This document shows, piece after piece, positions 1-55,034 of a stretch of 55,034 nucleotides of DNA. A model generated the notes under the pieces. That model was not told the DNA's origin. It did no database searches and was given only the letters and a program-made list of their open reading frames with translations. The position numbers and the translations under genes were made by a program. Each line of letters begins with the position of its first letter. Position 1 is the stretch's first letter. This stretch comes from Armatimonadia bacterium (GTDB taxonomy: Bacteria > Armatimonadota > Zipacnadia > Zipacnadales > JABUFB01): the NCBI GenBank assembly GCA_039679385.1, contig JBDKVB010000149.1:1-55034 (forward strand), written 5' to 3'.

Positions 1-30
1 CCCCAGGGGTATCCGGTCTGGCCGGCGCGC

Positions 31-60
31 CGTCTGCCCCCCTGGCCAGGGGGGCAGACG
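31..60. repeat. Perfect 30-bp palindrome
   Basis: Positions 31-45 (CGTCTGCCCCCCTGG) are the exact reverse complement of positions 46-60, so the whole 30 bp is a perfect inverted repeat with no unpaired loop. It lies about 130 bp beyond the stop of the minus-strand copper ATPase gene. It could act as a transcript-end hairpin or be a member of a dispersed repeat family. There is no T-run, so a classical intrinsic terminator is not supported. Confidence 0.8.
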
Positions 61-120
61 GGCTCCCCCACACACCGTGGGGAATGACCCATCCTCCCAC
101 GCCCTTGCGCATCATACAAG

Positions 121-186
121 GGGGACAAAGGGGGTGAGGTGCCGTTGCCGTGCGCGCAGAAGGGGCAGGGGTGAGGTGCCGTTGCC
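121..186. repeat. Two copies of REP-like G-rich repeat
   Basis: Two direct copies of the core GGGGTGAGGTGCCGTTGCC lie at about 131-149 and 168-186, the second directly abutting the ATPase stop codon. The same core recurs at about 5585-5603, 5645-5656, 7445-7463 and 7507-7519, always between genes. This pattern fits a dispersed extragenic repeat family. Positions 1-186 hold no gene that I can support. Confidence 0.7.
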
Positions 187-2352
187 TTACCCCAGCCGCA
201 CGCGGCGCAGACGCAGCGAGTTGCCGACCACCGACACCGAGGAGGCCGCCATCGCCGCCGCCGCAATCACCGGATTCAGCAGTCCCAGCGCCGCGGGCGG
301 AATCGCCACCACGTTGTAGCCGAAGGCCCAGCCGAGATTCTGGCGGATATGCCGCAGTGTCGCTCGGCCGAGGTTCAGGGCTCGCAGGACTCCCTGCAGG
401 TCGCCGCTGATGAGCGTCACCTCGCCGGTCTGCATGGCAACATCGGTCCCCGTTCCGAGCGCGATCCCGACATCGGCCTGCGCCAGCGCCGGAGCATCAT
501 TGATGCCGTCGCCGACCATGGCGACGGCCAGTCCCTGCTCCTGCAGGTCGGCCACGCGCTGCGCCTTATCCTCGGGTCGCACTCCGGCCAAGACCTCCTC
601 GATTCCCGCCTGCCGGGCAATCGCCTGAGCCGTCGCCTCGTTATCCCCGGTCACCATCATCACTCGCACACCGAGGCCCTTGAGCCCTGCCAGGACCTCG
701 CGTGTGCCGGGCTTGAGGGTGTCCAGTAGCGCGATCAGCCCCAGAGCCGCGCCGTCGCCGACGACCACAGACACCGTCTTGCCCTCAGCCTCCAGGCGCA
801 GCCGTTCCGCCTCCAGGTCGCCCAGTTCCACTCCCTGCTCCCGCAGCATGCTCGCACTACCCACCAGGACCCGCTGACCGTCGAGACTCGCCTCCACGCC
901 ACGCCCCGGGATCGCACGGAACTCCGTCACCTCCGGCGGCGTGTCCGGGCAGGCCGCCACGATCGCCCGAGCCAGCGGGTGCTCAGAGGACTTCTCGGCG
1001 GCGGCAGCCAGGCACAGCACCTTCTGCCGCTCGCTCTCCGATTGTCCCGCACGAGCGATCACCTCGGTCACCTGTGGCCGACCTTCGGTAATCGTCCCGG
1101 TCTTGTCCAGCACCACCACCTGAACTCGTCCGAGGGTCTCCAGGGCCGCCGCATCGCGAATCAGGATCCCATGCCGCGCTCCGAGTCCCGTGCCGACCAT
1201 CACGGCCGTAGGCGTCGCCAGTCCCAGGGCACACGGACACGCGATCAGCAGCACCGCCGTCGCGTTCAGCAGCGCCGTCGTCCAGGGCGCTTCGCCCCGG
1301 CCAAGCACTCCCCACAGCACCAGAGTCAGCGTCGCCAGCGCCAGGATGGCCGGCACGAAGATCGCCGAAACGCGGTCCGCAAGGCGCTGAATCGGAGGCT
1401 TCGAGCCCTGCGCCTCGGTCACGAGTAGCACGATCTGCTGCAACGCCGTCTCCTGCCCCACACGGGTCGCCCGGACTCGCAGCACACCCTCGCGATTCAC
1501 CGTGGCGCCGATCACCTCGTCACCCTCGCCCTTCGCCACCGGTACGCTCTCACCCGAGATCATCGCCTCGTCCACCGCCGAGGCCCCACTGACCACGACG
1601 CCATCCGTCGCCACCTGTTCGCCGGGTCGGACGATGAACTCGTCGCCCACCACAAGCTCCGACACGGGCACCTCCACTTCGTCGCCCTCCTGCACCACCC
1701 GGGCAGTTCGCGGGGCAAGATCCAGCAGCGTCAGCAGGGCCGCCGAGGTCTGACCACGGGCGCGCATCTCCAGGAACCGCCCCAGCGTGATCAGCGTCAG
1801 GATCATCGCCGCCGTATCAAAGTACAGGTGACTTCCGGGCCGCCGCAGCATCGCTGCCAGGCTGTACAGGTACGCCGCACTCGAGCCCAGCGCAATCAGC
1901 ACATCCATGTTCGTCGTGAGCCGTCGCAGCGCAGCCCAGGAGTTCACGTAGAACTGCCGGCCCAGGACCACCTGCACCACCGTCGCCACCACCAACAGCA
2001 GCGCGCCCTGCCCGGCGAAGGCGGGCATCATACTCACCGGCATCAGGATCGCCGAGGCGGCGGCGCCCAGGACCACAAGATGCCACTGCCCAGCGATCTC
2101 CCGTTCCCGCTTGAGCGCTTCCGCTTCCTGGTCGAGGTCCTCCGGAAGTGCCGCCTCATAGCCCGCGTCCTCAACCACGGCGATCAGGTCGGCGGAGGAG
2201 GTCTCCTCTTCGTCGTATTGCACCTGCGCAGTCTCGGCGGCGAAGTTGACGTTGGCCGCAGCCACTCCCTTCGCACTCCGCAGCGCACGCTCGATGTTCG
2301 CAGCACAGCCGGCGCAGTGCATGCCGGCCAGTTTCAGTCGCGCAGTCTTCAT
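187..2352 (-). CDS. copA: Cu(I)-translocating P1B-type ATPase
   Basis: Membrane copper exporter of 721 residues. It has one N-terminal HMA domain with the metal site GMHCAGC (Cys13 and Cys16), then membrane helices, an actuator domain with SGES, the transport motif CPC, the phosphorylation motif DKTGTIT, the SEHPL motif and the hinge GDGINDAP. The YN pair in the seventh helix and MAASS in the eighth match the Cu(I) subgroup P1B-1. The ATG at 2352 is preferred because AGGAGG sits 8 nt upstream. A GTG at 2361 would add three residues but overlaps that Shine-Dalgarno. No copper chaperone or CueR/CsoR-type regulator is adjacent. The gene is divergent from the DUF4139 array. Confidence 0.93.
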   Translation of the reverse strand: MKTARLKLAGMHCAGCAANIERALRSAKGVAAANVNFAAETAQVQYDEEETSSADLIAVVEDAGYEAALPEDLDQEAEALKREREIAGQWHLVVLGAAASAILMPVSMMPAFAGQGALLLVVATVVQVVLGRQFYVNSWAALRRLTTNMDVLIALGSSAAYLYSLAAMLRRPGSHLYFDTAAMILTLITLGRFLEMRARGQTSAALLTLLDLAPRTARVVQEGDEVEVPVSELVVGDEFIVRPGEQVATDGVVVSGASAVDEAMISGESVPVAKGEGDEVIGATVNREGVLRVRATRVGQETALQQIVLLVTEAQGSKPPIQRLADRVSAIFVPAILALATLTLVLWGVLGRGEAPWTTALLNATAVLLIACPCALGLATPTAVMVGTGLGARHGILIRDAAALETLGRVQVVVLDKTGTITEGRPQVTEVIARAGQSESERQKVLCLAAAAEKSSEHPLARAIVAACPDTPPEVTEFRAIPGRGVEASLDGQRVLVGSASMLREQGVELGDLEAERLRLEAEGKTVSVVVGDGAALGLIALLDTLKPGTREVLAGLKGLGVRVMMVTGDNEATAQAIARQAGIEEVLAGVRPEDKAQRVADLQEQGLAVAMVGDGINDAPALAQADVGIALGTGTDVAMQTGEVTLISGDLQGVLRALNLGRATLRHIRQNLGWAFGYNVVAIPPAALGLLNPVIAAAAMAASSVSVVGNSLRLRRVRLG

Positions 2353-2545
2353 CCCAGCCACCTCCTCGAAGCTGAACCACCTTCACTTGCATGCCGTCCA
2401 GTCCCTGCCTCGGGCCTTCCTTAGTCCAGGTCGGGAACAATTCCTTCACGGCTCAAGTCATGTTCCACGAGGTGGGACAGACCACCACCACGAATCCCAA
2501 GATGGCGACTTGTCTCTTCTGCCCCATATACCCAGGGAGGTCATC

Positions 2546-3943
2546 ATGCGAACAGCCTGCTGTGTCGTCGCGCTAGGTCTCTTGACCGTCACGTGCGTCT
2601 TTGCGCAGCAACCCGTGACCCCTGCCGCCAGTCTGGGCATGGAGATCACGGTGTACAACTCCAACATGGCCCTCGTGAAGGACATGCGAGGGCTCATTCT
2701 CACCAAGGGCTTCAACAACGTCCAGTTCGACGATGTCGCCGCACAGATCGACCCGACTTCGGTTCACTTCAAGTCCACGACTGCTCCGGCCGCCGTAACC
2801 ATCCGCGAGCAGAACTACCAGTACGACCTCGTCAGCCGCGCCAAGCTCCTCGAGAAGTTCCTCGGCAAGCCCATCACGATCAAGCAAAAGAACGAGGGCG
2901 CCGCTCCAACGGTCATCACCGGCACCCTCATGAGCGCCAGGGATGGCCTGGTCATCAAGACCCCCGACAAGCTGATCATCTGCAGCCCCGACAGCATCGA
3001 GCTGCCTTCACTCCCCGAGGGTCTTATCGTCAAGCCGACGCTGAACTGGCTCGTCGATTGCGCCCAGGCCGGCCGCCACAGCACCGAGGTCTCCTACATC
3101 ACCAACGGCATCAACTGGGCCTGTGACTACGTCGCCGTCATCAACGACAAGGACACCCAGGGCGACCTCAACGGCTGGGTCACCGTCAACAACCAGAGCG
3201 GCGCCACCTACAACAACGCCAAGCTCAAGCTCATCGCCGGTGACGTGCGCCGAATCACGCCACCAAGACCGATGCCAGCGGGCCGCATGGCCATGGGCGG
3301 CGCCGTGATGACAATGGCCGCGCCGCAGTTCGAGGAGAAGGCCTTCTTTGAGTACCACATGTACACCCTTGGCCGCCGCACGACGGTCCGCGACAACGAG
3401 ACCAAGCAGATTGAGTTGCTTACCGCCGCCGACATCCCGCTCAAGAAGCTCTACTTCTTCGACGGCCAGCGCCAGGCCAAGGATGAGGAAGGCAAGGCGA
3501 AAGCCCAGGTGAAGATCGAGTTCGCCAACTCCCAGCAGAACAACCTCGGTATGCCGCTGCCCAAGGGCAAGGTCCGCGTCTACAAGGCCGACACCGACGG
3601 CAGCCTCCAGTTCGTCGGTGAGGACCAGATCGACCACACGCCCAAGGATGAGAAGGTCCGCCTCTATCTGGGCGATGCCTTCGATGTCGTCGGGCAGTGG
3701 GCTCAGACCGCTCGCCGCAAGATCGCTGACAACGTCTGGGAGACCTCCGTCCAGATCAAGCTGCGCAACCACAAGACCGAGGACATCAGCGTCACCTGCA
3801 CCGAGCACGCCGGCGGCGACTGGACCATCACCAACTCCAGCCACCAGTACACCAAGAAAGACGCCCAGACCTTCGAGTTCACCGTGCCGGTGAAGAAGGA
3901 CGCTGAGACGGTCGTCACCTACACGGTACGCGTGACCAGCTAA
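2546..3943 (+). CDS. DUF4139 exported protein, paralog 1
   Basis: 465-residue protein with an N-terminal signal peptide (about residues 1-20, ending VFAQ), so exported. The body is one DUF4139-type domain with the family-like LPKGKVRVYKAD and EDQIDHTPKDEKVRLYLGDA segments near the C-terminus. The biochemical function of the family is not established; a cell-envelope role is inference. ATG 2546 is preferred over in-frame upstream starts because GGGAGG lies 5 nt before it and the signal peptide begins there. It is the first of three tandem paralogs, separated from the second by 61 nt. It shares long, nearly identical nucleotide tracts with paralog 2, around 2800-2940 and 3540-3690. Confidence 0.85.
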   Translation: MRTACCVVALGLLTVTCVFAQQPVTPAASLGMEITVYNSNMALVKDMRGLILTKGFNNVQFDDVAAQIDPTSVHFKSTTAPAAVTIREQNYQYDLVSRAKLLEKFLGKPITIKQKNEGAAPTVITGTLMSARDGLVIKTPDKLIICSPDSIELPSLPEGLIVKPTLNWLVDCAQAGRHSTEVSYITNGINWACDYVAVINDKDTQGDLNGWVTVNNQSGATYNNAKLKLIAGDVRRITPPRPMPAGRMAMGGAVMTMAAPQFEEKAFFEYHMYTLGRRTTVRDNETKQIELLTAADIPLKKLYFFDGQRQAKDEEGKAKAQVKIEFANSQQNNLGMPLPKGKVRVYKADTDGSLQFVGEDQIDHTPKDEKVRLYLGDAFDVVGQWAQTARRKIADNVWETSVQIKLRNHKTEDISVTCTEHAGGDWTITNSSHQYTKKDAQTFEFTVPVKKDAETVVTYTVRVTS

Positions 3944-4004
3944 GCACCGGGCCCTTGCGCTCGCGCTTCCTGAAACACCAACCGGGATCGAAAGGAATAG
4001 CCTC

Positions 4005-5402
4005 ATGAACCGCCTTGCATGGATTGTCTGTCTCGTGTCCCTGGCCCTTAGCCCCGCCTTTGCCCAGACCAAGACCGTGCAGCCCGGCGCCTCGGTCGGG
4101 ATGGAGTTGACCGTCTACAACGTCAACATGGCGCTGGTCAAGGACACCCGGATGCTGAACCTCGCCCGGGGCCTTAACGACGTCCAGTTCACCGACGTGG
4201 CCGCCCAGATCGACCCCACCTCGGTGCACTTCAAGTCAATCACAGCGCCGGCCTCAGTAGTCGTGCGTGAGCAGAACTACCAGTACGACCTGGTGAGCCG
4301 CGAGAAGCTCCTGGAGAAGTACCTGGGCAAGCCCATCACGATCAAGGAAAAGAACGAGGGCGCCGCTCCCACGGTCATCACCGGCACGCTCATGAGCGCA
4401 CAGGACGGTATCGTCCTTAGGACCCCGGAGAAGCTGGTTATCAGCAACCCCGACAGCCTTGAGCTGCCTTCGCTTCCCGAGGGCCTCATCGTCAAGCCGA
4501 CCCTCAACTGGTCGGTGGAGTGCCTGCGGGCGGCCAACCACAAGGTCGAGGTCTCCTACATCGCCGACGGCATCCAGTGGAGCGCCGACTACGTGGCCGT
4601 CGTCAACACCGACGACACGCTGACCGACCTCAACGGTTGGGTCACCCTCGACAACAAGAGCGGCGCGACCTACGACAACGCCAAACTCAAGCTCATCGCC
4701 GGTGACGTGCGACGCACTCCGCCTGCCAATGCAAACCGCCAGGTGGAATACCTGATGATGGACGCTGCGAAGAGTGTGGAGAGGCAGTTCGAGGAGAAGG
4801 CCTTCTTCGAGTACCACATGTACACCCTGGCTCGGCCGACCACGGTTCGCGACAACGAGACCAAGCAGATCGAGCTGCTCACTGCCGCCAACGTGCCCGT
4901 CAAGAAGCTCTACTTCTTCGACGGCCGTAACCGGCAGCTCGATGACCAGAACCGCGCCAAGTGCCAGGTCAAGCTCGAGTTGGTCAACTCCGAGCAAAAC
5001 AACCTCGGCATGCCTCTGCCCAAGGGCAAGGTCCGCGTCTACAAAGCCGACACCGACGGCAGCCTCCAGTTCGTCGGCGAGGACCAGATCGACCACACCC
5101 CGAAGGACGAGAAGGTCCGCCTGTACCTGGGCGATGCCTTCGATGTGGTCGGCGAGTGGCGGCAGCTTGAGACCCGGCGCATCGCCGACAACGTCTGGGA
5201 GAACACCATCGAGGTCAAGGTGCGCAACCACAAGCAGGAGGCCGTGAACGTCACCTGCACCGAGCACGCCTCCGGCGACTGGCAGATCCTCAAGGAGAGC
5301 CAGCCCAGCACCAAGAAGGACGCGCAGACCTTCGAGTACTCCGTTCCCGTGCCGAAGGACGGCGAGGCCACCGTTACCTATACGGTTCGCGTGACCGGAT
5401 AG
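4005..5402 (+). CDS. DUF4139 exported protein, paralog 2
   Basis: 465 residues, the same length as paralog 1, with signal peptide MNRLAWIVCLVSLALSPAFA and an AAGGA Shine-Dalgarno before the ATG. Same DUF4139 architecture. The middle and N-terminal parts are closest to paralog 1, while the last ~150 nt are almost identical to the 3' end of paralog 3, both encoding HASGDWQILKES. This mosaic suggests gene conversion between copies. It probably shares a transcript with paralog 1. Function is unknown beyond likely export to the cell envelope. Confidence 0.85.
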   Translation: MNRLAWIVCLVSLALSPAFAQTKTVQPGASVGMELTVYNVNMALVKDTRMLNLARGLNDVQFTDVAAQIDPTSVHFKSITAPASVVVREQNYQYDLVSREKLLEKYLGKPITIKEKNEGAAPTVITGTLMSAQDGIVLRTPEKLVISNPDSLELPSLPEGLIVKPTLNWSVECLRAANHKVEVSYIADGIQWSADYVAVVNTDDTLTDLNGWVTLDNKSGATYDNAKLKLIAGDVRRTPPANANRQVEYLMMDAAKSVERQFEEKAFFEYHMYTLARPTTVRDNETKQIELLTAANVPVKKLYFFDGRNRQLDDQNRAKCQVKLELVNSEQNNLGMPLPKGKVRVYKADTDGSLQFVGEDQIDHTPKDEKVRLYLGDAFDVVGEWRQLETRRIADNVWENTIEVKVRNHKQEAVNVTCTEHASGDWQILKESQPSTKKDAQTFEYSVPVPKDGEATVTYTVRVTG

Positions 5403-5660
5403 GGCAGCAGCCTCAGGCCGTCTGTCTGTCCACTGTTTGGGGCTGGTGCGCCCTACCTGGTCTCGCACCGCCCTTCTCCCTCTCCCCTCGGGAGAGGGCT
5501 GGGGTGAGGGGCAGTTGCCGTCGCCTTTCGCCGTTGTCTTGCGCCGTTGCCTTTCCCCCTCGCCACTGCGTGGAGAGGGGGCAGGGGGTGAGGTGCCGTT
5601 GCCTTTTCTTCTCACCACCGCGTGGAGAGGGATGCCGAAGGCAGGGGTGAGGTGCCTCTG
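5403..5660. repeat. Intergenic REP-like repeat block, copy 1
   Basis: Gene-free spacer after paralog 2. A segment at 5420-5443 (centred on CACTGTTTGGGGC) recurs after paralog 3 at 7337-7360. A hairpin follows at 5478-5498 (CCCTCTCCC, 3-nt loop, GGGAGAGGG). The stretch 5521-5603 matches 7381-7463 with only three mismatches by eye. A second repeat unit with GATGCCGAAGGCAGGGGTGA ends at about 5656, directly against the gene remnant at 5661. The block is best read as REP-like dispersed repeats copied together with the paralogs. Confidence 0.75.
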
Positions 5661-5717
5661 CCCGTGCCGAAGGACGGCGAGACCACGGTTACCTATACGG
5701 TTCGAGTGACCGGATAG
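5661..5717 (+). pseudogene. 3'-end remnant of a DUF4139 gene
   Basis: These 57 nt encode PVPKDGETTVTYTVRVTG followed by TAG. They match the last 18 codons and stop of paralog 2 (PVPKDGEATVTYTVRVTG, also TAG) at both nucleotide and protein level. No upstream portion of the gene remains: the fragment is joined directly to a REP-like unit ending at about 5656. This shows that a further tandem copy once ended here, or that a 3' fragment was copied in, and that the body was lost at a repeat boundary. Confidence 0.88.
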
Positions 5718-5750
5718 AGGCAAACCGTCGCAGATAGTATATGGATTGAC

Positions 5751-5817
5751 CAAACAGGGATCGCAGGGAAGGTAGTCTTGACCACGTGGTGGAAACCTTC
5801 CTTGCGGTCCCTGTTTG
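5751..5817. repeat. Long-stem hairpin repeat element, copy 1
   Basis: A 23-nt left arm (5751-5773, starting CAAACAGGGA) pairs with a right arm at 5795-5817 (ending CCCTGTTTG) with two mismatches by eye. The 21-nt loop carries a second, 10-nt palindrome ACCACGTGGT. A homologous element in the same orientation with the same arm and loop lengths lies at 7541-7607. It sits just upstream of paralog 3. It could be a small non-autonomous palindromic element or a structured RNA. Confidence 0.8.
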
Positions 5818-5902
5818 CGTGTCTGCTCCTTCCCGTATACCGGACAGGGCCCGTGCCTTCGCACCGCCTCATACCACAACCGGGATGGAAAGGAGTCGTG
5901 TC

Positions 5903-7327
5903 ATGAGACGCCTCGCATGGGTTGCCTGTCTCCTCGCTTTGCCCCTCGGACCTGCCCTCGCTCAGCAGAAGCCGGTACAACCGGGGCCCTCCCTCGGGAT
6001 GGAGCTGACGGTCTACAACATCCGCCTTGCGCTAGTGAAGGACCTCCGTACGCTATCCCTGACAAAGGGCCTCAACGAGGTGGAGTTCACCGACATCCCC
6101 TCAGAGCTCGAGCCGACCTCGGTACACCTGAGGTCACTCACTGCGCCGGATGCGGTCGTGCTGCGTGAGCAGAGCTTCCGGGACGGTGTGGCAGACGACC
6201 CAATGATCCTCGACTCGTACTTTGGCGGGCCTGTCACCGTCAGAAGAGCGGAAGGGAACGCCCCGCCCACGGTGATCACCGGCGAGCTTCTGAGCTTCGA
6301 TGGTTTCGGGGACATCGTGACCGTCAAGACGGCAGACAAGATCGTTGTGTGCAAGCTGGGCGCCCTGGAGCTGCCCCTCGCGCCGGACGGCCTGACCACC
6401 AGGCCGACCCTCAACTGGTCGGTAGAGTCCTCGCAGGCCGCCACCCACAAGGTCGAAGTGTCCTACCTGACCAACCAGGTCATGTGGAGCGCTGACTACG
6501 TGGCTATCGTCAACGCCGACGACAGCCTCGCCGACCTGAAGGCCTGGGTCACGGTCTCCAACCACAGCGGGGCGACCTTCCCGAACACTCGCCTCAAGCT
6601 TGTCGCCGGCGATGTGCAGAGGCTTGAGCCGCCCCGGCCGCCGGCGCAGACGCTGGGCACTCCGCAGGGCGAGCTGCAGGCCATTATGGCCGGGGAGCCG
6701 CCGGTCAAGCTGAAGGCCTTCTTCGAGTACCACCTGTACACGCTGGCCCGGCCGACCACGGTGCGCGACAACGAGTCCAAGCAGATCGAGTTCCTGACCA
6801 CCACCAACATCCCTGTCAAGAAGCTCTACCTCTTCGATGGCCAGGATCAGAAGCTCGACTACGAGGGGCGCGGCAAATGCCGGGTCAAGGTTGAGCTCAT
6901 CAACTCCCAGAAGGACAACCTCGGCATGCCGCTGCCGAAGGGCAAGGTCCGCGTCTACAAGGCCGACGATGACCAGAGTCACCAGTTCGTCGGCGAGGAC
7001 GTCATCGACCACACCCCGAAGGACGAGAAGGTCCGCCTCTACGTGGGCAACGCCTTCGACGTTGTGGGCGAGCGACACGAGCTTGACCGCAAGCAACTCG
7101 ACGAGAACACCTACGAGAGCGCCGTCGAAGTCAAGCTTCGTAACCACAAGACGCAGGACATCACCGTTGCCTGTGTCGAGCACGCCTCCGGCGACTGGCA
7201 GATCCTCAAGGAGAGCATGCCCAGCACCAAGAAGGACGCGCAGACCTTCGAGTACTCCGTTCCGGTGCCGAAGGATGGCGAGGCCACCGTCACCTACACG
7301 ATCCGCGTGACCCGGACAGAGGAGTAG
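5903..7327 (+). CDS. DUF4139 exported protein, paralog 3
   Basis: 474 residues with signal peptide MRRLAWVACLLALPLGPALA. The ATG at 5903 follows an AAAGGAG Shine-Dalgarno, and the upstream in-frame ATG at 5786 lies inside the hairpin repeat, so it is rejected. This is the most divergent copy in the N-terminal half: the region equivalent to REQNYQYDLVSR in the others reads REQSFRDGVADD. It keeps LPKGKVRVYKAD and DHTPKDEKVRLYVGNA. Its 3' end is almost identical to that of paralog 2. Hairpin elements flank it on both sides. Function unknown; exported. Confidence 0.85.
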   Translation: MRRLAWVACLLALPLGPALAQQKPVQPGPSLGMELTVYNIRLALVKDLRTLSLTKGLNEVEFTDIPSELEPTSVHLRSLTAPDAVVLREQSFRDGVADDPMILDSYFGGPVTVRRAEGNAPPTVITGELLSFDGFGDIVTVKTADKIVVCKLGALELPLAPDGLTTRPTLNWSVESSQAATHKVEVSYLTNQVMWSADYVAIVNADDSLADLKAWVTVSNHSGATFPNTRLKLVAGDVQRLEPPRPPAQTLGTPQGELQAIMAGEPPVKLKAFFEYHLYTLARPTTVRDNESKQIEFLTTTNIPVKKLYLFDGQDQKLDYEGRGKCRVKVELINSQKDNLGMPLPKGKVRVYKADDDQSHQFVGEDVIDHTPKDEKVRLYVGNAFDVVGERHELDRKQLDENTYESAVEVKLRNHKTQDITVACVEHASGDWQILKESMPSTKKDAQTFEYSVPVPKDGEATVTYTIRVTRTEE

Positions 7328-7540
7328 CCTTAGGTCGTCTGTCTGCCCACTGTTTGGGGCCGGGGTGAGCTGTCGTGTCGTTGCCTTTGGCCGTTGTCTT
7401 GCGCCGTTGCCTTTCCCCCTCGCCACTGCGTGGAGAGGGGGCAGGGGGTGAGGTGCCGTTGACTTCCCCCCTCGCCACCGCGCGGAGAGCGGATGCCGAA
7501 GGCAGGGGGTGAGGTGCCCTCCAGGCACTCTCCGTCCCGC
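7328..7540. repeat. Intergenic REP-like repeat block, copy 2
   Basis: Gene-free spacer that repeats the layout after paralog 2: the CACTGTTTGGGGC-centred segment (7337-7360), the shared block 7381-7463, and a second unit ending GGGGGTGAGGTGCC at about 7519. A 71-nt stretch (7391-7461) is identical to 5531-5601. Unlike copy 1 it has no gene remnant and runs directly into the hairpin element at 7541. Together with that element it fills most of 7328-7668. Confidence 0.75.
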
Positions 7541-7607
7541 CAAACAGGGACCGGGAGGAAGGTAGTCTGCCCCGTGGGGCGGAAACTCTCCTTTCGGTCC
7601 CTGTCCG
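7541..7607. repeat. Long-stem hairpin repeat element, copy 2
   Basis: Left arm 7541-7563 (CAAACAGGGACCGGGAGGAA and three more bases) and imperfect right arm 7585-7607, with a 21-nt loop carrying an inner inverted repeat CCCCGTGGGG. Arm lengths, loop length and orientation equal those of the copy at 5751-5817. The inner palindrome keeps its pairing although its bases differ. The element lies 61 nt before the start of the glycosyltransferase gene at 7669. Confidence 0.78.
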
Positions 7608-7668
7608 CGTGCCTGCGACTCTTCGCAGCGCCGACCGGGGCGATTCCGATCAGCGCCTCTGTCTGCCC

Positions 7669-8628
7669 ATGACCTTCACCGTCCTCATCCCCAGCTACCG
7701 CCGTCCAGACTCGCTGCTGCACTGTCTGGACAGTCTGCTCCTGGGCAGCCGACTCCCCGACGAGATCGTGGTCGTCCTGCGCGACCTTGACGAGGACAGT
7801 CGGCGCGCCCTCGACGGCTGGCGGGCGACGCATCCCCTCCCGGCGGGCACCAACCTGCGCCAGACTCTCGCGGATCGTCCGGGGCAGATCGTCGCCATGA
7901 ACTGCGGGCTCCAGGCGGCGACGGGCGACGTGGTCTGCTTCACCGACGATGACTGCGTGCCGCGTCCCGACTGGCTGGAGCGCCTCAGCGCGCACTACGG
8001 TCAGGACTCCGTCGGCGGCGTCGGTGGCCGCGATCTGGTCCACGAGGAAGGCACGACCCTGCACGGCAAGGTCACCGAGGTAGGCCGCCTCACCTGGTGC
8101 GGTCGGCTGATCGGCAACCATCATCTTGACTATGAGGGCCCGGCGCTGAGGGTCGATCACCTCAAAGGCGCCAACATGAGCTTCCGGCGTGAGTTGCTGC
8201 AGCCCTTCGACGAGCGCATGTCCGGCGGTTCCTCCTGCCTCAATGACACGGATGCCTCGCTGCACGTCACCGGCCAAGGCTTCCGGCTGATCTACGACCC
8301 GCTGGCGATCGTCGACCACTACCCGGCGCAGCGCTTCGACACATCAACGCGCGTCAAGACGGACCCCGGTCTGGTATACTCAGACAGCCACAACTGGGTC
8401 TACTGCATGTTCAAGCACCTGGGGCCTGTCCGCCGCTGGGTGTTTTTCGCCTATGCCGTACTCGTGGGCGGCGGGTCGCGACTGGGCCTGGGAAAGTGGC
8501 TGTGGCGCTTGCCGCGAGAGCCTCGGGAGGCGACCCGTTCCCTGGTCGCAGCGACCCGGGGCAAGTTCGCCGGCCTGCGCACCTATCGGCAAAGTCGCGG
8601 CCAAGTTCCCGTCAACCAGAACCGCTGA
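7669..8628 (+). CDS. Family 2 glycosyltransferase
   Basis: 319 residues, GT-A fold, probably transferring a sugar from a nucleotide-sugar donor at the inner face of the membrane. The N-terminus TVLIPSYRRPDSL is the classic GT2 first strand. FTDDDCVPRPDWL (about residues 85-97) carries the metal-binding DDD cluster, and KGANMSFRRE followed by LNDTDASL fits the acceptor and catalytic region. A hydrophobic stretch near residues 262-275 may anchor it. ATG 7669 is chosen because the GT2 fold begins there; an in-frame start at 7609 would only add residues from the repeat junction. First of three glycosyltransferase genes in a row, suggesting surface polysaccharide or glycan assembly. Confidence 0.88.
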   Translation: MTFTVLIPSYRRPDSLLHCLDSLLLGSRLPDEIVVVLRDLDEDSRRALDGWRATHPLPAGTNLRQTLADRPGQIVAMNCGLQAATGDVVCFTDDDCVPRPDWLERLSAHYGQDSVGGVGGRDLVHEEGTTLHGKVTEVGRLTWCGRLIGNHHLDYEGPALRVDHLKGANMSFRRELLQPFDERMSGGSSCLNDTDASLHVTGQGFRLIYDPLAIVDHYPAQRFDTSTRVKTDPGLVYSDSHNWVYCMFKHLGPVRRWVFFAYAVLVGGGSRLGLGKWLWRLPREPREATRSLVAATRGKFAGLRTYRQSRGQVPVNQNR

Positions 8629-8680
8629 GCCGCCGGCCACATCGATTGCTGTCACCATCTCTAGGGCGTCCTGCAACTCT

Positions 8681-9880
8681 ATGCGCATCGCCATCGTCAC
8701 CGAGCATGTGAACCGTCGTGGGGGCCAGGAGCGCGTCGTGGCCGAAGTGGCCGAGCGCCTGAGCCGCTACCATGAGGTCCATCTCTTCTGCTTCGAGGCC
8801 GACCCGCTCAAGGGCGAGCGGCTCACCGTGCATCCCGTCTGGTGCCCCTTCCACTCCTCCAGTCTCGAAGGTCTGTGGATACTGGCCAGTTCGCTCTTCT
8901 TCCTGCGCGACCCGCACTTCGACGCCGTCATCTCCCAGGGCGGAAACAGCCTCCGGCAGAACTTCTGCGTCATGCATACCTGCCACGCGCTCCGGGCGGC
9001 ACGAACGCGTGATGTCGAGTGGCGCTACCATCCGCCGAGCTTCGCGAAGCGTCTGACGCAGCGACTACGGGCACGGCTCTTCCTGCATTTCGAGGGGCGG
9101 GCCGTGAAGCGCTGCAAGGGTGGCGTCATGACCGTCTCGCGCTTCCTCAAGGACTACGCCATGGCCCAGCATGGCCTGTCCGAGGAAGACATCCACGTCA
9201 CCGAGAACGGCGTCGATCACGCCACCTTCCATCCCGGATTGCGTGAGCACTGGCGGCCCCTTGTCCGCGAGCAGTTGGGCATTCCCGAGGAGGCCTTTGT
9301 CGTCCTGTTCGTCGGCGGCCGTTGGTTCGACAAAGGAGTTCCCTTTCTGGTGGAGGCGCTGCGCCTGATGAAGGACCGCCAGGCTCACCTGGTGGTGGTC
9401 GGCAAGGGGGATGTGGGCTTTTTCCAGGACTTCGCCGCACAGCAGGGAGTGGCCGACCGCCTGCACCTGTGTCCGCCAACCTACGAGCCTCAACGTTACT
9501 ATGCCTCCGCCGACTGCTTCGGTTTCCCCAGCGATGCCGAGGGTTTCCCCCTGGTCATCGGCGAGGCAGCCTCCTGTGGTCTGCCCCTTATCATCACTCC
9601 CGTCGGCGGCGCCGAGCATCTGGTCGAGGAGGGTGTGAGCGGGTTCATCGTGCAGCCTGACGCTGCCCAGATCGCCGATCGCCTTGACCAGCTCGCGGGT
9701 GACCGAGAGCGTCTCGCTGCCATGAGCGATGCCGTGTATCGCAAGTCCCTGAAGCTCTCCTGGGATGCGCAGGCTCGCGCCATCATGCGGGTCCTCGAGC
9801 AGCGCACCGGCCTCGGCCTTGGCACCAGTGACCTGATGGCGGCTGCCGAAGAGCGGTCGCAGGGCGGCGATGCACGTTGA
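8681..9880 (+). CDS. Family 4 glycosyltransferase (first)
   Basis: 399 residues, GT-B fold. It starts MRIAIVTEHVNRRGGQERVV, a typical GT4 N-terminus with a Gly-Gly loop. The C-terminal half has VLFVGGRWFDKGVPFLVEAL and the retaining-GT4 motif EGFPLVIGE (E-X7-E), followed by a G-rich donor loop. ATG 8681 is selected because it is the first codon of the fold; the open frame continues upstream only through the 3' end of the GT2 gene. The stop overlaps the TTG start of the next gene (TTGA), suggesting translational coupling. Donor and acceptor cannot be read from sequence. Confidence 0.9.
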   Translation: MRIAIVTEHVNRRGGQERVVAEVAERLSRYHEVHLFCFEADPLKGERLTVHPVWCPFHSSSLEGLWILASSLFFLRDPHFDAVISQGGNSLRQNFCVMHTCHALRAARTRDVEWRYHPPSFAKRLTQRLRARLFLHFEGRAVKRCKGGVMTVSRFLKDYAMAQHGLSEEDIHVTENGVDHATFHPGLREHWRPLVREQLGIPEEAFVVLFVGGRWFDKGVPFLVEALRLMKDRQAHLVVVGKGDVGFFQDFAAQQGVADRLHLCPPTYEPQRYYASADCFGFPSDAEGFPLVIGEAASCGLPLIITPVGGAEHLVEEGVSGFIVQPDAAQIADRLDQLAGDRERLAAMSDAVYRKSLKLSWDAQARAIMRVLEQRTGLGLGTSDLMAAAEERSQGGDAR

Positions 9881-11007
9881 GAATCGCCGCTATCAGCCAC
9901 TCCTGCACCATCGACGTCAACCAGCGCATCTACCTGGAGCTTAGCAAGCACCCGGAGGTCGAGCTGCTGCTGATCGCGCCGCTGCGGTGGCGCTCCTCCC
10001 TGCGCGGCACCGTCACCTTTGCCCCGCTCGAAGGCCTGGAGCAGGTCTCCCAGGGGAGCCCCATTCTCTTCGCCGGCAGCATCCACTTCCACAGCTACCG
10101 GCACCTGTACCCGGCCCTTGAGCACTTTCGCCCGGACCTCCTCTACATGGATGAGGAGCCCTACTCCTTCGTGACCAGTCAGGGCCTGGCCCTGTGCCGT
10201 CGGCTGGGCTGCAAGTTCGTCTTCTACACCAAGCAGAATCTGCTCAAGCACTACCCGCCACCCTTCTCCCTGATGCAGCGGCAGGTCTTGCGTGCCACAG
10301 ACCATGCCATGGCCGTCAGCGAAGGCGCTGCCCAGGTCCTGCGTGCCTGTGGCTACGACGGCGGAATCACCATCCTGCCCCATGGCGTCGATACCGACAC
10401 CCTGACACCACGTGACAGTGAGGAACTGCGCATAAGGCTGGGTGCAAAGCGTCCAATCCTTGGCTATGCGGGGCGAATCGAGAGGGAGAAGGGCGTGTGG
10501 GATCTGCTGGAGGCGGCACGCGTGCTCGTGGAGCGCCGGGGACCGACCTTCACCGTCCTGCTCATCGGCGACGGCCGGGAGCGCTGGCGGTTGGCGGCAG
10601 CGGCTGAGGCCTCCCTGCCTCCGGGCGTGTTTCAGTTCACCGGCAGCGTGGCGCACAACGCCATGGCCGACTACCTGAACGTGCTGGACGTCCTGGTCCT
10701 GCCCTCACGCACGCGGCGGCATTGGAAGGAGCAGTTCGGCCGAGTTCTCGTCGAAGCGCTGGCTTGCGGGGTGCCGCTGGTGGGGTCTGATTCGGGCCAC
10801 ATTCCCGAACTGGTGAAAACCACGGGGGGCGGTCTGGTCTTCCACGAGGGGCGCGCCGACGACCTCGCCGACAAGCTCGGCTACCTCATGGATCATCCGG
10901 CGGAGGCCCGAGAGATGGCCTCGCGGGGACGTCAGGTAGTCCTCCAGGACTACTCCTACCCCAGGGTGGCGCAGACCCTCTACGAAGCCCTCAAGACCGT
11001 GGTGTAG
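9877..11007 (+). CDS. Family 4 glycosyltransferase (second)
   Basis: 376 residues, GT-B fold, TTG start overlapping the previous stop. The N-terminus reads MRIAAISHSCTIDVNQRIYL. The donor-binding half has GYAGRIEREKGVWDLLEAA and the catalytic E-X7-E motif EQFGRVLVE at about residues 288-296, followed by ALACGVPLVGSDSGHIPELV. Third gene of the glycosyltransferase run and the last plus-strand gene before a convergent minus-strand gene 42 nt downstream. Specificity unknown; an exopolysaccharide or glycolipid pathway is inference. Confidence 0.9.
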   Translation: MRIAAISHSCTIDVNQRIYLELSKHPEVELLLIAPLRWRSSLRGTVTFAPLEGLEQVSQGSPILFAGSIHFHSYRHLYPALEHFRPDLLYMDEEPYSFVTSQGLALCRRLGCKFVFYTKQNLLKHYPPPFSLMQRQVLRATDHAMAVSEGAAQVLRACGYDGGITILPHGVDTDTLTPRDSEELRIRLGAKRPILGYAGRIEREKGVWDLLEAARVLVERRGPTFTVLLIGDGRERWRLAAAAEASLPPGVFQFTGSVAHNAMADYLNVLDVLVLPSRTRRHWKEQFGRVLVEALACGVPLVGSDSGHIPELVKTTGGGLVFHEGRADDLADKLGYLMDHPAEAREMASRGRQVVLQDYSYPRVAQTLYEALKTVV

Positions 11008-11049
11008 AACCCAGGTCGCGCAGAGCCGTAGACGCTGCCCCGGGGACGC

Positions 11050-12033
11050 TCAGTCCGCCGGGTCCCAGCTCTCCTGCCAGTGCGACAGTCGCCCGCCGAG
11101 ACGCCGCAGCAGGCTGGTCCACCCCGGGTGCAGCAGGAAGAGCAGGTACAGGGCCGCTACCAGGGCGGTCGTGGAGTAGTCGCGCAGATACTCCTCCCAG
11201 CGCAGGTCGGAGGCGGCCGGCGCCTCACCACCCGCCTGGGTGACGGCCTCTGCGGCTCGGGTTCGCTCCCGAAGGTTTGACGCGAGACCCCAGGCCTTCT
11301 GCGCGTGTCCCAGTGCCTCCCGCGGCAGCTTCTGCCCAATCAGATACTCCGCCAGCCCCAACTGGATGCCGTAGCTATCCGGCTTCTTGATCGCAGCATG
11401 CCGCAGACATCCGGCGGCGTCTCCCACTCGCTTATCCCGCACGTACAGCTTCGCCAGGAGCAGTTGCGCCTCCGGGTCGTCCTCGCGGTATGCCAGATAG
11501 GCCACTCGCCCCGCCGCGAGCTTGTCGCCCTGATTGATCTGCGCCTCCAGCAGCGTTGCCCGAACCTCATGCCGCCAGGGCGCCAGCCGCAGAGCACGCT
11601 CCAGCAGACCGATGGACTCCGCCTCATGGCCCTGCAAGGCTACGATTCGCCCCGCGGCTACCAGGTTGTCCGCAGCCCGCTCCAGGGCAGCCTTCGAGGC
11701 GCTGGTGTTGTTGAGTACCGCCGTCGAGGCCGCTGAGGCGTAGGCCCTCGCCGAGGTGATCCGCGAGAGCGCTGCGTACCCGTACAGACCGTACTTCTCC
11801 AGGCTCACGCTCAGGTTCTCGTAGAAGGGCGCCAGGTGGTACCCGGCACGATGGAAGGACACCTCGAGGCTGACCAGCGCGAGGAGAAGCCCAAGCATCA
11901 CTGCCTGTCGCAAGGGAACCACAGATGAGAACCTGCCCTGAGGGGGTCGAAGACGGCCGTCGCAGCCGTCCTGTTCGCTAGTCACAACACCGGCGCGCCC
12001 GCAGGCAACACTGAACGCGCCAGTCCAATCCAA
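11050..12033 (-). CDS. TPR-repeat membrane protein
   Basis: Up to 327 residues. A membrane helix lies near residues 45-58 (VMLGLLLALVSLEV) and a second near 290-305 (TTALVAALYLLFLL). Between them is an alpha-helical region with tetratricopeptide character, for example IGLLERALRLAPWRHEVRATLLEAQ split over adjacent helices, and DPEAQLLLAKLYVRDKRVGDA. Such proteins scaffold envelope complexes; the partner is unknown. The TTG start at 12033 has no clear Shine-Dalgarno, and a start nearer the first helix, such as ATG 11898, is equally possible. It follows the methyltransferase gene by 21 nt and is probably in the same transcript. Confidence 0.65.
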   Translation of the reverse strand: MDWTGAFSVACGRAGVVTSEQDGCDGRLRPPQGRFSSVVPLRQAVMLGLLLALVSLEVSFHRAGYHLAPFYENLSVSLEKYGLYGYAALSRITSARAYASAASTAVLNNTSASKAALERAADNLVAAGRIVALQGHEAESIGLLERALRLAPWRHEVRATLLEAQINQGDKLAAGRVAYLAYREDDPEAQLLLAKLYVRDKRVGDAAGCLRHAAIKKPDSYGIQLGLAEYLIGQKLPREALGHAQKAWGLASNLRERTRAAEAVTQAGGEAPAASDLRWEEYLRDYSTTALVAALYLLFLLHPGWTSLLRRLGGRLSHWQESWDPAD

Positions 12034-12054
12034 TCACGCAGCCGCGAGGGCCGG

Positions 12055-12858
12055 CTATACCTCCAGCTTGCCCTCACGACTCGCGGTCACGTAGCCCATG
12101 CACCACTCGTCCATCCCCAGGAGTGCGCTGGCCGCGAGCAGCTCGGCCATGATCTTCTCATCCAGCGGATCCATGATCGCCGAATCCAGCCCCGCCATCA
12201 TCGCCAGGCCCAGGAACACACGGTTCATCAGCTTGCGATTCGGGAGCCCAAAGGAGATGTTGCTCAGACCGCAGGTGATGTGGGCCTCGGGGCAGAACTC
12301 GTGCACCGCCTGGATGGCCTGGAACACGTGCCGGCCGGTCTCATGCTGCGTGCTCAGCGGGGCGATGACCGGATCCAGGAAGATGCGCTCCGGCTTCACG
12401 CCGGCCCCGGTGAGCTCATCAATCAGACGCTTTGCCGTCACCTCACGCTGCCCGGCCTGCGAGGGCATCCCCTCATCGCCCATGGCCAGGGCGACGACGT
12501 TTGCCCCGGTGTCGGCCACCAGTCCCAGCAGGCTGTCGATCTTGGCCTTCTCCGCGGTGATCGAGTTAATCATCGGAATCTGGTCGCCGCGGTAGGCGTC
12601 GAAGGCGGCCTCGATCGCCAGCACATTGGGGCTGTCGAAGCTCAGAGGCTTCTTCGTCGCGCTCTGCGCGGTCTCCACGAGCCAGCGCATGTCGCTGACC
12701 TCAGCGTCGCCCGTGGTGCCCGGATTGACATCGATGAAGGCAGCGCCGGCCTCATCCTGCCGCCGTGCCAGATCGATGATGTAGTCCGCGTTCTTGTCCG
12801 CGATGGCCTGCTTGGGGTTCTTGCGCGTCCCGTTGATCAGCTCGCCTATAAGGATCAT
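12055..12858 (-). CDS. Methyltetrahydrofolate:corrinoid methyltransferase (AcsE/MtgA-like)
   Basis: 267 residues, pterin-binding TIM barrel, close to the length of acetogen AcsE (about 262). It opens ILIGELINGTRKN, like the MeTr consensus, and has FDSPN, MINSITAEK, LDPVIAPL and GLSNISFGLPNR, which match the pterin-pocket strands and the Asn that stabilises the transition state in this family. Expected activity is methyl transfer between methyl-H4folate and a corrinoid protein. No corrinoid protein, reactivase or acetyl-CoA synthase gene is nearby, so the pathway (one-carbon degradation or partial Wood-Ljungdahl) is open. MetH-like or dihydropteroate-synthase functions are less likely, given the length and motif set. 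Confidence 0.82.
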   Translation of the reverse strand: MILIGELINGTRKNPKQAIADKNADYIIDLARRQDEAGAAFIDVNPGTTGDAEVSDMRWLVETAQSATKKPLSFDSPNVLAIEAAFDAYRGDQIPMINSITAEKAKIDSLLGLVADTGANVVALAMGDEGMPSQAGQREVTAKRLIDELTGAGVKPERIFLDPVIAPLSTQHETGRHVFQAIQAVHEFCPEAHITCGLSNISFGLPNRKLMNRVFLGLAMMAGLDSAIMDPLDEKIMAELLAASALLGMDEWCMGYVTASREGKLEV

Positions 12859-12942
12859 CAGAATAGGCCCCCTCTTGTCGGAAGTCGCCGGCCGCCTGCT
12901 TAGTCGGCCCGGGATCAGGAGCTTCTGGGCGGATGCAGGCCG

Positions 12943-14541
12943 CTAACGGTACAGGAAGGCATTCAGATCCGGCAGGTTTGCCTTCGGCACGATCAGCTTC
13001 CTGGCCCGGTAGCGAGCCAGCACATCGGCATTCACCTTGGAGTCCCGCACATAGACCGAAGCCCGGGAGTCACTGTAGATTTTCACGAAATCCCGACTAA
13101 GGTCAAGGGTGCGGCACATGCCATAGGAGGAGTCGATCAGCAGGTACTGGATGTCCCACCTGTCCAGCATCTCGCGCCAGCCGCTGCCCCCTTGCGAGAT
13201 CTTCTGGTAGTCATCCCAGATCGCCTTGCCGTACACGTCGGCCCGACCGTCGATGAAGACCGGGCGCTCCTTGTAGAAACGCCATACCAGGTAGCCGCCC
13301 CAGTGATACACGTTCCACATGCGGCCCTTCACGTTGTTGAGTGCCACGACCTCCGCGGCCTTCACCGGGTACTGGTCGAGCTTGATGAGCCGGTTCATCT
13401 GGCCATTCGACGGTACCCTCATCAGCACTAGCGCTGCCAGCGCGAGAAGGACCACCCAGGACGCCACGCGCATCGGCAACTCGCGGTGACCGCCTCGTTC
13501 GTCAAGTTCCCTCTCGAGGCTACGCCCGCCGAGAAACACAGTGTCCGTCCACGACGAGAGGTGTACCGCCAGCACCGGAGAGGCCAGAGTGGCGAAGAGC
13601 GGCCCGTTGCGACCCCACTGCAGTAGCATGTGGACGCCCATCAGCACCGAGAGCAGGTCGAAGGGCGCCGGGCTCATCGGCGACAGGGCCAGGGCCAGGA
13701 AGGTGAACAGGATCGTCAGCTCAATCGGCCGCATGTAGGAGTGGTGCCAGTCCGGCGACTTCCACTCCGCCACCGCTTCAGTGGCCCAGGCCAGCTTGCC
13801 GTTCACGTAGTCCAAAGGGTACATCGCACCGCGGGCGCCGTTGGGACCCAGGAAGCAGGCGATCGCGGCGAGCAGGATGATCGCGAACAGGAACACCGAG
13901 GGCCTGGACACCAACAGCGGCAGCGCACGTCGCAGCCCGAACTTCTGCACCCGCAGCAGTTCACAGCCGACGAACAGGGCCAGCAGCACCAGTCCAAAGG
14001 GGAAGCTCCCGTGGGTGTTCACCCACACCACCATCAGCACGGGGTACCAAAGCATCGCCCGACGCTTGCCCTGACGGTAGGAATGCATCAGGTGCAGGGC
14101 GCAGAGGATGAACAGTGGCTGCAGCACCTGAGGCCGCTCGTTGATCCAGATCCCGATGGCCTGGGTCGCGAGCAAAGTCACCAGCAGGGCAATGAACGCG
14201 CTGGCCCCGCGGCGCAGGGCCAGGTAGTAGAGCGCCAGGAATATGAGCGCCGACACACAGGCGCGGAGCAGGATGACGCCCAGCGGGCCGAACCAGGCAT
14301 ACAGGTAGAAGATCAGTAGGTCCCAGCCCCACTCGTGCATGACCCACTCGCGTCCGTTCATCGTGAAGGAGAACGGGTCCGTGTGGGTGATCGCGCCCTG
14401 CTCGACGATATACCGGCCTCCGGCGAGGTGCCACCAGGTGTCGTAGTTCGCCAGGGGGTCGAGACCGACCATGAAACCGATAGCCAGCACCGCGCAGAAG
14501 GCGATTTGGCGCAAGCGCAGCGGCGGGATGCGATAGAGCAA
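12943..14541 (-). CDS. Polytopic membrane protein, GT-C glycosyltransferase-like
   Basis: 532 residues with roughly ten membrane helices. A conserved-looking first loop reads LANYDTWWHLAGGRYIVEQG, followed by TDPFSFTMNGREWVMHEWGW. An acidic residue and HEW motif in the first outer loop resemble GT-C enzymes that use lipid-linked sugars (PMT/ArnT-like). The C-terminal part contains a soluble segment with WDIQYLLIDSSYG and FIDGRADVYG, as in related bacterial proteins of unproven function. The TTG start at 14541 is used; Shine-Dalgarno support is weak. The location near three glycosyltransferases suggests a glycan role, but the substrate is unknown. Confidence 0.6.
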   Translation of the reverse strand: MLYRIPPLRLRQIAFCAVLAIGFMVGLDPLANYDTWWHLAGGRYIVEQGAITHTDPFSFTMNGREWVMHEWGWDLLIFYLYAWFGPLGVILLRACVSALIFLALYYLALRRGASAFIALLVTLLATQAIGIWINERPQVLQPLFILCALHLMHSYRQGKRRAMLWYPVLMVVWVNTHGSFPFGLVLLALFVGCELLRVQKFGLRRALPLLVSRPSVFLFAIILLAAIACFLGPNGARGAMYPLDYVNGKLAWATEAVAEWKSPDWHHSYMRPIELTILFTFLALALSPMSPAPFDLLSVLMGVHMLLQWGRNGPLFATLASPVLAVHLSSWTDTVFLGGRSLERELDERGGHRELPMRVASWVVLLALAALVLMRVPSNGQMNRLIKLDQYPVKAAEVVALNNVKGRMWNVYHWGGYLVWRFYKERPVFIDGRADVYGKAIWDDYQKISQGGSGWREMLDRWDIQYLLIDSSYGMCRTLDLSRDFVKIYSDSRASVYVRDSKVNADVLARYRARKLIVPKANLPDLNAFLYR

Positions 14542-14651
14542 CTTCTGCAGTGGAAAGGCCTCCCCTGGAAGGTGACAGTGACTGCCGAGGGCGATCTTCC
14601 GCTATTCTACACTTCTTGTTGCCCTCCTGCCAGACGTCCCCTCCTGAGCCA

Positions 14652-14680
14652 TTGACAGCCACCCGCGCCCGGGCCACAAT
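14652..14680 (+). promoter_or_regulatory. Candidate sigma70 promoter for the GH-A gene
   Basis: A perfect -35 hexamer TTGACA (14652-14657) is followed, after exactly 17 nt, by CACAAT (14675-14680, 4 of 6 matches to TATAAT). It lies 80 nt upstream of the start at 14761, in the 219-nt gap between divergent genes. A TAGAAT-like -10 for the minus-strand gene may lie at 14604-14609 but has no clear -35. Confidence 0.5.
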
Positions 14681-14760
14681 GCCATGCTTCATGCTCGCCA
14701 CCTGCGCGGACGCCGTCGCCAGGCCCGAATCACTGGCCGCACCAGAAGGAGTGTTGTGCC

Positions 14761-16659
14761 ATGCTGCGTGTCCTGCTACCCGCTGCCTTCCTGTCTCTGG
14801 CCCTGCCCGGACTGGCGCAGATCAGCCCCTTCGGCGTCTGCGCCCACCTTGGCGGAGGTCAGGAGTTCGCCGACCACGAGCGCGAGTTGCAGTTGATGGA
14901 GGAGGCCGGGATCCACTGGGCCCGCGCCGACTTCACCTGGGGCTACTTCGAGCGGGCCAAGGGGCAGTGGAACTTCGACAACTACGACACCATCGTCGCC
15001 GCGGCCAAGAAGCACCAGGTCACCTTGCTCCCGATCCTGTGCTACAACGTCGACTGGGCCTTCCCCGCCCACGAGCATCTCGACGACTGGTGCAACTACG
15101 TACGCACCATCGTGACCCGCTACCAGGCCGACCTGCGTTACTGGGAAGTCTGGAACGAGCCCAACATCAGCTTCTGGAAGCCCAAGCCCGATGCCGCTCA
15201 GTACGCCGAGCTGCTGAAGGCCACCTACAAGACCATCAAGGCCATCGACCCGGCGCTGCAGGTGGTCTATGGCGGAACCGCAGGCGTTCCCCTCGACTAT
15301 ATGCGCCAGACCTTTGCCGCAGGCGCCTTCGGCTCCTTTGACGTCCTGGCGATTCACCCCTACAACTACCCGACCCGTCCCGAAGAAGCTGCCAACATCG
15401 CCGAGCGGATCCCCGAGACCTGGAAGCTCCTCGAGGAGTACGGCGGCGGCAAGCGGATGTGGATCACCGAGTTCGGCTGGCCGACCCATGTCACCCCGAT
15501 GACGGGCGACAGCGGCGGCTTCCTCACCCAGATCATCACCTACTCGGCGAAGCAACGATTCCCCGGTCGCACGGACTTCAGCGTCGCAGTGATCGACGAG
15601 GCCGGTCTGCCCGGTCTCAGCCAGGTGGGAGGCCTCGTCCGCTCCAGTCTGAGCGCCCTGCCCGGCTTCTCGGCCCGCAGCGTGGGCCTTGCCGAGCTGG
15701 AGAAGCTTGCCCCGGCAACCACCCAGGTTCTCGTCATGCCGACCAACGAGTCCTACCCCGCCGACTACTACCCGGCTCTGCTCAAGTTCGTCCGCGACGG
15801 AGGCCTGCTGGTCCATCTGGGCGGTGTGCCCTTCTACTACGCCTCCACCTTCAAGGACGGCAAGTGGGAGTCACCCGGTGCCGGCGACGCCGGTCGTGCG
15901 CCACTGCACGTGGGCTGGAAGGCCTGGTGGATCGAGAAGGGTGTGCCCGAGAAGGCTGCCTCGGCGAAGCTCGTCGTCGGCCCCGAGTCCGGCATCACCC
16001 TTCCCGAAAAGCTGGAGACCACGCGCTGGCTCACCGACAGCGGGCTCAAGGGCAAGGACAAGTTCGTCCCGCTGGTCGCGGCCTACAACGGCAAGGACTT
16101 TATCGGCTACCCCGTCGCCTTGTACCTGTATGACAGCGAGCTCAGGGGCGGCTTCCTCAGCGCCATCGTAGATGTCAACGCGAACGGTGTCCCGGAGGAC
16201 ACCGAGGCCCTGTACCTGCCCCGGGCCTACATGAACACCCTCGCCCTCGGCGTCGAGAACGTCTTCTGGTACGAGTTCCGCGACGGCGGCAACGATGCGA
16301 CCTACAACGAGCACCGCTTCGGCATTATCCACAACGCTCTGGCTCCCAAGCCCGCCTACCAGGCCTACCAGACCATGACGAAGGCCCTGGGTAAGGGCAA
16401 GTTCCTTGAGAAGCGTGACCTCGGCGAGGGCATCAACTGCTTCCTCTTCGATAACGGGACCTCGAAGACCGCCGCCTTGTGGCTGGCTCGTGGAACCGGG
16501 AGTGTGGATCTCTCCTTTACGGGGCCGAAGGTGGAGGCCTTCGACTACCTCGGCAAGCCGGTGGAACTCGGGATGCTCGACGGCTTCGTCACGCTGAACC
16601 TGAGCGAAAAGGTCCTCTACGTCACCGGTATCGACGACCTTGTGCAGCTACGCAACTAA
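14761..16659 (+). CDS. Secreted clan GH-A glycoside hydrolase with inserted domain
   Basis: 632 residues, signal peptide about 1-19. The TIM-barrel part (about 22-245) has EVWNEPN, with Glu133 as the likely acid/base, and WITEFGW, with Glu237 as the likely nucleophile, as in GH5/GH39-type retaining enzymes. Residues about 252-478 interrupt the barrel with an alpha/beta segment resembling a class I glutamine-amidotransferase-like (beta-galactosidase trimerisation-like) fold (VLVMPTNESY, GGLLVHLGG) plus a beta-rich part. The barrel then resumes with VFWYEFRDGG and APKPAYQAY (about 500-535). A small C-terminal beta domain follows. AGAAGGAG-like Shine-Dalgarno precedes the ATG. Substrate unknown. 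Confidence 0.82.
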   Translation: MLRVLLPAAFLSLALPGLAQISPFGVCAHLGGGQEFADHERELQLMEEAGIHWARADFTWGYFERAKGQWNFDNYDTIVAAAKKHQVTLLPILCYNVDWAFPAHEHLDDWCNYVRTIVTRYQADLRYWEVWNEPNISFWKPKPDAAQYAELLKATYKTIKAIDPALQVVYGGTAGVPLDYMRQTFAAGAFGSFDVLAIHPYNYPTRPEEAANIAERIPETWKLLEEYGGGKRMWITEFGWPTHVTPMTGDSGGFLTQIITYSAKQRFPGRTDFSVAVIDEAGLPGLSQVGGLVRSSLSALPGFSARSVGLAELEKLAPATTQVLVMPTNESYPADYYPALLKFVRDGGLLVHLGGVPFYYASTFKDGKWESPGAGDAGRAPLHVGWKAWWIEKGVPEKAASAKLVVGPESGITLPEKLETTRWLTDSGLKGKDKFVPLVAAYNGKDFIGYPVALYLYDSELRGGFLSAIVDVNANGVPEDTEALYLPRAYMNTLALGVENVFWYEFRDGGNDATYNEHRFGIIHNALAPKPAYQAYQTMTKALGKGKFLEKRDLGEGINCFLFDNGTSKTAALWLARGTGSVDLSFTGPKVEAFDYLGKPVELGMLDGFVTLNLSEKVLYVTGIDDLVQLRN

Positions 16660-16816
16660 CGACCTCTGATTGCACCGTCGCAGCAAAAGCGTCGGCGCAG
16701 AAGGTGCCCGCCGTCGCTGTGACGAAAAGACAGGATGCGAAGTCCTCCGTGCCTGGCCCCGCGCTTCGGACAGCTACCTGAGTCCCTGCGGGGCCGGGTA
16801 CGTACCTGGGAGCACT

Positions 16817-17941
16817 ATGGCCCACGCCTACACACCCGGCCTGCGAATCACCGACTCGACGGTCCTGCGCAAGGAGCGGCGGTTGCCTCTGCCCGGCACC
16901 GTGCATGTTGAGCTCGGCGGGCAGGTGACTGCCCGCGACCTCGTCGCCTCGACGGCCCTGCCCGGCAACGTCACGACGGTCAACGTGTCGCGTGAGCTGA
17001 ACTTGCAGCCCGAGGAAGTGCCCGCGGCGATGCTCAAGGCCGAGGGCGACTCGGTGCAGGCCGGCGAGTTCCTCGCTGAGACCCGCGCGCTCTGGGGTCT
17101 GTTCCACTCGACCGCACGCTCTACCGTCTCCGGCACCATCGAGGCCATCAGTGCGGTCACCGGTCAGGTCCTGGTACGCGGCGAGCCGATCCCGGTGAAT
17201 CTCGAAGCCTATGTCGGCGGCGAAGTGGTCGAGATCCTCGGCAGCGAGGGTGTGGTGGTCGAGGCCCACTGTGCGCTCCTGCAGGGCATCTTCGGCTTCG
17301 GCGGCGAGGCCTACGGAGAGATCGCGCTGCGTGCCTCCGGCCCCGACGAAGTCCTCGACGCCTCCGCTCTCGATGAGAGCTGCGAGGGCAAGGTCATCGT
17401 CGGCGGGTGCCTCGTAACCGGTGCGGCCCTGCATCGAGCCGCGGAGCTGAAGGCCCGCGGCATCGTCGTTGGCGGCATCGGGCATCAGGACCTCGACGAC
17501 TTCCTCGGCTATCCGCTGGGTGTGGCCATTACCGGCCACGAACACAAGGGCATCACGCTGGTCGTCACCGAGGGCTTCGGCCAGATCACCATGGCGCAGC
17601 GTTCCTTCGACCTGCTCAAGGCCAGGGAGGGTCAGGAAGCGTCGATCAATGGCGCGACCCAGATCCGTGCCGGAGTGATCCGTCCCGAGGTCATCGTCAC
17701 GCACTCGCAGGAACTGAAAGCCGCCCAGAGGGGCGAGGCCCAGGACGGCGGGCTCCGCATCGGAGCACCGATCCGCCTCATCCGTGACCCCTACTTCGGA
17801 GTTCTGGCCACCGTGGCGGCCTTGCCCGAGGAGTTGCGGCAGATCGAGACCGAGGCCCTGGTCCGCGTCTTGGTCGCCGAGTTGCCCGACGGACGACAGG
17901 TAGTCGTGCCAAGAGCCAACGTCGAAACCATCGAGAGCTAG
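16817..17941 (+). CDS. Barrel-sandwich and KOW-like protein of DUF6754 cluster
   Basis: 374 residues, no signal peptide, probably cytoplasmic. Around residues 70-150 the pattern EGDSVQAGEFLAET followed by STVSGTIEAI resembles lipoyl/biotinyl-type barrel-sandwich hybrids, but no modification Lys motif (MKM) is seen. The C-terminal ~55 residues (RDPYFGVLATVAAL ... DGRQVVVPRANVE) look like a KOW/SH3-like beta barrel. ATG 16817 follows GGGAG by 4 nt; an in-frame start at 16670 has no such support. First gene of a six-gene run on the same strand. I do not recognise a named family with known function. Confidence 0.7.
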   Translation: MAHAYTPGLRITDSTVLRKERRLPLPGTVHVELGGQVTARDLVASTALPGNVTTVNVSRELNLQPEEVPAAMLKAEGDSVQAGEFLAETRALWGLFHSTARSTVSGTIEAISAVTGQVLVRGEPIPVNLEAYVGGEVVEILGSEGVVVEAHCALLQGIFGFGGEAYGEIALRASGPDEVLDASALDESCEGKVIVGGCLVTGAALHRAAELKARGIVVGGIGHQDLDDFLGYPLGVAITGHEHKGITLVVTEGFGQITMAQRSFDLLKAREGQEASINGATQIRAGVIRPEVIVTHSQELKAAQRGEAQDGGLRIGAPIRLIRDPYFGVLATVAALPEELRQIETEALVRVLVAELPDGRQVVVPRANVETIES

Positions 17942-17980
17942 CCCGCGGGACTCTCAGCCCGCTGCGAGGCCTTCCGACCC

Positions 17981-19261
17981 ATGAGAGCATCTGCGCTCAG
18001 GCGACGCTTGCTTCTTCCCCTGGCCGTGACGGTCTTTGCGACGCTGGCCTTGCACGCAAGGTGCCAGGCAGCGCCCGTCACGACCGCCGATCCTCGCGCG
18101 CCCAGAGCCGTCACCGTGACCAACGACAGCGAGGATAAGGCCGGCAGCACCCTCCTTGTCGAATGGAAAGCGCCGACAGCCCCGCCCGGCGAGGGCAAGG
18201 AGTTGGTCGGCTACCAGGTATCCGTGGCCGAGGAGGGTAAGGACTTCCAGCCCGAATCGCCCCTGCCGCCGAAGGCAACAGACTCCAAAGCGAAGGACCT
18301 CTATCCCGGACGCTCCTACCGGATCAAGGTGGCAGCCCTCTACGCCGAATCGGGATCGCCCTGGATCGCACCGGGAGCCGAGGCACCCAAACCCGAGCCC
18401 GGCAAACCCGCCGCGAAGCAGGCCGAGGTAGTCTCCTCCGCCGAAGTCGGCCCGGCGGTTCCCGTAGGACTGTGGTACGATCCGGCCAAGACCAATGTCC
18501 TCGTCGGTGTGCTGCTCTATACCATCGTCGTCATCCTGTGCTTCGCCTACGCGCGGCGCAAGGACATGTACGTGCGACCGATTGCCGGTCTGCAGGCTGT
18601 GGACGACGCCATTGGTCGGGCCACCGAGATGGGCCGACCAATGCTCTTCGTGTCGGGCCTGACCTACCTCGGCGAGATCTCCACCATCGCCTCCGCGCTG
18701 TTCCTCGGCCACCTTGCCAGGCGCACGGCCGCCTACGAGACCCCGATTCTGGTTCCCTGCTACGATCCGCTCGTCATGGCCGCCGAGCGCGAGATCGTCC
18801 GCGAGGCCTACCTCGAGGCCGGCCACCCGCAGACCTACCGGCCCGACAACATCTTCTTCGTCACCGACAGCCAGTTCGGCTACGTGGCCGCCGTCGACGG
18901 GCTCATGGTTCGCGAGAAGCCCGCAGCCAACTTCTTCGTCGGCTTCTTCTACGCCGAGTCCCTGATCCTGGCTGAAACGGGCAACCAGACCGGAGCCATC
19001 CAGATCGCCGCCACCGACGCCGACACCCAGATCCCCTTCTTCGTGACCGCCTGCGACTACACCCTGATGGGCGAAGAGCTGTACGCGGCCAGCGCTTACC
19101 TGTCTCGTCACCCGACCCTCCTGGCGCAGCTCAAAGGCCAGGACATCGGCAAAGCCATCATCACCTGTCTGCTGGTTCTGGGCACCCTTGCCGCGACCGC
19201 CGAAGCCTTCGGCTTCAAGCAGGTCGCCGATCTCGTCCTGAAGTGGTTCAGCGCGCAGTAG
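17981..19261 (+). CDS. FN3-DUF6754 membrane protein
   Basis: 426 residues. Signal peptide about 1-30, a fibronectin type III-like domain about 38-150 (LLVEWKAPTAP ... LYPGRSYRIKVAALY), a membrane helix about 170-192, then a DUF6754 domain about 195-385 with MYVRPIAGLQAVDDAIGRA, FVTDSQFGYVAAV and ACDYTLMGEELYAASAYLS, and a final helix about 391-412. The positive-inside rule places FN3 outside and DUF6754 in the cytoplasm. DUF6754 has no established function to my knowledge. It starts 39 nt after the previous stop and precedes a polytopic membrane protein by 30 nt. Confidence 0.8.
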   Translation: MRASALRRRLLLPLAVTVFATLALHARCQAAPVTTADPRAPRAVTVTNDSEDKAGSTLLVEWKAPTAPPGEGKELVGYQVSVAEEGKDFQPESPLPPKATDSKAKDLYPGRSYRIKVAALYAESGSPWIAPGAEAPKPEPGKPAAKQAEVVSSAEVGPAVPVGLWYDPAKTNVLVGVLLYTIVVILCFAYARRKDMYVRPIAGLQAVDDAIGRATEMGRPMLFVSGLTYLGEISTIASALFLGHLARRTAAYETPILVPCYDPLVMAAEREIVREAYLEAGHPQTYRPDNIFFVTDSQFGYVAAVDGLMVREKPAANFFVGFFYAESLILAETGNQTGAIQIAATDADTQIPFFVTACDYTLMGEELYAASAYLSRHPTLLAQLKGQDIGKAIITCLLVLGTLAATAEAFGFKQVADLVLKWFSAQ

Positions 19262-19291
19262 CCACACTCAAGGCGTCCCACCCAATCAACT

Positions 19292-19918
19292 ATGAAAGCA
19301 TTGCGCGTACACATCCCAATCCTGCTCGGCTTTCTCGGCGGCATGTTCTTCCTTGTGCAGTTCTTCATGCCGCACAAGGCGATCCAGGCCACCTACGAGG
19401 AGTTCAACATCTGGCTCCGGATCATCGCCGCCTTCGGCATCATCCTGGGGATCGCCAGCCTGATGTCGCGCCATCTGTCCAAGATTCGCCGCCGCCAGCA
19501 GGACTGGCAGTACAGCATCCTCACCGTCGTCTCCTTTGTGTTCGTCTGTGTCGTCGGCATCTGGAAGGGCAAGGACCCCGGCACCGCCTTCTCCTGGAGC
19601 TTCCAGAACATGCTGGTGCCCCTGGATGCGACGATGTTTGCGCTGCTGGCCTTCTTCATGGCCTCGGCAGCCTACCGGACCTTCCGGGCACGTACGCCTG
19701 AGGCCACCATCCTGCTCGTGGCCGCCGTCATCGTCATGCTGGGCCGGGTACCGATCGGCGAGATGATGTGGCACAAGCTCCCGGTGGTGACCGAGTGGCT
19801 GATGAGCGTGCCGGCCGTGGCCAGCAAGCGTGCCATCATCTTCGGGTCGGCGCTGGGCGGCATCGCCACCTCCCTGCGCATCATCCTGGGTATCGAGCGC
19901 TCGCACATCGGAGGATGA
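19292..19918 (+). CDS. Polytopic membrane protein of DUF6754 cluster
   Basis: 208 residues, about five to six membrane helices, starting MKALRVHIPILLGFLGGMFF. A basic cytoplasmic loop (SRHLSKIRRRQQDWQY, about residues 69-84) separates the first helices from the rest. Conserved-looking polar positions include WSFQNMLVPLDATMFALLAF and VPIGEMMWHKL. No family recognised. It is separated by 10 nt from the next gene and by 30 nt from the DUF6754 gene, so co-expression and complex formation are likely. Start codon ATG; Shine-Dalgarno weak. Confidence 0.75.
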   Translation: MKALRVHIPILLGFLGGMFFLVQFFMPHKAIQATYEEFNIWLRIIAAFGIILGIASLMSRHLSKIRRRQQDWQYSILTVVSFVFVCVVGIWKGKDPGTAFSWSFQNMLVPLDATMFALLAFFMASAAYRTFRARTPEATILLVAAVIVMLGRVPIGEMMWHKLPVVTEWLMSVPAVASKRAIIFGSALGGIATSLRIILGIERSHIGG

Positions 19919-19928
19919 GCATGCCGGG

Positions 19929-20783
19929 GTGAGCCAGGACTCGGCTGATCCCTATCGGTTCGTGCAGCGCCTTGCGAGCCTTGATCGTCGTTGGGTCTTC
20001 CTGGCGATCGCTGTCGCCGTCACGGCGCCCTTTGTCATGAAGTGGGTCATGCCCGTGGGCTCGGTGAACGCACGCACTCAGCGAGTGTTCGACGTCTTGC
20101 AGAAGGCCCAGCCGGGTGAGGCGGTCATGATCGCCTTTGACTACGGCCCGGCGGCGATGCCCGAGCTGCAGCCCATGGCCGTCGCTCTGATCCGCCACGC
20201 CCTGAGCCGGAATCTGCGCGTCGTCGCCGTCGCGCTGGACCTTCAGGGCGTGCTGCTGGCCGATGCCGCCTTCGCGCAGGCAAGCAAGGGGATCGCGGGC
20301 AAAGAGGCCACCCGGGACTATGTGAACCTGGGGTTCAAGCCCGGCTACGAGCTCGTGATCCTGGGCATGGGCTCCAATCTCGTCAAGACCTACGCTCAGG
20401 ATGCCGCCGGACACTCGACCGCCGGCCTTCCTGTCCTGCGAGGCCTGGCGAAGCTGTCGGACCTGCGGCTGGTCATCGACCTGGCCCAGAGCGACACACC
20501 GACGGCGTGGATTCTGTTCGGCTATGAGCGGTTCCATGTGCCCCTGGCGGCGGGTGTGACGGCGGTCATGGCGACCGACTTCTATCCCTACCTGGGGACC
20601 GGGCAGCTAACCGGCCTCATCAGCGGCCTCAAGGGGGCGGCTGAGTACGAGACACTGCTCGGCAAGCCCGACAAGGGCACGCTGGGGATGACTTCCCAGT
20701 CGGTGGCCCATGTGATGGTCGTGTTCCTGGTGCTGCTGGGCAACCTTGGCTACATGCTGGCGCGTCGTCGCCCGCAATCCTGA
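19929..20783 (+). CDS. Membrane-anchored alpha/beta protein, paralog A
   Basis: 284 residues with a GTG start. GGAGG ends 14 nt upstream, so the exact start is uncertain. N-terminal helix about residues 20-38 after SLDRRW, and a C-terminal helix about 260-278 followed by ARRRPQS. Positive-inside charges place the central ~220 residues outside the cytoplasm. That domain has strand-helix alternation with FDYGPAAMPEL, YVNLGFKPG, ILGMGSNLVKTY and GVTAVMATDFYPYL. It is a tandem paralog of the next gene; both keep GMTSQSVAH before the last helix. Function unknown. Confidence 0.78.
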   Translation: MSQDSADPYRFVQRLASLDRRWVFLAIAVAVTAPFVMKWVMPVGSVNARTQRVFDVLQKAQPGEAVMIAFDYGPAAMPELQPMAVALIRHALSRNLRVVAVALDLQGVLLADAAFAQASKGIAGKEATRDYVNLGFKPGYELVILGMGSNLVKTYAQDAAGHSTAGLPVLRGLAKLSDLRLVIDLAQSDTPTAWILFGYERFHVPLAAGVTAVMATDFYPYLGTGQLTGLISGLKGAAEYETLLGKPDKGTLGMTSQSVAHVMVVFLVLLGNLGYMLARRRPQS

Positions 20784-20825
20784 CCTTCGTCACCGACCTG
20801 CCGGGTCCGCGCGAAGGTCCTGGGC

Positions 20826-21650
20826 TTGGATTTCATGCAACGATTTGTCGCCCTCGACCGCAGATGGATCTTCCTGGTGATCGGCCTCGCCGTCGCTGCA
20901 CCCTTCCTGTTCCATTGGGCGCTGCCGGTGGCGTCGGTTAGCGACCGCACCAAGAACGTGTACGACTACATCGAGGCGGCCAAGCCGGGCGACGCGATCC
21001 TGATCTCCTTCTCCTATGGCCCGGCGGCCATGCCCGAGCTACATCCTATGGCGCTGGCCGTCCTGCGTCATGCCCTCAGCAAGGACCTGCGCGTCGTCGC
21101 CATGAGCATGTCGGTGCAGGGCAGCCTGATGGCCGATGACGCGCTGGCGAAGGTCGCCAAAGACTTCCCCAACAAGAAGGACGGCACCGACTTCGTCAAT
21201 CTGGGCTTCAAGCCCGGCGGCTACCTTGTCGTGCTCGGGATGGGCGACAACATCCCCAAGACCTATCCCGCCGACTCCAAGAAGCGGCCCCTGGGTACGC
21301 TGCCTGTGATGCGGGGCCTTATGGGCCTCAAGGACCTGCGGATGGTGCTCGACCTGGCTTCGAGCCGAACGCCCGACACCTGGATCCTGTTCGGACACGA
21401 GCGCTTCAAAGCCGACGTGGCGCTGGGCGTGACCGCGGTCATGGCGACGGACTACTACCCGTATCTGAGCACCAAGCAGATTCTGGGCCTGCTCAACGGA
21501 CTGCGCGGTGCCGCGGATTACGAGGCGCTGCTTGGCAGGCAGGACAACGGCTTCCTGGGGATGACGAGCCAGTCGGTCGCACACCTGCTCATCATCCTCT
21601 TTGTCCTCCTGGGTAACATCGGCTATTTCGCCACAAGGAAGCGCCCCTGA
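20826..21650 (+). CDS. Membrane-anchored alpha/beta protein, paralog B
   Basis: 274 residues, the same layout as the preceding gene: LDRRWIFLVIGLAVAAP near the N-terminus, an outer alpha/beta domain with FSYGPAAMPEL, FVNLGFKPGG, LGMGDNIPKTY and GVTAVMATDYYPYL, then GMTSQSVAH and a terminal helix. The TTG at 20826 has GAAGG 8 nt upstream and is preferred over ATG 20835, which lacks a Shine-Dalgarno. Conservation of the same motifs in both copies, with different intervening sequence, suggests two distinct subunits of one complex rather than a recent duplication. Confidence 0.78.
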   Translation: MDFMQRFVALDRRWIFLVIGLAVAAPFLFHWALPVASVSDRTKNVYDYIEAAKPGDAILISFSYGPAAMPELHPMALAVLRHALSKDLRVVAMSMSVQGSLMADDALAKVAKDFPNKKDGTDFVNLGFKPGGYLVVLGMGDNIPKTYPADSKKRPLGTLPVMRGLMGLKDLRMVLDLASSRTPDTWILFGHERFKADVALGVTAVMATDYYPYLSTKQILGLLNGLRGAADYEALLGRQDNGFLGMTSQSVAHLLIILFVLLGNIGYFATRKRP

Positions 21651-21782
21651 GTCTGAGCCTGATACAGGTCGCTGGACGCAGGGCTTTCAGTGAGTGACAG
21701 GCAGGCGAGGCGTCTGCAAGGACCGTCGGCAGGAGTCTGCTCTTCGCGGATCCGCTCTCGGTGATCGCCTCAGGAGACTGCG

Positions 21783-22496
21783 ATGGAACAAGCCCAACAG
21801 GCGGCAGTGCAGTGGTTGGGGATCTCGGCTGACGTGTGGGGCACCTGGCTCGCTGCCCTTCTCACGCTGGCGATCTTCAGCTTCCTGTACGCCGATAACC
21901 CGGTGTACAAGGCAGCCGAGCACCTCTTCGTGGGTGTCTCGGCGGCCTACGGTGTCGTCATCACCTACCACGACTACGTGATGCCCGACATCTTCCGCCC
22001 GCTGTTTCGACCCGGCGAGGCAACGCCGCCGCTGGAGCATCCCAAGTACCTACTGATTGTTCCGCTGGCCATCGGGGCGCTGCTGCTGACGCGCTTCATC
22101 CCCAAGATCGACTACCTCTCACGCTGGCCGATCGCCCTGTCCATGGGCGCCGCCGCGGGTCTGGGCATTCCCGTCTCCGTCCAGGGCTACTTCCTGGAGC
22201 AGATGAGCGGAACCATGAAGCCGCTGTGGCCGATCGCCGGGCAGGTCACTCCGGCCGATGCCCTCAACAACTTCCTGATTGTCCTGGGGGTCATCTGTAC
22301 CCTCAGCTATTTCTACTTCTCGCTCGAACACAAGGGCTTGCTGGGCAAGGCCTCCAAGGTAGGAATCTGGTTCCTGATGGTGGCCTTCGGTGCGGGTTTC
22401 GGCAACACGGTCATGGCCCGTATCTCCCTGCTCATCGGCCGCGTACAGTTCCTGCTGTATGACTTCTGGCCGACCTTGCGTCACCCCTTCGGATGA
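21783..22496 (+). CDS. Polytopic membrane protein ending the DUF6754 cluster
   Basis: 237 residues, six to seven membrane helices, AGGAG Shine-Dalgarno before the ATG. Hydrophilic links include EHPKYLLIVPL and YADNPVYKAAEHLFVGVSAAYGV, the latter probably within the membrane. The C-terminus LYDFWPTLRHPFG is cytoplasmic or outside; topology is unclear. No known family recognised. It follows paralog B by 132 nt and ends the run of same-strand membrane genes beginning at 16817. Confidence 0.72.
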   Translation: MEQAQQAAVQWLGISADVWGTWLAALLTLAIFSFLYADNPVYKAAEHLFVGVSAAYGVVITYHDYVMPDIFRPLFRPGEATPPLEHPKYLLIVPLAIGALLLTRFIPKIDYLSRWPIALSMGAAAGLGIPVSVQGYFLEQMSGTMKPLWPIAGQVTPADALNNFLIVLGVICTLSYFYFSLEHKGLLGKASKVGIWFLMVAFGAGFGNTVMARISLLIGRVQFLLYDFWPTLRHPFG

Positions 22497-22615
22497 TGCT
22501 CCGCCGAAGGATTCCGCGCGCCCTTTCTTGCCGTGCAGCCCTGGGCGAAGTACCGCCTCAGCGCCGGCTTGCCTGAGCAAGCTCCCTGCGCGAGGTCGAC
22601 CGTGAGGACAGGCCG

Positions 22616-23587
22616 ATGATCGCCCCAGTTTTCCGTCTCCCTCTGTTGGTCGCCCCCTTCTTGCTCCTGGCACTTCCCGCACCGATCGGAGCTCAGATCG
22701 TGAGTGACTCCCGCCCGGCCAAGGTGGCCGCAGAGACCCCGACTCTGTGTATCGGCCTCGTCGCCGACGTGCAGTATGCCGACAAGGACACCGTGGGCCG
22801 TCGCCGCTATCGTGAAGCCGGCGACAAGCTTCGTGCCTGTGTCGCCGACCTTGCCACCCGAAAGCTCGACTTCGTGGTTGACCTCGGCGACCTGATCGAC
22901 GGTCACGGCGCACTCAGCCAGGCAGAGCTTGACCAGATGTGCGCGCTGTACAAGGCTCTTCCGGTGCCGGTGCACCACGTGATAGGCAACCACGACCTGC
23001 TGGTGGGCCGACCGGCGCTGATGCGCAGCTTCGGCCTGACGACGCCCTACTACGAGTGGCGGCTCAGGGGCTGGCGGTTCCTCGTCCTTGACGCGATGGA
23101 GATCAGCAGCCTCGCACCGATCGGCCCGGAGGAGAAGGCCCTGGCCAAGGACTATCTGGCCCGGCAGCCCAATCTCCAGACCTACAACGGCGCCCTCACC
23201 GACCGGCAACTGGGCTGGCTTCGCGAGCGGCTGGCCGACGTCCGCCGGTGTGGCGAGCGAGCGATCGTGCTGTGCCATCTCCCGACGGTCCTTCCGGCCA
23301 GCAACGCCTACCACCTGATCTGGAACCACGAACAGGTCGCCGCAATCCTGGAGCAGTCCGGCTGCGTCGCCGCCTACCTCTCCGGTCATGACCATGCCGG
23401 AGGCTATGCCTTCCACGCGGGCATCCACCACCTGACGATGCCCGGTCTCGTCGAGGCGCCGGAGGGCGGCAACGGCTACGGGATTCTCGAGGTCTATCCC
23501 GACCGGCTCGTGCTCAGAGGCGTCGGAACTGTCGTCTCGCGCACCATGACACTCACCGCTAAGGAAGCAGAGGTCCAGGCACCATGA
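22616..23587 (+). CDS. Exported metallophosphoesterase, ADPRibase-Mn-like
   Basis: 323 residues, signal peptide about 1-26. Metal motifs in order: LVADVQYAD (about residues 47-55), DLGDLIDG, GNHD, CHLP and SGHDHAGGY. The DVQYAD-type first motif (Gln rather than His) and a nearby RRRYREA match Mn-dependent ADP-ribose/CDP-alcohol diphosphatases. Expected reaction is hydrolysis of a phosphodiester or pyrophosphate outside the cytoplasm; the true substrate is unknown. The stop overlaps the ATG of the UroD-like gene (ATGA), so the two are translationally coupled despite different compartments. Confidence 0.85.
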   Translation: MIAPVFRLPLLVAPFLLLALPAPIGAQIVSDSRPAKVAAETPTLCIGLVADVQYADKDTVGRRRYREAGDKLRACVADLATRKLDFVVDLGDLIDGHGALSQAELDQMCALYKALPVPVHHVIGNHDLLVGRPALMRSFGLTTPYYEWRLRGWRFLVLDAMEISSLAPIGPEEKALAKDYLARQPNLQTYNGALTDRQLGWLRERLADVRRCGERAIVLCHLPTVLPASNAYHLIWNHEQVAAILEQSGCVAAYLSGHDHAGGYAFHAGIHHLTMPGLVEAPEGGNGYGILEVYPDRLVLRGVGTVVSRTMTLTAKEAEVQAP

Positions 23588-24624
23588 CACGCCGTGAGCG
23601 CGTTCTCGCCGCCATCGAGTTCAAAGGTCCCGATCGGTGCCCCATCGAGCACTACGCTTTCCCGGGCGCTATCCACCAGCATGGTCAGCGCCTGCTGGAC
23701 CTGGCGGAGCGCTACCCGGACGACTTCGGCAACGGGGTCTACCGCTCCGGGCAGCAGGCCTGGGAGGAGGGGCAGGACGTCAACGATGTGATCGAGTGGC
23801 AGGATGGCTGGGGCACCACCTGGCGTCGTCTGCGCGGCTACACCACCGGCGAGGTCTACCGACCGGCGATCCCGGACTGGGGTTCCTGGCGCGACTACCA
23901 GTTCCCGGCCTTGCCTCCCGACAGCCACTATGAGCAGTTCGCGGCCTCCGTTCAGCAGCGCCATCCCGAGGAGTTCGTCACCGCCTCCGGTGGCGGGTTC
24001 TTCCAGCTCATGCAGCACATGCGGGGACCGGCGAACTACTTCGAGGACCTCGCCGAGGACAACGAGGGCGTCCACGAGCTGGCCGACCGCATGGTCGACT
24101 TCAACCTCCACTCCATCGAGCGCTACGTGAAGGCGGGGTGCGACTGCATCCGCTTTGGTGATGACTGGGGCTCCCAGGACCGCCTGCTCATTCACCCCGA
24201 CATGTGGCGGCGGTTCTTCAAGCCCCGCTATGCGAAGATGTTTGCCGTGGCTCGCGATGCCGGCGCCCAGGTCTGGTTCCACACCGATGGATGGATCCTG
24301 GAGATCATCGACGACCTCATCGAGATCGGCGTCACCGTCTTGAACCCGCAGCATGCGTGCATGGGCACGAAAAGAGTAGGAGATATCTGTGGCGGCCGGG
24401 TTTGCATCCGCACGGACATCGACCGGCAATGGGTCATCCCCTTCGGCACACCGCAGGACGTTGAGGCGGCCGTCAAAGAGGCCATCGAGGCCTTCGGGTC
24501 CTTCAGCGGCGGCTGTATGCTACATGGCGAGATCGGTCCAAACGTTCCTTTCGAGAACATCGAGGCTCTCTATTCGGGCTTCTACGAATACGGCACCTAC
24601 CCACTGTCCTGGCTGACGAAGTAG
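23584..24624 (+). CDS. Uroporphyrinogen decarboxylase-like (methyltransferase family) protein
   Basis: 346 residues, UroD/MtaA/CmuA-type TIM barrel. Typical family segments are RERVLAAIEFKGPDRCPIEH at the N-terminus, FGDDWGSQDRLLIHPDMW in the middle, and PQDVEAAVKEAIEAF near the C-terminus. The heme-pathway substrate-binding N-terminus of true HemE is absent. Corrinoid methyltransferases of the family carry a zinc H-x-C after the fifth strand; here the matching place reads FHTDGW, with Asp instead of Cys. This makes classical Zn-thiolate chemistry doubtful. A role in O- or N-demethylation or sugar-acid breakdown is inference. Confidence 0.8.
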   Translation: MTRRERVLAAIEFKGPDRCPIEHYAFPGAIHQHGQRLLDLAERYPDDFGNGVYRSGQQAWEEGQDVNDVIEWQDGWGTTWRRLRGYTTGEVYRPAIPDWGSWRDYQFPALPPDSHYEQFAASVQQRHPEEFVTASGGGFFQLMQHMRGPANYFEDLAEDNEGVHELADRMVDFNLHSIERYVKAGCDCIRFGDDWGSQDRLLIHPDMWRRFFKPRYAKMFAVARDAGAQVWFHTDGWILEIIDDLIEIGVTVLNPQHACMGTKRVGDICGGRVCIRTDIDRQWVIPFGTPQDVEAAVKEAIEAFGSFSGGCMLHGEIGPNVPFENIEALYSGFYEYGTYPLSWLTK

Positions 24625-24705
24625 GGCCGAGTTGAGTCCCAGTTCCGTGCTGGCCTTGGCCGTCGCCAGGGACCGTCACCGCTGGCCTCCTCTGCACTTG
24701 AGGGA

Positions 24706-24732
24706 TTGAGAACAGCAACGATGTGCTATAAT
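24706..24732 (+). promoter_or_regulatory. Strong extended -10 promoter
   Basis: A perfect -10 TATAAT (24727-24732) with the extended element TG-N directly upstream (TGCTATAAT), and a -35-like TTGAGA at 24706-24711 with a 15-nt spacer. An alternative -35, TTGAGG at 24698, would be too far at 23 nt. In a GC-rich window this AT-rich site stands out. It should drive the small secreted protein gene at 24805, leaving a leader of about 65 nt. Confidence 0.72.
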
Positions 24733-24804
24733 GGAGTTGTCTTTAGCCACATGGGGAATTGGTCCAGGGGTGAATCAAAGCAATACCCAAGGGAGGCATC
24801 GGAC

Positions 24805-25179
24805 GTGAAGAAGATCATCGCAGTTGTGGCCTTGCTGTGCCTTGCCAGCGTCGCCTTGGCCGCTTCGGCGCCGGTTGTTAACTCGCCGAAGGACGGCGAC
24901 AAGATCGGCCCGAGCGTGTACCTGAACATCCAGACCGAAGGCAAGCAGTTCGTGATCGTCGTCACCGACGTCTATGTTCGTGGCAATAACAAGCCGGTCG
25001 GTTCGGTCCCGGGCATCCGCCACTGGACCAATGACGATGGCGCTCTCACCGTGCGCATCTCCACCCCGCGCGTAGTGAACGCCAAGAAGTCCGACATCAC
25101 CTACAAGATCCGTGTCTTCACCGCGACAGCCGCTGGCGAGAAGAGCCCTGAGACCGTCGTCACCTGCTATCCGGAGTAG
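24805..25179 (+). CDS. Small secreted protein, monocistronic
   Basis: 124 residues. GTG start with GGGAGG 8 nt upstream. Signal peptide MKKIIAVVALLCLASVALAA, then a ~100-residue all-beta domain (SPKDGDKIGPSVYLNI, IRHWTNDDGALTVRI, SDITYKIRVFTATAAG) that looks like an immunoglobulin or FN3-type sandwich. It contains one Cys, near the C-terminus. No family recognised. It has its own extended -10 promoter and a good intrinsic terminator 31 nt after the stop, so it is probably a separately and strongly expressed envelope or secreted protein. In-frame starts further upstream lie before the Shine-Dalgarno, in the leader. Confidence 0.75.
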   Translation: MKKIIAVVALLCLASVALAASAPVVNSPKDGDKIGPSVYLNIQTEGKQFVIVVTDVYVRGNNKPVGSVPGIRHWTNDDGALTVRISTPRVVNAKKSDITYKIRVFTATAAGEKSPETVVTCYPE

Positions 25180-25210
25180 CGGCTCGCCAAAGTCCTGCGA
25201 CCAACAGAGA

Positions 25211-25236
25211 GGGGCGGCCTTTGAGCCGCCCCTTTT
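25211..25236 (+). terminator. Intrinsic terminator after small secreted protein
   Basis: Perfect 8-bp stem GGGGCGGC (25211-25218) and GCCGCCCC (25225-25232) with a 6-nt loop, followed by TTTT (25233-25236). It lies between convergent genes and is oriented for the plus-strand gene. Confidence 0.85.
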
Positions 25237-25261
25237 CCGTGCGTGATCAGACTGCCTAGCC

Positions 25262-25546
25262 CTACTCGTCGACCCGTCGTGCCAGTATCCAGGTGCGGCG
25301 GCCCCCACCACGATCCAGGTACAGCTCGTACACCTCTCCCGCCGTCGTCCTCACCCTCCAGTAGTTGCGATGTCGTCGCCGGTACCAGGTGCGCGTCCTC
25401 TCGCCTGCAACGAAGCCGGTATCCGTCCACATGCTCTCGACCTGCGCGACCTCGTAGCGCTCGCCGCGCCACACGAAGACCTTCGGCTCGCGCAGCGTGT
25501 CCCCCTCATCGGTCATCTCAACCTGGATCGGCTCGGATATGAGCAT
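25262..25546 (-). CDS. DUF6504-like small protein
   Basis: 94 residues. Its content, KVFVWRGERYEVAQVESMW then RNYWRVRTTAGEVYELYLDR and WILARRVDE, matches the pattern of DUF6504-type proteins: a small beta-rich domain with conserved Trp and Arg residues. Function unknown. ATG 25546 has GGAG 8 nt upstream; a GTG at 25555 would overlap that site. It lies just downstream of the two DUF6259 genes on the same strand (35-nt gap), and convergent with the small secreted protein gene. Confidence 0.6.
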   Translation of the reverse strand: MLISEPIQVEMTDEGDTLREPKVFVWRGERYEVAQVESMWTDTGFVAGERTRTWYRRRHRNYWRVRTTAGEVYELYLDRGGGRRTWILARRVDE

Positions 25547-25581
25547 ACCAGTCACTCCGGCAAGGCTACCTGAGTCCCGAG

Positions 25582-28500
25582 TTACGGTCGGTCCGCTGCC
25601 CCACTTCGGGCCGCGATCTCATAGGCGATCGCGCCGTAAGCGGGCAGCTCGACCGGTAGGTCAAAGGTCGCCGGCCTGGTCATGGCTGTGCCGCTTCCGT
25701 CCTCGCTGCGCGGAGTCACCGACAGCGTGCTTCCTTTGGCGAAGCCATACCGGGTGCCGTCCATCTTGAGCGTCACCTGCAGCGGCTTGTCGAGCACGTT
25801 CACCAGCAGCACGACCAGCTTGCCGTCCTGTGACTTCCACGCGCCGCGCTGCAGGGCCGAATCGGTGACCATGGTGGGGCCGTGCCAGGCCCAGTCGGCC
25901 GTGACCTCCGGCACTTCGCCCTCCACAACAGGCGGGTGCGCCATCTCACCGCGCGCCAGATAGGGGACCAGCGCATAGCGCAACCGTGCAAGACGCCGGA
26001 AGAAGGAGCCGGTCACCTCCAGGTCCTTGAGGAGTACCGGGGCGCCAATCCAGCCCAGTTGCTCGCCGAAGACAAACTCCTGGGCCGCCTTCATGCGGTA
26101 GCTCAGCTTATCGCTGCCGCCGTACGAGCGCGAGAACATCTGGAGCCGACCGCCATACACAGCAGCGAACAGCGGGATCATGTCCTGGCTCTGGAAGTGC
26201 CAGGTCAGGTAACCGTCGAACCACCGGGCGTAGGGCTCGGCGTTGCACTCGGTGGTGAGCATCTTGTCTGCAGGTAGGCGCGAGACGAGGTCGCCCAGCA
26301 TCGGCCAGTACCCCTTCTGCGTCCACCAGTTCCCGCCTCCGAGCGGGTGACCATGCGTGGCGTCGAAGCACATCACCGGCCGCGCCGCTGCCACCTGGTC
26401 GATATAGACGCCGTCCACGTTGTACTCCGGCCCGGTGAGGCGCAGCACGATCTCCTTCACCTTGTCCTGCCACACCTTCGTGGTCGGGCACATCGGGACC
26501 AGCTTCTCCTTGGACCCGTAGACCTCGATGTAGTAGTCGCCCTTTTCGTCCTTGGTCGCGTTGGGCAGTGCGAGGGTCTTGAAGTCGTCGGTATCGCTAT
26601 CCCACAACCGCCCGTTGATGTAGGGCATCACTCGCACGCCGCCTTCTTGCAGGCGACGCACGCCCTCAGCGAAGCCCTCCTTCACCGGGAAGTAGTGCGG
26701 GTAGTCGTTGTCAAAGGGGATCTGGTGCCAACTGTACCAGTGTACCGCCAGCGGCACTCCCAGGTACTCGCGCAGTTTCAGGCAGGGATCGAGGACGTTG
26801 GTCGGTGCGCCGCTCATGATGGTCCACATGGGCATCTCGACCATCCACTGCGGCGTCGGTCGCGGCATGCCCTTGAGGCCTGCAATCCCGGGCTCTCGCT
26901 GCACAGGCCACCAGGCGGCTTCCTTCTTCGCCCAGGTCTTGTAAATCTGGGCGGCGTCGAACCAGTCGCCGTCGAAGACCTCGAGCACGCAGGGGAAGGA
27001 GGCGAAGTCGTTCTTGGCCACTCCCGTGTTGGGCGCCGGTGTCGAGACCTCGCAGCCGATCCCGTTCCCGAGGCGGCGGAAGCGCAGGTTCTTGGCGGTT
27101 GCTCCGCCGTCATGGGCAGCGAAGTAGACGCCGCCAAGGCTGTCGTAGTAGCCGCCGAACTGCAGTGTGCACCAGCCGTTCGGCCACAGCCCGTCGAAGT
27201 TGCTCAGCCGCTGCGTCGGGTTGGCGGTCAGAGTCCCCGAGCCACCCGGCACGAAGGCGTAGTCCTCGCCCTCACTCAGCCGCTGAAGGGAGATGCTCGG
27301 GAAGGCGACGGAGCGCAGACCCAGGGCGTCGCTGTGTGGACGCACCGCGATGCTCCAGGTGATTCGCCGACCCTCCAACTGGACGGGTACCTGCACCTCG
27401 ATGTCGCCGACGCTGGTGTCGGCAGGTGTGCGCCAGCGCAGAAGGCAGCTTGCCGTCCCGGCCTTAGTCTTCGAACCGGGCTCCAACACCGCTTCCGCCC
27501 AGGAGTCCTCAGCGGTCACAGTCTTCGAGGGGTTGCTGCCCGCCGACAGCTCCAGCCGGAACAGCGGTCCGCCGTCAGCTAACAGGAGCTCACGCTGGTG
27601 GTCGAAGTCGAACAGGCTCACCAGGCGCGGCGCCTGCCCGGCACGCTGCAGGAATCCCAGACCAATCTCGCCGTTCTCGATCGGCGTGAGCCTGGCGTCC
27701 TTCCCCAGTAGCGGCTGGAGCGTAGCGAAGGGATCCGCACCGGCCCTACCGAGCGTCTCCGACATCGTCACCAGAGCACGGTCGGTCGCTGCCAGTCGTC
27801 CCTCTCGCCGCGACTCGCGCTCGACGAGACTGAGTGCCCAGGCCCACAATCCGGCACGTCGGCTATCGCTGAGGGTGCTGATCTGCGTCCGCACCGAGGC
27901 GAGCCGTGACTGCAGCGTCGAGGTGGTCACGGTCGCCGTCGAGGCCACGGTCACGCCCTTTGCCATCTCCTGCAACTGCGCCGCCGCCCCGGGCTCAGCC
28001 GAGACGAACAGCGTCGTCGCCAGCCTGTGCTCGCTGCCGGTCATCGCCTCCCAGGGGCCATGCAGGTACGTGCCGTACTCGCCCCGCCCGTCGTAGATCA
28101 GCGTCCGCTCGGATACGAGACCCAGAACGTTGGCACCCTCCACCAGCGCTCCCCAGCTTCCCGAGTACGACTTCTTCTCCGCCTTGAGCTCCGCGGGCGC
28201 GGTGAGGCCGCTGGTGAGGTAGTGGCTGAAGTCGGTGCCCGGGAAGTTGATCTCCGCGAGGTGCGCCTGGCTCCAGTCGAAGGCCTGCTGCTGAGTGACC
28301 TGCGCGGTGACGCCAATCAGCGGAGAGTTCGGGAGATAAGCGAACTCATACACCGCCGTCGGGTGCGAATCGGGCGTCTTGCTCGTGCCCTGCACATACT
28401 CCGCATAGACCCGAACCAGCGTGCGGACCGGTCCCTGAGCCACGAGTTCGATCCGTGGCTTCCGGGTGTCCCGCGCATTGAACCCCTTGAGGTTGGTATC

Positions 28501-29052
28501 CCACAGCCGGTCGTTCCAGGTGAAGGCCTCGAAGGTCTTGCCCGTCGCCTTGAACTCAAAGCGCGACGGGAGTCCCGCCTGCTTCGCCGGATCATGGGTG
28601 AGGCGGTAGTACTCGCTCTCGACCACGAGGCGGCCACCAGCAGTGTCCACCTTGAGGTCACTCGTCGGCATGACTCCTGCGACCGTCGGTCGAGCGCTGC
28701 CCACATAAACGCGGACGCGCTGATTCCCGGTGGCGTTCGGAGGCAGCCTAAGGGCCAGAGTCCCTTGAGCCTGTGCCTGCCAGTCGAAGCCGGGACCGGG
28801 CTCGAACTGCGACGGCAGCGGTGCGAGCTTGCCGTCCTCGCCTTCGAGCAGGCACAGCGGCTCCTTGTGCTCGAGCGGCACTCGCAGCGTCGCGGCGATG
28901 TCGGCGAGGTCGAGGGGAATCGTCGTCGGCAGCAGGGCCCCTTCCGGGACCCTCAGATCGAGCACCGCATAGGGCGCTTCCTGCTGGGCCATCACAGACA
29001 ACGGGGCTATCAGCCCCAGAAGGATCAGACCGAGAGCACAGACGCGAATCAT
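25582..29052 (-). CDS. Secreted DUF6259 glycosidase-like protein (copy 1)
   Basis: 1156 residues with signal peptide (MIRVCALGLILLGLIAPLSV). The N-terminal ~600 residues are beta-rich and include a hinge with many Ala. The C-terminal TIM-barrel-like part contains LGVPLAVHWYSWHQIPFDND, GGVRVMPYINGRLWD, VDGVYIDQVAAA, GHPLGGGNWW and TTECNAEPYARWFDG, which fit DUF6259 and distant GH31/GH36-like barrels. Candidate catalytic acids are the Asp in VYIDQ and the Glu in TTECN; this is inference. A C-terminal beta domain ends at GAIAYEIAA. ATG 29052 follows AAGGAG; the open frame further upstream lacks a signal peptide at its start. Tandem paralog of the next upstream gene. Confidence 0.82.
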   Translation of the reverse strand: MIRVCALGLILLGLIAPLSVMAQQEAPYAVLDLRVPEGALLPTTIPLDLADIAATLRVPLEHKEPLCLLEGEDGKLAPLPSQFEPGPGFDWQAQAQGTLALRLPPNATGNQRVRVYVGSARPTVAGVMPTSDLKVDTAGGRLVVESEYYRLTHDPAKQAGLPSRFEFKATGKTFEAFTWNDRLWDTNLKGFNARDTRKPRIELVAQGPVRTLVRVYAEYVQGTSKTPDSHPTAVYEFAYLPNSPLIGVTAQVTQQQAFDWSQAHLAEINFPGTDFSHYLTSGLTAPAELKAEKKSYSGSWGALVEGANVLGLVSERTLIYDGRGEYGTYLHGPWEAMTGSEHRLATTLFVSAEPGAAAQLQEMAKGVTVASTATVTTSTLQSRLASVRTQISTLSDSRRAGLWAWALSLVERESRREGRLAATDRALVTMSETLGRAGADPFATLQPLLGKDARLTPIENGEIGLGFLQRAGQAPRLVSLFDFDHQRELLLADGGPLFRLELSAGSNPSKTVTAEDSWAEAVLEPGSKTKAGTASCLLRWRTPADTSVGDIEVQVPVQLEGRRITWSIAVRPHSDALGLRSVAFPSISLQRLSEGEDYAFVPGGSGTLTANPTQRLSNFDGLWPNGWCTLQFGGYYDSLGGVYFAAHDGGATAKNLRFRRLGNGIGCEVSTPAPNTGVAKNDFASFPCVLEVFDGDWFDAAQIYKTWAKKEAAWWPVQREPGIAGLKGMPRPTPQWMVEMPMWTIMSGAPTNVLDPCLKLREYLGVPLAVHWYSWHQIPFDNDYPHYFPVKEGFAEGVRRLQEGGVRVMPYINGRLWDSDTDDFKTLALPNATKDEKGDYYIEVYGSKEKLVPMCPTTKVWQDKVKEIVLRLTGPEYNVDGVYIDQVAAARPVMCFDATHGHPLGGGNWWTQKGYWPMLGDLVSRLPADKMLTTECNAEPYARWFDGYLTWHFQSQDMIPLFAAVYGGRLQMFSRSYGGSDKLSYRMKAAQEFVFGEQLGWIGAPVLLKDLEVTGSFFRRLARLRYALVPYLARGEMAHPPVVEGEVPEVTADWAWHGPTMVTDSALQRGAWKSQDGKLVVLLVNVLDKPLQVTLKMDGTRYGFAKGSTLSVTPRSEDGSGTAMTRPATFDLPVELPAYGAIAYEIAARSGAADRP

Positions 29053-29107
29053 GAACAGGCTCCTTCCCTGAAGGTTCTGAGAGGTCGCTTGGTTGTGTTG
29101 CGGGTCC

Positions 29108-32100
29108 TTAGTGAGTCGCCGCACCTGTTGCCGGAGCGATCTCATAGGCCACGGCACCGTAGGCCGGGAGCTCCACCGGCAACTCGAACGAGCACGCCTT
29201 CGTCAGCGCAGGAGCGGTCCCCTCCTCAGTGCGAGGTGTGACCGACAGCATGCTCCCCGCGGCGAAGCCATACCGGGTGCCGTCCATCTTGAGTGTCGCC
29301 TGCAGCGGGCGGTCGAGGACGTTCACCAGCACGACTGCCAGCTTGCCGTCGGCTGACCTCCACGCACTGCGTTGCAGGGCCGAGTCGGTGACGGGGTGTG
29401 CGCCGCTGAATCCGGTCCAGCTTGCGGTGATGTCCGGCACGTTACCCTCAATCACCGGTGGACGTGCCATCTCGCCACGCCCCAGGTAGGGAGCGAGTGC
29501 ATGGCGCATCCGAGCCAGCCGCCGGAAGAAGGGCCCGAGCACCGTCGGATCGTCCAGTATCAGGCGAGCCCCAAACCAGCCGAGTTGCTCGCCGTAGACG
29601 AGCTGCTGAGCTCCCTTCATCACGAAGCCGACCTTGTCGTTGCCTCCGTAGGCCCGACCAAAGCACTGGATTCGACCGCCGTACACCGCGGCAAAGAGCG
29701 GGATCTGGTCCTGCTCCTGGAAGTGCCAGTTCAGGTAGCCGTCGAACCAGCGGGCATAGGCCTCTGCATTGCACTCGGTGGTGACGGCCGTCTCCGCGGG
29801 CAGGCGCGAGATCAGGTCGCCCATCAGCGGCCAGTACCCGCCCTTCGTCCACCAGTTCCCACCTCCGAGTGGGTGGCCGTGCGTGGCATCGAAGCACTGC
29901 ACCGGCCCTGCGGCTGCGATCTGGTCGAGGTAGATGCCGTCCGCATGGAACTCAGGGCCGCCCAGCCGCACCTCGACCTCCTTGATCGTGTCCTGCCACA
30001 CCTTGTTGGTCGGGCACATCGGTACGAGCTTGCGCTTCGACCCGTAGACCTCGATGTAGTAGTCGCCCTTCTCGTTCTTGGTCGCGCCGGGCAGGGCTAC
30101 GGTCTTGAAGTCGTCGCTCTCGCTATCCCACAGCCGCCCGTTGATGTAGGGGAACACCCGCACGCCGCCTTCCTGCAGGCGGTTGAGGGCTTCGGCGAAC
30201 CCCTCCTTGGCCGGGAAGTAGTGCGGGTAGTCGGTATCAAAGGGGATCTGATGCCAGTTGTGCCAGTGGATGCCGAAGGGCACGCCCAGGTACCGGCGCA
30301 GTTGCAGGAGCGGCTCCACAGCCTCCTTCGGCCCCACTCGAACATCCACCCACAGCGGCATATCGCTCATCCAGCGCGGGGTCGGCCTTGGCAGGCCCTT
30401 GAGGTCGGTCCGCCCCGGTTCGTTCTGCAGCGGCCACCAGCCGGCTTCCTTGCGTGCCCAGCTCTTGTACTTCTGGGCGGCGTCGAACCAGTCGCCCTCA
30501 AAGATCTCGGTCACGCAGGGGAAGGAGACGAAGTCGTTCTTGGGGATGCCCGTGTTCGGAGCCGGTGTCGCAATCTCGCAGCCGATGCCGTTGTCGAGTC
30601 GCAGGAATCGCAGGTACTTGATCGACGCGTCGGCATCCTGGGCAGCGAAGTACACACCGCTGAGACTATCGTAGTAGCCGCCGAACTGCATCGTGCAGGA
30701 GATGCTGGGCCACAGTTGACTGAAGGAGGTCATGCGCTGGGTCGGATTGGCCGTCAGCACTCCCGAGCCCTTCGGCACAAAAGCGTAGTCCTGACCGCTC
30801 CTGAGCCGCTGCAAGGCCAGGCTCGGGAAGGTGATGGTGCGCAGGCCCAGGCTGTCGCTGTGCGGGCTGACCGCGATGCTCCAGGTGATCCGCCGGCCTT
30901 CGAGCCTGATCGGCACCTGCACTTCGATGTCGCCAAGGCTGGTATCGGCAGGTGTTCGCCAGCGCAGGAGGCAGCTTGCCTTGCCGGGCTCCGTCTTCGG
31001 GCCGGGCTCCAGCGTCGCTTCCTTCCAGGCGTCCTCGGCTGTCACGCTCTTGAGCTGCTCGGCACCGGCAGACAGGTCAAGCCGGAACAGCGGCCCTGCC
31101 TCCGCCAGGAGGTGTTCGCGCTCGCGGACGAAGTCAAACAGGCTCACCAGACGCGGCGCCTGTCCGGGACGCTGCAGGAACCCCAGTCCGACGCTGCCGT
31201 TCTCCACCGGCGTAAACCGGGCATCCGTTCCCAGCAGCGGCTGCAGAAGGGCAAAGGGATCCGCGTCGGCCTTGGCCACAGCTCCCGCCATGACCTCGAC
31301 GACCCGTTCCGTCGCCGCGAGTTGTCCGAGCCGTCGCGTTTCGCGTTCGAGCAGACTCAGCGCCCAGGCCCAGGACCCACGACGACGCGCCTCGGCCACG
31401 CTCTTGATCTTCGTCCGCAGCGAGGACAGCCGAGACTCCAGCGTCGAGGTGCCCACGATCGCCGCTGAGATCGGCACCACGTTCTTTGCCATCGTCTGCA
31501 GTTGCGCTGCCGCGTCGGCCTCGCCGGACACATACAGCACCGCCGAGTACTTGTGCTCGGTGCCCGTCATCGACTCCCAGGCGCCTTGCACATAGGTGCC
31601 GTACTCGCCGCGACCGTCGTAGATGCTCACGTTGTCGGCCACGAGCCCCAGGACACTGCTGCCCTCCACCAGCGCACCCCAGCTCCCGTAGTACTTCTTC
31701 TTGTCGGCCTTGAGGGCCGTTGGCGTCGAGACCGCGCTGGTAAGGTAGCGGCTGAAGTCTGTGCCCTTGAAGTTGATCTCGGCCAGGTGGGCCTCACGCC
31801 ACGTGAACCCCTGCTCCTGATTGAGCTGTGCGTTGCAGGCGATCAGGGGACAGTTCGGGAGGTACGCGAAGTCATACACTGCGGTCGGGTGAGAGGGCGG
31901 GACCACGTCCCGGTCTTGCACGAACTCCAGATGAACGCGGACCACGGTGCGCACCGGTCCCTGAGCCAGCACCTCGACGCGCGGCGTCCTTGTGTCCCGA
32001 GGGTAGAAGCCCCTCAGCGTCGCATCGTAGAGCCGGTCATTCCAGGTGAAGGCCTCGAAGGTCTTGCCGGTTGCCCTGAACTCGAAGCACGAGGGCAGTC

Positions 32101-32584
32101 CTCCCTGGCGCTTCGGATCATGGGTGAGGCGGTAGTACTTGCTCTCCACCACGACCTTTTCGCCGGTGGTATCAACCTTGAGGTCACTGGCTGGCAGAGC
32201 CTGTGCCATCGTCGGGCGAGCGGCGCCTACGTAGATTCGGACGCGCTGCTCCCCCGTGGCACTCCTGGGCAGGGCAAGTGCCAGCGTCCCCTGGGCATGG
32301 GTCTGCCAGTCGAATCCCGGACCGGGCTCGAACTGCGACGTCAGCCGAGTGAGCTGCCCCTCCTTGCCCTCCAACAGGCACAGCGGTTCACTGTGCTCAA
32401 GGGGCACTCTCAGGGCAGCGGCGAGGTCGGCCAGGTCGAGAGAGAGGGTGGCCGGGAGCAGCGGCTCGGAGCCCGCACGGACTCTCAACTCCAGAACTGC
32501 ATAGGGCGCGTCTTGCTGGGCGAGGACGGACAGCGGAAGCAGCAGGCCCACGGTGACCAGGCCCAGGGCACCTGCGTAGGACAT
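29108..32584 (-). CDS. Secreted DUF6259 glycosidase-like protein (copy 2)
   Basis: 1158 residues, signal peptide MSYAGALGLVTVGLLLPLSV. It aligns with the neighbouring copy over its full length, with the same order of motifs: FGIHWHNWHQIPFDTDYPHY, GGVRVFPYINGRLWD, ADGIYLDQIAAAG, GHPLGGGNWW and TTECNAEAYARWFDGY. The ATG has GGGAG 7 nt upstream. It lies 14 nt downstream of the tyrosine recombinase gene and 55 nt upstream of copy 1, so one transcript is likely. The two copies probably act on related substrates, and their divergence suggests separate specificities. Substrate unknown. Confidence 0.82.
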   Translation of the reverse strand: MSYAGALGLVTVGLLLPLSVLAQQDAPYAVLELRVRAGSEPLLPATLSLDLADLAAALRVPLEHSEPLCLLEGKEGQLTRLTSQFEPGPGFDWQTHAQGTLALALPRSATGEQRVRIYVGAARPTMAQALPASDLKVDTTGEKVVVESKYYRLTHDPKRQGGLPSCFEFRATGKTFEAFTWNDRLYDATLRGFYPRDTRTPRVEVLAQGPVRTVVRVHLEFVQDRDVVPPSHPTAVYDFAYLPNCPLIACNAQLNQEQGFTWREAHLAEINFKGTDFSRYLTSAVSTPTALKADKKKYYGSWGALVEGSSVLGLVADNVSIYDGRGEYGTYVQGAWESMTGTEHKYSAVLYVSGEADAAAQLQTMAKNVVPISAAIVGTSTLESRLSSLRTKIKSVAEARRRGSWAWALSLLERETRRLGQLAATERVVEVMAGAVAKADADPFALLQPLLGTDARFTPVENGSVGLGFLQRPGQAPRLVSLFDFVREREHLLAEAGPLFRLDLSAGAEQLKSVTAEDAWKEATLEPGPKTEPGKASCLLRWRTPADTSLGDIEVQVPIRLEGRRITWSIAVSPHSDSLGLRTITFPSLALQRLRSGQDYAFVPKGSGVLTANPTQRMTSFSQLWPSISCTMQFGGYYDSLSGVYFAAQDADASIKYLRFLRLDNGIGCEIATPAPNTGIPKNDFVSFPCVTEIFEGDWFDAAQKYKSWARKEAGWWPLQNEPGRTDLKGLPRPTPRWMSDMPLWVDVRVGPKEAVEPLLQLRRYLGVPFGIHWHNWHQIPFDTDYPHYFPAKEGFAEALNRLQEGGVRVFPYINGRLWDSESDDFKTVALPGATKNEKGDYYIEVYGSKRKLVPMCPTNKVWQDTIKEVEVRLGGPEFHADGIYLDQIAAAGPVQCFDATHGHPLGGGNWWTKGGYWPLMGDLISRLPAETAVTTECNAEAYARWFDGYLNWHFQEQDQIPLFAAVYGGRIQCFGRAYGGNDKVGFVMKGAQQLVYGEQLGWFGARLILDDPTVLGPFFRRLARMRHALAPYLGRGEMARPPVIEGNVPDITASWTGFSGAHPVTDSALQRSAWRSADGKLAVVLVNVLDRPLQATLKMDGTRYGFAAGSMLSVTPRTEEGTAPALTKACSFELPVELPAYGAVAYEIAPATGAATH

Positions 32585-32598
32585 GGAGGATCTCCCTT

Positions 32599-33927
32599 CT
32601 ATCGGCTTCGCGAAGTGGGGCGTCTGGCGCGGGGATGTTTGTCATCGTACACCTGACGCAGACGCTCGGTGGATACGTGGGTGTAGATCTCGGTCGTGGC
32701 CAGGCTGGCGTGCCCCAGCAGTTCCTGGATCACCCGCAAATCCGCGCCGCCCTCCATGAGGTGCGTCGCGAAGGAATGGCGCAGAGTGTGAGGCGAGGTG
32801 TCCCGGGGAGCGCCTGCCTGGGGCAGGTAGCCCTTGAGCAACTGGTGGAACCGTACCCGGGTCATGGGCTTGCCCAGGCGCGTCAAAAACAGCCCCTCCT
32901 CGCCGGGGTCCTTGAGAGACACTCCGCGAGCCTGCTCCACGTAGAGCTGCACCAACTCCAGCGCCGGGTCGGCAATCGGCACCACGCGGTCCTTGTCACC
33001 CTTGCCTCGCACGCGCACGGTTCGGCGCTCGAAGTCGATGTTGTGCATCCGCAGCGACACGAGCTCCGACACGCGCAGTCCGGTGGCATACATGAGGGTG
33101 AGCATGGCCGCATCCCGCAGGCCCTCGGGAGTCTCGCGATCGGGAGCCTGCAGGAGCGCGATGCACTGATCGACAGTGAGGACCTTCGGAAGGCGTGGCG
33201 CGGGCTGAGGCGTCTCGATGTTCGCCGTCGGGTCTCGTTCGGTGAGCCCCTCGCGCACGAGGTGCTGGTGGATGCAACGCAGGCTTGTCAGTTTGCGGGC
33301 CACGGTGCTGCGCTTCAGGCCTCTGCGGCTCCTAAGCAGGACCAAGTACTCGACCACAGACTCGCGGGTGGCGCCGAGAAAATCGTCGCATCCTTTTGCG
33401 TGAAGGAAGCGGGCGTAGTCATACAGGTCGTTGTCATAGGCCTGTAGCGTGCGCTGGGAGAGCCCGCGCTCCACGGTGACGTAGTCCGACAGCTGCCACC
33501 ACTGCTCCTCGAAACCGGCGAGCGGCGACCAGACGTCTGCGTCTGCGGTCGGGTCCCGGTCGGTGAGTCCCTCCAGCACTAGGAACTGGTGGATGCGACG
33601 CAGGCTGCCCAGCTTGCGGGCCACACTGCTGCGCTTGAGCCCCAGGCGGGCGGTCAAGAGATCCAGGTACTCGATCACCTGCTGGCGGGTGGCGCCGAGG
33701 AAGTCGTCGCAGCCCTTGCCGTGAAGAAAGCGGGCGTAGTCGTACAGGTCGTGGGTGTAGGCCTCGAGCGTGCGCTCCGAAAGGCCACGGTCGACGATGA
33801 GGTACTCGAGCAACGCGTCCAACTGGCCGCGGAAGTCGCGGATCAGCGACCAGCGATCGGCGGCAGCACCCTCCGGGGGCTGGTTCAGCGAGCTCTCTCC
33901 CTCAGCGTGGGGGTTCCGGGTGGTCAC
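32599..33927 (-). CDS. Tyrosine recombinase with duplicated core-binding domain
   Basis: 442 residues, against about 300 for XerC/XerD. Two consecutive copies of the N-terminal SAM-like core-binding domain are present, about residues 36-127 and 145-236; both carry LYDYARFLH, KGCDDFLGAT, GLKRS and RDPTA. The catalytic domain is complete: Arg285 (TGLRVSEL), Lys309 (RGKGDKDR), His380 and Arg383 (HTLRHSFATHL), His406 (LLGHASL) and nucleophile Tyr415. The reaction is site-specific strand exchange through a 3'-phosphotyrosine. GTG start overlaps the stop of the DUF4446 gene (TAGTG). There is no phage context, so a housekeeping XerC/D-like role is more likely than integrase. Confidence 0.92.
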   Translation of the reverse strand: MTTRNPHAEGESSLNQPPEGAAADRWSLIRDFRGQLDALLEYLIVDRGLSERTLEAYTHDLYDYARFLHGKGCDDFLGATRQQVIEYLDLLTARLGLKRSSVARKLGSLRRIHQFLVLEGLTDRDPTADADVWSPLAGFEEQWWQLSDYVTVERGLSQRTLQAYDNDLYDYARFLHAKGCDDFLGATRESVVEYLVLLRSRRGLKRSTVARKLTSLRCIHQHLVREGLTERDPTANIETPQPAPRLPKVLTVDQCIALLQAPDRETPEGLRDAAMLTLMYATGLRVSELVSLRMHNIDFERRTVRVRGKGDKDRVVPIADPALELVQLYVEQARGVSLKDPGEEGLFLTRLGKPMTRVRFHQLLKGYLPQAGAPRDTSPHTLRHSFATHLMEGGADLRVIQELLGHASLATTEIYTHVSTERLRQVYDDKHPRARRPTSRSR

Positions 33928-34415
33928 TATCTCTCACTGAGGGCCTGGGCGAGGGCCTCAGCTTCCTCGGGCATCAGGTCATGCTGGGCCTTCCCCGCGA
34001 GGATGCCGCGGACGAACACGCGACACCCGTCCAGGGAGTAGTTTGAGGTCAGCATCAGCCCGTTGTCGCGGCCGTCGAGCATGCACAGGGCGAAGCTCAG
34101 ATTGCCGCGAATCTCGTCGTTGGAGTCGTACCGCACCAGGCCGACCCGGCGCAGGGCTCGCGACATCACCCGCTCCAGTTCGGCCATCTGCACCCTCAAC
34201 TGGTCCATCTGCTGCCCGGTGGTGTTCAGTTGTGTGAAGATGCCGGCAAGGACTTCCTCGCTGCTCTTCCCGCGAACCCGCTGGGCAAGGCCCCGGATGT
34301 CCGGCGTAACCTCCGCCAGTCGCCGGTAGGCTGCACGGGCTGCCAGGAGCGACCAGACGGCCAGAACGAGAGCCACGAAAGCAACGCCAAGAGCGATCCA
34401 GACAATTGGCTGCAT
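33927..34415 (-). CDS. DUF4446 family protein
   Basis: 162 residues. One N-terminal membrane helix (MQPIVWIALGVAFVALVLAV), a coiled region about residues 45-85 (LNTTGQQMDQLRVQMAELER), then a C-terminal domain with VGLVRYDSND, GNLSFALCMLDGRDNGLML and SNYSLDGCRVFVRGI, which match DUF4446. Function is not established. ATG 34415 is chosen because family members start just before the membrane helix; ATG 34448 would add 11 residues. The stop overlaps the recombinase start by one base, showing coupling. Confidence 0.82.
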   Translation of the reverse strand: MQPIVWIALGVAFVALVLAVWSLLAARAAYRRLAEVTPDIRGLAQRVRGKSSEEVLAGIFTQLNTTGQQMDQLRVQMAELERVMSRALRRVGLVRYDSNDEIRGNLSFALCMLDGRDNGLMLTSNYSLDGCRVFVRGILAGKAQHDLMPEEAEALAQALSER

Positions 34416-34525
34416 AGTCCCTGCCTCGTCCCGGAAGAGGGATGGCACCGCCCTGCCTCCGCCGTTACCGGCGGTTGCGAGGCCGATGCTGTCGAGTACC
34501 TCCGCGGGGCGGTGAGTGCTGCCCC

Positions 34526-34813
34526 CTAGAAGTCCTCCTGCTCCTGCTTGCGGCGAATCGCGCGCCGGTCGAAGGTCACGGTGACACCCTTGGCGATCTC
34601 CACGCCGAGCGACTTCTCGCCCAGATTCACGATCTTGCCGAACATCCCGCCGACGGTGACCACGCGGTCACCCACCTTGAGGGTGTCGACGAGATTCTGG
34701 TGCTTCTTCTGCCGAAGGCTGGTCGGCCGAATCACGGCCCACCAAAACATCACCAGCATCAGAATTCCGAAAACGACGATGGGAATGAGTTCCTGCAAGT
34801 TGCCCTGTGGCAT
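34526..34813 (-). CDS. yajC: Preprotein translocase accessory subunit YajC
   Basis: 95 residues, single membrane helix (LIPIVVFGILMLVMFWWAVI) followed by RPTSLRQKKHQNLVDTLKVG, GDRVVTVGGMFGKIV and VTVTFDRRAI, the diagnostic YajC order. It is part of the SecDF-YajC complex that assists Sec-dependent export. ATG 34813 has GAGG 6 nt upstream. SecD and SecF are not adjacent here. It is followed on the same strand by DUF4446 and the recombinase. Confidence 0.92.
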   Translation of the reverse strand: MPQGNLQELIPIVVFGILMLVMFWWAVIRPTSLRQKKHQNLVDTLKVGDRVVTVGGMFGKIVNLGEKSLGVEIAKGVTVTFDRRAIRRKQEQEDF

Positions 34814-34863
34814 AAGCGACCTCTGTAACGGGAAAGGCACCTCAAGGCGGGTCCACCGTGCCG

Positions 34864-35910
34864 CTAAGGCTCGATGACGCCCTTGATGACCTTGTCCTTG
34901 TTCTCATCCACCCAGGCCATGGCCTGCGGCGCCTCCGCAAGCGGGAAGTGGTGCGTGATGAGCGACTTCACGTCCACGGCGCCGGTGGAGATCATCTCGA
35001 TGGAGGGTGGATAGCAATTGATGTAGCGGAACAGCCCGGAGACGGTCAGCTCGCGCTCAACCATGCGCTGAATCGGAATCTCCGGCTTGGTGGCCATGAT
35101 GTTGCCCACCAGTTGCACCGTGCCTCCGCGCTTGACCACTTCCACGGCATCATGCACGGCCGGGACGGTTCCCGAGCACTCCAGGACGATATCTACGCCG
35201 CGGCCGCCGGTGATCTCGGCGACGGCCTCGCGCAGGTTGTCGGTGCTCTGATTCACGGTGTCGCTGGCGCCGAGCTTGGCTGCCTGCTCCAGACGCGAGG
35301 CAACCATATCCGTGACGATGACGCGTGTAGCGCCGTTGGCCCTGGCCGCCTGCAGGGCGCACAGACCGATGGGACCGGAGCCGGTCACCAGTACCCAGTC
35401 GCCACCACGAACGCCTGCCCGGCGCGCTGCATGGAGACCGACGGAGAAGGGCTCAACCATGGCGCCCTCCTCCAGCGACACGTTGTCCGGGAGCTTGAAG
35501 AGGTAGTCAGCGGGCCAGGCGAGGTACTCCGCGAAAGCTCCATCATAGGGCGGACAGGCCAGAAAGACAACCTCGGCGCACAGGTTGTAGCGGCCTGTGC
35601 GGCAGAACTCGCACTTGCGGCAGGGCACTCCGGGCTCGATGGCAACGCGGTCGCCGGGCTTCAGATTCGCCACCGCCGGCCCGACCTCGACCACAACGCC
35701 CGCAGCCTCATGACCCAGGCTAATCGGCCTGTCCACGACGAACTCGCCAATGCGCATGTGCCGGAAGAAGTGCACGTCGGAGCCGCAGATGCCGCAGGCG
35801 CCGATCTTGACCAGACAGTAGTCGGGACCGGCCAACTCGGGCCGTGGCACCTCCTCCACCCGCAGGTCATTGACTCCGTGCAGCACGGCCGCCTTCATCG
35901 TTTCGCTCAT
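34864..35910 (-). CDS. Zinc-dependent medium-chain dehydrogenase
   Basis: 348 residues, MDR family with sorbitol/threonine-dehydrogenase-like features. Catalytic zinc region GACGICGSDVHFFRH and GHEAAG; structural zinc lobe with four Cys in PCRKCEFCRTGRYNLC; Rossmann motif GSGPIGLCALQAARANG followed by VTDMVASRLEQA, where the Asp suggests NAD over NADP. Expected to oxidise a secondary alcohol such as a polyol or sugar alcohol. It lies 50 nt upstream of yajC on the same strand and is divergent from the ARPP-1 gene. Confidence 0.9.
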   Translation of the reverse strand: MSETMKAAVLHGVNDLRVEEVPRPELAGPDYCLVKIGACGICGSDVHFFRHMRIGEFVVDRPISLGHEAAGVVVEVGPAVANLKPGDRVAIEPGVPCRKCEFCRTGRYNLCAEVVFLACPPYDGAFAEYLAWPADYLFKLPDNVSLEEGAMVEPFSVGLHAARRAGVRGGDWVLVTGSGPIGLCALQAARANGATRVIVTDMVASRLEQAAKLGASDTVNQSTDNLREAVAEITGGRGVDIVLECSGTVPAVHDAVEVVKRGGTVQLVGNIMATKPEIPIQRMVERELTVSGLFRYINCYPPSIEMISTGAVDVKSLITHHFPLAEAPQAMAWVDENKDKVIKGVIEP

Positions 35911-36071
35911 CGATCATCGCCCCTAAGCGTCAAAGCGTTGGGTATGCAGTGAATCAGAAATGTACCTTCTGCTCGTGACCGGCCTTCACCTGCCCCGGTG
36001 CCCGGCGCTCCCCTTCTGGGCCGTCCTGAGGTGATCTACACAGAACCCTGAGAACCCTGGGGGCAAAGGAA

Positions 36072-36095
36072 CAGTCCAATCGGCGTCAGTCCAAT
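36072..36095. promoter_or_regulatory. Direct repeat, candidate operator
   Basis: Two exact 9-nt copies of CAGTCCAAT (36072-36080 and 36087-36095) are spaced 15 nt start to start, 23 nt upstream of the ATG at 36118, in the gap between divergent genes. A further tandem pair AGAACCCTG (36042-36050 and 36051-36059) lies just before it. Spaced direct repeats at this position can be regulator-binding sites; no regulator is known. Confidence 0.35.
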
Positions 36096-36117
36096 ACTGC
36101 CGAGGGGGTGTGCTCAG

Positions 36118-37257
36118 ATGGGATCTCACACCGGGTGTGACAGGCTGAGAATCGCGATTGTGGTCCTCGCGGGACTGCTCTTGGTTGTCGGGGCGCAGGC
36201 GGCGACGACCCAGTCGGAGTCAGGAATCCGGATCGCCCAGGGACGCAACTTCAACGACCCACCGGGGGTGGTGCCGCCGCGGGGCGATGATGCGATCGAC
36301 CGGCTGCTGGACGCGGTCCAGATCGACAGGCCGGTGAGCTACCACGGACTCACGCTCTTCCCCGTATCCTTGCGGCGCGACTACGCGGACTTCCTGCCGA
36401 AGACCTTCGACCGGGCTGTCCGTGACCGTGACCTGATCGTTGAGGAGGTCGGCGGCGGTGAGGTCAACTCGGTCCGCGTGCGCAACGACGGCTCTCGCGC
36501 GGTGTTCCTCATGGCCGGCGAGATCATGATCGGCAGCAAGCAGGACCGCACGCTGAAGCAAGATGCGCTGATCGGACCCCGCAGCGGCTGGGTGACGGTG
36601 CCGGTGTACTGCGTGGAGGCCGGACGCTGGACCGTCGTGAGCCCGACCTTCGGCACCAAGGACATGCTCGCCGCTCCCTCCTTGCGTGCCCAGGCCTATG
36701 CGGGCGCCGAGCAGAGCAGCATCTGGAGCGAGGTCGACCGCGTGGCCGGTGAACAGGGCGTTCGACAGTCCTCAGGCAGGGCCTTCCAGGAGATCTATGA
36801 GGACCGGGAGGTCAAGGGCCGCGTCGACGACTACCTGTCCCACCTGCGGCCCTCCGGCGAGCGCGTCGTGGGTCTGGTGGCCTTCTCGGGGCAGGAGCCC
36901 ATCGCGGCCGACCTGTTTGGCCATGAGGACGTCTACGGCGCTCTGCGCGACAAGCTGATCAAGTCCTACGTGCTCCAGATCCATCCTGAGCTCGGCGCGG
37001 GACGCGAGGACACCCCGCAGATGCGCGACGCAGCCCGATTCCTGGCCCGAGCGTGGTCCGAGCAGTGCAGTCGTATCTCGGTGTCCACCCCTGGAGTCGG
37101 CGAGAGTCTGCGGCTACGCAACCAGCGCACGAGCACCGGCGGCGGAGCCCTGGTCTACCACGAGGGCGCGGTGCACGTGAGCCTGTTCCCGACGATGTCC
37201 ATCGAACCGATCCCCCTGCCGGGACCGGGGCCGCTGCCGATTCCGCGCCCCGAGTAG
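36118..37257 (+). CDS. ARPP-1 (DUF6569-like) secreted protein
   Basis: 379 residues with an N-terminal hydrophobic segment (LRIAIVVLAGLLLVVGAQAA), so exported or membrane-attached. The central ~280 residues match the ARPP-1 domain pattern: PVSYHGLTLFPVSL, VEEVGGGEVNSVRVRNDG, VFLMAGEIMIGSKQDRTL and VPVYCVEAGRW. Family function is unproven; the name comes from its association with ADP-ribosylglycohydrolase and rhodanese-phosphatase genes in other genomes. A Pro-rich tail (PIPLPGPGPLPIPRPE) ends the protein. GAGGGGG Shine-Dalgarno precedes the start. Confidence 0.75.
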   Translation: MGSHTGCDRLRIAIVVLAGLLLVVGAQAATTQSESGIRIAQGRNFNDPPGVVPPRGDDAIDRLLDAVQIDRPVSYHGLTLFPVSLRRDYADFLPKTFDRAVRDRDLIVEEVGGGEVNSVRVRNDGSRAVFLMAGEIMIGSKQDRTLKQDALIGPRSGWVTVPVYCVEAGRWTVVSPTFGTKDMLAAPSLRAQAYAGAEQSSIWSEVDRVAGEQGVRQSSGRAFQEIYEDREVKGRVDDYLSHLRPSGERVVGLVAFSGQEPIAADLFGHEDVYGALRDKLIKSYVLQIHPELGAGREDTPQMRDAARFLARAWSEQCSRISVSTPGVGESLRLRNQRTSTGGGALVYHEGAVHVSLFPTMSIEPIPLPGPGPLPIPRPE

Positions 37258-37421
37258 CGCCCCGGCGAGGTTTCTGCTACCATATCCCGCACAACAGGCC
37301 GCCGGACTGCGAAGCCACTTCGCCCTTCGGCGGCCTACCTCGTGCCCGCGGAAGGAAACGAGCCGTCGGGCGGCGAAGTCCAAATCGCAGCTAGTAGACG
37401 GTTTCTGGAAGGAGTTCCGTC

Positions 37422-37928
37422 GTGGCAGAGAGACTGTGGCAAGCCCTCCAGGGCCTGCCGGAATGGCTGGTTGTCGCCATCCTATCAGCGGCGCCGATCA
37501 GCGAGGTTCGCGGCGGTATCCCGGTCGGGATATGCGTCTACAAGATGCCCGTGTTGAGCGTGTTCGTCCTTGCCGTGATCGCGGCGATCGTCTCGGTGCT
37601 CTGGGTCCCGCCGGTGTACTACTGGATGGCGGCTACCTTTGACAAAACGCCGGTGCTGGGCAGCATGTTCCGCTGGCTGACGGAGAAGGCCGAGAAGAGG
37701 AAGAAGACGGTCGAGAGCTTCGGCTTCTGGGCAGTAGTGCTCTTCGTGGCAGTTCCCTGCCCGGGATTCGGCGGGTGGACCGGAAGCGTTCTCGCGGCGG
37801 TTTGCCGCTTGCCCTACTCGAAGTTCCTGCTCGCCCTGACTCTGGGCACGCTTGCTGCAGCAGCGATTGTCACGTCCCTGACGCTGGGCGGCGTGCATAT
37901 CTTCGACTCCATTCAGGTCGCACAGTAG
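37422..37928 (+). CDS. COG2426 small multi-drug export family membrane protein
   Basis: 168 residues, about four membrane helices. APISEVRGGIPVGI (residues 24-37) and PCPGFGGWTGSVLA (about 112-125) are the two signature segments of the Sm_multidrug_ex/COG2426 family, which is distantly DedA-like. Real transport substrates are not established. The GTG start has GGAAGGAG 8 nt upstream. Followed after 15 nt by the next gene. Confidence 0.83.
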   Translation: MAERLWQALQGLPEWLVVAILSAAPISEVRGGIPVGICVYKMPVLSVFVLAVIAAIVSVLWVPPVYYWMAATFDKTPVLGSMFRWLTEKAEKRKKTVESFGFWAVVLFVAVPCPGFGGWTGSVLAAVCRLPYSKFLLALTLGTLAAAAIVTSLTLGGVHIFDSIQVAQ

Positions 37929-37943
37929 CCGGGGGAGATGACC

Positions 37944-38285
37944 ATGGCCGACAACGACAACTTCGTCCGCATTGAGTTCGAGCGATCGCCCTCCTACCGA
38001 CTCGTGACCGCCGATGGAGCCTGGGGTGGGCCGACGCCGCGTGGCCACATCCTGGTGAACTTCTTCGTCGACGTGCCCGTGGCTCCGCTGTCGGTCACGC
38101 ACCGCGTCACTGAGGACGGGCAGCTTGGCGCTGAGATGGTCCGGACGCCTCCGACGGGTGAGGGAAGCCCTCGCGTCTCCCGGGAGTTCGAGGTAGGCGT
38201 GCTGCTGTCCCCCGAGGATGCAGAGAGTGTCGCCCGGTGGCTCCTGGAGCAAGTCGACCTGCTCCGCAGCGACCACGAAGAGTAG
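37944..38285 (+). CDS. Small beta-rich protein, possibly DUF3467-like
   Basis: 113 residues, soluble and acidic. It contains FVRIEFERSPSYRLVTADGA, HILVNFFVDVP, and a C-terminal EVGVLLSPEDAESVARWLLE, where the LSPEDA-helix ending recalls DUF3467 proteins. The match is weak and no function is claimed. ATG 37944 is preferred because GGGGGAG lies 6 nt before it; ATG 37938 would be only 1 nt away. Close behind the export protein gene, so probably co-transcribed. Confidence 0.6.
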   Translation: MADNDNFVRIEFERSPSYRLVTADGAWGGPTPRGHILVNFFVDVPVAPLSVTHRVTEDGQLGAEMVRTPPTGEGSPRVSREFEVGVLLSPEDAESVARWLLEQVDLLRSDHEE

Positions 38286-38446
38286 TCCCCCAGACCGATC
38301 GGCGGCAGGAGGAGGCCCTCGGCAGCAGTCCGGTGGCGCCTCCTCTCCTGTCAGCCAGGGGTTCCCCTTGCCTCGTCCCGTGCTCAGCCTCCACAGATTG
38401 CCTCCTTTATCGCCTCCAAAAAGCCTGAATATCTACTCAAAGTGGC

Positions 38447-38475
38447 TTGACAGGCTTGCGCCTTGGGTATATCTT
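38447..38475 (+). promoter_or_regulatory. Candidate promoter of the TadG-like gene
   Basis: A perfect -35 TTGACA at 38447-38452 with TATCTT at 38470-38475 after a 17-nt spacer (or TATATC at 38468 after 15 nt). The region 38400-38500 is clearly more AT-rich than its surroundings. The rest of the gap 38286-38590 shows no gene; a direct repeat CTTGAG occurs at 38484 and 38495. Confidence 0.58.
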
Positions 38476-38590
38476 TCTCATAGCTTGAGTTATACTTGAG
38501 CATGGCCCTGCGCCTTGAGAGGCGTTGTAGTGAAGGGCCGGCTGCGCTGTCCACGGGGGAGAGACAGCAGCTCTCGGGAGGTGGCAAGTG

Positions 38591-39598
38591 ATGCCTAGGG
38601 CGGGAAGATGGGCGAGGAAGAGGCGCTTCGGCAGTCGCAGAGGCATCGTCCTGGCGATTGCAGTGATGGCGATGCTTGTGCTGCTCGGCGTCTGCGGGCT
38701 CTGCATCGATGTCGGGCAGGCAGTCTACGGGCTGCAGCAGTGTCAGAATGCGGCCGACGCGGGGGCCCTGGCAGGATCACAGGAGCTGCCCTACTCCACT
38801 CCCGCGACCGCCATGGCAAGAAGCATCGCCACGGCGAATGTGCCCAGCAGCCAGAGTTCGTTGTTCAGCGTCAACGCGACCTACTACGCCAAGAGCGCCA
38901 CAGTCCCCAACTACGGGATCGCGCCCTACGGCGGAGCAGTCGTTGTCACTGCCGCCAAGAACGTGCGCTACGTGTTCCTCCGGGCCCTGGGGTTCGGGGG
39001 CGTCACTGTGCACCGCTCCTCCGTGGCGACGAAGATCATCACCGGCACCTGCATCTCGCCGATGTGGATCTCCAACGCGACGGTTGTGCAAAACGGCGTG
39101 CAGATCAACATGCTGATGTCGGACGGGCCACACTGTGCCGGCATCCCCGGCAGCTTCGGCTTCCTGACCCCGAACGGCGGTGTGGATTTCGACCTGTGCC
39201 TCAAGGGTCTGATCACGCCCGAGCAGGCCGAGCTGCAGCGGCTCAGGGAGAACGACTACGTGTGGGCGTACACCGGTCTGGGTGTAGGGCACTTCCGCGG
39301 TGACCTCATAGGCGATGTCGATTCCCGACTCAAGCGTGCACAGAACACTGCGCCGTGGAGCGGCGACACTTTCGCGAGCTTCCACGGCGACAACCCACGC
39401 ATCATGATCGTCCCCTTCGTGGACTACATCGACGGCACAGGCAGCGGCGCCCGTTTTGCGGTCCAGCGCTTTGGCGCTTTCTGGCTGGAGGACGTCATCA
39501 CCAACGGTTCTGACAGGTATATTCAGGGGCGGTTCATCGACTTCACCACCCCGGGTGGCACCGGGTACGGGATCAAGACCACTCACCTGGTTCAGTAG
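38591..39598 (+). CDS. TadG-like (Tad/Flp-associated) membrane protein
   Basis: 335 residues. N-terminal segment RRGIVLAIAVMAMLVLLGVCGLCIDVGQ-like, followed by QNAADAGALAGSQ, is the TadG/TadE signature: a membrane helix then the ADAAALAA-type motif. The large remainder is extracytoplasmic and has no recognised domain (GHFRGDLIGDVDSRL, YIDGTGSGARFAV). Such proteins are minor pilins or surface proteins exported with Tad pili. No tad, cpa or flp genes are near. GGGAGG lies 9 nt before ATG 38591, and a GTG three bases earlier is also possible. Confidence 0.78.
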   Translation: MPRAGRWARKRRFGSRRGIVLAIAVMAMLVLLGVCGLCIDVGQAVYGLQQCQNAADAGALAGSQELPYSTPATAMARSIATANVPSSQSSLFSVNATYYAKSATVPNYGIAPYGGAVVVTAAKNVRYVFLRALGFGGVTVHRSSVATKIITGTCISPMWISNATVVQNGVQINMLMSDGPHCAGIPGSFGFLTPNGGVDFDLCLKGLITPEQAELQRLRENDYVWAYTGLGVGHFRGDLIGDVDSRLKRAQNTAPWSGDTFASFHGDNPRIMIVPFVDYIDGTGSGARFAVQRFGAFWLEDVITNGSDRYIQGRFIDFTTPGGTGYGIKTTHLVQ

Positions 39599-39634
39599 TC
39601 TTCACGACGGTCCTGAGGGGGGCCGGACAGCGAG

Positions 39635-39667
39635 CGGGGCGCCGATCTGAAGACCGGCGCCCCGTTT
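39635..39667 (+). terminator. Intrinsic terminator after TadG-like gene
   Basis: Stem CGGGGCGCCG (39635-39644) pairs with CGGCGCCCCG (39655-39664), separated by a 10-nt loop that can pair further, and is followed by TTT. It lies between convergent genes, 37 nt after the stop at 39598. Confidence 0.75.
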
Positions 39668-39695
39668 AGTTGTGAGCTCCTGATACCCGTGCGGC

Positions 39696-42600
39696 TTACC
39701 GTCCCGCCTGAAGCCTCTCAATGGCCTCGGCCAGCTTCTGACGGTGCTCGTACATGATCCGTGGGTCCTTCGCGAAGTCGGTCTGCGTCTTGACGATCGC
39801 TTCCGGGACCTCAAGCAGGGCCTTTGCAGCAGCGTCGCCTCGTGCGGCCGAGAGCTGCTGGAGCATCGAGAAGTACTCGAAGTCCTCCAGACCCTCGCGT
39901 AGCATCTCCCAGCGGATCGAGTTGACGGGACCGCTCACGTACGTGGTCTTGTCTGCCGCGGCCCTCTTGTTGGCCGGGTACAGGAACCGCCCGTCACCAT
40001 TGCCCCAGTAGCCAACCGTTCCCGCCTCCTGACCGTAACCCGAGGTGTAGCCCATCGGGTCCTCCCAGGGGTTCTGCGGCGTGGTGGGGAAGGCCGACGG
40101 GCTGGTCCAGTAGTTGCTCTCCCAGACCAGAATCCCCTGCACATTCCACTTCCAGGTCATCCACAGCCACACGCGCAGGTTCACCGCGTTGTGGTCGATG
40201 AACAGCGTCGGCCATGGTGCCTTCGGTCCGGTGCAGACGTACCACCAGATGGTCTCGCCCTGCTTCTGCCGCTCGGCGCAGATCTCCGGATGGTGGTTCG
40301 GAAGCACCGGGCACCAGAGGTCTACGGAGCCGAACAACGGCTCGACGGGTTCCTCGGTGAGCATGCGCTTCAGCTTCGGGCCCGCGAGCTTGATCTCGTT
40401 CATGCCGTCGCGCACGAAGTCGTAGTCCTTCGGATCGGGCTCGTCGAACCAGTACAGGTAGGCCTTGTCGAGCCACCCGTTCTGCTCCAGGTGGTCCTGA
40501 AGACCCATGCAGTACTCCTTGAAGATCCGGCGGTACTCCGGCGTGCCCTGAGCATAGGGACCAATCGCGCCCGCGCTGCGTGAGTAGAAGGTGCCGCCAC
40601 CCATTCCCTGCAGCGGCAGGCGGAAGGCGCTGAAGTGGTAGTCATCCAGATACTTGCGGGCTTCCTTGTCCCAGGCGGTGAAGTCGAAGCTCGGGTGCAT
40701 CGCGCCCAGGGCGTTCTCAAAGCCGCCGTCGGTGATGAGGTTGGTTGTGCTGCCCTCCTGGACGAACTTGACGTCGTCGAACCACGTGGTGCCGGTGAGC
40801 TTGCCGTCCTCCGTCCACTGGGTGGCTCGGAAGGTCGGACGCAGACTCCGGGCCAGCGGTGAGCGGTCGGCTGGTCGAATCGTCACCGAGTACCGCTCCC
40901 ACCTGCCGGGGTTGGTGAAGCGAAGGTCGACGTTGTGACCCGAGATCCAGTTCCCGGCCGCGTCGTTACTGGTGAGCGTGACCTGGAAGGTCTGGCCGGG
41001 CGCAGCAGTCTTGGCGGCGAAGGACAGGGTGTACCGCGCGTTCGGGTCGATAGTGATGTTCCGCGCAACCTCAGCGGCGACGTTGGCGGTCGTCGACTCG
41101 TCTGCCACCTTGAGGCAGCTCTTGCCCTCGGCCGGGTCCTCGGAGACGACCTCGCCGCCGGACCAGTTCAGGCCGGTGAACTCGGTCTTGATCGAGTTCC
41201 GCCAGAAGGTGTAGGGCGAGATGCGGTGATCGCGGAAGTTCTGCATGTACAGGTCCCAGACGCGGTTGCGGTCTTCCTCGTTGTTGATGTTGTTGTAGCG
41301 CCAGATGTTGCCCGGATCTAGGCCGAAGCCGCTGGCCACATGGCTGTCCTTCGGCAAGGTGAAGTTCCACACGTGCAACTGCACGGGGACGCGGCTTGAC
41401 CAGCCCTGCGCCTGGAGCGTGATCTCGCCCTGATAGTCGCCCGCTGGGGTTCCCTCGGGCACGTGGTAGGTTAGCCACAGCGGCTGGTTCTGCCCGGCCT
41501 TGAGGTCGAGCGGCTCGTCCAGCGGAGGCAAGGCATCAGGCCACCAGCCAAGGCAGCCGGCGCGGTCCGTGGCACGCTTGACGTAGTGGTACCACACGTA
41601 GCAGAGGCTAACGTTCTCGGCCGAGAGCTTGGCTCCACCGGGGCCAGTCAGGTCGGAGCTCGTGGCGGTCAGCCCCCTGAGGTCGCGGCTCGGCGAGAGC
41701 ACAAGCTGCACCGGCTCGAACTCATTGCGTGCCGCCGAGACCTTCAGTGCCTCGCGTCCCGTGTTGCCGCCTGTGACGGCTGGACGCTCACGGCTGACCT
41801 TGTACGTCCCCTCACACCACCAGAGCGCGCAGTCGCGATCGGACTTCAGTGGGTAGCCGTAGTCGGTCGCATACAGACTGGGCACCGAGAACTCGGTGCT
41901 GCCCTGGAAGAGCGTCGCCCCGTTCGCGGCCACACGCAGTCGCAGGCGATAGTCGCCGGCGCCGCCGACCTCGTACCGGACCGAGGCGACACGCTCTGCG
42001 GATCCCGGGAGAGCGGCTTTGGTGGAGAAGGTGCGAGCCCGGCCGGTCTCCGGGGCCTTGGGCTCAACGGTCAATTCGACGGTCGCCTCAGTCGAGAGCG
42101 GGCTCACGTTGCGCAGTCGGAACCGGGCCTCGGAGCCGCCGGGAAGGAGGCTGCCCATGTCCTCGGCCGTCACCGCAAGCATCGGGCTCGTCGACTCGAC
42201 ATCCAGGTAGCTCGTGGCACCGACGGCGTCGGGCAGAGCCTGAGCCAGGCGAGCCGAGTACTCGTAACCGTGAATCTGGAAGGAGCCGGGCGCTGAGTCG
42301 GCTCGGGCCTCGGTCTGGCCGGGGCTGCGGAGACGGACGTAGATGGCCTTCGCCGGGAGCATCGAAGCGGGTACCCTAAACTCGCCGCCACCGATACCCT
42401 CGAGCTTGCCGATCTGCGTCCATTGCTTCCCGTCCACACCGGCCTCCACCACGCAGGTTCCGGCAGAGTACCAGCCGATGCGGGGCTTGACGGTCGCCTC
42501 GGTCTGCGCGACGCCGCCGACCTCATGCCGGTAGACGACGAAGTTCCCCGGCCCGAAGACCCAGCGCGAGGAGTTGAAGCCCGCGTTGAAATCCTGCAGC

Positions 42601-43193
42601 AGTCGTGAGTAGTTCTTTCCGTCGTCGCTCAGGGGGGCGGAGAACTCGTAGACCCCGTTGAGGAGCTTCTCCCCGGCACCGAGGGTCACGGCGCCGAAGA
42701 CCTTATGCACCGGCACCACGGGCCGGATGCTCACATCGTCGAAGTAGAGGTTCCCCTGCTGGCTCCAGTGCCCGAGGCGGATGGAGGCTTCCTTCTGGTC
42801 GGGCCGCGTGATGAACACGTGGGACTGCTGCTGCCAGTTGGGAGTCGCCTGCAGGTCATTGTTGCAGAAGTCGGGACCGGAGACTACGCAGCCTCCGGTG
42901 GCGTCCAGTGCGGACTTGACATAGAACGAAAAACGGTAGGGCGTGAAGGGCTGAACTGCAATACCGGACTGACTCCAGCTCCGGACGGAGTCCGCGGCAG
43001 TGGAGCCGACACTGACGCAGCGGGCTCCGGTGTTCCCCGAGGTCTCCCAAGCACCGGGTGGTGCACTGAGAACCCAGTCGGAGGGCGTGCGGTCGCCCTG
43101 CTCAAAGGACGGGTTACGCACGAGGTTCGCCTGGGCGCAGCAAAGCCCCAGCGAGAGTGCGAGGAGCAGCAACACGAGACGGCTAGACGACAT
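39696..43193 (-). CDS. Secreted DUF4091 (GH123-like) multidomain protein
   Basis: 1165 residues. Signal peptide about 1-20, a CBM4/9-like jelly roll about 22-160 (NLVRNPSFEQGDRTPSDW; LYFDDVSIRP), a second beta domain about 165-300, a long beta-rich linker, then a DUF4091 catalytic region (GLDPGNIWRYN to LREGLEDFEYFSMLQQL). LYWFDEPDPKDYD near residue 917 carries the Asp-Glu pair used by GH123 N-acetyl-beta-galactosaminidases through substrate-assisted catalysis. Another CBM-like segment (WSGGEVVSEDPAEGKSCLK ... TTWFDDVKFVQ) interrupts the catalytic part at about residues 675-815. Substrate is inferred to be a complex glycan. Confidence 0.83.
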   Translation of the reverse strand: MSSSRLVLLLLALSLGLCCAQANLVRNPSFEQGDRTPSDWVLSAPPGAWETSGNTGARCVSVGSTAADSVRSWSQSGIAVQPFTPYRFSFYVKSALDATGGCVVSGPDFCNNDLQATPNWQQQSHVFITRPDQKEASIRLGHWSQQGNLYFDDVSIRPVVPVHKVFGAVTLGAGEKLLNGVYEFSAPLSDDGKNYSRLLQDFNAGFNSSRWVFGPGNFVVYRHEVGGVAQTEATVKPRIGWYSAGTCVVEAGVDGKQWTQIGKLEGIGGGEFRVPASMLPAKAIYVRLRSPGQTEARADSAPGSFQIHGYEYSARLAQALPDAVGATSYLDVESTSPMLAVTAEDMGSLLPGGSEARFRLRNVSPLSTEATVELTVEPKAPETGRARTFSTKAALPGSAERVASVRYEVGGAGDYRLRLRVAANGATLFQGSTEFSVPSLYATDYGYPLKSDRDCALWWCEGTYKVSRERPAVTGGNTGREALKVSAARNEFEPVQLVLSPSRDLRGLTATSSDLTGPGGAKLSAENVSLCYVWYHYVKRATDRAGCLGWWPDALPPLDEPLDLKAGQNQPLWLTYHVPEGTPAGDYQGEITLQAQGWSSRVPVQLHVWNFTLPKDSHVASGFGLDPGNIWRYNNINNEEDRNRVWDLYMQNFRDHRISPYTFWRNSIKTEFTGLNWSGGEVVSEDPAEGKSCLKVADESTTANVAAEVARNITIDPNARYTLSFAAKTAAPGQTFQVTLTSNDAAGNWISGHNVDLRFTNPGRWERYSVTIRPADRSPLARSLRPTFRATQWTEDGKLTGTTWFDDVKFVQEGSTTNLITDGGFENALGAMHPSFDFTAWDKEARKYLDDYHFSAFRLPLQGMGGGTFYSRSAGAIGPYAQGTPEYRRIFKEYCMGLQDHLEQNGWLDKAYLYWFDEPDPKDYDFVRDGMNEIKLAGPKLKRMLTEEPVEPLFGSVDLWCPVLPNHHPEICAERQKQGETIWWYVCTGPKAPWPTLFIDHNAVNLRVWLWMTWKWNVQGILVWESNYWTSPSAFPTTPQNPWEDPMGYTSGYGQEAGTVGYWGNGDGRFLYPANKRAAADKTTYVSGPVNSIRWEMLREGLEDFEYFSMLQQLSAARGDAAAKALLEVPEAIVKTQTDFAKDPRIMYEHRQKLAEAIERLQAGR

Positions 43194-43353
43194 CGGCGGT
43201 CACCCCTTTATCATGGAGAGGCCAAATCAGCTCGCGCGCCGGCAGCGCAAGCGCCGAGTGCCCTCCTGCAAAGGTGGTTCGCGGTCGGGCACAACAAACC
43301 TGCCCGCTAGAGGACCGACTACCGGGGCCTGCAAGTGCGAAGCGATGCCGGGC

Positions 43354-44217
43354 TTAGTGAGGGGGCAGAGCCGAGCCGGACTGGTGCCAGGCAGTGAGCC
43401 ACAGACGCGCCGTGAAGATCGCAGCCTGGGCCAGCTCGCGCGTGACCTCGGGACGCAACCGCGGCGACCATAGCTCATACCGCCGGGGCGCATCACACGC
43501 CGGGGTCTGGTCGAAGACACTGTAGAGGAGGGTGATGCGGTAGAAGGACTGCAGGACTTCCTGCCGGGCTTCGCCGGAGACGCTGCGCAGGTCACCCAGA
43601 GAGGCTTCTCCGGAGGCGACCTTGTTCTGAGCCAGGGCCAGCACGTCGTGCTCGAGTCCCTGCGCCGTCAGGTAGGCCAGGAACCCGCTCTCGTAGTCGC
43701 GATGGATGCCGTGATGAACCTTGTCGGCGGCAGTCCCGGGGCGCACCCGACCATCGTAGTTGATCGTAGTATGAAGGGGCATGCTAGTGTCGCCGGCGTA
43801 GTGCGACAGGACCCCACACCAGGTGGCGACATCACTGCTGCGCGTGCGCAGGCGGTAGGTCAGTTCGCCGCACCGTTGAGTGAGCGCCCAGGGCAGCACT
43901 CCCTCCTCCGCACGAGCCGGATCGGGACTCACGGGCAGATACCAGCCACCGGAGGCGGTCTGGTAGTACTCCATGTTCACGTAGTGGCGGGGTCCCTCGG
44001 AGGGGTCGTTCCTCTTCCAGGTGTCCGGGGCCGGAGCGCCGTCGATGCAGGCTTCCCGGGGCCCGCTGGAGCTGAGGTAGGTCTTCAGCCCGCTGTCGGG
44101 GAGCAGAGATACTGCAAGGCGGGCCACCATGCGGTGCCCTTGTGAATCCCAGGCGAACCCGGGGACCGCCAGAACCTGGAGCAGCAGAAGCAAGCCGACT
44201 GCAGGACGCAACCTCAT
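43354..44217 (-). CDS. S1/P1 nuclease-like zinc phosphodiesterase
   Basis: 287 residues. The signal peptide ends GFA, leaving mature N-terminal Trp, whose amino group is a zinc ligand in the S1/P1 nuclease and phospholipase C fold. Metal-site motifs follow in family order: WDSQGHRMVA, RHYVNME, SHYAGDTSMPLHT and HHGIHRDYE. Expected to cleave nucleic acid or phospholipid phosphodiesters outside the cell. The loop after SHYAGD lacks the usual HQP, reading TSMP, so it is a divergent member. Stands between the DUF4091 and HtrA genes on the same strand, with gaps over 100 nt. Confidence 0.75.
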   Translation of the reverse strand: MRLRPAVGLLLLLQVLAVPGFAWDSQGHRMVARLAVSLLPDSGLKTYLSSSGPREACIDGAPAPDTWKRNDPSEGPRHYVNMEYYQTASGGWYLPVSPDPARAEEGVLPWALTQRCGELTYRLRTRSSDVATWCGVLSHYAGDTSMPLHTTINYDGRVRPGTAADKVHHGIHRDYESGFLAYLTAQGLEHDVLALAQNKVASGEASLGDLRSVSGEARQEVLQSFYRITLLYSVFDQTPACDAPRRYELWSPRLRPEVTRELAQAAIFTARLWLTAWHQSGSALPPH

Positions 44218-44325
44218 GATGGCATAACCCCGTGGCTCGATACCGCCAAAGGTCGCGTCCCCGTGGCGAAACCGGGCAGGAAAGTAGCGACGGCCAAAAA
44301 CGAGCCTGGGGCCCTCCGGCCCACA

Positions 44326-45474
44326 CTACCGGAAGGCGTTGTCGGGCACCTTCTCGGCAGTCACGTTGGTCTCTTGCTGATTGCCGCCACGCTGCACGGT
44401 CAGTCGCACGGTGTCGCCGATGCGGTGCTTGAAGAGCGCCTTCTGCATCTCGTCGTTCTGCGTGACGGTCTTGCCGTCGACGGCGATGATGACATCTCCT
44501 GCCCGCAGTCCGGCGCGGTCGGCCGGTCCGCCCTCATAGACGCCCAGGATGACGATGCCCTTGTCGGTGCCCAACTGATAGTAGTGCGCGAAGCCCGGGC
44601 TGTTGGGCATGACGTGGGCGAGGCCGATGAAGGGTCCGCGATGGACGAGGAAGTAGAGCGCTTCCTTCGCCTGGTTGATGGGGATCGAAAAGCCGATCCC
44701 GACATTGGTGGCGACGGGATTGCCCTGCGGGTCGAAGATGCGGAAGTTGATCCCGACTACATTGCCCGCGAGATCAACCAGCGGACCGCCGCTGTTGCCC
44801 TGATTGATGGCCGCGTCGGTCTGGATAACCTTGCGAGTCTCACGACCGAAGTCGCGGGCGCCCAGAGCGCTCACGACGCCCACGGTGACGGTGTGCTCGA
44901 AGTTGAAGGGGTTGCCGACCGCAATGACCCATTCGCCGGCCTGGAGCTTGTCGGAGTCACCAAGGGGCGCCGACTTGAGGTCGGCCGGAGGGTTGATGAT
45001 CTCCAGCACCGCCAGGTCTTCCTCCGTCATGCGACCCAGGGGCTGCGCCTTGAGTTCGCGTCCGTCGGTCAGCTTCACCGTCAGGTCGGTGAAATCGCCG
45101 ATAACGTGCGTGTTGGTCAGGATCAGCTTGCGCTTCTCGTACTCGAAGATGACGCCCGAGCCGATGCCGCTGATGACGCCGCCGGAGGACATCAGCTCCA
45201 TCCAACTGCGCGGCTCCCGCTGCCCGGTGATCTTGACCACTGCCGGGCTGATGCGCTTAACCGCGTTGACGATGGCGTTCTGGTCCGTGGTGACCTGCAA
45301 CTTGGAGGCAGGCGCGGAGTCGGCCGGTGAGCCCGCGACCACGGTGCCCGGAGTCTGGGCCTGCTGGACCTGGGTCCGCGACACGTAGTAGCCGCCGATC
45401 CCGCCGCCGACGATGCCGAAGATCAGCGACAGGAAGGCTACGGTAAAGGCGCTGGGCGCATGGCGACTCGTCAT
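44326..45474 (-). CDS. HtrA/DegP-type serine protease with one PDZ domain
   Basis: 382 residues. N-terminal membrane anchor (about 10-32), then a trypsin-like domain with the catalytic triad His123 (LTNTHVIG), Asp153 (EEDLAVLEI) and Ser228 (GNSGGPLVD), and one PDZ domain about 285-370 (GVYEGGPADRAGLRAGDVII). It degrades or refolds damaged envelope proteins, as in DegS/HtrA. GGAGG lies 8 nt before the ATG. It follows ribH by 104 nt on the same strand; a link to riboflavin synthesis is not implied. Confidence 0.92.
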   Translation of the reverse strand: MTSRHAPSAFTVAFLSLIFGIVGGGIGGYYVSRTQVQQAQTPGTVVAGSPADSAPASKLQVTTDQNAIVNAVKRISPAVVKITGQREPRSWMELMSSGGVISGIGSGVIFEYEKRKLILTNTHVIGDFTDLTVKLTDGRELKAQPLGRMTEEDLAVLEIINPPADLKSAPLGDSDKLQAGEWVIAVGNPFNFEHTVTVGVVSALGARDFGRETRKVIQTDAAINQGNSGGPLVDLAGNVVGINFRIFDPQGNPVATNVGIGFSIPINQAKEALYFLVHRGPFIGLAHVMPNSPGFAHYYQLGTDKGIVILGVYEGGPADRAGLRAGDVIIAVDGKTVTQNDEMQKALFKHRIGDTVRLTVQRGGNQQETNVTAEKVPDNAFR

Positions 45475-45578
45475 GGGGTCAGCCTCCAGTCATGGACGCC
45501 TCAGGGCAGGCGCCAAAGTCAGGCGGTCCTGCAAGGGCCAGGCAATTGGCCGGCTCAGAGGTCGGGGCGCTCCCCGCC

Positions 45579-46043
45579 CTAGATTTGCTTGAGCACGTTG
45601 GCCATCTCGATGGCCGTCGTCGCAGCCTCAAAGCCACGGTTGGGCAGGCGGGTTCCGGCACGCTCGATGGCCTGCTCGATGGTGTCCGTGGTGATGACGC
45701 CGAAGATCACGGGCACTCCCGTCTGCATGGAGGCCTGGGCGATGCCCTTGGCACACTCCCCGGCCACGAAGTCGAAGTGGGCGGTGCCACCACGGATGAC
45801 GGCGCCGATGCAGATGACGGCGTCGAACTTGCCGCTCTCGGCCATCTTCTTGGCGGCCAGCGGAATCTCAAAGGAGCCCGGCACCCAGGCGATCCGGATG
45901 TCGTCTTCGCAGGCGTTCTGGCGGCGCAGGCAGTCGAGAGCGCCCTCCAGCAGCTTGCCGGTGATGAACTCGTTGAAGCGGGCGACGATGATCCCGAACT
46001 TGAGGCCGGAGGCGTCCAGTTTGCCTTCGATCGTTGTGGGCAT
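45579..46043 (-). CDS. ribH: 6,7-dimethyl-8-ribityllumazine synthase
   Basis: 154 residues, the typical length. It condenses 5-amino-6-ribitylamino-uracil with 3,4-dihydroxy-2-butanone 4-phosphate. Key segments are [33 protein letters not shown] with catalytic His89, and [11 protein letters not shown] and RAG near the phosphate site. ATG 46043 has GGAG 7 nt upstream. Last gene of the ribD-ribE-ribBA-ribH order; the gap to ribBA is 26 nt. Confidence 0.95.
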
Positions 46044-46069
46044 GGTGAATCTCCAGGGTTCAGAGTCGG

Positions 46070-47296
46070 TTACTGGGTCGGCTCCTCCGACGGATGGATG
46101 AGGTGACCCATCTTCTCTCGTTTGGTCTCCAGGTAGCGACGGTTGTACTCCGTGGGGCACATCTCCAGCGGCACCCGCTCCACGATATCGAGGCCAAAGC
46201 CCGTGAGGGCGACGTACTTGGCCGGGTTGTTCGTGAGCAGCCTCATGCGGGAGACGCCCAGGTCGACGAGAACCTGCGCTCCCGAGCCATAGTCGCGAAG
46301 GTCTGGCGCGAAGCCCAGGGCGACATTGGCCTCGACGGTATCGAAGCCCTCGTCCTGGAGGTGGTAGGCACGGATCTTGTTGGCCAGACCGATGCCTCGT
46401 CCCTCGTGGCCCGGAATGTACAGCAGAACCCCGCATCCCTCCTGGTCGATCATCTGCAGCGCAGAGGCGAGCTGCTGGCCGCAGTCGCACTTCAGCGACC
46501 CCAGGATGTCGCCGGTCACGCAGCCCGAGTGGACGCGCACCAGCGGGGCCTCGGCGGCCTTCAGATCGCCCTTCATGAGGGCGATGTAGTCCGTGCCGTC
46601 GATGATGGAGGTGTAGATGACGATGTGGAACTCGCCCCAGCGTGTCGGCAGCAGCGCCTCAGCTTCCTTGCGCACGAGCCGCTCGGTACTCCGGCGGTAC
46701 TCGATGAGGCCGGCGATGGAGGCGATGCGGATGCCGAAGCGTTCGCCCAGCTCGGCAAGCTCCGCCATCGTGGCCGGCTCGCCCCTGTCGTCGAGAACCG
46801 TGGCGGTGACAGCCATCGGCTCCAGCCCGGCGAGACGCGCCAGGTCCACAGCGGCCTCGGTGTGACCGACGCGTCGCAGCACGCCGCCATCGACGGCCCG
46901 GACCGTCTGCACATGGCCCGGGCGCACGAGGTCTCCGGGACGAGTTTCGGCGGCAATCAGCTTGCTGATGGTCAGCGCACGATCGGCAGCCGAATCACCG
47001 CCAAGAACCCCCTTGCGAGCATCCACGCTCACGTGGAAGTTCGGGCCTCCGGCGCGGTCTCGGTCGGTGAGCATCGCCGGAATCGAGAGCTCGTCGAGCC
47101 GGGTCTGCATCATCGCCACGCACAGGGTACCCCGGGCGTGCATCAGCAGGAAGTTGATGTGTTCGGCATCGGCAAAGCGCGCGGCGAAGATAAGGTCGCC
47201 GCTGTTGCGCTCACCGGCATCGTCGACGACGATCAGGTACTCGCCACGACCAATCGCCTCGACGGCCTCTGCAGTTGTGATCGGGTCTGTCGGCAT
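46070..47296 (-). CDS. ribBA: RibBA: GTP cyclohydrolase II fused to degenerate DHBP synthase
   Basis: 408 residues. The C-terminal half (about 205-400) is a standard GTP cyclohydrolase II: zinc Cys259, Cys270 and Cys272 (HSGC, KCDCG), GHEGRGIGL, and DLRDYG with the catalytic Asp and Arg. The N-terminal DHBP-synthase half keeps DD at 25-26 and [10 protein letters not shown] with His145. However, the canonical RENEGD metal motif reads ERNSGD (29-34) and the catalytic Glu of the CE motif is Thr166. DHBP formation by this half is therefore doubtful, while GTP ring opening should be intact. It lies between ribE and ribH. Confidence 0.9.
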
Positions 47297-47358
47297 AGGA
47301 CGTCCGTGCCTTTGTGTGGCCCTGCGACAGGTATCGGCTCCGGCCCCTCAGGAGCCGG

Positions 47359-48003
47359 TTACAGGTAGCCGTGTTGCTTCAGGAAATCCTCGGTGATGCC
47401 CTGCTTGCGCTCGGTCAGCGCACCCAGCATCCGGTGCACATACTTGGCCAGGACATCGGTCTCAAGGTTAACGTCCTCGCCCGGACGCAGGTTTCCAAAG
47501 GTGGTATGCGCCACGGTGTGCGGGATGATCGCGACCTCGAAGTAGTCGCTCCCGCAGGCGGTAACGGTCAGGCTGATGCCGTCCATGGCGATGCTGCCCT
47601 TCTCGACGACGAAGGGGCTCAGGCTCTCGGGCAGCGAGAACCGCCAGCGGGTCGTCTGACCCTCCGGTATGGAGGACAGGACCGTGCCGACGCCGTCGAC
47701 GTGGCCCTGGACGAAGTGCCCGCCCAGTCGTGAGGAGGCGCTCAGCGCTCGCTCGAGGTTGGCCCGTTTCCCGGCTCGCCAGCCCGAGAGCGTTGTCCGT
47801 GACAGCGTCTCCGAGCCCGCATGGGCCGTGAAGTGAGTGCTCCCGAGCGCAACGACGGTCAGGCAGCAGCCGTTCACGGCGATGCTGTCGCCGACCTGCG
47901 TGCCCTCCAGAACGGTGCGGGCCTCGAGCGTGATATCCGCACCGAGGGTGACCGGAGTCACCGAGCGCACCGATCCGACTTCCTCAACTAGTCCTGTGAA
48001 CAT
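47359..48003 (-). CDS. ribE: Riboflavin synthase alpha chain
   Basis: 214 residues, two internally homologous lumazine-binding halves. It starts MFTGLVEEVG; GDSIAVNGCCLTV in the first half mirrors GSIAMDGISLTV in the second, and GGHFVQGHVDGVG marks the boundary. It converts two lumazine molecules to riboflavin plus ribitylaminouracil. Its start overlaps the end of ribD by 16 nt, indicating translational coupling. No FMN riboswitch was seen upstream of the operon. Confidence 0.95.
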   Translation of the reverse strand: MFTGLVEEVGSVRSVTPVTLGADITLEARTVLEGTQVGDSIAVNGCCLTVVALGSTHFTAHAGSETLSRTTLSGWRAGKRANLERALSASSRLGGHFVQGHVDGVGTVLSSIPEGQTTRWRFSLPESLSPFVVEKGSIAMDGISLTVTACGSDYFEVAIIPHTVAHTTFGNLRPGEDVNLETDVLAKYVHRMLGALTERKQGITEDFLKQHGYL

Positions 48004-49136
48004 GGGTAGGCGTCAACCCTGAGGTCGTCTCCCACGCGCGCCACGGCGGTGATGGACAGCGGTCGAGCACCGGCCATGCGCTCAGGCCCAGGCCCTGCAA
48101 AGACCGGAATACCGTCGCCGCCCAACACCTTCGGCGCGTAGAAGAGGACGAGCTTGTGAACCAGATTCTCGGCAAGGGCTGCAGCGGCCAGAGTGCCTCC
48201 GCCCTCCAGCAACACACTCATCCGCCCCTGTGCGCCCAGATGATCCATGAGCGCACCCAGGGGCACCCGCACGGGCTCACCGACTGCGGTCGGCATCGGC
48301 TCCAGCACCAGCACCTCGGCACCGGCCTTCCGAAGGGCCTCGATGCGTTCCGGTGCGGCCTGACTGGTGACGGCAATCAGGCAACCGGCTTCGCTCTCAG
48401 CGCAAAGGACCCTGGCTGAGACCGGGGTGCGTGCCCGCGAGTCAACCACCACACGCAGGGCATCCCGCGCAGAAGGGTCCTCCAGGCGCGTCGTCAACTG
48501 CGGATCATCGGCAAGCACCGTCCCGACGCCGACCATGACGACCTCCGACCGGTCGCGCAGCTCATGGACCTGTCTGCGAGCCGCCTCACCGGTCACCCAC
48601 CGGGAATCGCCGGTGCTCGTGGCGATCTTGCCGTCAAGGGTGCAGGCCATCTTCAGCGTGACGAAGGGCCGCCCCGTCTGTTTGTGATGTATGTAGGCCT
48701 CGTTGAGCCGTCGCGCCTCGGTCGCCAGGACCTCGGGAGTGACCTCAAGGCCGGCCTCACGAAGCTTCTGGGCACCCCTTCCGGCACAGCGCTCATCACA
48801 GTCGTCACAGGCATAGACGACGCGACGAACCCCAGCCCGGAGGATGGCGTCCGTACAAGGGGGCGTCCGGCCCCAGTGGCAGCAGGGCTCCAGGGTCACA
48901 TAGATCGTGGCGCCACGGGCACGCTCTCCGGCCTCTTGCAGGGCCAGAGGCTCTGCATGGGGCTGTCCCGCTCGCGAATGGAAGCCCTCGCCGACGATTT
49001 CGCCCTCGGCCACAACGACACTGCCAACGGCGGGGTTGGGGCTGGTGCGGCCCAGTCCCCGCGCAGCAAGCTCAAGGGCCCTGCGCATGAACTTCTCATC
49101 TGCCGCGCGCTCTGCGGCCAGGTCACTCTGCGACAC
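47988..49136 (-). CDS. ribD: Bifunctional riboflavin deaminase/reductase
   Basis: 382 residues. The deaminase domain has HAE at 60-62 and zinc Cys85 and Cys94 (LEPCCHWGRTPPC). The reductase domain has KMACTLDGKIATSTGDSRW and the C-terminal LLEGGGTLAAAAL. It catalyses the second and third steps of riboflavin synthesis. The GTG at 49136 follows the upstream stop by two bases (TAAGCGTG), with a GGAGGGG Shine-Dalgarno inside the previous gene. In-frame upstream codons reaching 49289 belong to that gene and are rejected. Confidence 0.93.
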   Translation of the reverse strand: MSQSDLAAERAADEKFMRRALELAARGLGRTSPNPAVGSVVVAEGEIVGEGFHSRAGQPHAEPLALQEAGERARGATIYVTLEPCCHWGRTPPCTDAILRAGVRRVVYACDDCDERCAGRGAQKLREAGLEVTPEVLATEARRLNEAYIHHKQTGRPFVTLKMACTLDGKIATSTGDSRWVTGEAARRQVHELRDRSEVVMVGVGTVLADDPQLTTRLEDPSARDALRVVVDSRARTPVSARVLCAESEAGCLIAVTSQAAPERIEALRKAGAEVLVLEPMPTAVGEPVRVPLGALMDHLGAQGRMSVLLEGGGTLAAAALAENLVHKLVLFYAPKVLGGDGIPVFAGPGPERMAGARPLSITAVARVGDDLRVDAYPCSQD

Positions 49137-49138
49137 GC

Positions 49139-49528
49139 TTAGTTGGCCCCTCCCGGACCTTTCTTGTCCTGCAAGTCCTGCAACGCCTTGTAGATGGCCG
49201 CCTGTTCCAGGTGTCTCTGGCGCTCCAGCAGCCGCAGATCGATGACCGAGAGGACGATCACGACGACTGCCAGGAGGGTGAGAACGCACCAGAAGACGAG
49301 CTCGGAGAGGGCGTCTGGCCAGCGGTGAACCGTGCCGAAGAAGATCATGCCGATGATCGCCATGAGCAGCGCGGCGGTAACCAGGCGCAAAACAAGCTGG
49401 GGGCGTGTGATGAGTTGCCGCTTGCGGAAGTACCCGGACACTTGCACGGCGGCGCCAACTGCCACAGCAACCGCCATGACCATGAGCACGACTGCCGAGG
49501 TGTAGCTGAGCTCAGGTGCGCCCGCCAT
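49139..49528 (-). CDS. Small three-helix membrane protein upstream of ribD
   Basis: 129 residues with three membrane helices, about 10-32, 45-66 and 72-95, and a charged C-terminal tail (RLLERQRHLEQAAIYKALQD). No family recognised. Its stop is two bases from the ribD start, so it is the first gene of the rib transcript. Riboflavin transporters (RibU/RibM) are larger, so a transport role is not supported. Confidence 0.7.
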   Translation of the reverse strand: MAGAPELSYTSAVVLMVMAVAVAVGAAVQVSGYFRKRQLITRPQLVLRLVTAALLMAIIGMIFFGTVHRWPDALSELVFWCVLTLLAVVVIVLSVIDLRLLERQRHLEQAAIYKALQDLQDKKGPGGAN

Positions 49529-49641
49529 TGGTTGTACCCCCCATCACCGCCATGATAACATAAGCCGAAGGCGGTTCACAAGATTGCGCAAGACCCGGGG
49601 CCTCGCACCTGCGAGCGACCCGAGGCGGGGGAGTTGCCGCG

Positions 49642-50655
49642 ATGCTCAGACGTCTGCAGGTGCTGCGAGAGCCCGACCAGGAAGCGGTGATGCTGGCCGC
49701 AGTCCCGAACCCGGCTACCCTCCGTGGTGGCGTCCGCTTGTTCTTGCGGGCACTCTCAGCGGCGCTGACACCCTCCGGCCACGACGCCGACTATGACAGT
49801 CTCATGGGGCTGAGCGGTCTCGCCTTCATGCTACCCACCTTCGCGGACGGCGGACCGGAGTTGGACACAGGCGACGTCGGCGAGCTCCTGCCCCAGGCCT
49901 TGCGGGCGCTGGGAGTGCAGGGAACGGTGCTCTGCGCGACAGGTCCGGAGGAGACGCAGATCTGGACGGAGCCGATCACCCAGGCACTGCGTGCCGGCTT
50001 CGGTGTGCCGGTGCTGGGATGGCCCGAGGAGCAGGACGACTGGGCGGTCCTCACCGGCGTCGATCCCGGCCGGCGGGTCTGGGTCGGCTGGCCTGCGGGG
50101 TATGAGGAGAAGACCTGCCTCGGGGCACCTCCTCGGGCCTGCAAGACGGTGGTCATCGCCGGGACCTGTGAGACGACTGCGCCCTGGGAGGCCGCCACAG
50201 CTAGCTTCGAAGGGGCGCTCGCGCGCCGTCAGCAAATGAGGGCGGCACATGACACCTGGTGTCAGGTTCTTAAGCGGGAGAAAGAGGGCACTAAAGAGGC
50301 TGCGAAGCCACTCGGCGAGCGCCTGGCCGCCCATGTCCGGCTCCGGTCCTGGCTGGCCGATGCTCGTTATTCTGCGGCGAAGTTCGTGGAATGCTGTGCG
50401 GATCTCGCTCCGGCCAGTGCTCTTGAGGGGCTGGAGGCAGCGGTTGGCCACTACGAGGAAGCGGCCCGTGCCATCGAGTGGGTGCCGGTGCCTCTGGAGG
50501 AAGAGCTAGAAGGAGACGACCTGGACTCCGCCGAAGAAGAGAGCAATCTGGAGGAGGCTTTCGACGCGGTCCTCAGGTCCGAGTCTGCGGCCCTCGACAG
50601 CCTGTCCCATGCACTGAAGGGCGAGCCGGTGAGAGACGAGTGGTCCGCCGGATAG
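49642..50655 (+). CDS. Hypothetical protein, weakly BtrH/C39-like N-terminus
   Basis: 337 residues, cytoplasmic. The N-terminal ~190 residues include DYDSLMGLSGLAFMLP, then GFGVPVLGWP and DDWAVLTGVDPGRRVWVGW, an order that recalls BtrH-type or C39-like papain-fold proteins, although a catalytic Cys-His pair is not clear. The C-terminal half is helical with Glu-rich LEEELEGDDLDSAEEESNLEEA. GGGGGAG lies 8 nt before the ATG. Function not assigned. Confidence 0.62.
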   Translation: MLRRLQVLREPDQEAVMLAAVPNPATLRGGVRLFLRALSAALTPSGHDADYDSLMGLSGLAFMLPTFADGGPELDTGDVGELLPQALRALGVQGTVLCATGPEETQIWTEPITQALRAGFGVPVLGWPEEQDDWAVLTGVDPGRRVWVGWPAGYEEKTCLGAPPRACKTVVIAGTCETTAPWEAATASFEGALARRQQMRAAHDTWCQVLKREKEGTKEAAKPLGERLAAHVRLRSWLADARYSAAKFVECCADLAPASALEGLEAAVGHYEEAARAIEWVPVPLEEELEGDDLDSAEEESNLEEAFDAVLRSESAALDSLSHALKGEPVRDEWSAG

Positions 50656-50709
50656 CCTGCAAACCGGGCCGGGCAAGAGCACGGAGCAAGACAACACAGG
50701 GAGGCGCAC

Positions 50710-51384
50710 ATGCAAAGCCACGTCTTCTACCAGCCGTCCTACTCGCTGCTGCAGTTGGTGCTTGAACAGGGCGAAGCCGTACAGGCCGAAGCAGGCGCAA
50801 TGGTCTCGATGACGCCGAATGTACTGATGCAGACGGCGGCTCGCGGCGGCATCCTCGGCGGCCTCAAACGGTCGCTGCTGGGCGGCGAGAGCTTCTTCAT
50901 GAACACCTTCACCTGCACGAGCGGCCAGGGCGAGCTGACGCTGGCTCCGTCGCTGTCCGGCGACCTGCTGCACGTGCCGCTGAACGGGACCTTCTATGTC
51001 CAGTCGGGCTCCTACATCGCCAGCACGCCGGGCATTCAGATGGACACCAAGTGGGGTGGCGCAAAGCTGTTCTTCTCCGGCGAGGGTCTGTTCCTGCTCA
51101 GGTGCCAGGGCCAGGGCGACCTGTTCATCAGCTCCTACGGCGCGATCCATGCGGTGCAGCTTGCCGAGGGCCAGCAGTACGTGGTCGACACCGGCCACAT
51201 GGTGGCCTTCGAGGACACCATCACCTACAAGGTGCGTGGGGCCGGCGGGCTGAAGGAGACCTTCCTCTCCGGCGAGGGCCTGGTGTGCGACTTCACCGGA
51301 CCGGGAAGACTTTACCTGCAGACCCGGAGCATGGACGCCTTCCTGAAGTTCCTGATTCCCAAGCTTCCCAAGTCCAGTTCCTAG
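50710..51384 (+). CDS. AIM24/TIGR00266 family protein
   Basis: 224 residues, beta-rich. AGAMVSMTPNVLMQTAARGG, SFFMNTFTC, GQGELTLAPSLSGDLLHV, GEGLFLLRCQGQGDLFISSYG and AVQLAEGQQYVVDTGHMVAF are the repeated segments that define this tubby-like fold. Role unknown; in yeast the homologue is mitochondrial. GGGAGG lies 5 nt before the ATG. It precedes the ABC transporter by 58 nt and may be co-transcribed. Confidence 0.88.
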   Translation: MQSHVFYQPSYSLLQLVLEQGEAVQAEAGAMVSMTPNVLMQTAARGGILGGLKRSLLGGESFFMNTFTCTSGQGELTLAPSLSGDLLHVPLNGTFYVQSGSYIASTPGIQMDTKWGGAKLFFSGEGLFLLRCQGQGDLFISSYGAIHAVQLAEGQQYVVDTGHMVAFEDTITYKVRGAGGLKETFLSGEGLVCDFTGPGRLYLQTRSMDAFLKFLIPKLPKSSS

Positions 51385-51442
51385 CAGCCGAACCTCTAGA
51401 AGCCGGGCCCAGACGCCCGGGACGGGAGACGGATCGACGAGT

Positions 51443-53353
51443 ATGAACATGGGCCAGCCGATGCGAGGTGGCCGCGGACACGGACGTGGGGAGGACTCTG
51501 GGCGGGAGGGTGAAGGGCCACCGCCGCTGAGCATTACCGACAAACGGATGCTGGGCTGGTTCTACGCGAATCTGGGCCCGCATTGGCACAAGATCGTGCT
51601 TGGCGTCCTGACCATGACCGGCGCGACCTGGGCAGGTCTGTACCAGCCGAAGCTGCTGCGCGACATCTTCGACAAGGTCATCGGGCAGGGCCAGACCAAC
51701 CTGCTGTATCCCCTGGCAGCCGCCCTGATGATGTGGACCATCCTCGGCGGCGTGCTCGGCGCTGCCCGGATGACCGTGATGCACCTGCTGGGGCAGCGGT
51801 TCATGTACACGCTGCGGATGCAGTGCTACCGCCACATGATGACGCTGGACATCGCCTACTTCGAGAACCAGCGCACCGGCGACATCATGTCCCGCATCAG
51901 CAATGATGTGGGGACCGTCGAAGACATGGTGGTCCACGGCACCGACAACCTGATCAGCAACGCGCTGCGGATCATCGGTGTCGTCGCCTTCATGTTCTGG
52001 ATGAACTGGCGGATGGCCGTGGTCGCCCTGGTTCCGCTGCCCATCTTTCTGGTCAGCATGATCGTCTTCGGTCGGGTGATTCGCCCCGTCTTCCGGCGCA
52101 TCCGCGAAGAGCTGGGCGACATCAACGTCAAGCTGCAGGAGCGCATCTCGGGCATCCAGGTCATCAAGGCCTTCGCCCGCGAGGACGCGGAGGCCGAGTT
52201 CTTCGACGTCTCCGCCAAAGAGTACTGGAAGGTCAACGCCAGGAGCATCTGGATGTGGAGCACCTTCTTCCCGGCCGTCGGCCTGATCACCTCAGCCGGC
52301 AGCGTGGTCATGACCTGGTACGGCGCTCGACTGGCTACCGGCGGCAACGCCCTGGCGACCGCCGGTGACGTGGTCGCCTTCCTGCTGTACCTGCAGCAGT
52401 TCTACCAGCCCATCAGCACCCTGGTGCAGACCTACAACACGATGAACCGGGCGCTGGCCTCGATGGCACGGATCTTCGAGTTGCTGGATGAGAAACCCGA
52501 AGTGGCCGAGAAGGAAGGCGCCGTCGAGCTGGAACAGGTGGAAGGTCGCGTCGACATTGAGCACGTGCGCTTCCGCTACACGACCGGCGAGGTCGTGCTC
52601 CACGATGTCTCGGTGTCGGCGGCACCGGGTGAGACTGTCGCGATCGTGGGCCGCAGCGGCGCGGGCAAGACCACCTTGGTCAACCTCATCCCCCGCTTCT
52701 ATGACCCCTTCGAGGGCCGGGTGCTGGTCGACGGCCATGACGTGCGAGAGGTGACGAAGCAGTCCCTGCGCCGCAATCTCGCGATGGTGCTGCAGGAAAC
52801 CTTCCTGTTCAACGCCACGATCCGCGAGAACATCCTCTACGCCCGACCCGACGCGACCGAGGAGGAGTTGGTGGAGGCGGCCAAGGCTGCCTATGCCCAC
52901 GACTTCATCGTCGAGTTGGAGAAGGGCTATGACACGATGTGCGGCGAGCGCGGAGTGAGACTCTCCGGCGGGCAGAAGCAGCGACTGTCCATTGCCCGGG
53001 CGCTGCTGGCGAATCCGCGCATCCTGATCCTGGATGAGGCGACCTCCCTGGTCGATACCGAGGCGGAGCAGATCATCCAGAAGGCCCTCGCGAACCTGAT
53101 GCACGGGCGGACGACCTTCGTGATCGCCCACCGCCTGTCGACGATTCGCAAGGCTGACAAGATCGTGGTCATCGATGACGGGCAGGTTGTCGAGCAGGAC
53201 CGGCACGAGGTGCTGATCGAGAATCAGGGCCTCTACGCCGAGATGTACAACCGCCAGTTCCAGTTTGAGGAGGATTGGGGCATCCCCTCCGGTGTGGGCA
53301 ATGCGGGCGGAATGGGTATGGGCGGTCCGCGCGACCCCGGTAGCGGAGGCTAA
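51443..53353 (+). CDS. ABC exporter, fused permease and ATPase (MsbA-like)
   Basis: 636 residues. A Gly/Arg-rich N-terminal tail (1-30), six membrane helices (about 45-340) with the coupling segment FENQRTGDIMSRISNDVG, then a nucleotide-binding domain with Walker A GRSGAGKTT (about 402-410), Q-loop LQETFLFNATIRENILY, signature LSGGQKQR (about 507), Walker B ILILDEATS and the switch His in FVIAHRLSTI. A Gly-rich C-terminal tail ends the protein. It probably works as a homodimer exporting lipid or drug-like molecules; substrate unknown. DUF4175-like gene follows after 39 nt. Confidence 0.93.
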   Translation: MNMGQPMRGGRGHGRGEDSGREGEGPPPLSITDKRMLGWFYANLGPHWHKIVLGVLTMTGATWAGLYQPKLLRDIFDKVIGQGQTNLLYPLAAALMMWTILGGVLGAARMTVMHLLGQRFMYTLRMQCYRHMMTLDIAYFENQRTGDIMSRISNDVGTVEDMVVHGTDNLISNALRIIGVVAFMFWMNWRMAVVALVPLPIFLVSMIVFGRVIRPVFRRIREELGDINVKLQERISGIQVIKAFAREDAEAEFFDVSAKEYWKVNARSIWMWSTFFPAVGLITSAGSVVMTWYGARLATGGNALATAGDVVAFLLYLQQFYQPISTLVQTYNTMNRALASMARIFELLDEKPEVAEKEGAVELEQVEGRVDIEHVRFRYTTGEVVLHDVSVSAAPGETVAIVGRSGAGKTTLVNLIPRFYDPFEGRVLVDGHDVREVTKQSLRRNLAMVLQETFLFNATIRENILYARPDATEEELVEAAKAAYAHDFIVELEKGYDTMCGERGVRLSGGQKQRLSIARALLANPRILILDEATSLVDTEAEQIIQKALANLMHGRTTFVIAHRLSTIRKADKIVVIDDGQVVEQDRHEVLIENQGLYAEMYNRQFQFEEDWGIPSGVGNAGGMGMGGPRDPGSGG

Positions 53354-53392
53354 GGCCTGCGCTGCACCGGCCCCGGGGGACGATGTGCCGTG

Positions 53393-55034
53393 ATGGGAGA
53401 CGCGTCTGTGGGTCCGAAGGCTGTGCTGCCGCGCTTGAGGGCGCTGGCTCGTGCCCTGCGCTGTGTCCGTGCCCTGCGGGGCCTTGTACTGTGGAGCGCC
53501 GCGACTGCCCTTGTGCTCGCGGCGCTTGTTGCTTTGCTCGACCAGATTCCCCGCTATGCCGCGATTGCCCCGTACCTCGCCGCCGGGCTGACTAGCCTGG
53601 CTCTTCTGCTGTGGGTCGCGCTGGTGTTGGTCCCGGCACTGCGACCCGTTTCCCTCAAAGATGCCGCGCGACTCGTCGAGGGCCGCTTCCCGCAGTTGCA
53701 GGATGGCCTGCTGACCCTCGTGGATCCGGCGCCGGAGTTCACTAAGGCTAGTGCACAAGAGTCGGCACGGCCGGCGCGGACACTGACCGACCTACTGGGA
53801 CTGGAGGTCTCGCGCCGACTTGAGGGCCTGGACCTGCTAACGGCGCTGGACTTGCGTGGCCTGCGGCGACTGGCGCTCGCAGCCTTGCCGCTCCTGCTGA
53901 CGGCGGCGCTGATTACGGCAGCCTGTCCGGTTGGTCTGGCGCGGCTGACGGGACCGGGTGGAATCGGCCAGACCGAGAGACCGGCGTTGAGGCGGCCCGT
54001 CCTGCCTCCCGAGTTGGAGCAGTTGGGGCTGCGCGATCTATCGGTCGAGGTTGAGCCGCCGGCCTACAGTGGCCTTCCCGGGCAGACGCTGCACGAGGAC
54101 TTCGGAAGCCTGGAGGTACTCCGGGGGAGTCGGGTCACGATTCGCGCTACCATCGACCCTGAGGCGACGGCGGTCCTGGAGATCGGGCAGGTGCAGGCCT
54201 CGGGTCTTCGCGGGCCAGACCTGAGCCGGAGCTTCACCGCGACCGGGAGCCTGCAGTGGACCCTGACTGCGCAGCGAGCGGGCAAGCACGCCTCTGTTGG
54301 ACCCTACAGGCTGCGGGTCAAGGAGGACAAGTCGCCGACGGTGCGGTTGGTGGAGCCCGGCCGCGACCTGGTGCTGGACCGTGTGGAGCCCCTGCGGCTG
54401 GTGCTCTCCGCTGACGACGACTTCGGCGTAGCGGCGCTGCGACTCCAGTACCGGCGTGCCGGGGAGCGGACCTGGCGCAGTCTCGAGGTCGCCGGTGGCG
54501 AGCGGCATCTGAACGCAGCCTTCCAGTGGGACCTTGCGCCGATGGCCCTGCGCCCCGGTGAGGCGATTGAGTACCGGGCAGTGGCGCAGGACACCGACCT
54601 AGTCTCCGGCCCCAAGACCGCCGCGACTTCCCTCTACCGAGTCGGCCTCAAAGCCCTGCCACCCTTGCCGCCGACGCCCGCGACGGTTGAGAAGGCCCAG
54701 ACGCGCGAAGAGGATGCGCTCGCGAACCTGAAGACCGAGGCAGCAGCCTTCGATCAGCAGCTCCAGGAGATGATCCGGCAGGCGCAGCAGGCGGAGAGTT
54801 CAGGCAGCTCCGGCCAGGTGTCCCGCGGTGAACTCCAGGAGGCTCAGCAGCGCCTCGCCGGGCGAGCCGAGGACCTGCGGCAGGCGATGGCCGAGGCGGA
54901 GAAGCTACTGGCCGAGAGCCCGCTGCTCAGTGATGACCTGGTGCAGAAGGTGCAGGAGCTGCACAAGCTCATGTCCGAGCTGATGAACGAGGACCTCAAG
55001 CGCGTGATGGAGCGTGTTCAGGAGGCGCTGAAGC
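53393..55034 (+). CDS. DUF4175-like membrane protein, cut by window end
   Basis: At least 547 residues; the gene continues past the end. The N-terminus has two membrane helices (LVLWSAATALVLAALVALL and APYLAAGLTSLALLLWVALV), followed by LKDAARLVEGRFPQLQDGLL and a third helix near residue 165. Then come beta domains (SVEVEPPAYSGLPG; LSADDDFGVAALRLQYRR) and a long charged coiled coil starting near residue 435 (REEDALANLKTEAAAFDQQL). This layout fits DUF4175-type proteins of GC-rich bacteria. ATG 53393 is used; GTG 53390 directly before it is also possible. Function unknown. Confidence 0.75.
   Translation, partial: MGDASVGPKAVLPRLRALARALRCVRALRGLVLWSAATALVLAALVALLDQIPRYAAIAPYLAAGLTSLALLLWVALVLVPALRPVSLKDAARLVEGRFPQLQDGLLTLVDPAPEFTKASAQESARPARTLTDLLGLEVSRRLEGLDLLTALDLRGLRRLALAALPLLLTAALITAACPVGLARLTGPGGIGQTERPALRRPVLPPELEQLGLRDLSVEVEPPAYSGLPGQTLHEDFGSLEVLRGSRVTIRATIDPEATAVLEIGQVQASGLRGPDLSRSFTATGSLQWTLTAQRAGKHASVGPYRLRVKEDKSPTVRLVEPGRDLVLDRVEPLRLVLSADDDFGVAALRLQYRRAGERTWRSLEVAGGERHLNAAFQWDLAPMALRPGEAIEYRAVAQDTDLVSGPKTAATSLYRVGLKALPPLPPTPATVEKAQTREEDALANLKTEAAAFDQQLQEMIRQAQQAESSGSSGQVSRGELQEAQQRLAGRAEDLRQAMAEAEKLLAESPLLSDDLVQKVQELHKLMSELMNEDLKRVMERVQEALK

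Follow-up and report, generated by a model that had tools for sequence, protein, structure and literature searches.

The window considered here, a 55,034-nucleotide stretch of DNA from an Armatimonadia bacterium, carries a run of six genes, designated A to F, which share one strand and are separated in turn by 39, 30, 10, 42-51 and 132 bases (Table 1). Recomputed coordinates and gaps (10-132 bases) agree with the original prediction of a compact set at 16817-22496, and the protein types that it had read from the sequence were likewise recovered. The predicted FN3-DUF6754 protein is B, both of whose domains were matched in Pfam (FN3, E 3e-7; DUF6754, E 2e-110), and which qualifies as a full member of the DUF6754 family (PF20539) at 368-370 bits against a cut-off of 27, aligned over model positions 5-255 of 257. 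The two polytopic membrane proteins correspond to C, with six predicted transmembrane (TM) helices, and F, and the two paralogous anchored proteins to D and E, which are 58% identical and have one TM segment at each terminus with a soluble domain between.

Table 1. Position and features of genes A to F in the window, of M in the same genome and of fused M-A reading frames at other loci.
Gene	Location	Strand	Length	Features
A	window, 16817-17941	+	374 aa	soluble barrel-sandwich protein, KOW-like C-terminal segment; partner of M
B	window, 17981-19261	+	426 aa	signal/TM, FN3 (~18101-18364), TM, DUF6754 (18473-19222), TM
C	window, 19292-19918	+	208 aa	membrane protein, six predicted TM helices, both termini inside
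D	window, 19929 (GTG start)-20783	+	284 aa	anchored, TM-(beta-alpha)6-TM, predicted outside domain
E	window, 20835 (ATG) or 20826 (TTG)-21650	+	271-274 aa	duplicate of D
F	window, 21783-22496	+	237 aa	polytopic membrane protein, ends the BCDF core
M	contig C50, ~110,560-112,340	-		window's genome; in a block with Y and Z
Fused M-A	L210:897-3935		1013 aa	not adjoining BCDF
Fused M-A	L211:8240-11173		978 aa	not adjoining BCDF
Fused M-A	L212:8907-11531		875 aa	not adjoining BCDF

Searches of existing collections placed few of these products. C, D, E and F gave nothing above cut-off in Pfam or NCBIfam, C and F matched no transporter family, and in neither of the two does any Cys or His reach 80% conservation. 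In the F alignment, 16 columns are invariant. The matches of A to barrel-sandwich families in Pfam are sub-threshold (Biotin_lipoyl, 0.0017; RnfC_N, 0.02), its score being below the curated cut-off for Biotinyl/lipoyl carriers (18.6 versus 22.1 bits), and its alignment profile yields weak KOW-type matches of the Spt5/NusG kind (E 0.05-0.4); mean column identity of A is 61% across 25 sequences from several phyla. Profile searches of the PDB, made with A, B, C, D, F and a partner family described below, M, found nothing significant. PADLOC defence models recognised none of A to D or F at E up to 0.01, and PHROGs gave no matches.

Other genes near the run may be recorded here. A glycoside-hydrolase-like gene (Glyco_hydro_cc / GH39) at 14761-16659 (+) occupies the place usually held by M in most relatives of the same class. 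An ORF at 12055-12858 (-) resembling pterin-binding methyltransferases and a URO-D family protein encoded at 23584-24624 (+) are both possible corrinoid methyl-transfer genes.

Predicted folds and topology

The AlphaFold2 model of D (pLDDT 95.5, pTM 0.90) consists of an N-terminal TM helix, a (beta-alpha)6 Rossmann-like domain and a C-terminal TM helix, and that of B places FN3 ahead of elements in the same order as those of D, with a pLDDT of 79.5 overall and above 90 across most of the DUF6754 domain. By charge bias, the domain of D is predicted to lie outside and that of B inside, in the cytoplasm, a topology drawn from charge counts only. Invariant residues are found at strand ends in both domains; the conserved positions there include E79, D130, T211 and E241 of D, and E326, Q350, D359 and E366 of B. 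Profile comparison of B with D detected no homology except in a short segment at the last TM helix, so that a common ancestry of the two is offered only as a suggestion; C and F, compared in the same way, showed no homology beyond a short segment.

Foldseek related D to generic Rossmann proteins only and the FN3 of B to fibronectins. With VIA-align, the B and D domains reached Z scores of ~8-11.5 to Sir2, CODH epsilon, transhydrogenase domain III and RCK domains, moderately above background, with moderate Z also to many unrelated Rossmann folds. DHS-like NAD/FAD-binding and RCK Rossmann folds (Sir2, CODH epsilon, transhydrogenase dIII, TrkA/MthK) have a parallel alpha/beta arrangement similar to that of the B and D domains, which differ in being at most ~16% identical to them, in having no recognised nucleotide motif and in being flanked by TM segments. 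Ahead of the DUF6754 domain, B varies from ~20 to 750 residues across homologues, and FN3-like N-terminal regions precede DUF6754 in other phyla too. B proteins of Cloacimonadota (L153, L171, L178 and L160) carry ~700-800 aa in this position, a region otherwise unassigned in which one of them has a weak FN3 match.

A four-gene core and its partner families

Conservation of the neighbours beside DUF6754 had been named in the original prediction as the test of its reading, and DUF6754 genes regularly lacking them were not found: C, D and F lie downstream of B, on the same strand and within ~4.5 kb, in 169 of 179 evaluable cases from at least 10 phyla. Two of the ten misses (L161, L053) reflect the bookkeeping of overlapping reading frames, and several others are a second, lone B at a locus already holding a full cassette. 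The invariant core is four genes, BCDF. A stands immediately upstream of B in 44 cases, in several phyla. Pairs of D genes occur in only a handful of loci, which argues that E arose by local duplication and is no conserved sixth part; it is a lineage-specific copy of D, not a separate conserved component. From the six-gene make-up first proposed, the BCDF core is retained, often with A before it; E drops out as a duplicate, and three further families, Y, Z and M, are missing from the window.

These additional families emerged upstream from clustering of flanking genes, in the layout Y-Z-M-A-B-C-D-F in several phyla; in the window's genome, the Y-Z-M block is on a different contig (C50). In G297, a divergent genome, the families are retained in the order Z-B-C-D-F-M-A. 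Tandem cassettes, BCDF-BCDF and BCDF-BCDF-BCDF, are frequent, and at some loci a single M-A pair adjoins two or three of them. Y is a small, PH-like membrane protein with a weak match to bPH_6, and Z a protein of ~110 aa with invariant P39, L44, E45, P49, P63 and E95.

M matches the MutL family PF13941 along its whole length (E ~1e-125, 413-426 bits against a cut-off of 27, positions 1-450 of 450), retains the ASKHA-type phosphate motifs DCGSTTTK and VDIGGATTD as well as a GSGG motif, and averages 66% column identity across phyla. Its scores are below those set for the GlmL equivalog NF040745 (221 versus 475 bits) and for TIGR01319 (156 versus 204 bits), and well short of the Or-4 equivalog cut-off. 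M constitutes a subfamily of the GlmL/MutL-type actin-fold (ASKHA) ATPases that is dedicated to this set. With the GlmL/MutL proteins that assist glutamate and ornithine mutases (PF13941, TIGR01319), it shares the ASKHA core and a family match over its full length; it differs from these in scoring beneath their cut-offs, in bearing a C-terminal extension of ~120 aa and in accompanying a putative membrane complex, apparently not a mutase. M and A are fused in a single reading frame in two genomes (G370, twice, and G395).

The A part of one such fusion has a weak NQRA_N match, which, together with the weak RnfC_N similarity of A itself, would be expected if the set were a redox-driven ion pump akin to NQR/RNF, with A in the role of NqrA/RnfC, C and F as the two six-helix subunits and D as the outside subunit. 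The overall parts list is indeed alike, comprising a barrel-sandwich peripheral subunit, two multi-helix subunits and one subunit with an outside domain. However, the membrane families of NQR/RNF and their conserved redox residues are absent: Pfam scans gave no Rnf-Nqr, NQR2_RnfD_RnfE or FMN_bind match (E up to 1 for C-F), and C and F conserve no Cys or His for Fe-S. This lack of both family matches and redox residues renders such a pump very unlikely, and assignment of the set to NQR/RNF was rejected on the same grounds.

A sensory receptor would account for other features of the cassettes. D and FN3 would detect a ligand outside, C and F would relay its binding, and B, with A and M, would set the cytoplasmic response. 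Ligand-type domains predicted on either side of the membrane, the variable N-terminal region of B and the multiplication of cassettes are in keeping with this role, but no output domain (kinase, cyclase or regulator) is conserved with the set, and sensor or regulator genes adjoin only some loci; we regard a receptor of this kind as unlikely.

At about ten loci in several phyla, glycine-cleavage genes (a GcvH-like gene and a GcvP-subunit-like ORF) directly adjoin Y-Z-M-A (L077, L080, L083, L105-L109, L125, L179 and L206; on the opposite strand at L066). Their proximity is possibly a functional clue, or a matter of shared ancestry; since such neighbours are limited to a minority of loci, glycine cleavage was set aside as a guide to the function of the system.

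Distribution, co-occurrence and joint loss

Of 291 Armatimonadota genomes, 252 carry DUF6754 (181/194 when only those of high quality are counted), as do 24 of 106 sampled genomes from other phyla, some with three to six copies; it is absent from all 14 well-known control genomes. A scan of genome contigs recovered at least 557 relatives, the best 80 of which include representatives of WOR-3/Stahlbacteria, Cloacimonadota, Zixibacteria, Latescibacterota and Poribacteria, as well as Eisenbacteria, Edwardsbacteria, Fermentibacteria, Coatesbacteria and anammox Planctomycetota.

The other families follow this distribution closely. Outside the phylum, profiles were compared over 73 non-Armatimonadota genomes, namely the 24 positive for DUF6754 and 49 negatives. 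D was found in 24/24 positives and 0/49 negatives, and A in 22/24 (all but G347 and G366) and 0/49, with a Fisher value for A of 1e-16 that ignores phylogeny. Z occurred in 21/24 positives, against one spurious match with five stops among the 49 negatives. M was detected in 21/24 positives, including two divergent cases, and gave only distant matches in 2/49 negatives; detectable M is absent from the DUF6754-positive genomes G296, G347 and G366. Given these carriers without M or A, the M-A pair may not be strictly required. Within Armatimonadota, M and A were both present in 40/40 tested DUF6754-positive genomes, often unlinked to BCDF, and both were missing from 10 of the 13 high-quality DUF6754-negative ones, giving for M among high-quality genomes a Fisher value of 6e-8, again with phylogeny left out of account. 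The three DUF6754-negative Armatimonadota that have M and A are fragmented assemblies of 440-1060 contigs. Losses of the system are spread over several different families. In the window's own family, the three relatives (G001-G003) are without B, D, A, M and Z, although the taxonomic order around them retains the system; they constitute a natural loss lineage for comparison.

Gene order and co-occurrence together strongly support the original suggestion that DUF6754 is the centre of a multi-gene membrane system not described before. We consider it highly probable (about 0.9) that the locus is the membrane half of one functional system of eight families, Y, Z, M, A, B, C, D and F.

The family membership of M raises a different possibility, that the task of M and A is the maintenance of a B12-dependent mutase and that BCDF is an unrelated neighbour. 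M does fall within PF13941 MutL, and MM_CoA_mutase is encoded by 18/24 of the non-Armatimonadota carriers. Against this, MM_CoA_mutase is missing from 19/20 tested DUF6754-positive Armatimonadota, the window's genome included (in a search confined to that mutase family), M falls far beneath the GlmL equivalog cut-off, and it tracks BCDF and A even where it is unlinked to them. The absence of MM_CoA_mutase from these genomes leaves the proposal with hardly any likelihood, and this, with the sub-cut-off GlmL score, is why M was not filed as a B12-mutase chaperone.

An actin-fold ATPase also invites comparison with envelope machinery. Type IV pilus PilMNOP and T2SS GspL platforms combine an actin-fold cytoplasmic ATPase-like protein with small membrane proteins, and M, with its predicted membrane partners, would resemble them in this; membrane topology differs, however, no pilin or secretin genes were seen alongside, and Pfam and NCBIfam scans gave no PilM/N/O/P family match. 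By analogy with PilM and FtsA, M could dock or polymerise at the membrane while BCDF and A organise the proteins of the envelope or the synthesis of a polymer, nothing being transported by way of C and F. FN3 and the outside domain of D would suit the protein-protein contacts of such a scaffold. Omp85, detected in 23/24 of the non-Armatimonadota carriers, indicates that the system belongs mainly to diderm bacteria, which speaks for an envelope role, but it is present in most DUF6754-negative genomes as well. In addition, genes for division, pili or Bam/Lpt were not seen linked to the set in the clustered flanks, and the invariant strand-end residues of B and D would suggest ligand sites. We regard an envelope-assembly function as possible, at well under even odds. 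A genome in which no Omp85 was detected (G349) has divergent M, F and D at L222:10214-15198, the D protein bearing ~400 aa of VPDWLR-type repeats N-terminal to its first TM, an arrangement compatible with a cytoplasmic N-terminus.

A proposed membrane machine

Taken as a single eight-family system, the set is best read as an inner-membrane complex run by a soluble ATPase and its adaptor, which would probably move or sense a ligand. B, C, D and F would make up the inner-membrane unit, its transmembrane core being formed by some twelve helices of C and F. B would place its Rossmann-like domain in the cytoplasm, and D a domain of the same plan outside, beside the FN3 of B. M and its barrel-sandwich partner A would dock from the cytoplasm, and Y and Z may be accessory subunits. 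How the assembly might work can be proposed only tentatively, and we hold a transport or gating mechanism to be plausible at less than even odds. D would capture a ligand on the outer side; M, on binding or hydrolysing ATP, would act through A to alter the state of B; and the ligand, or a conformational signal, would then cross the membrane by way of the C/F core. Physical assembly of the complex, the presence of a ligand, the direction of its movement and the coupling to ATP are all suppositions of this model. ASKHA proteins are not known to drive transport, so that the ATP coupling has a weak foundation. Multiple BCDF cassettes in one genome could provide differing specificities served by one common M-A motor.

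No paper was found that describes Y-Z-M-A-B-C-D-F as a system, and the function given for it here is a proposal. DUF6754 (PF20539) is known only as a domain family, its operon, partners and phylogenetic profile being undescribed in the open-access literature searched. No paper in that literature (subscription articles and preprints lying outside the search) names DUF6754 or PF13941, and open-access work on GlmL-type MutL yielded nothing about the system. No function has been assigned to seven of its eight families, and the remaining one, M, comes from a family whose only known role is that of an accessory to mutases. There is some chance, though not a large one, that the set represents a membrane machine of a new class, with M and the adaptor A driving exchangeable BCDF cassettes with mirrored Rossmann-like domains across the inner membrane. 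It is similarly speculative to suppose that this arrangement embodies a principle of transport or signal transfer unlike that of ABC, ECF, TonB, NQR or secretion systems.

The system is found in nearly all Armatimonadota and in many little-studied phyla, and its parts are kept or lost jointly even where long stretches of the genome separate them. Such close co-occurrence makes its function directly testable, since the set is present in a closed genome of the Fimbriimonas type and lineages with natural loss are there for comparison. The system could account for a basic trait in the physiology of a large and mostly uncultured share of bacterial diversity.
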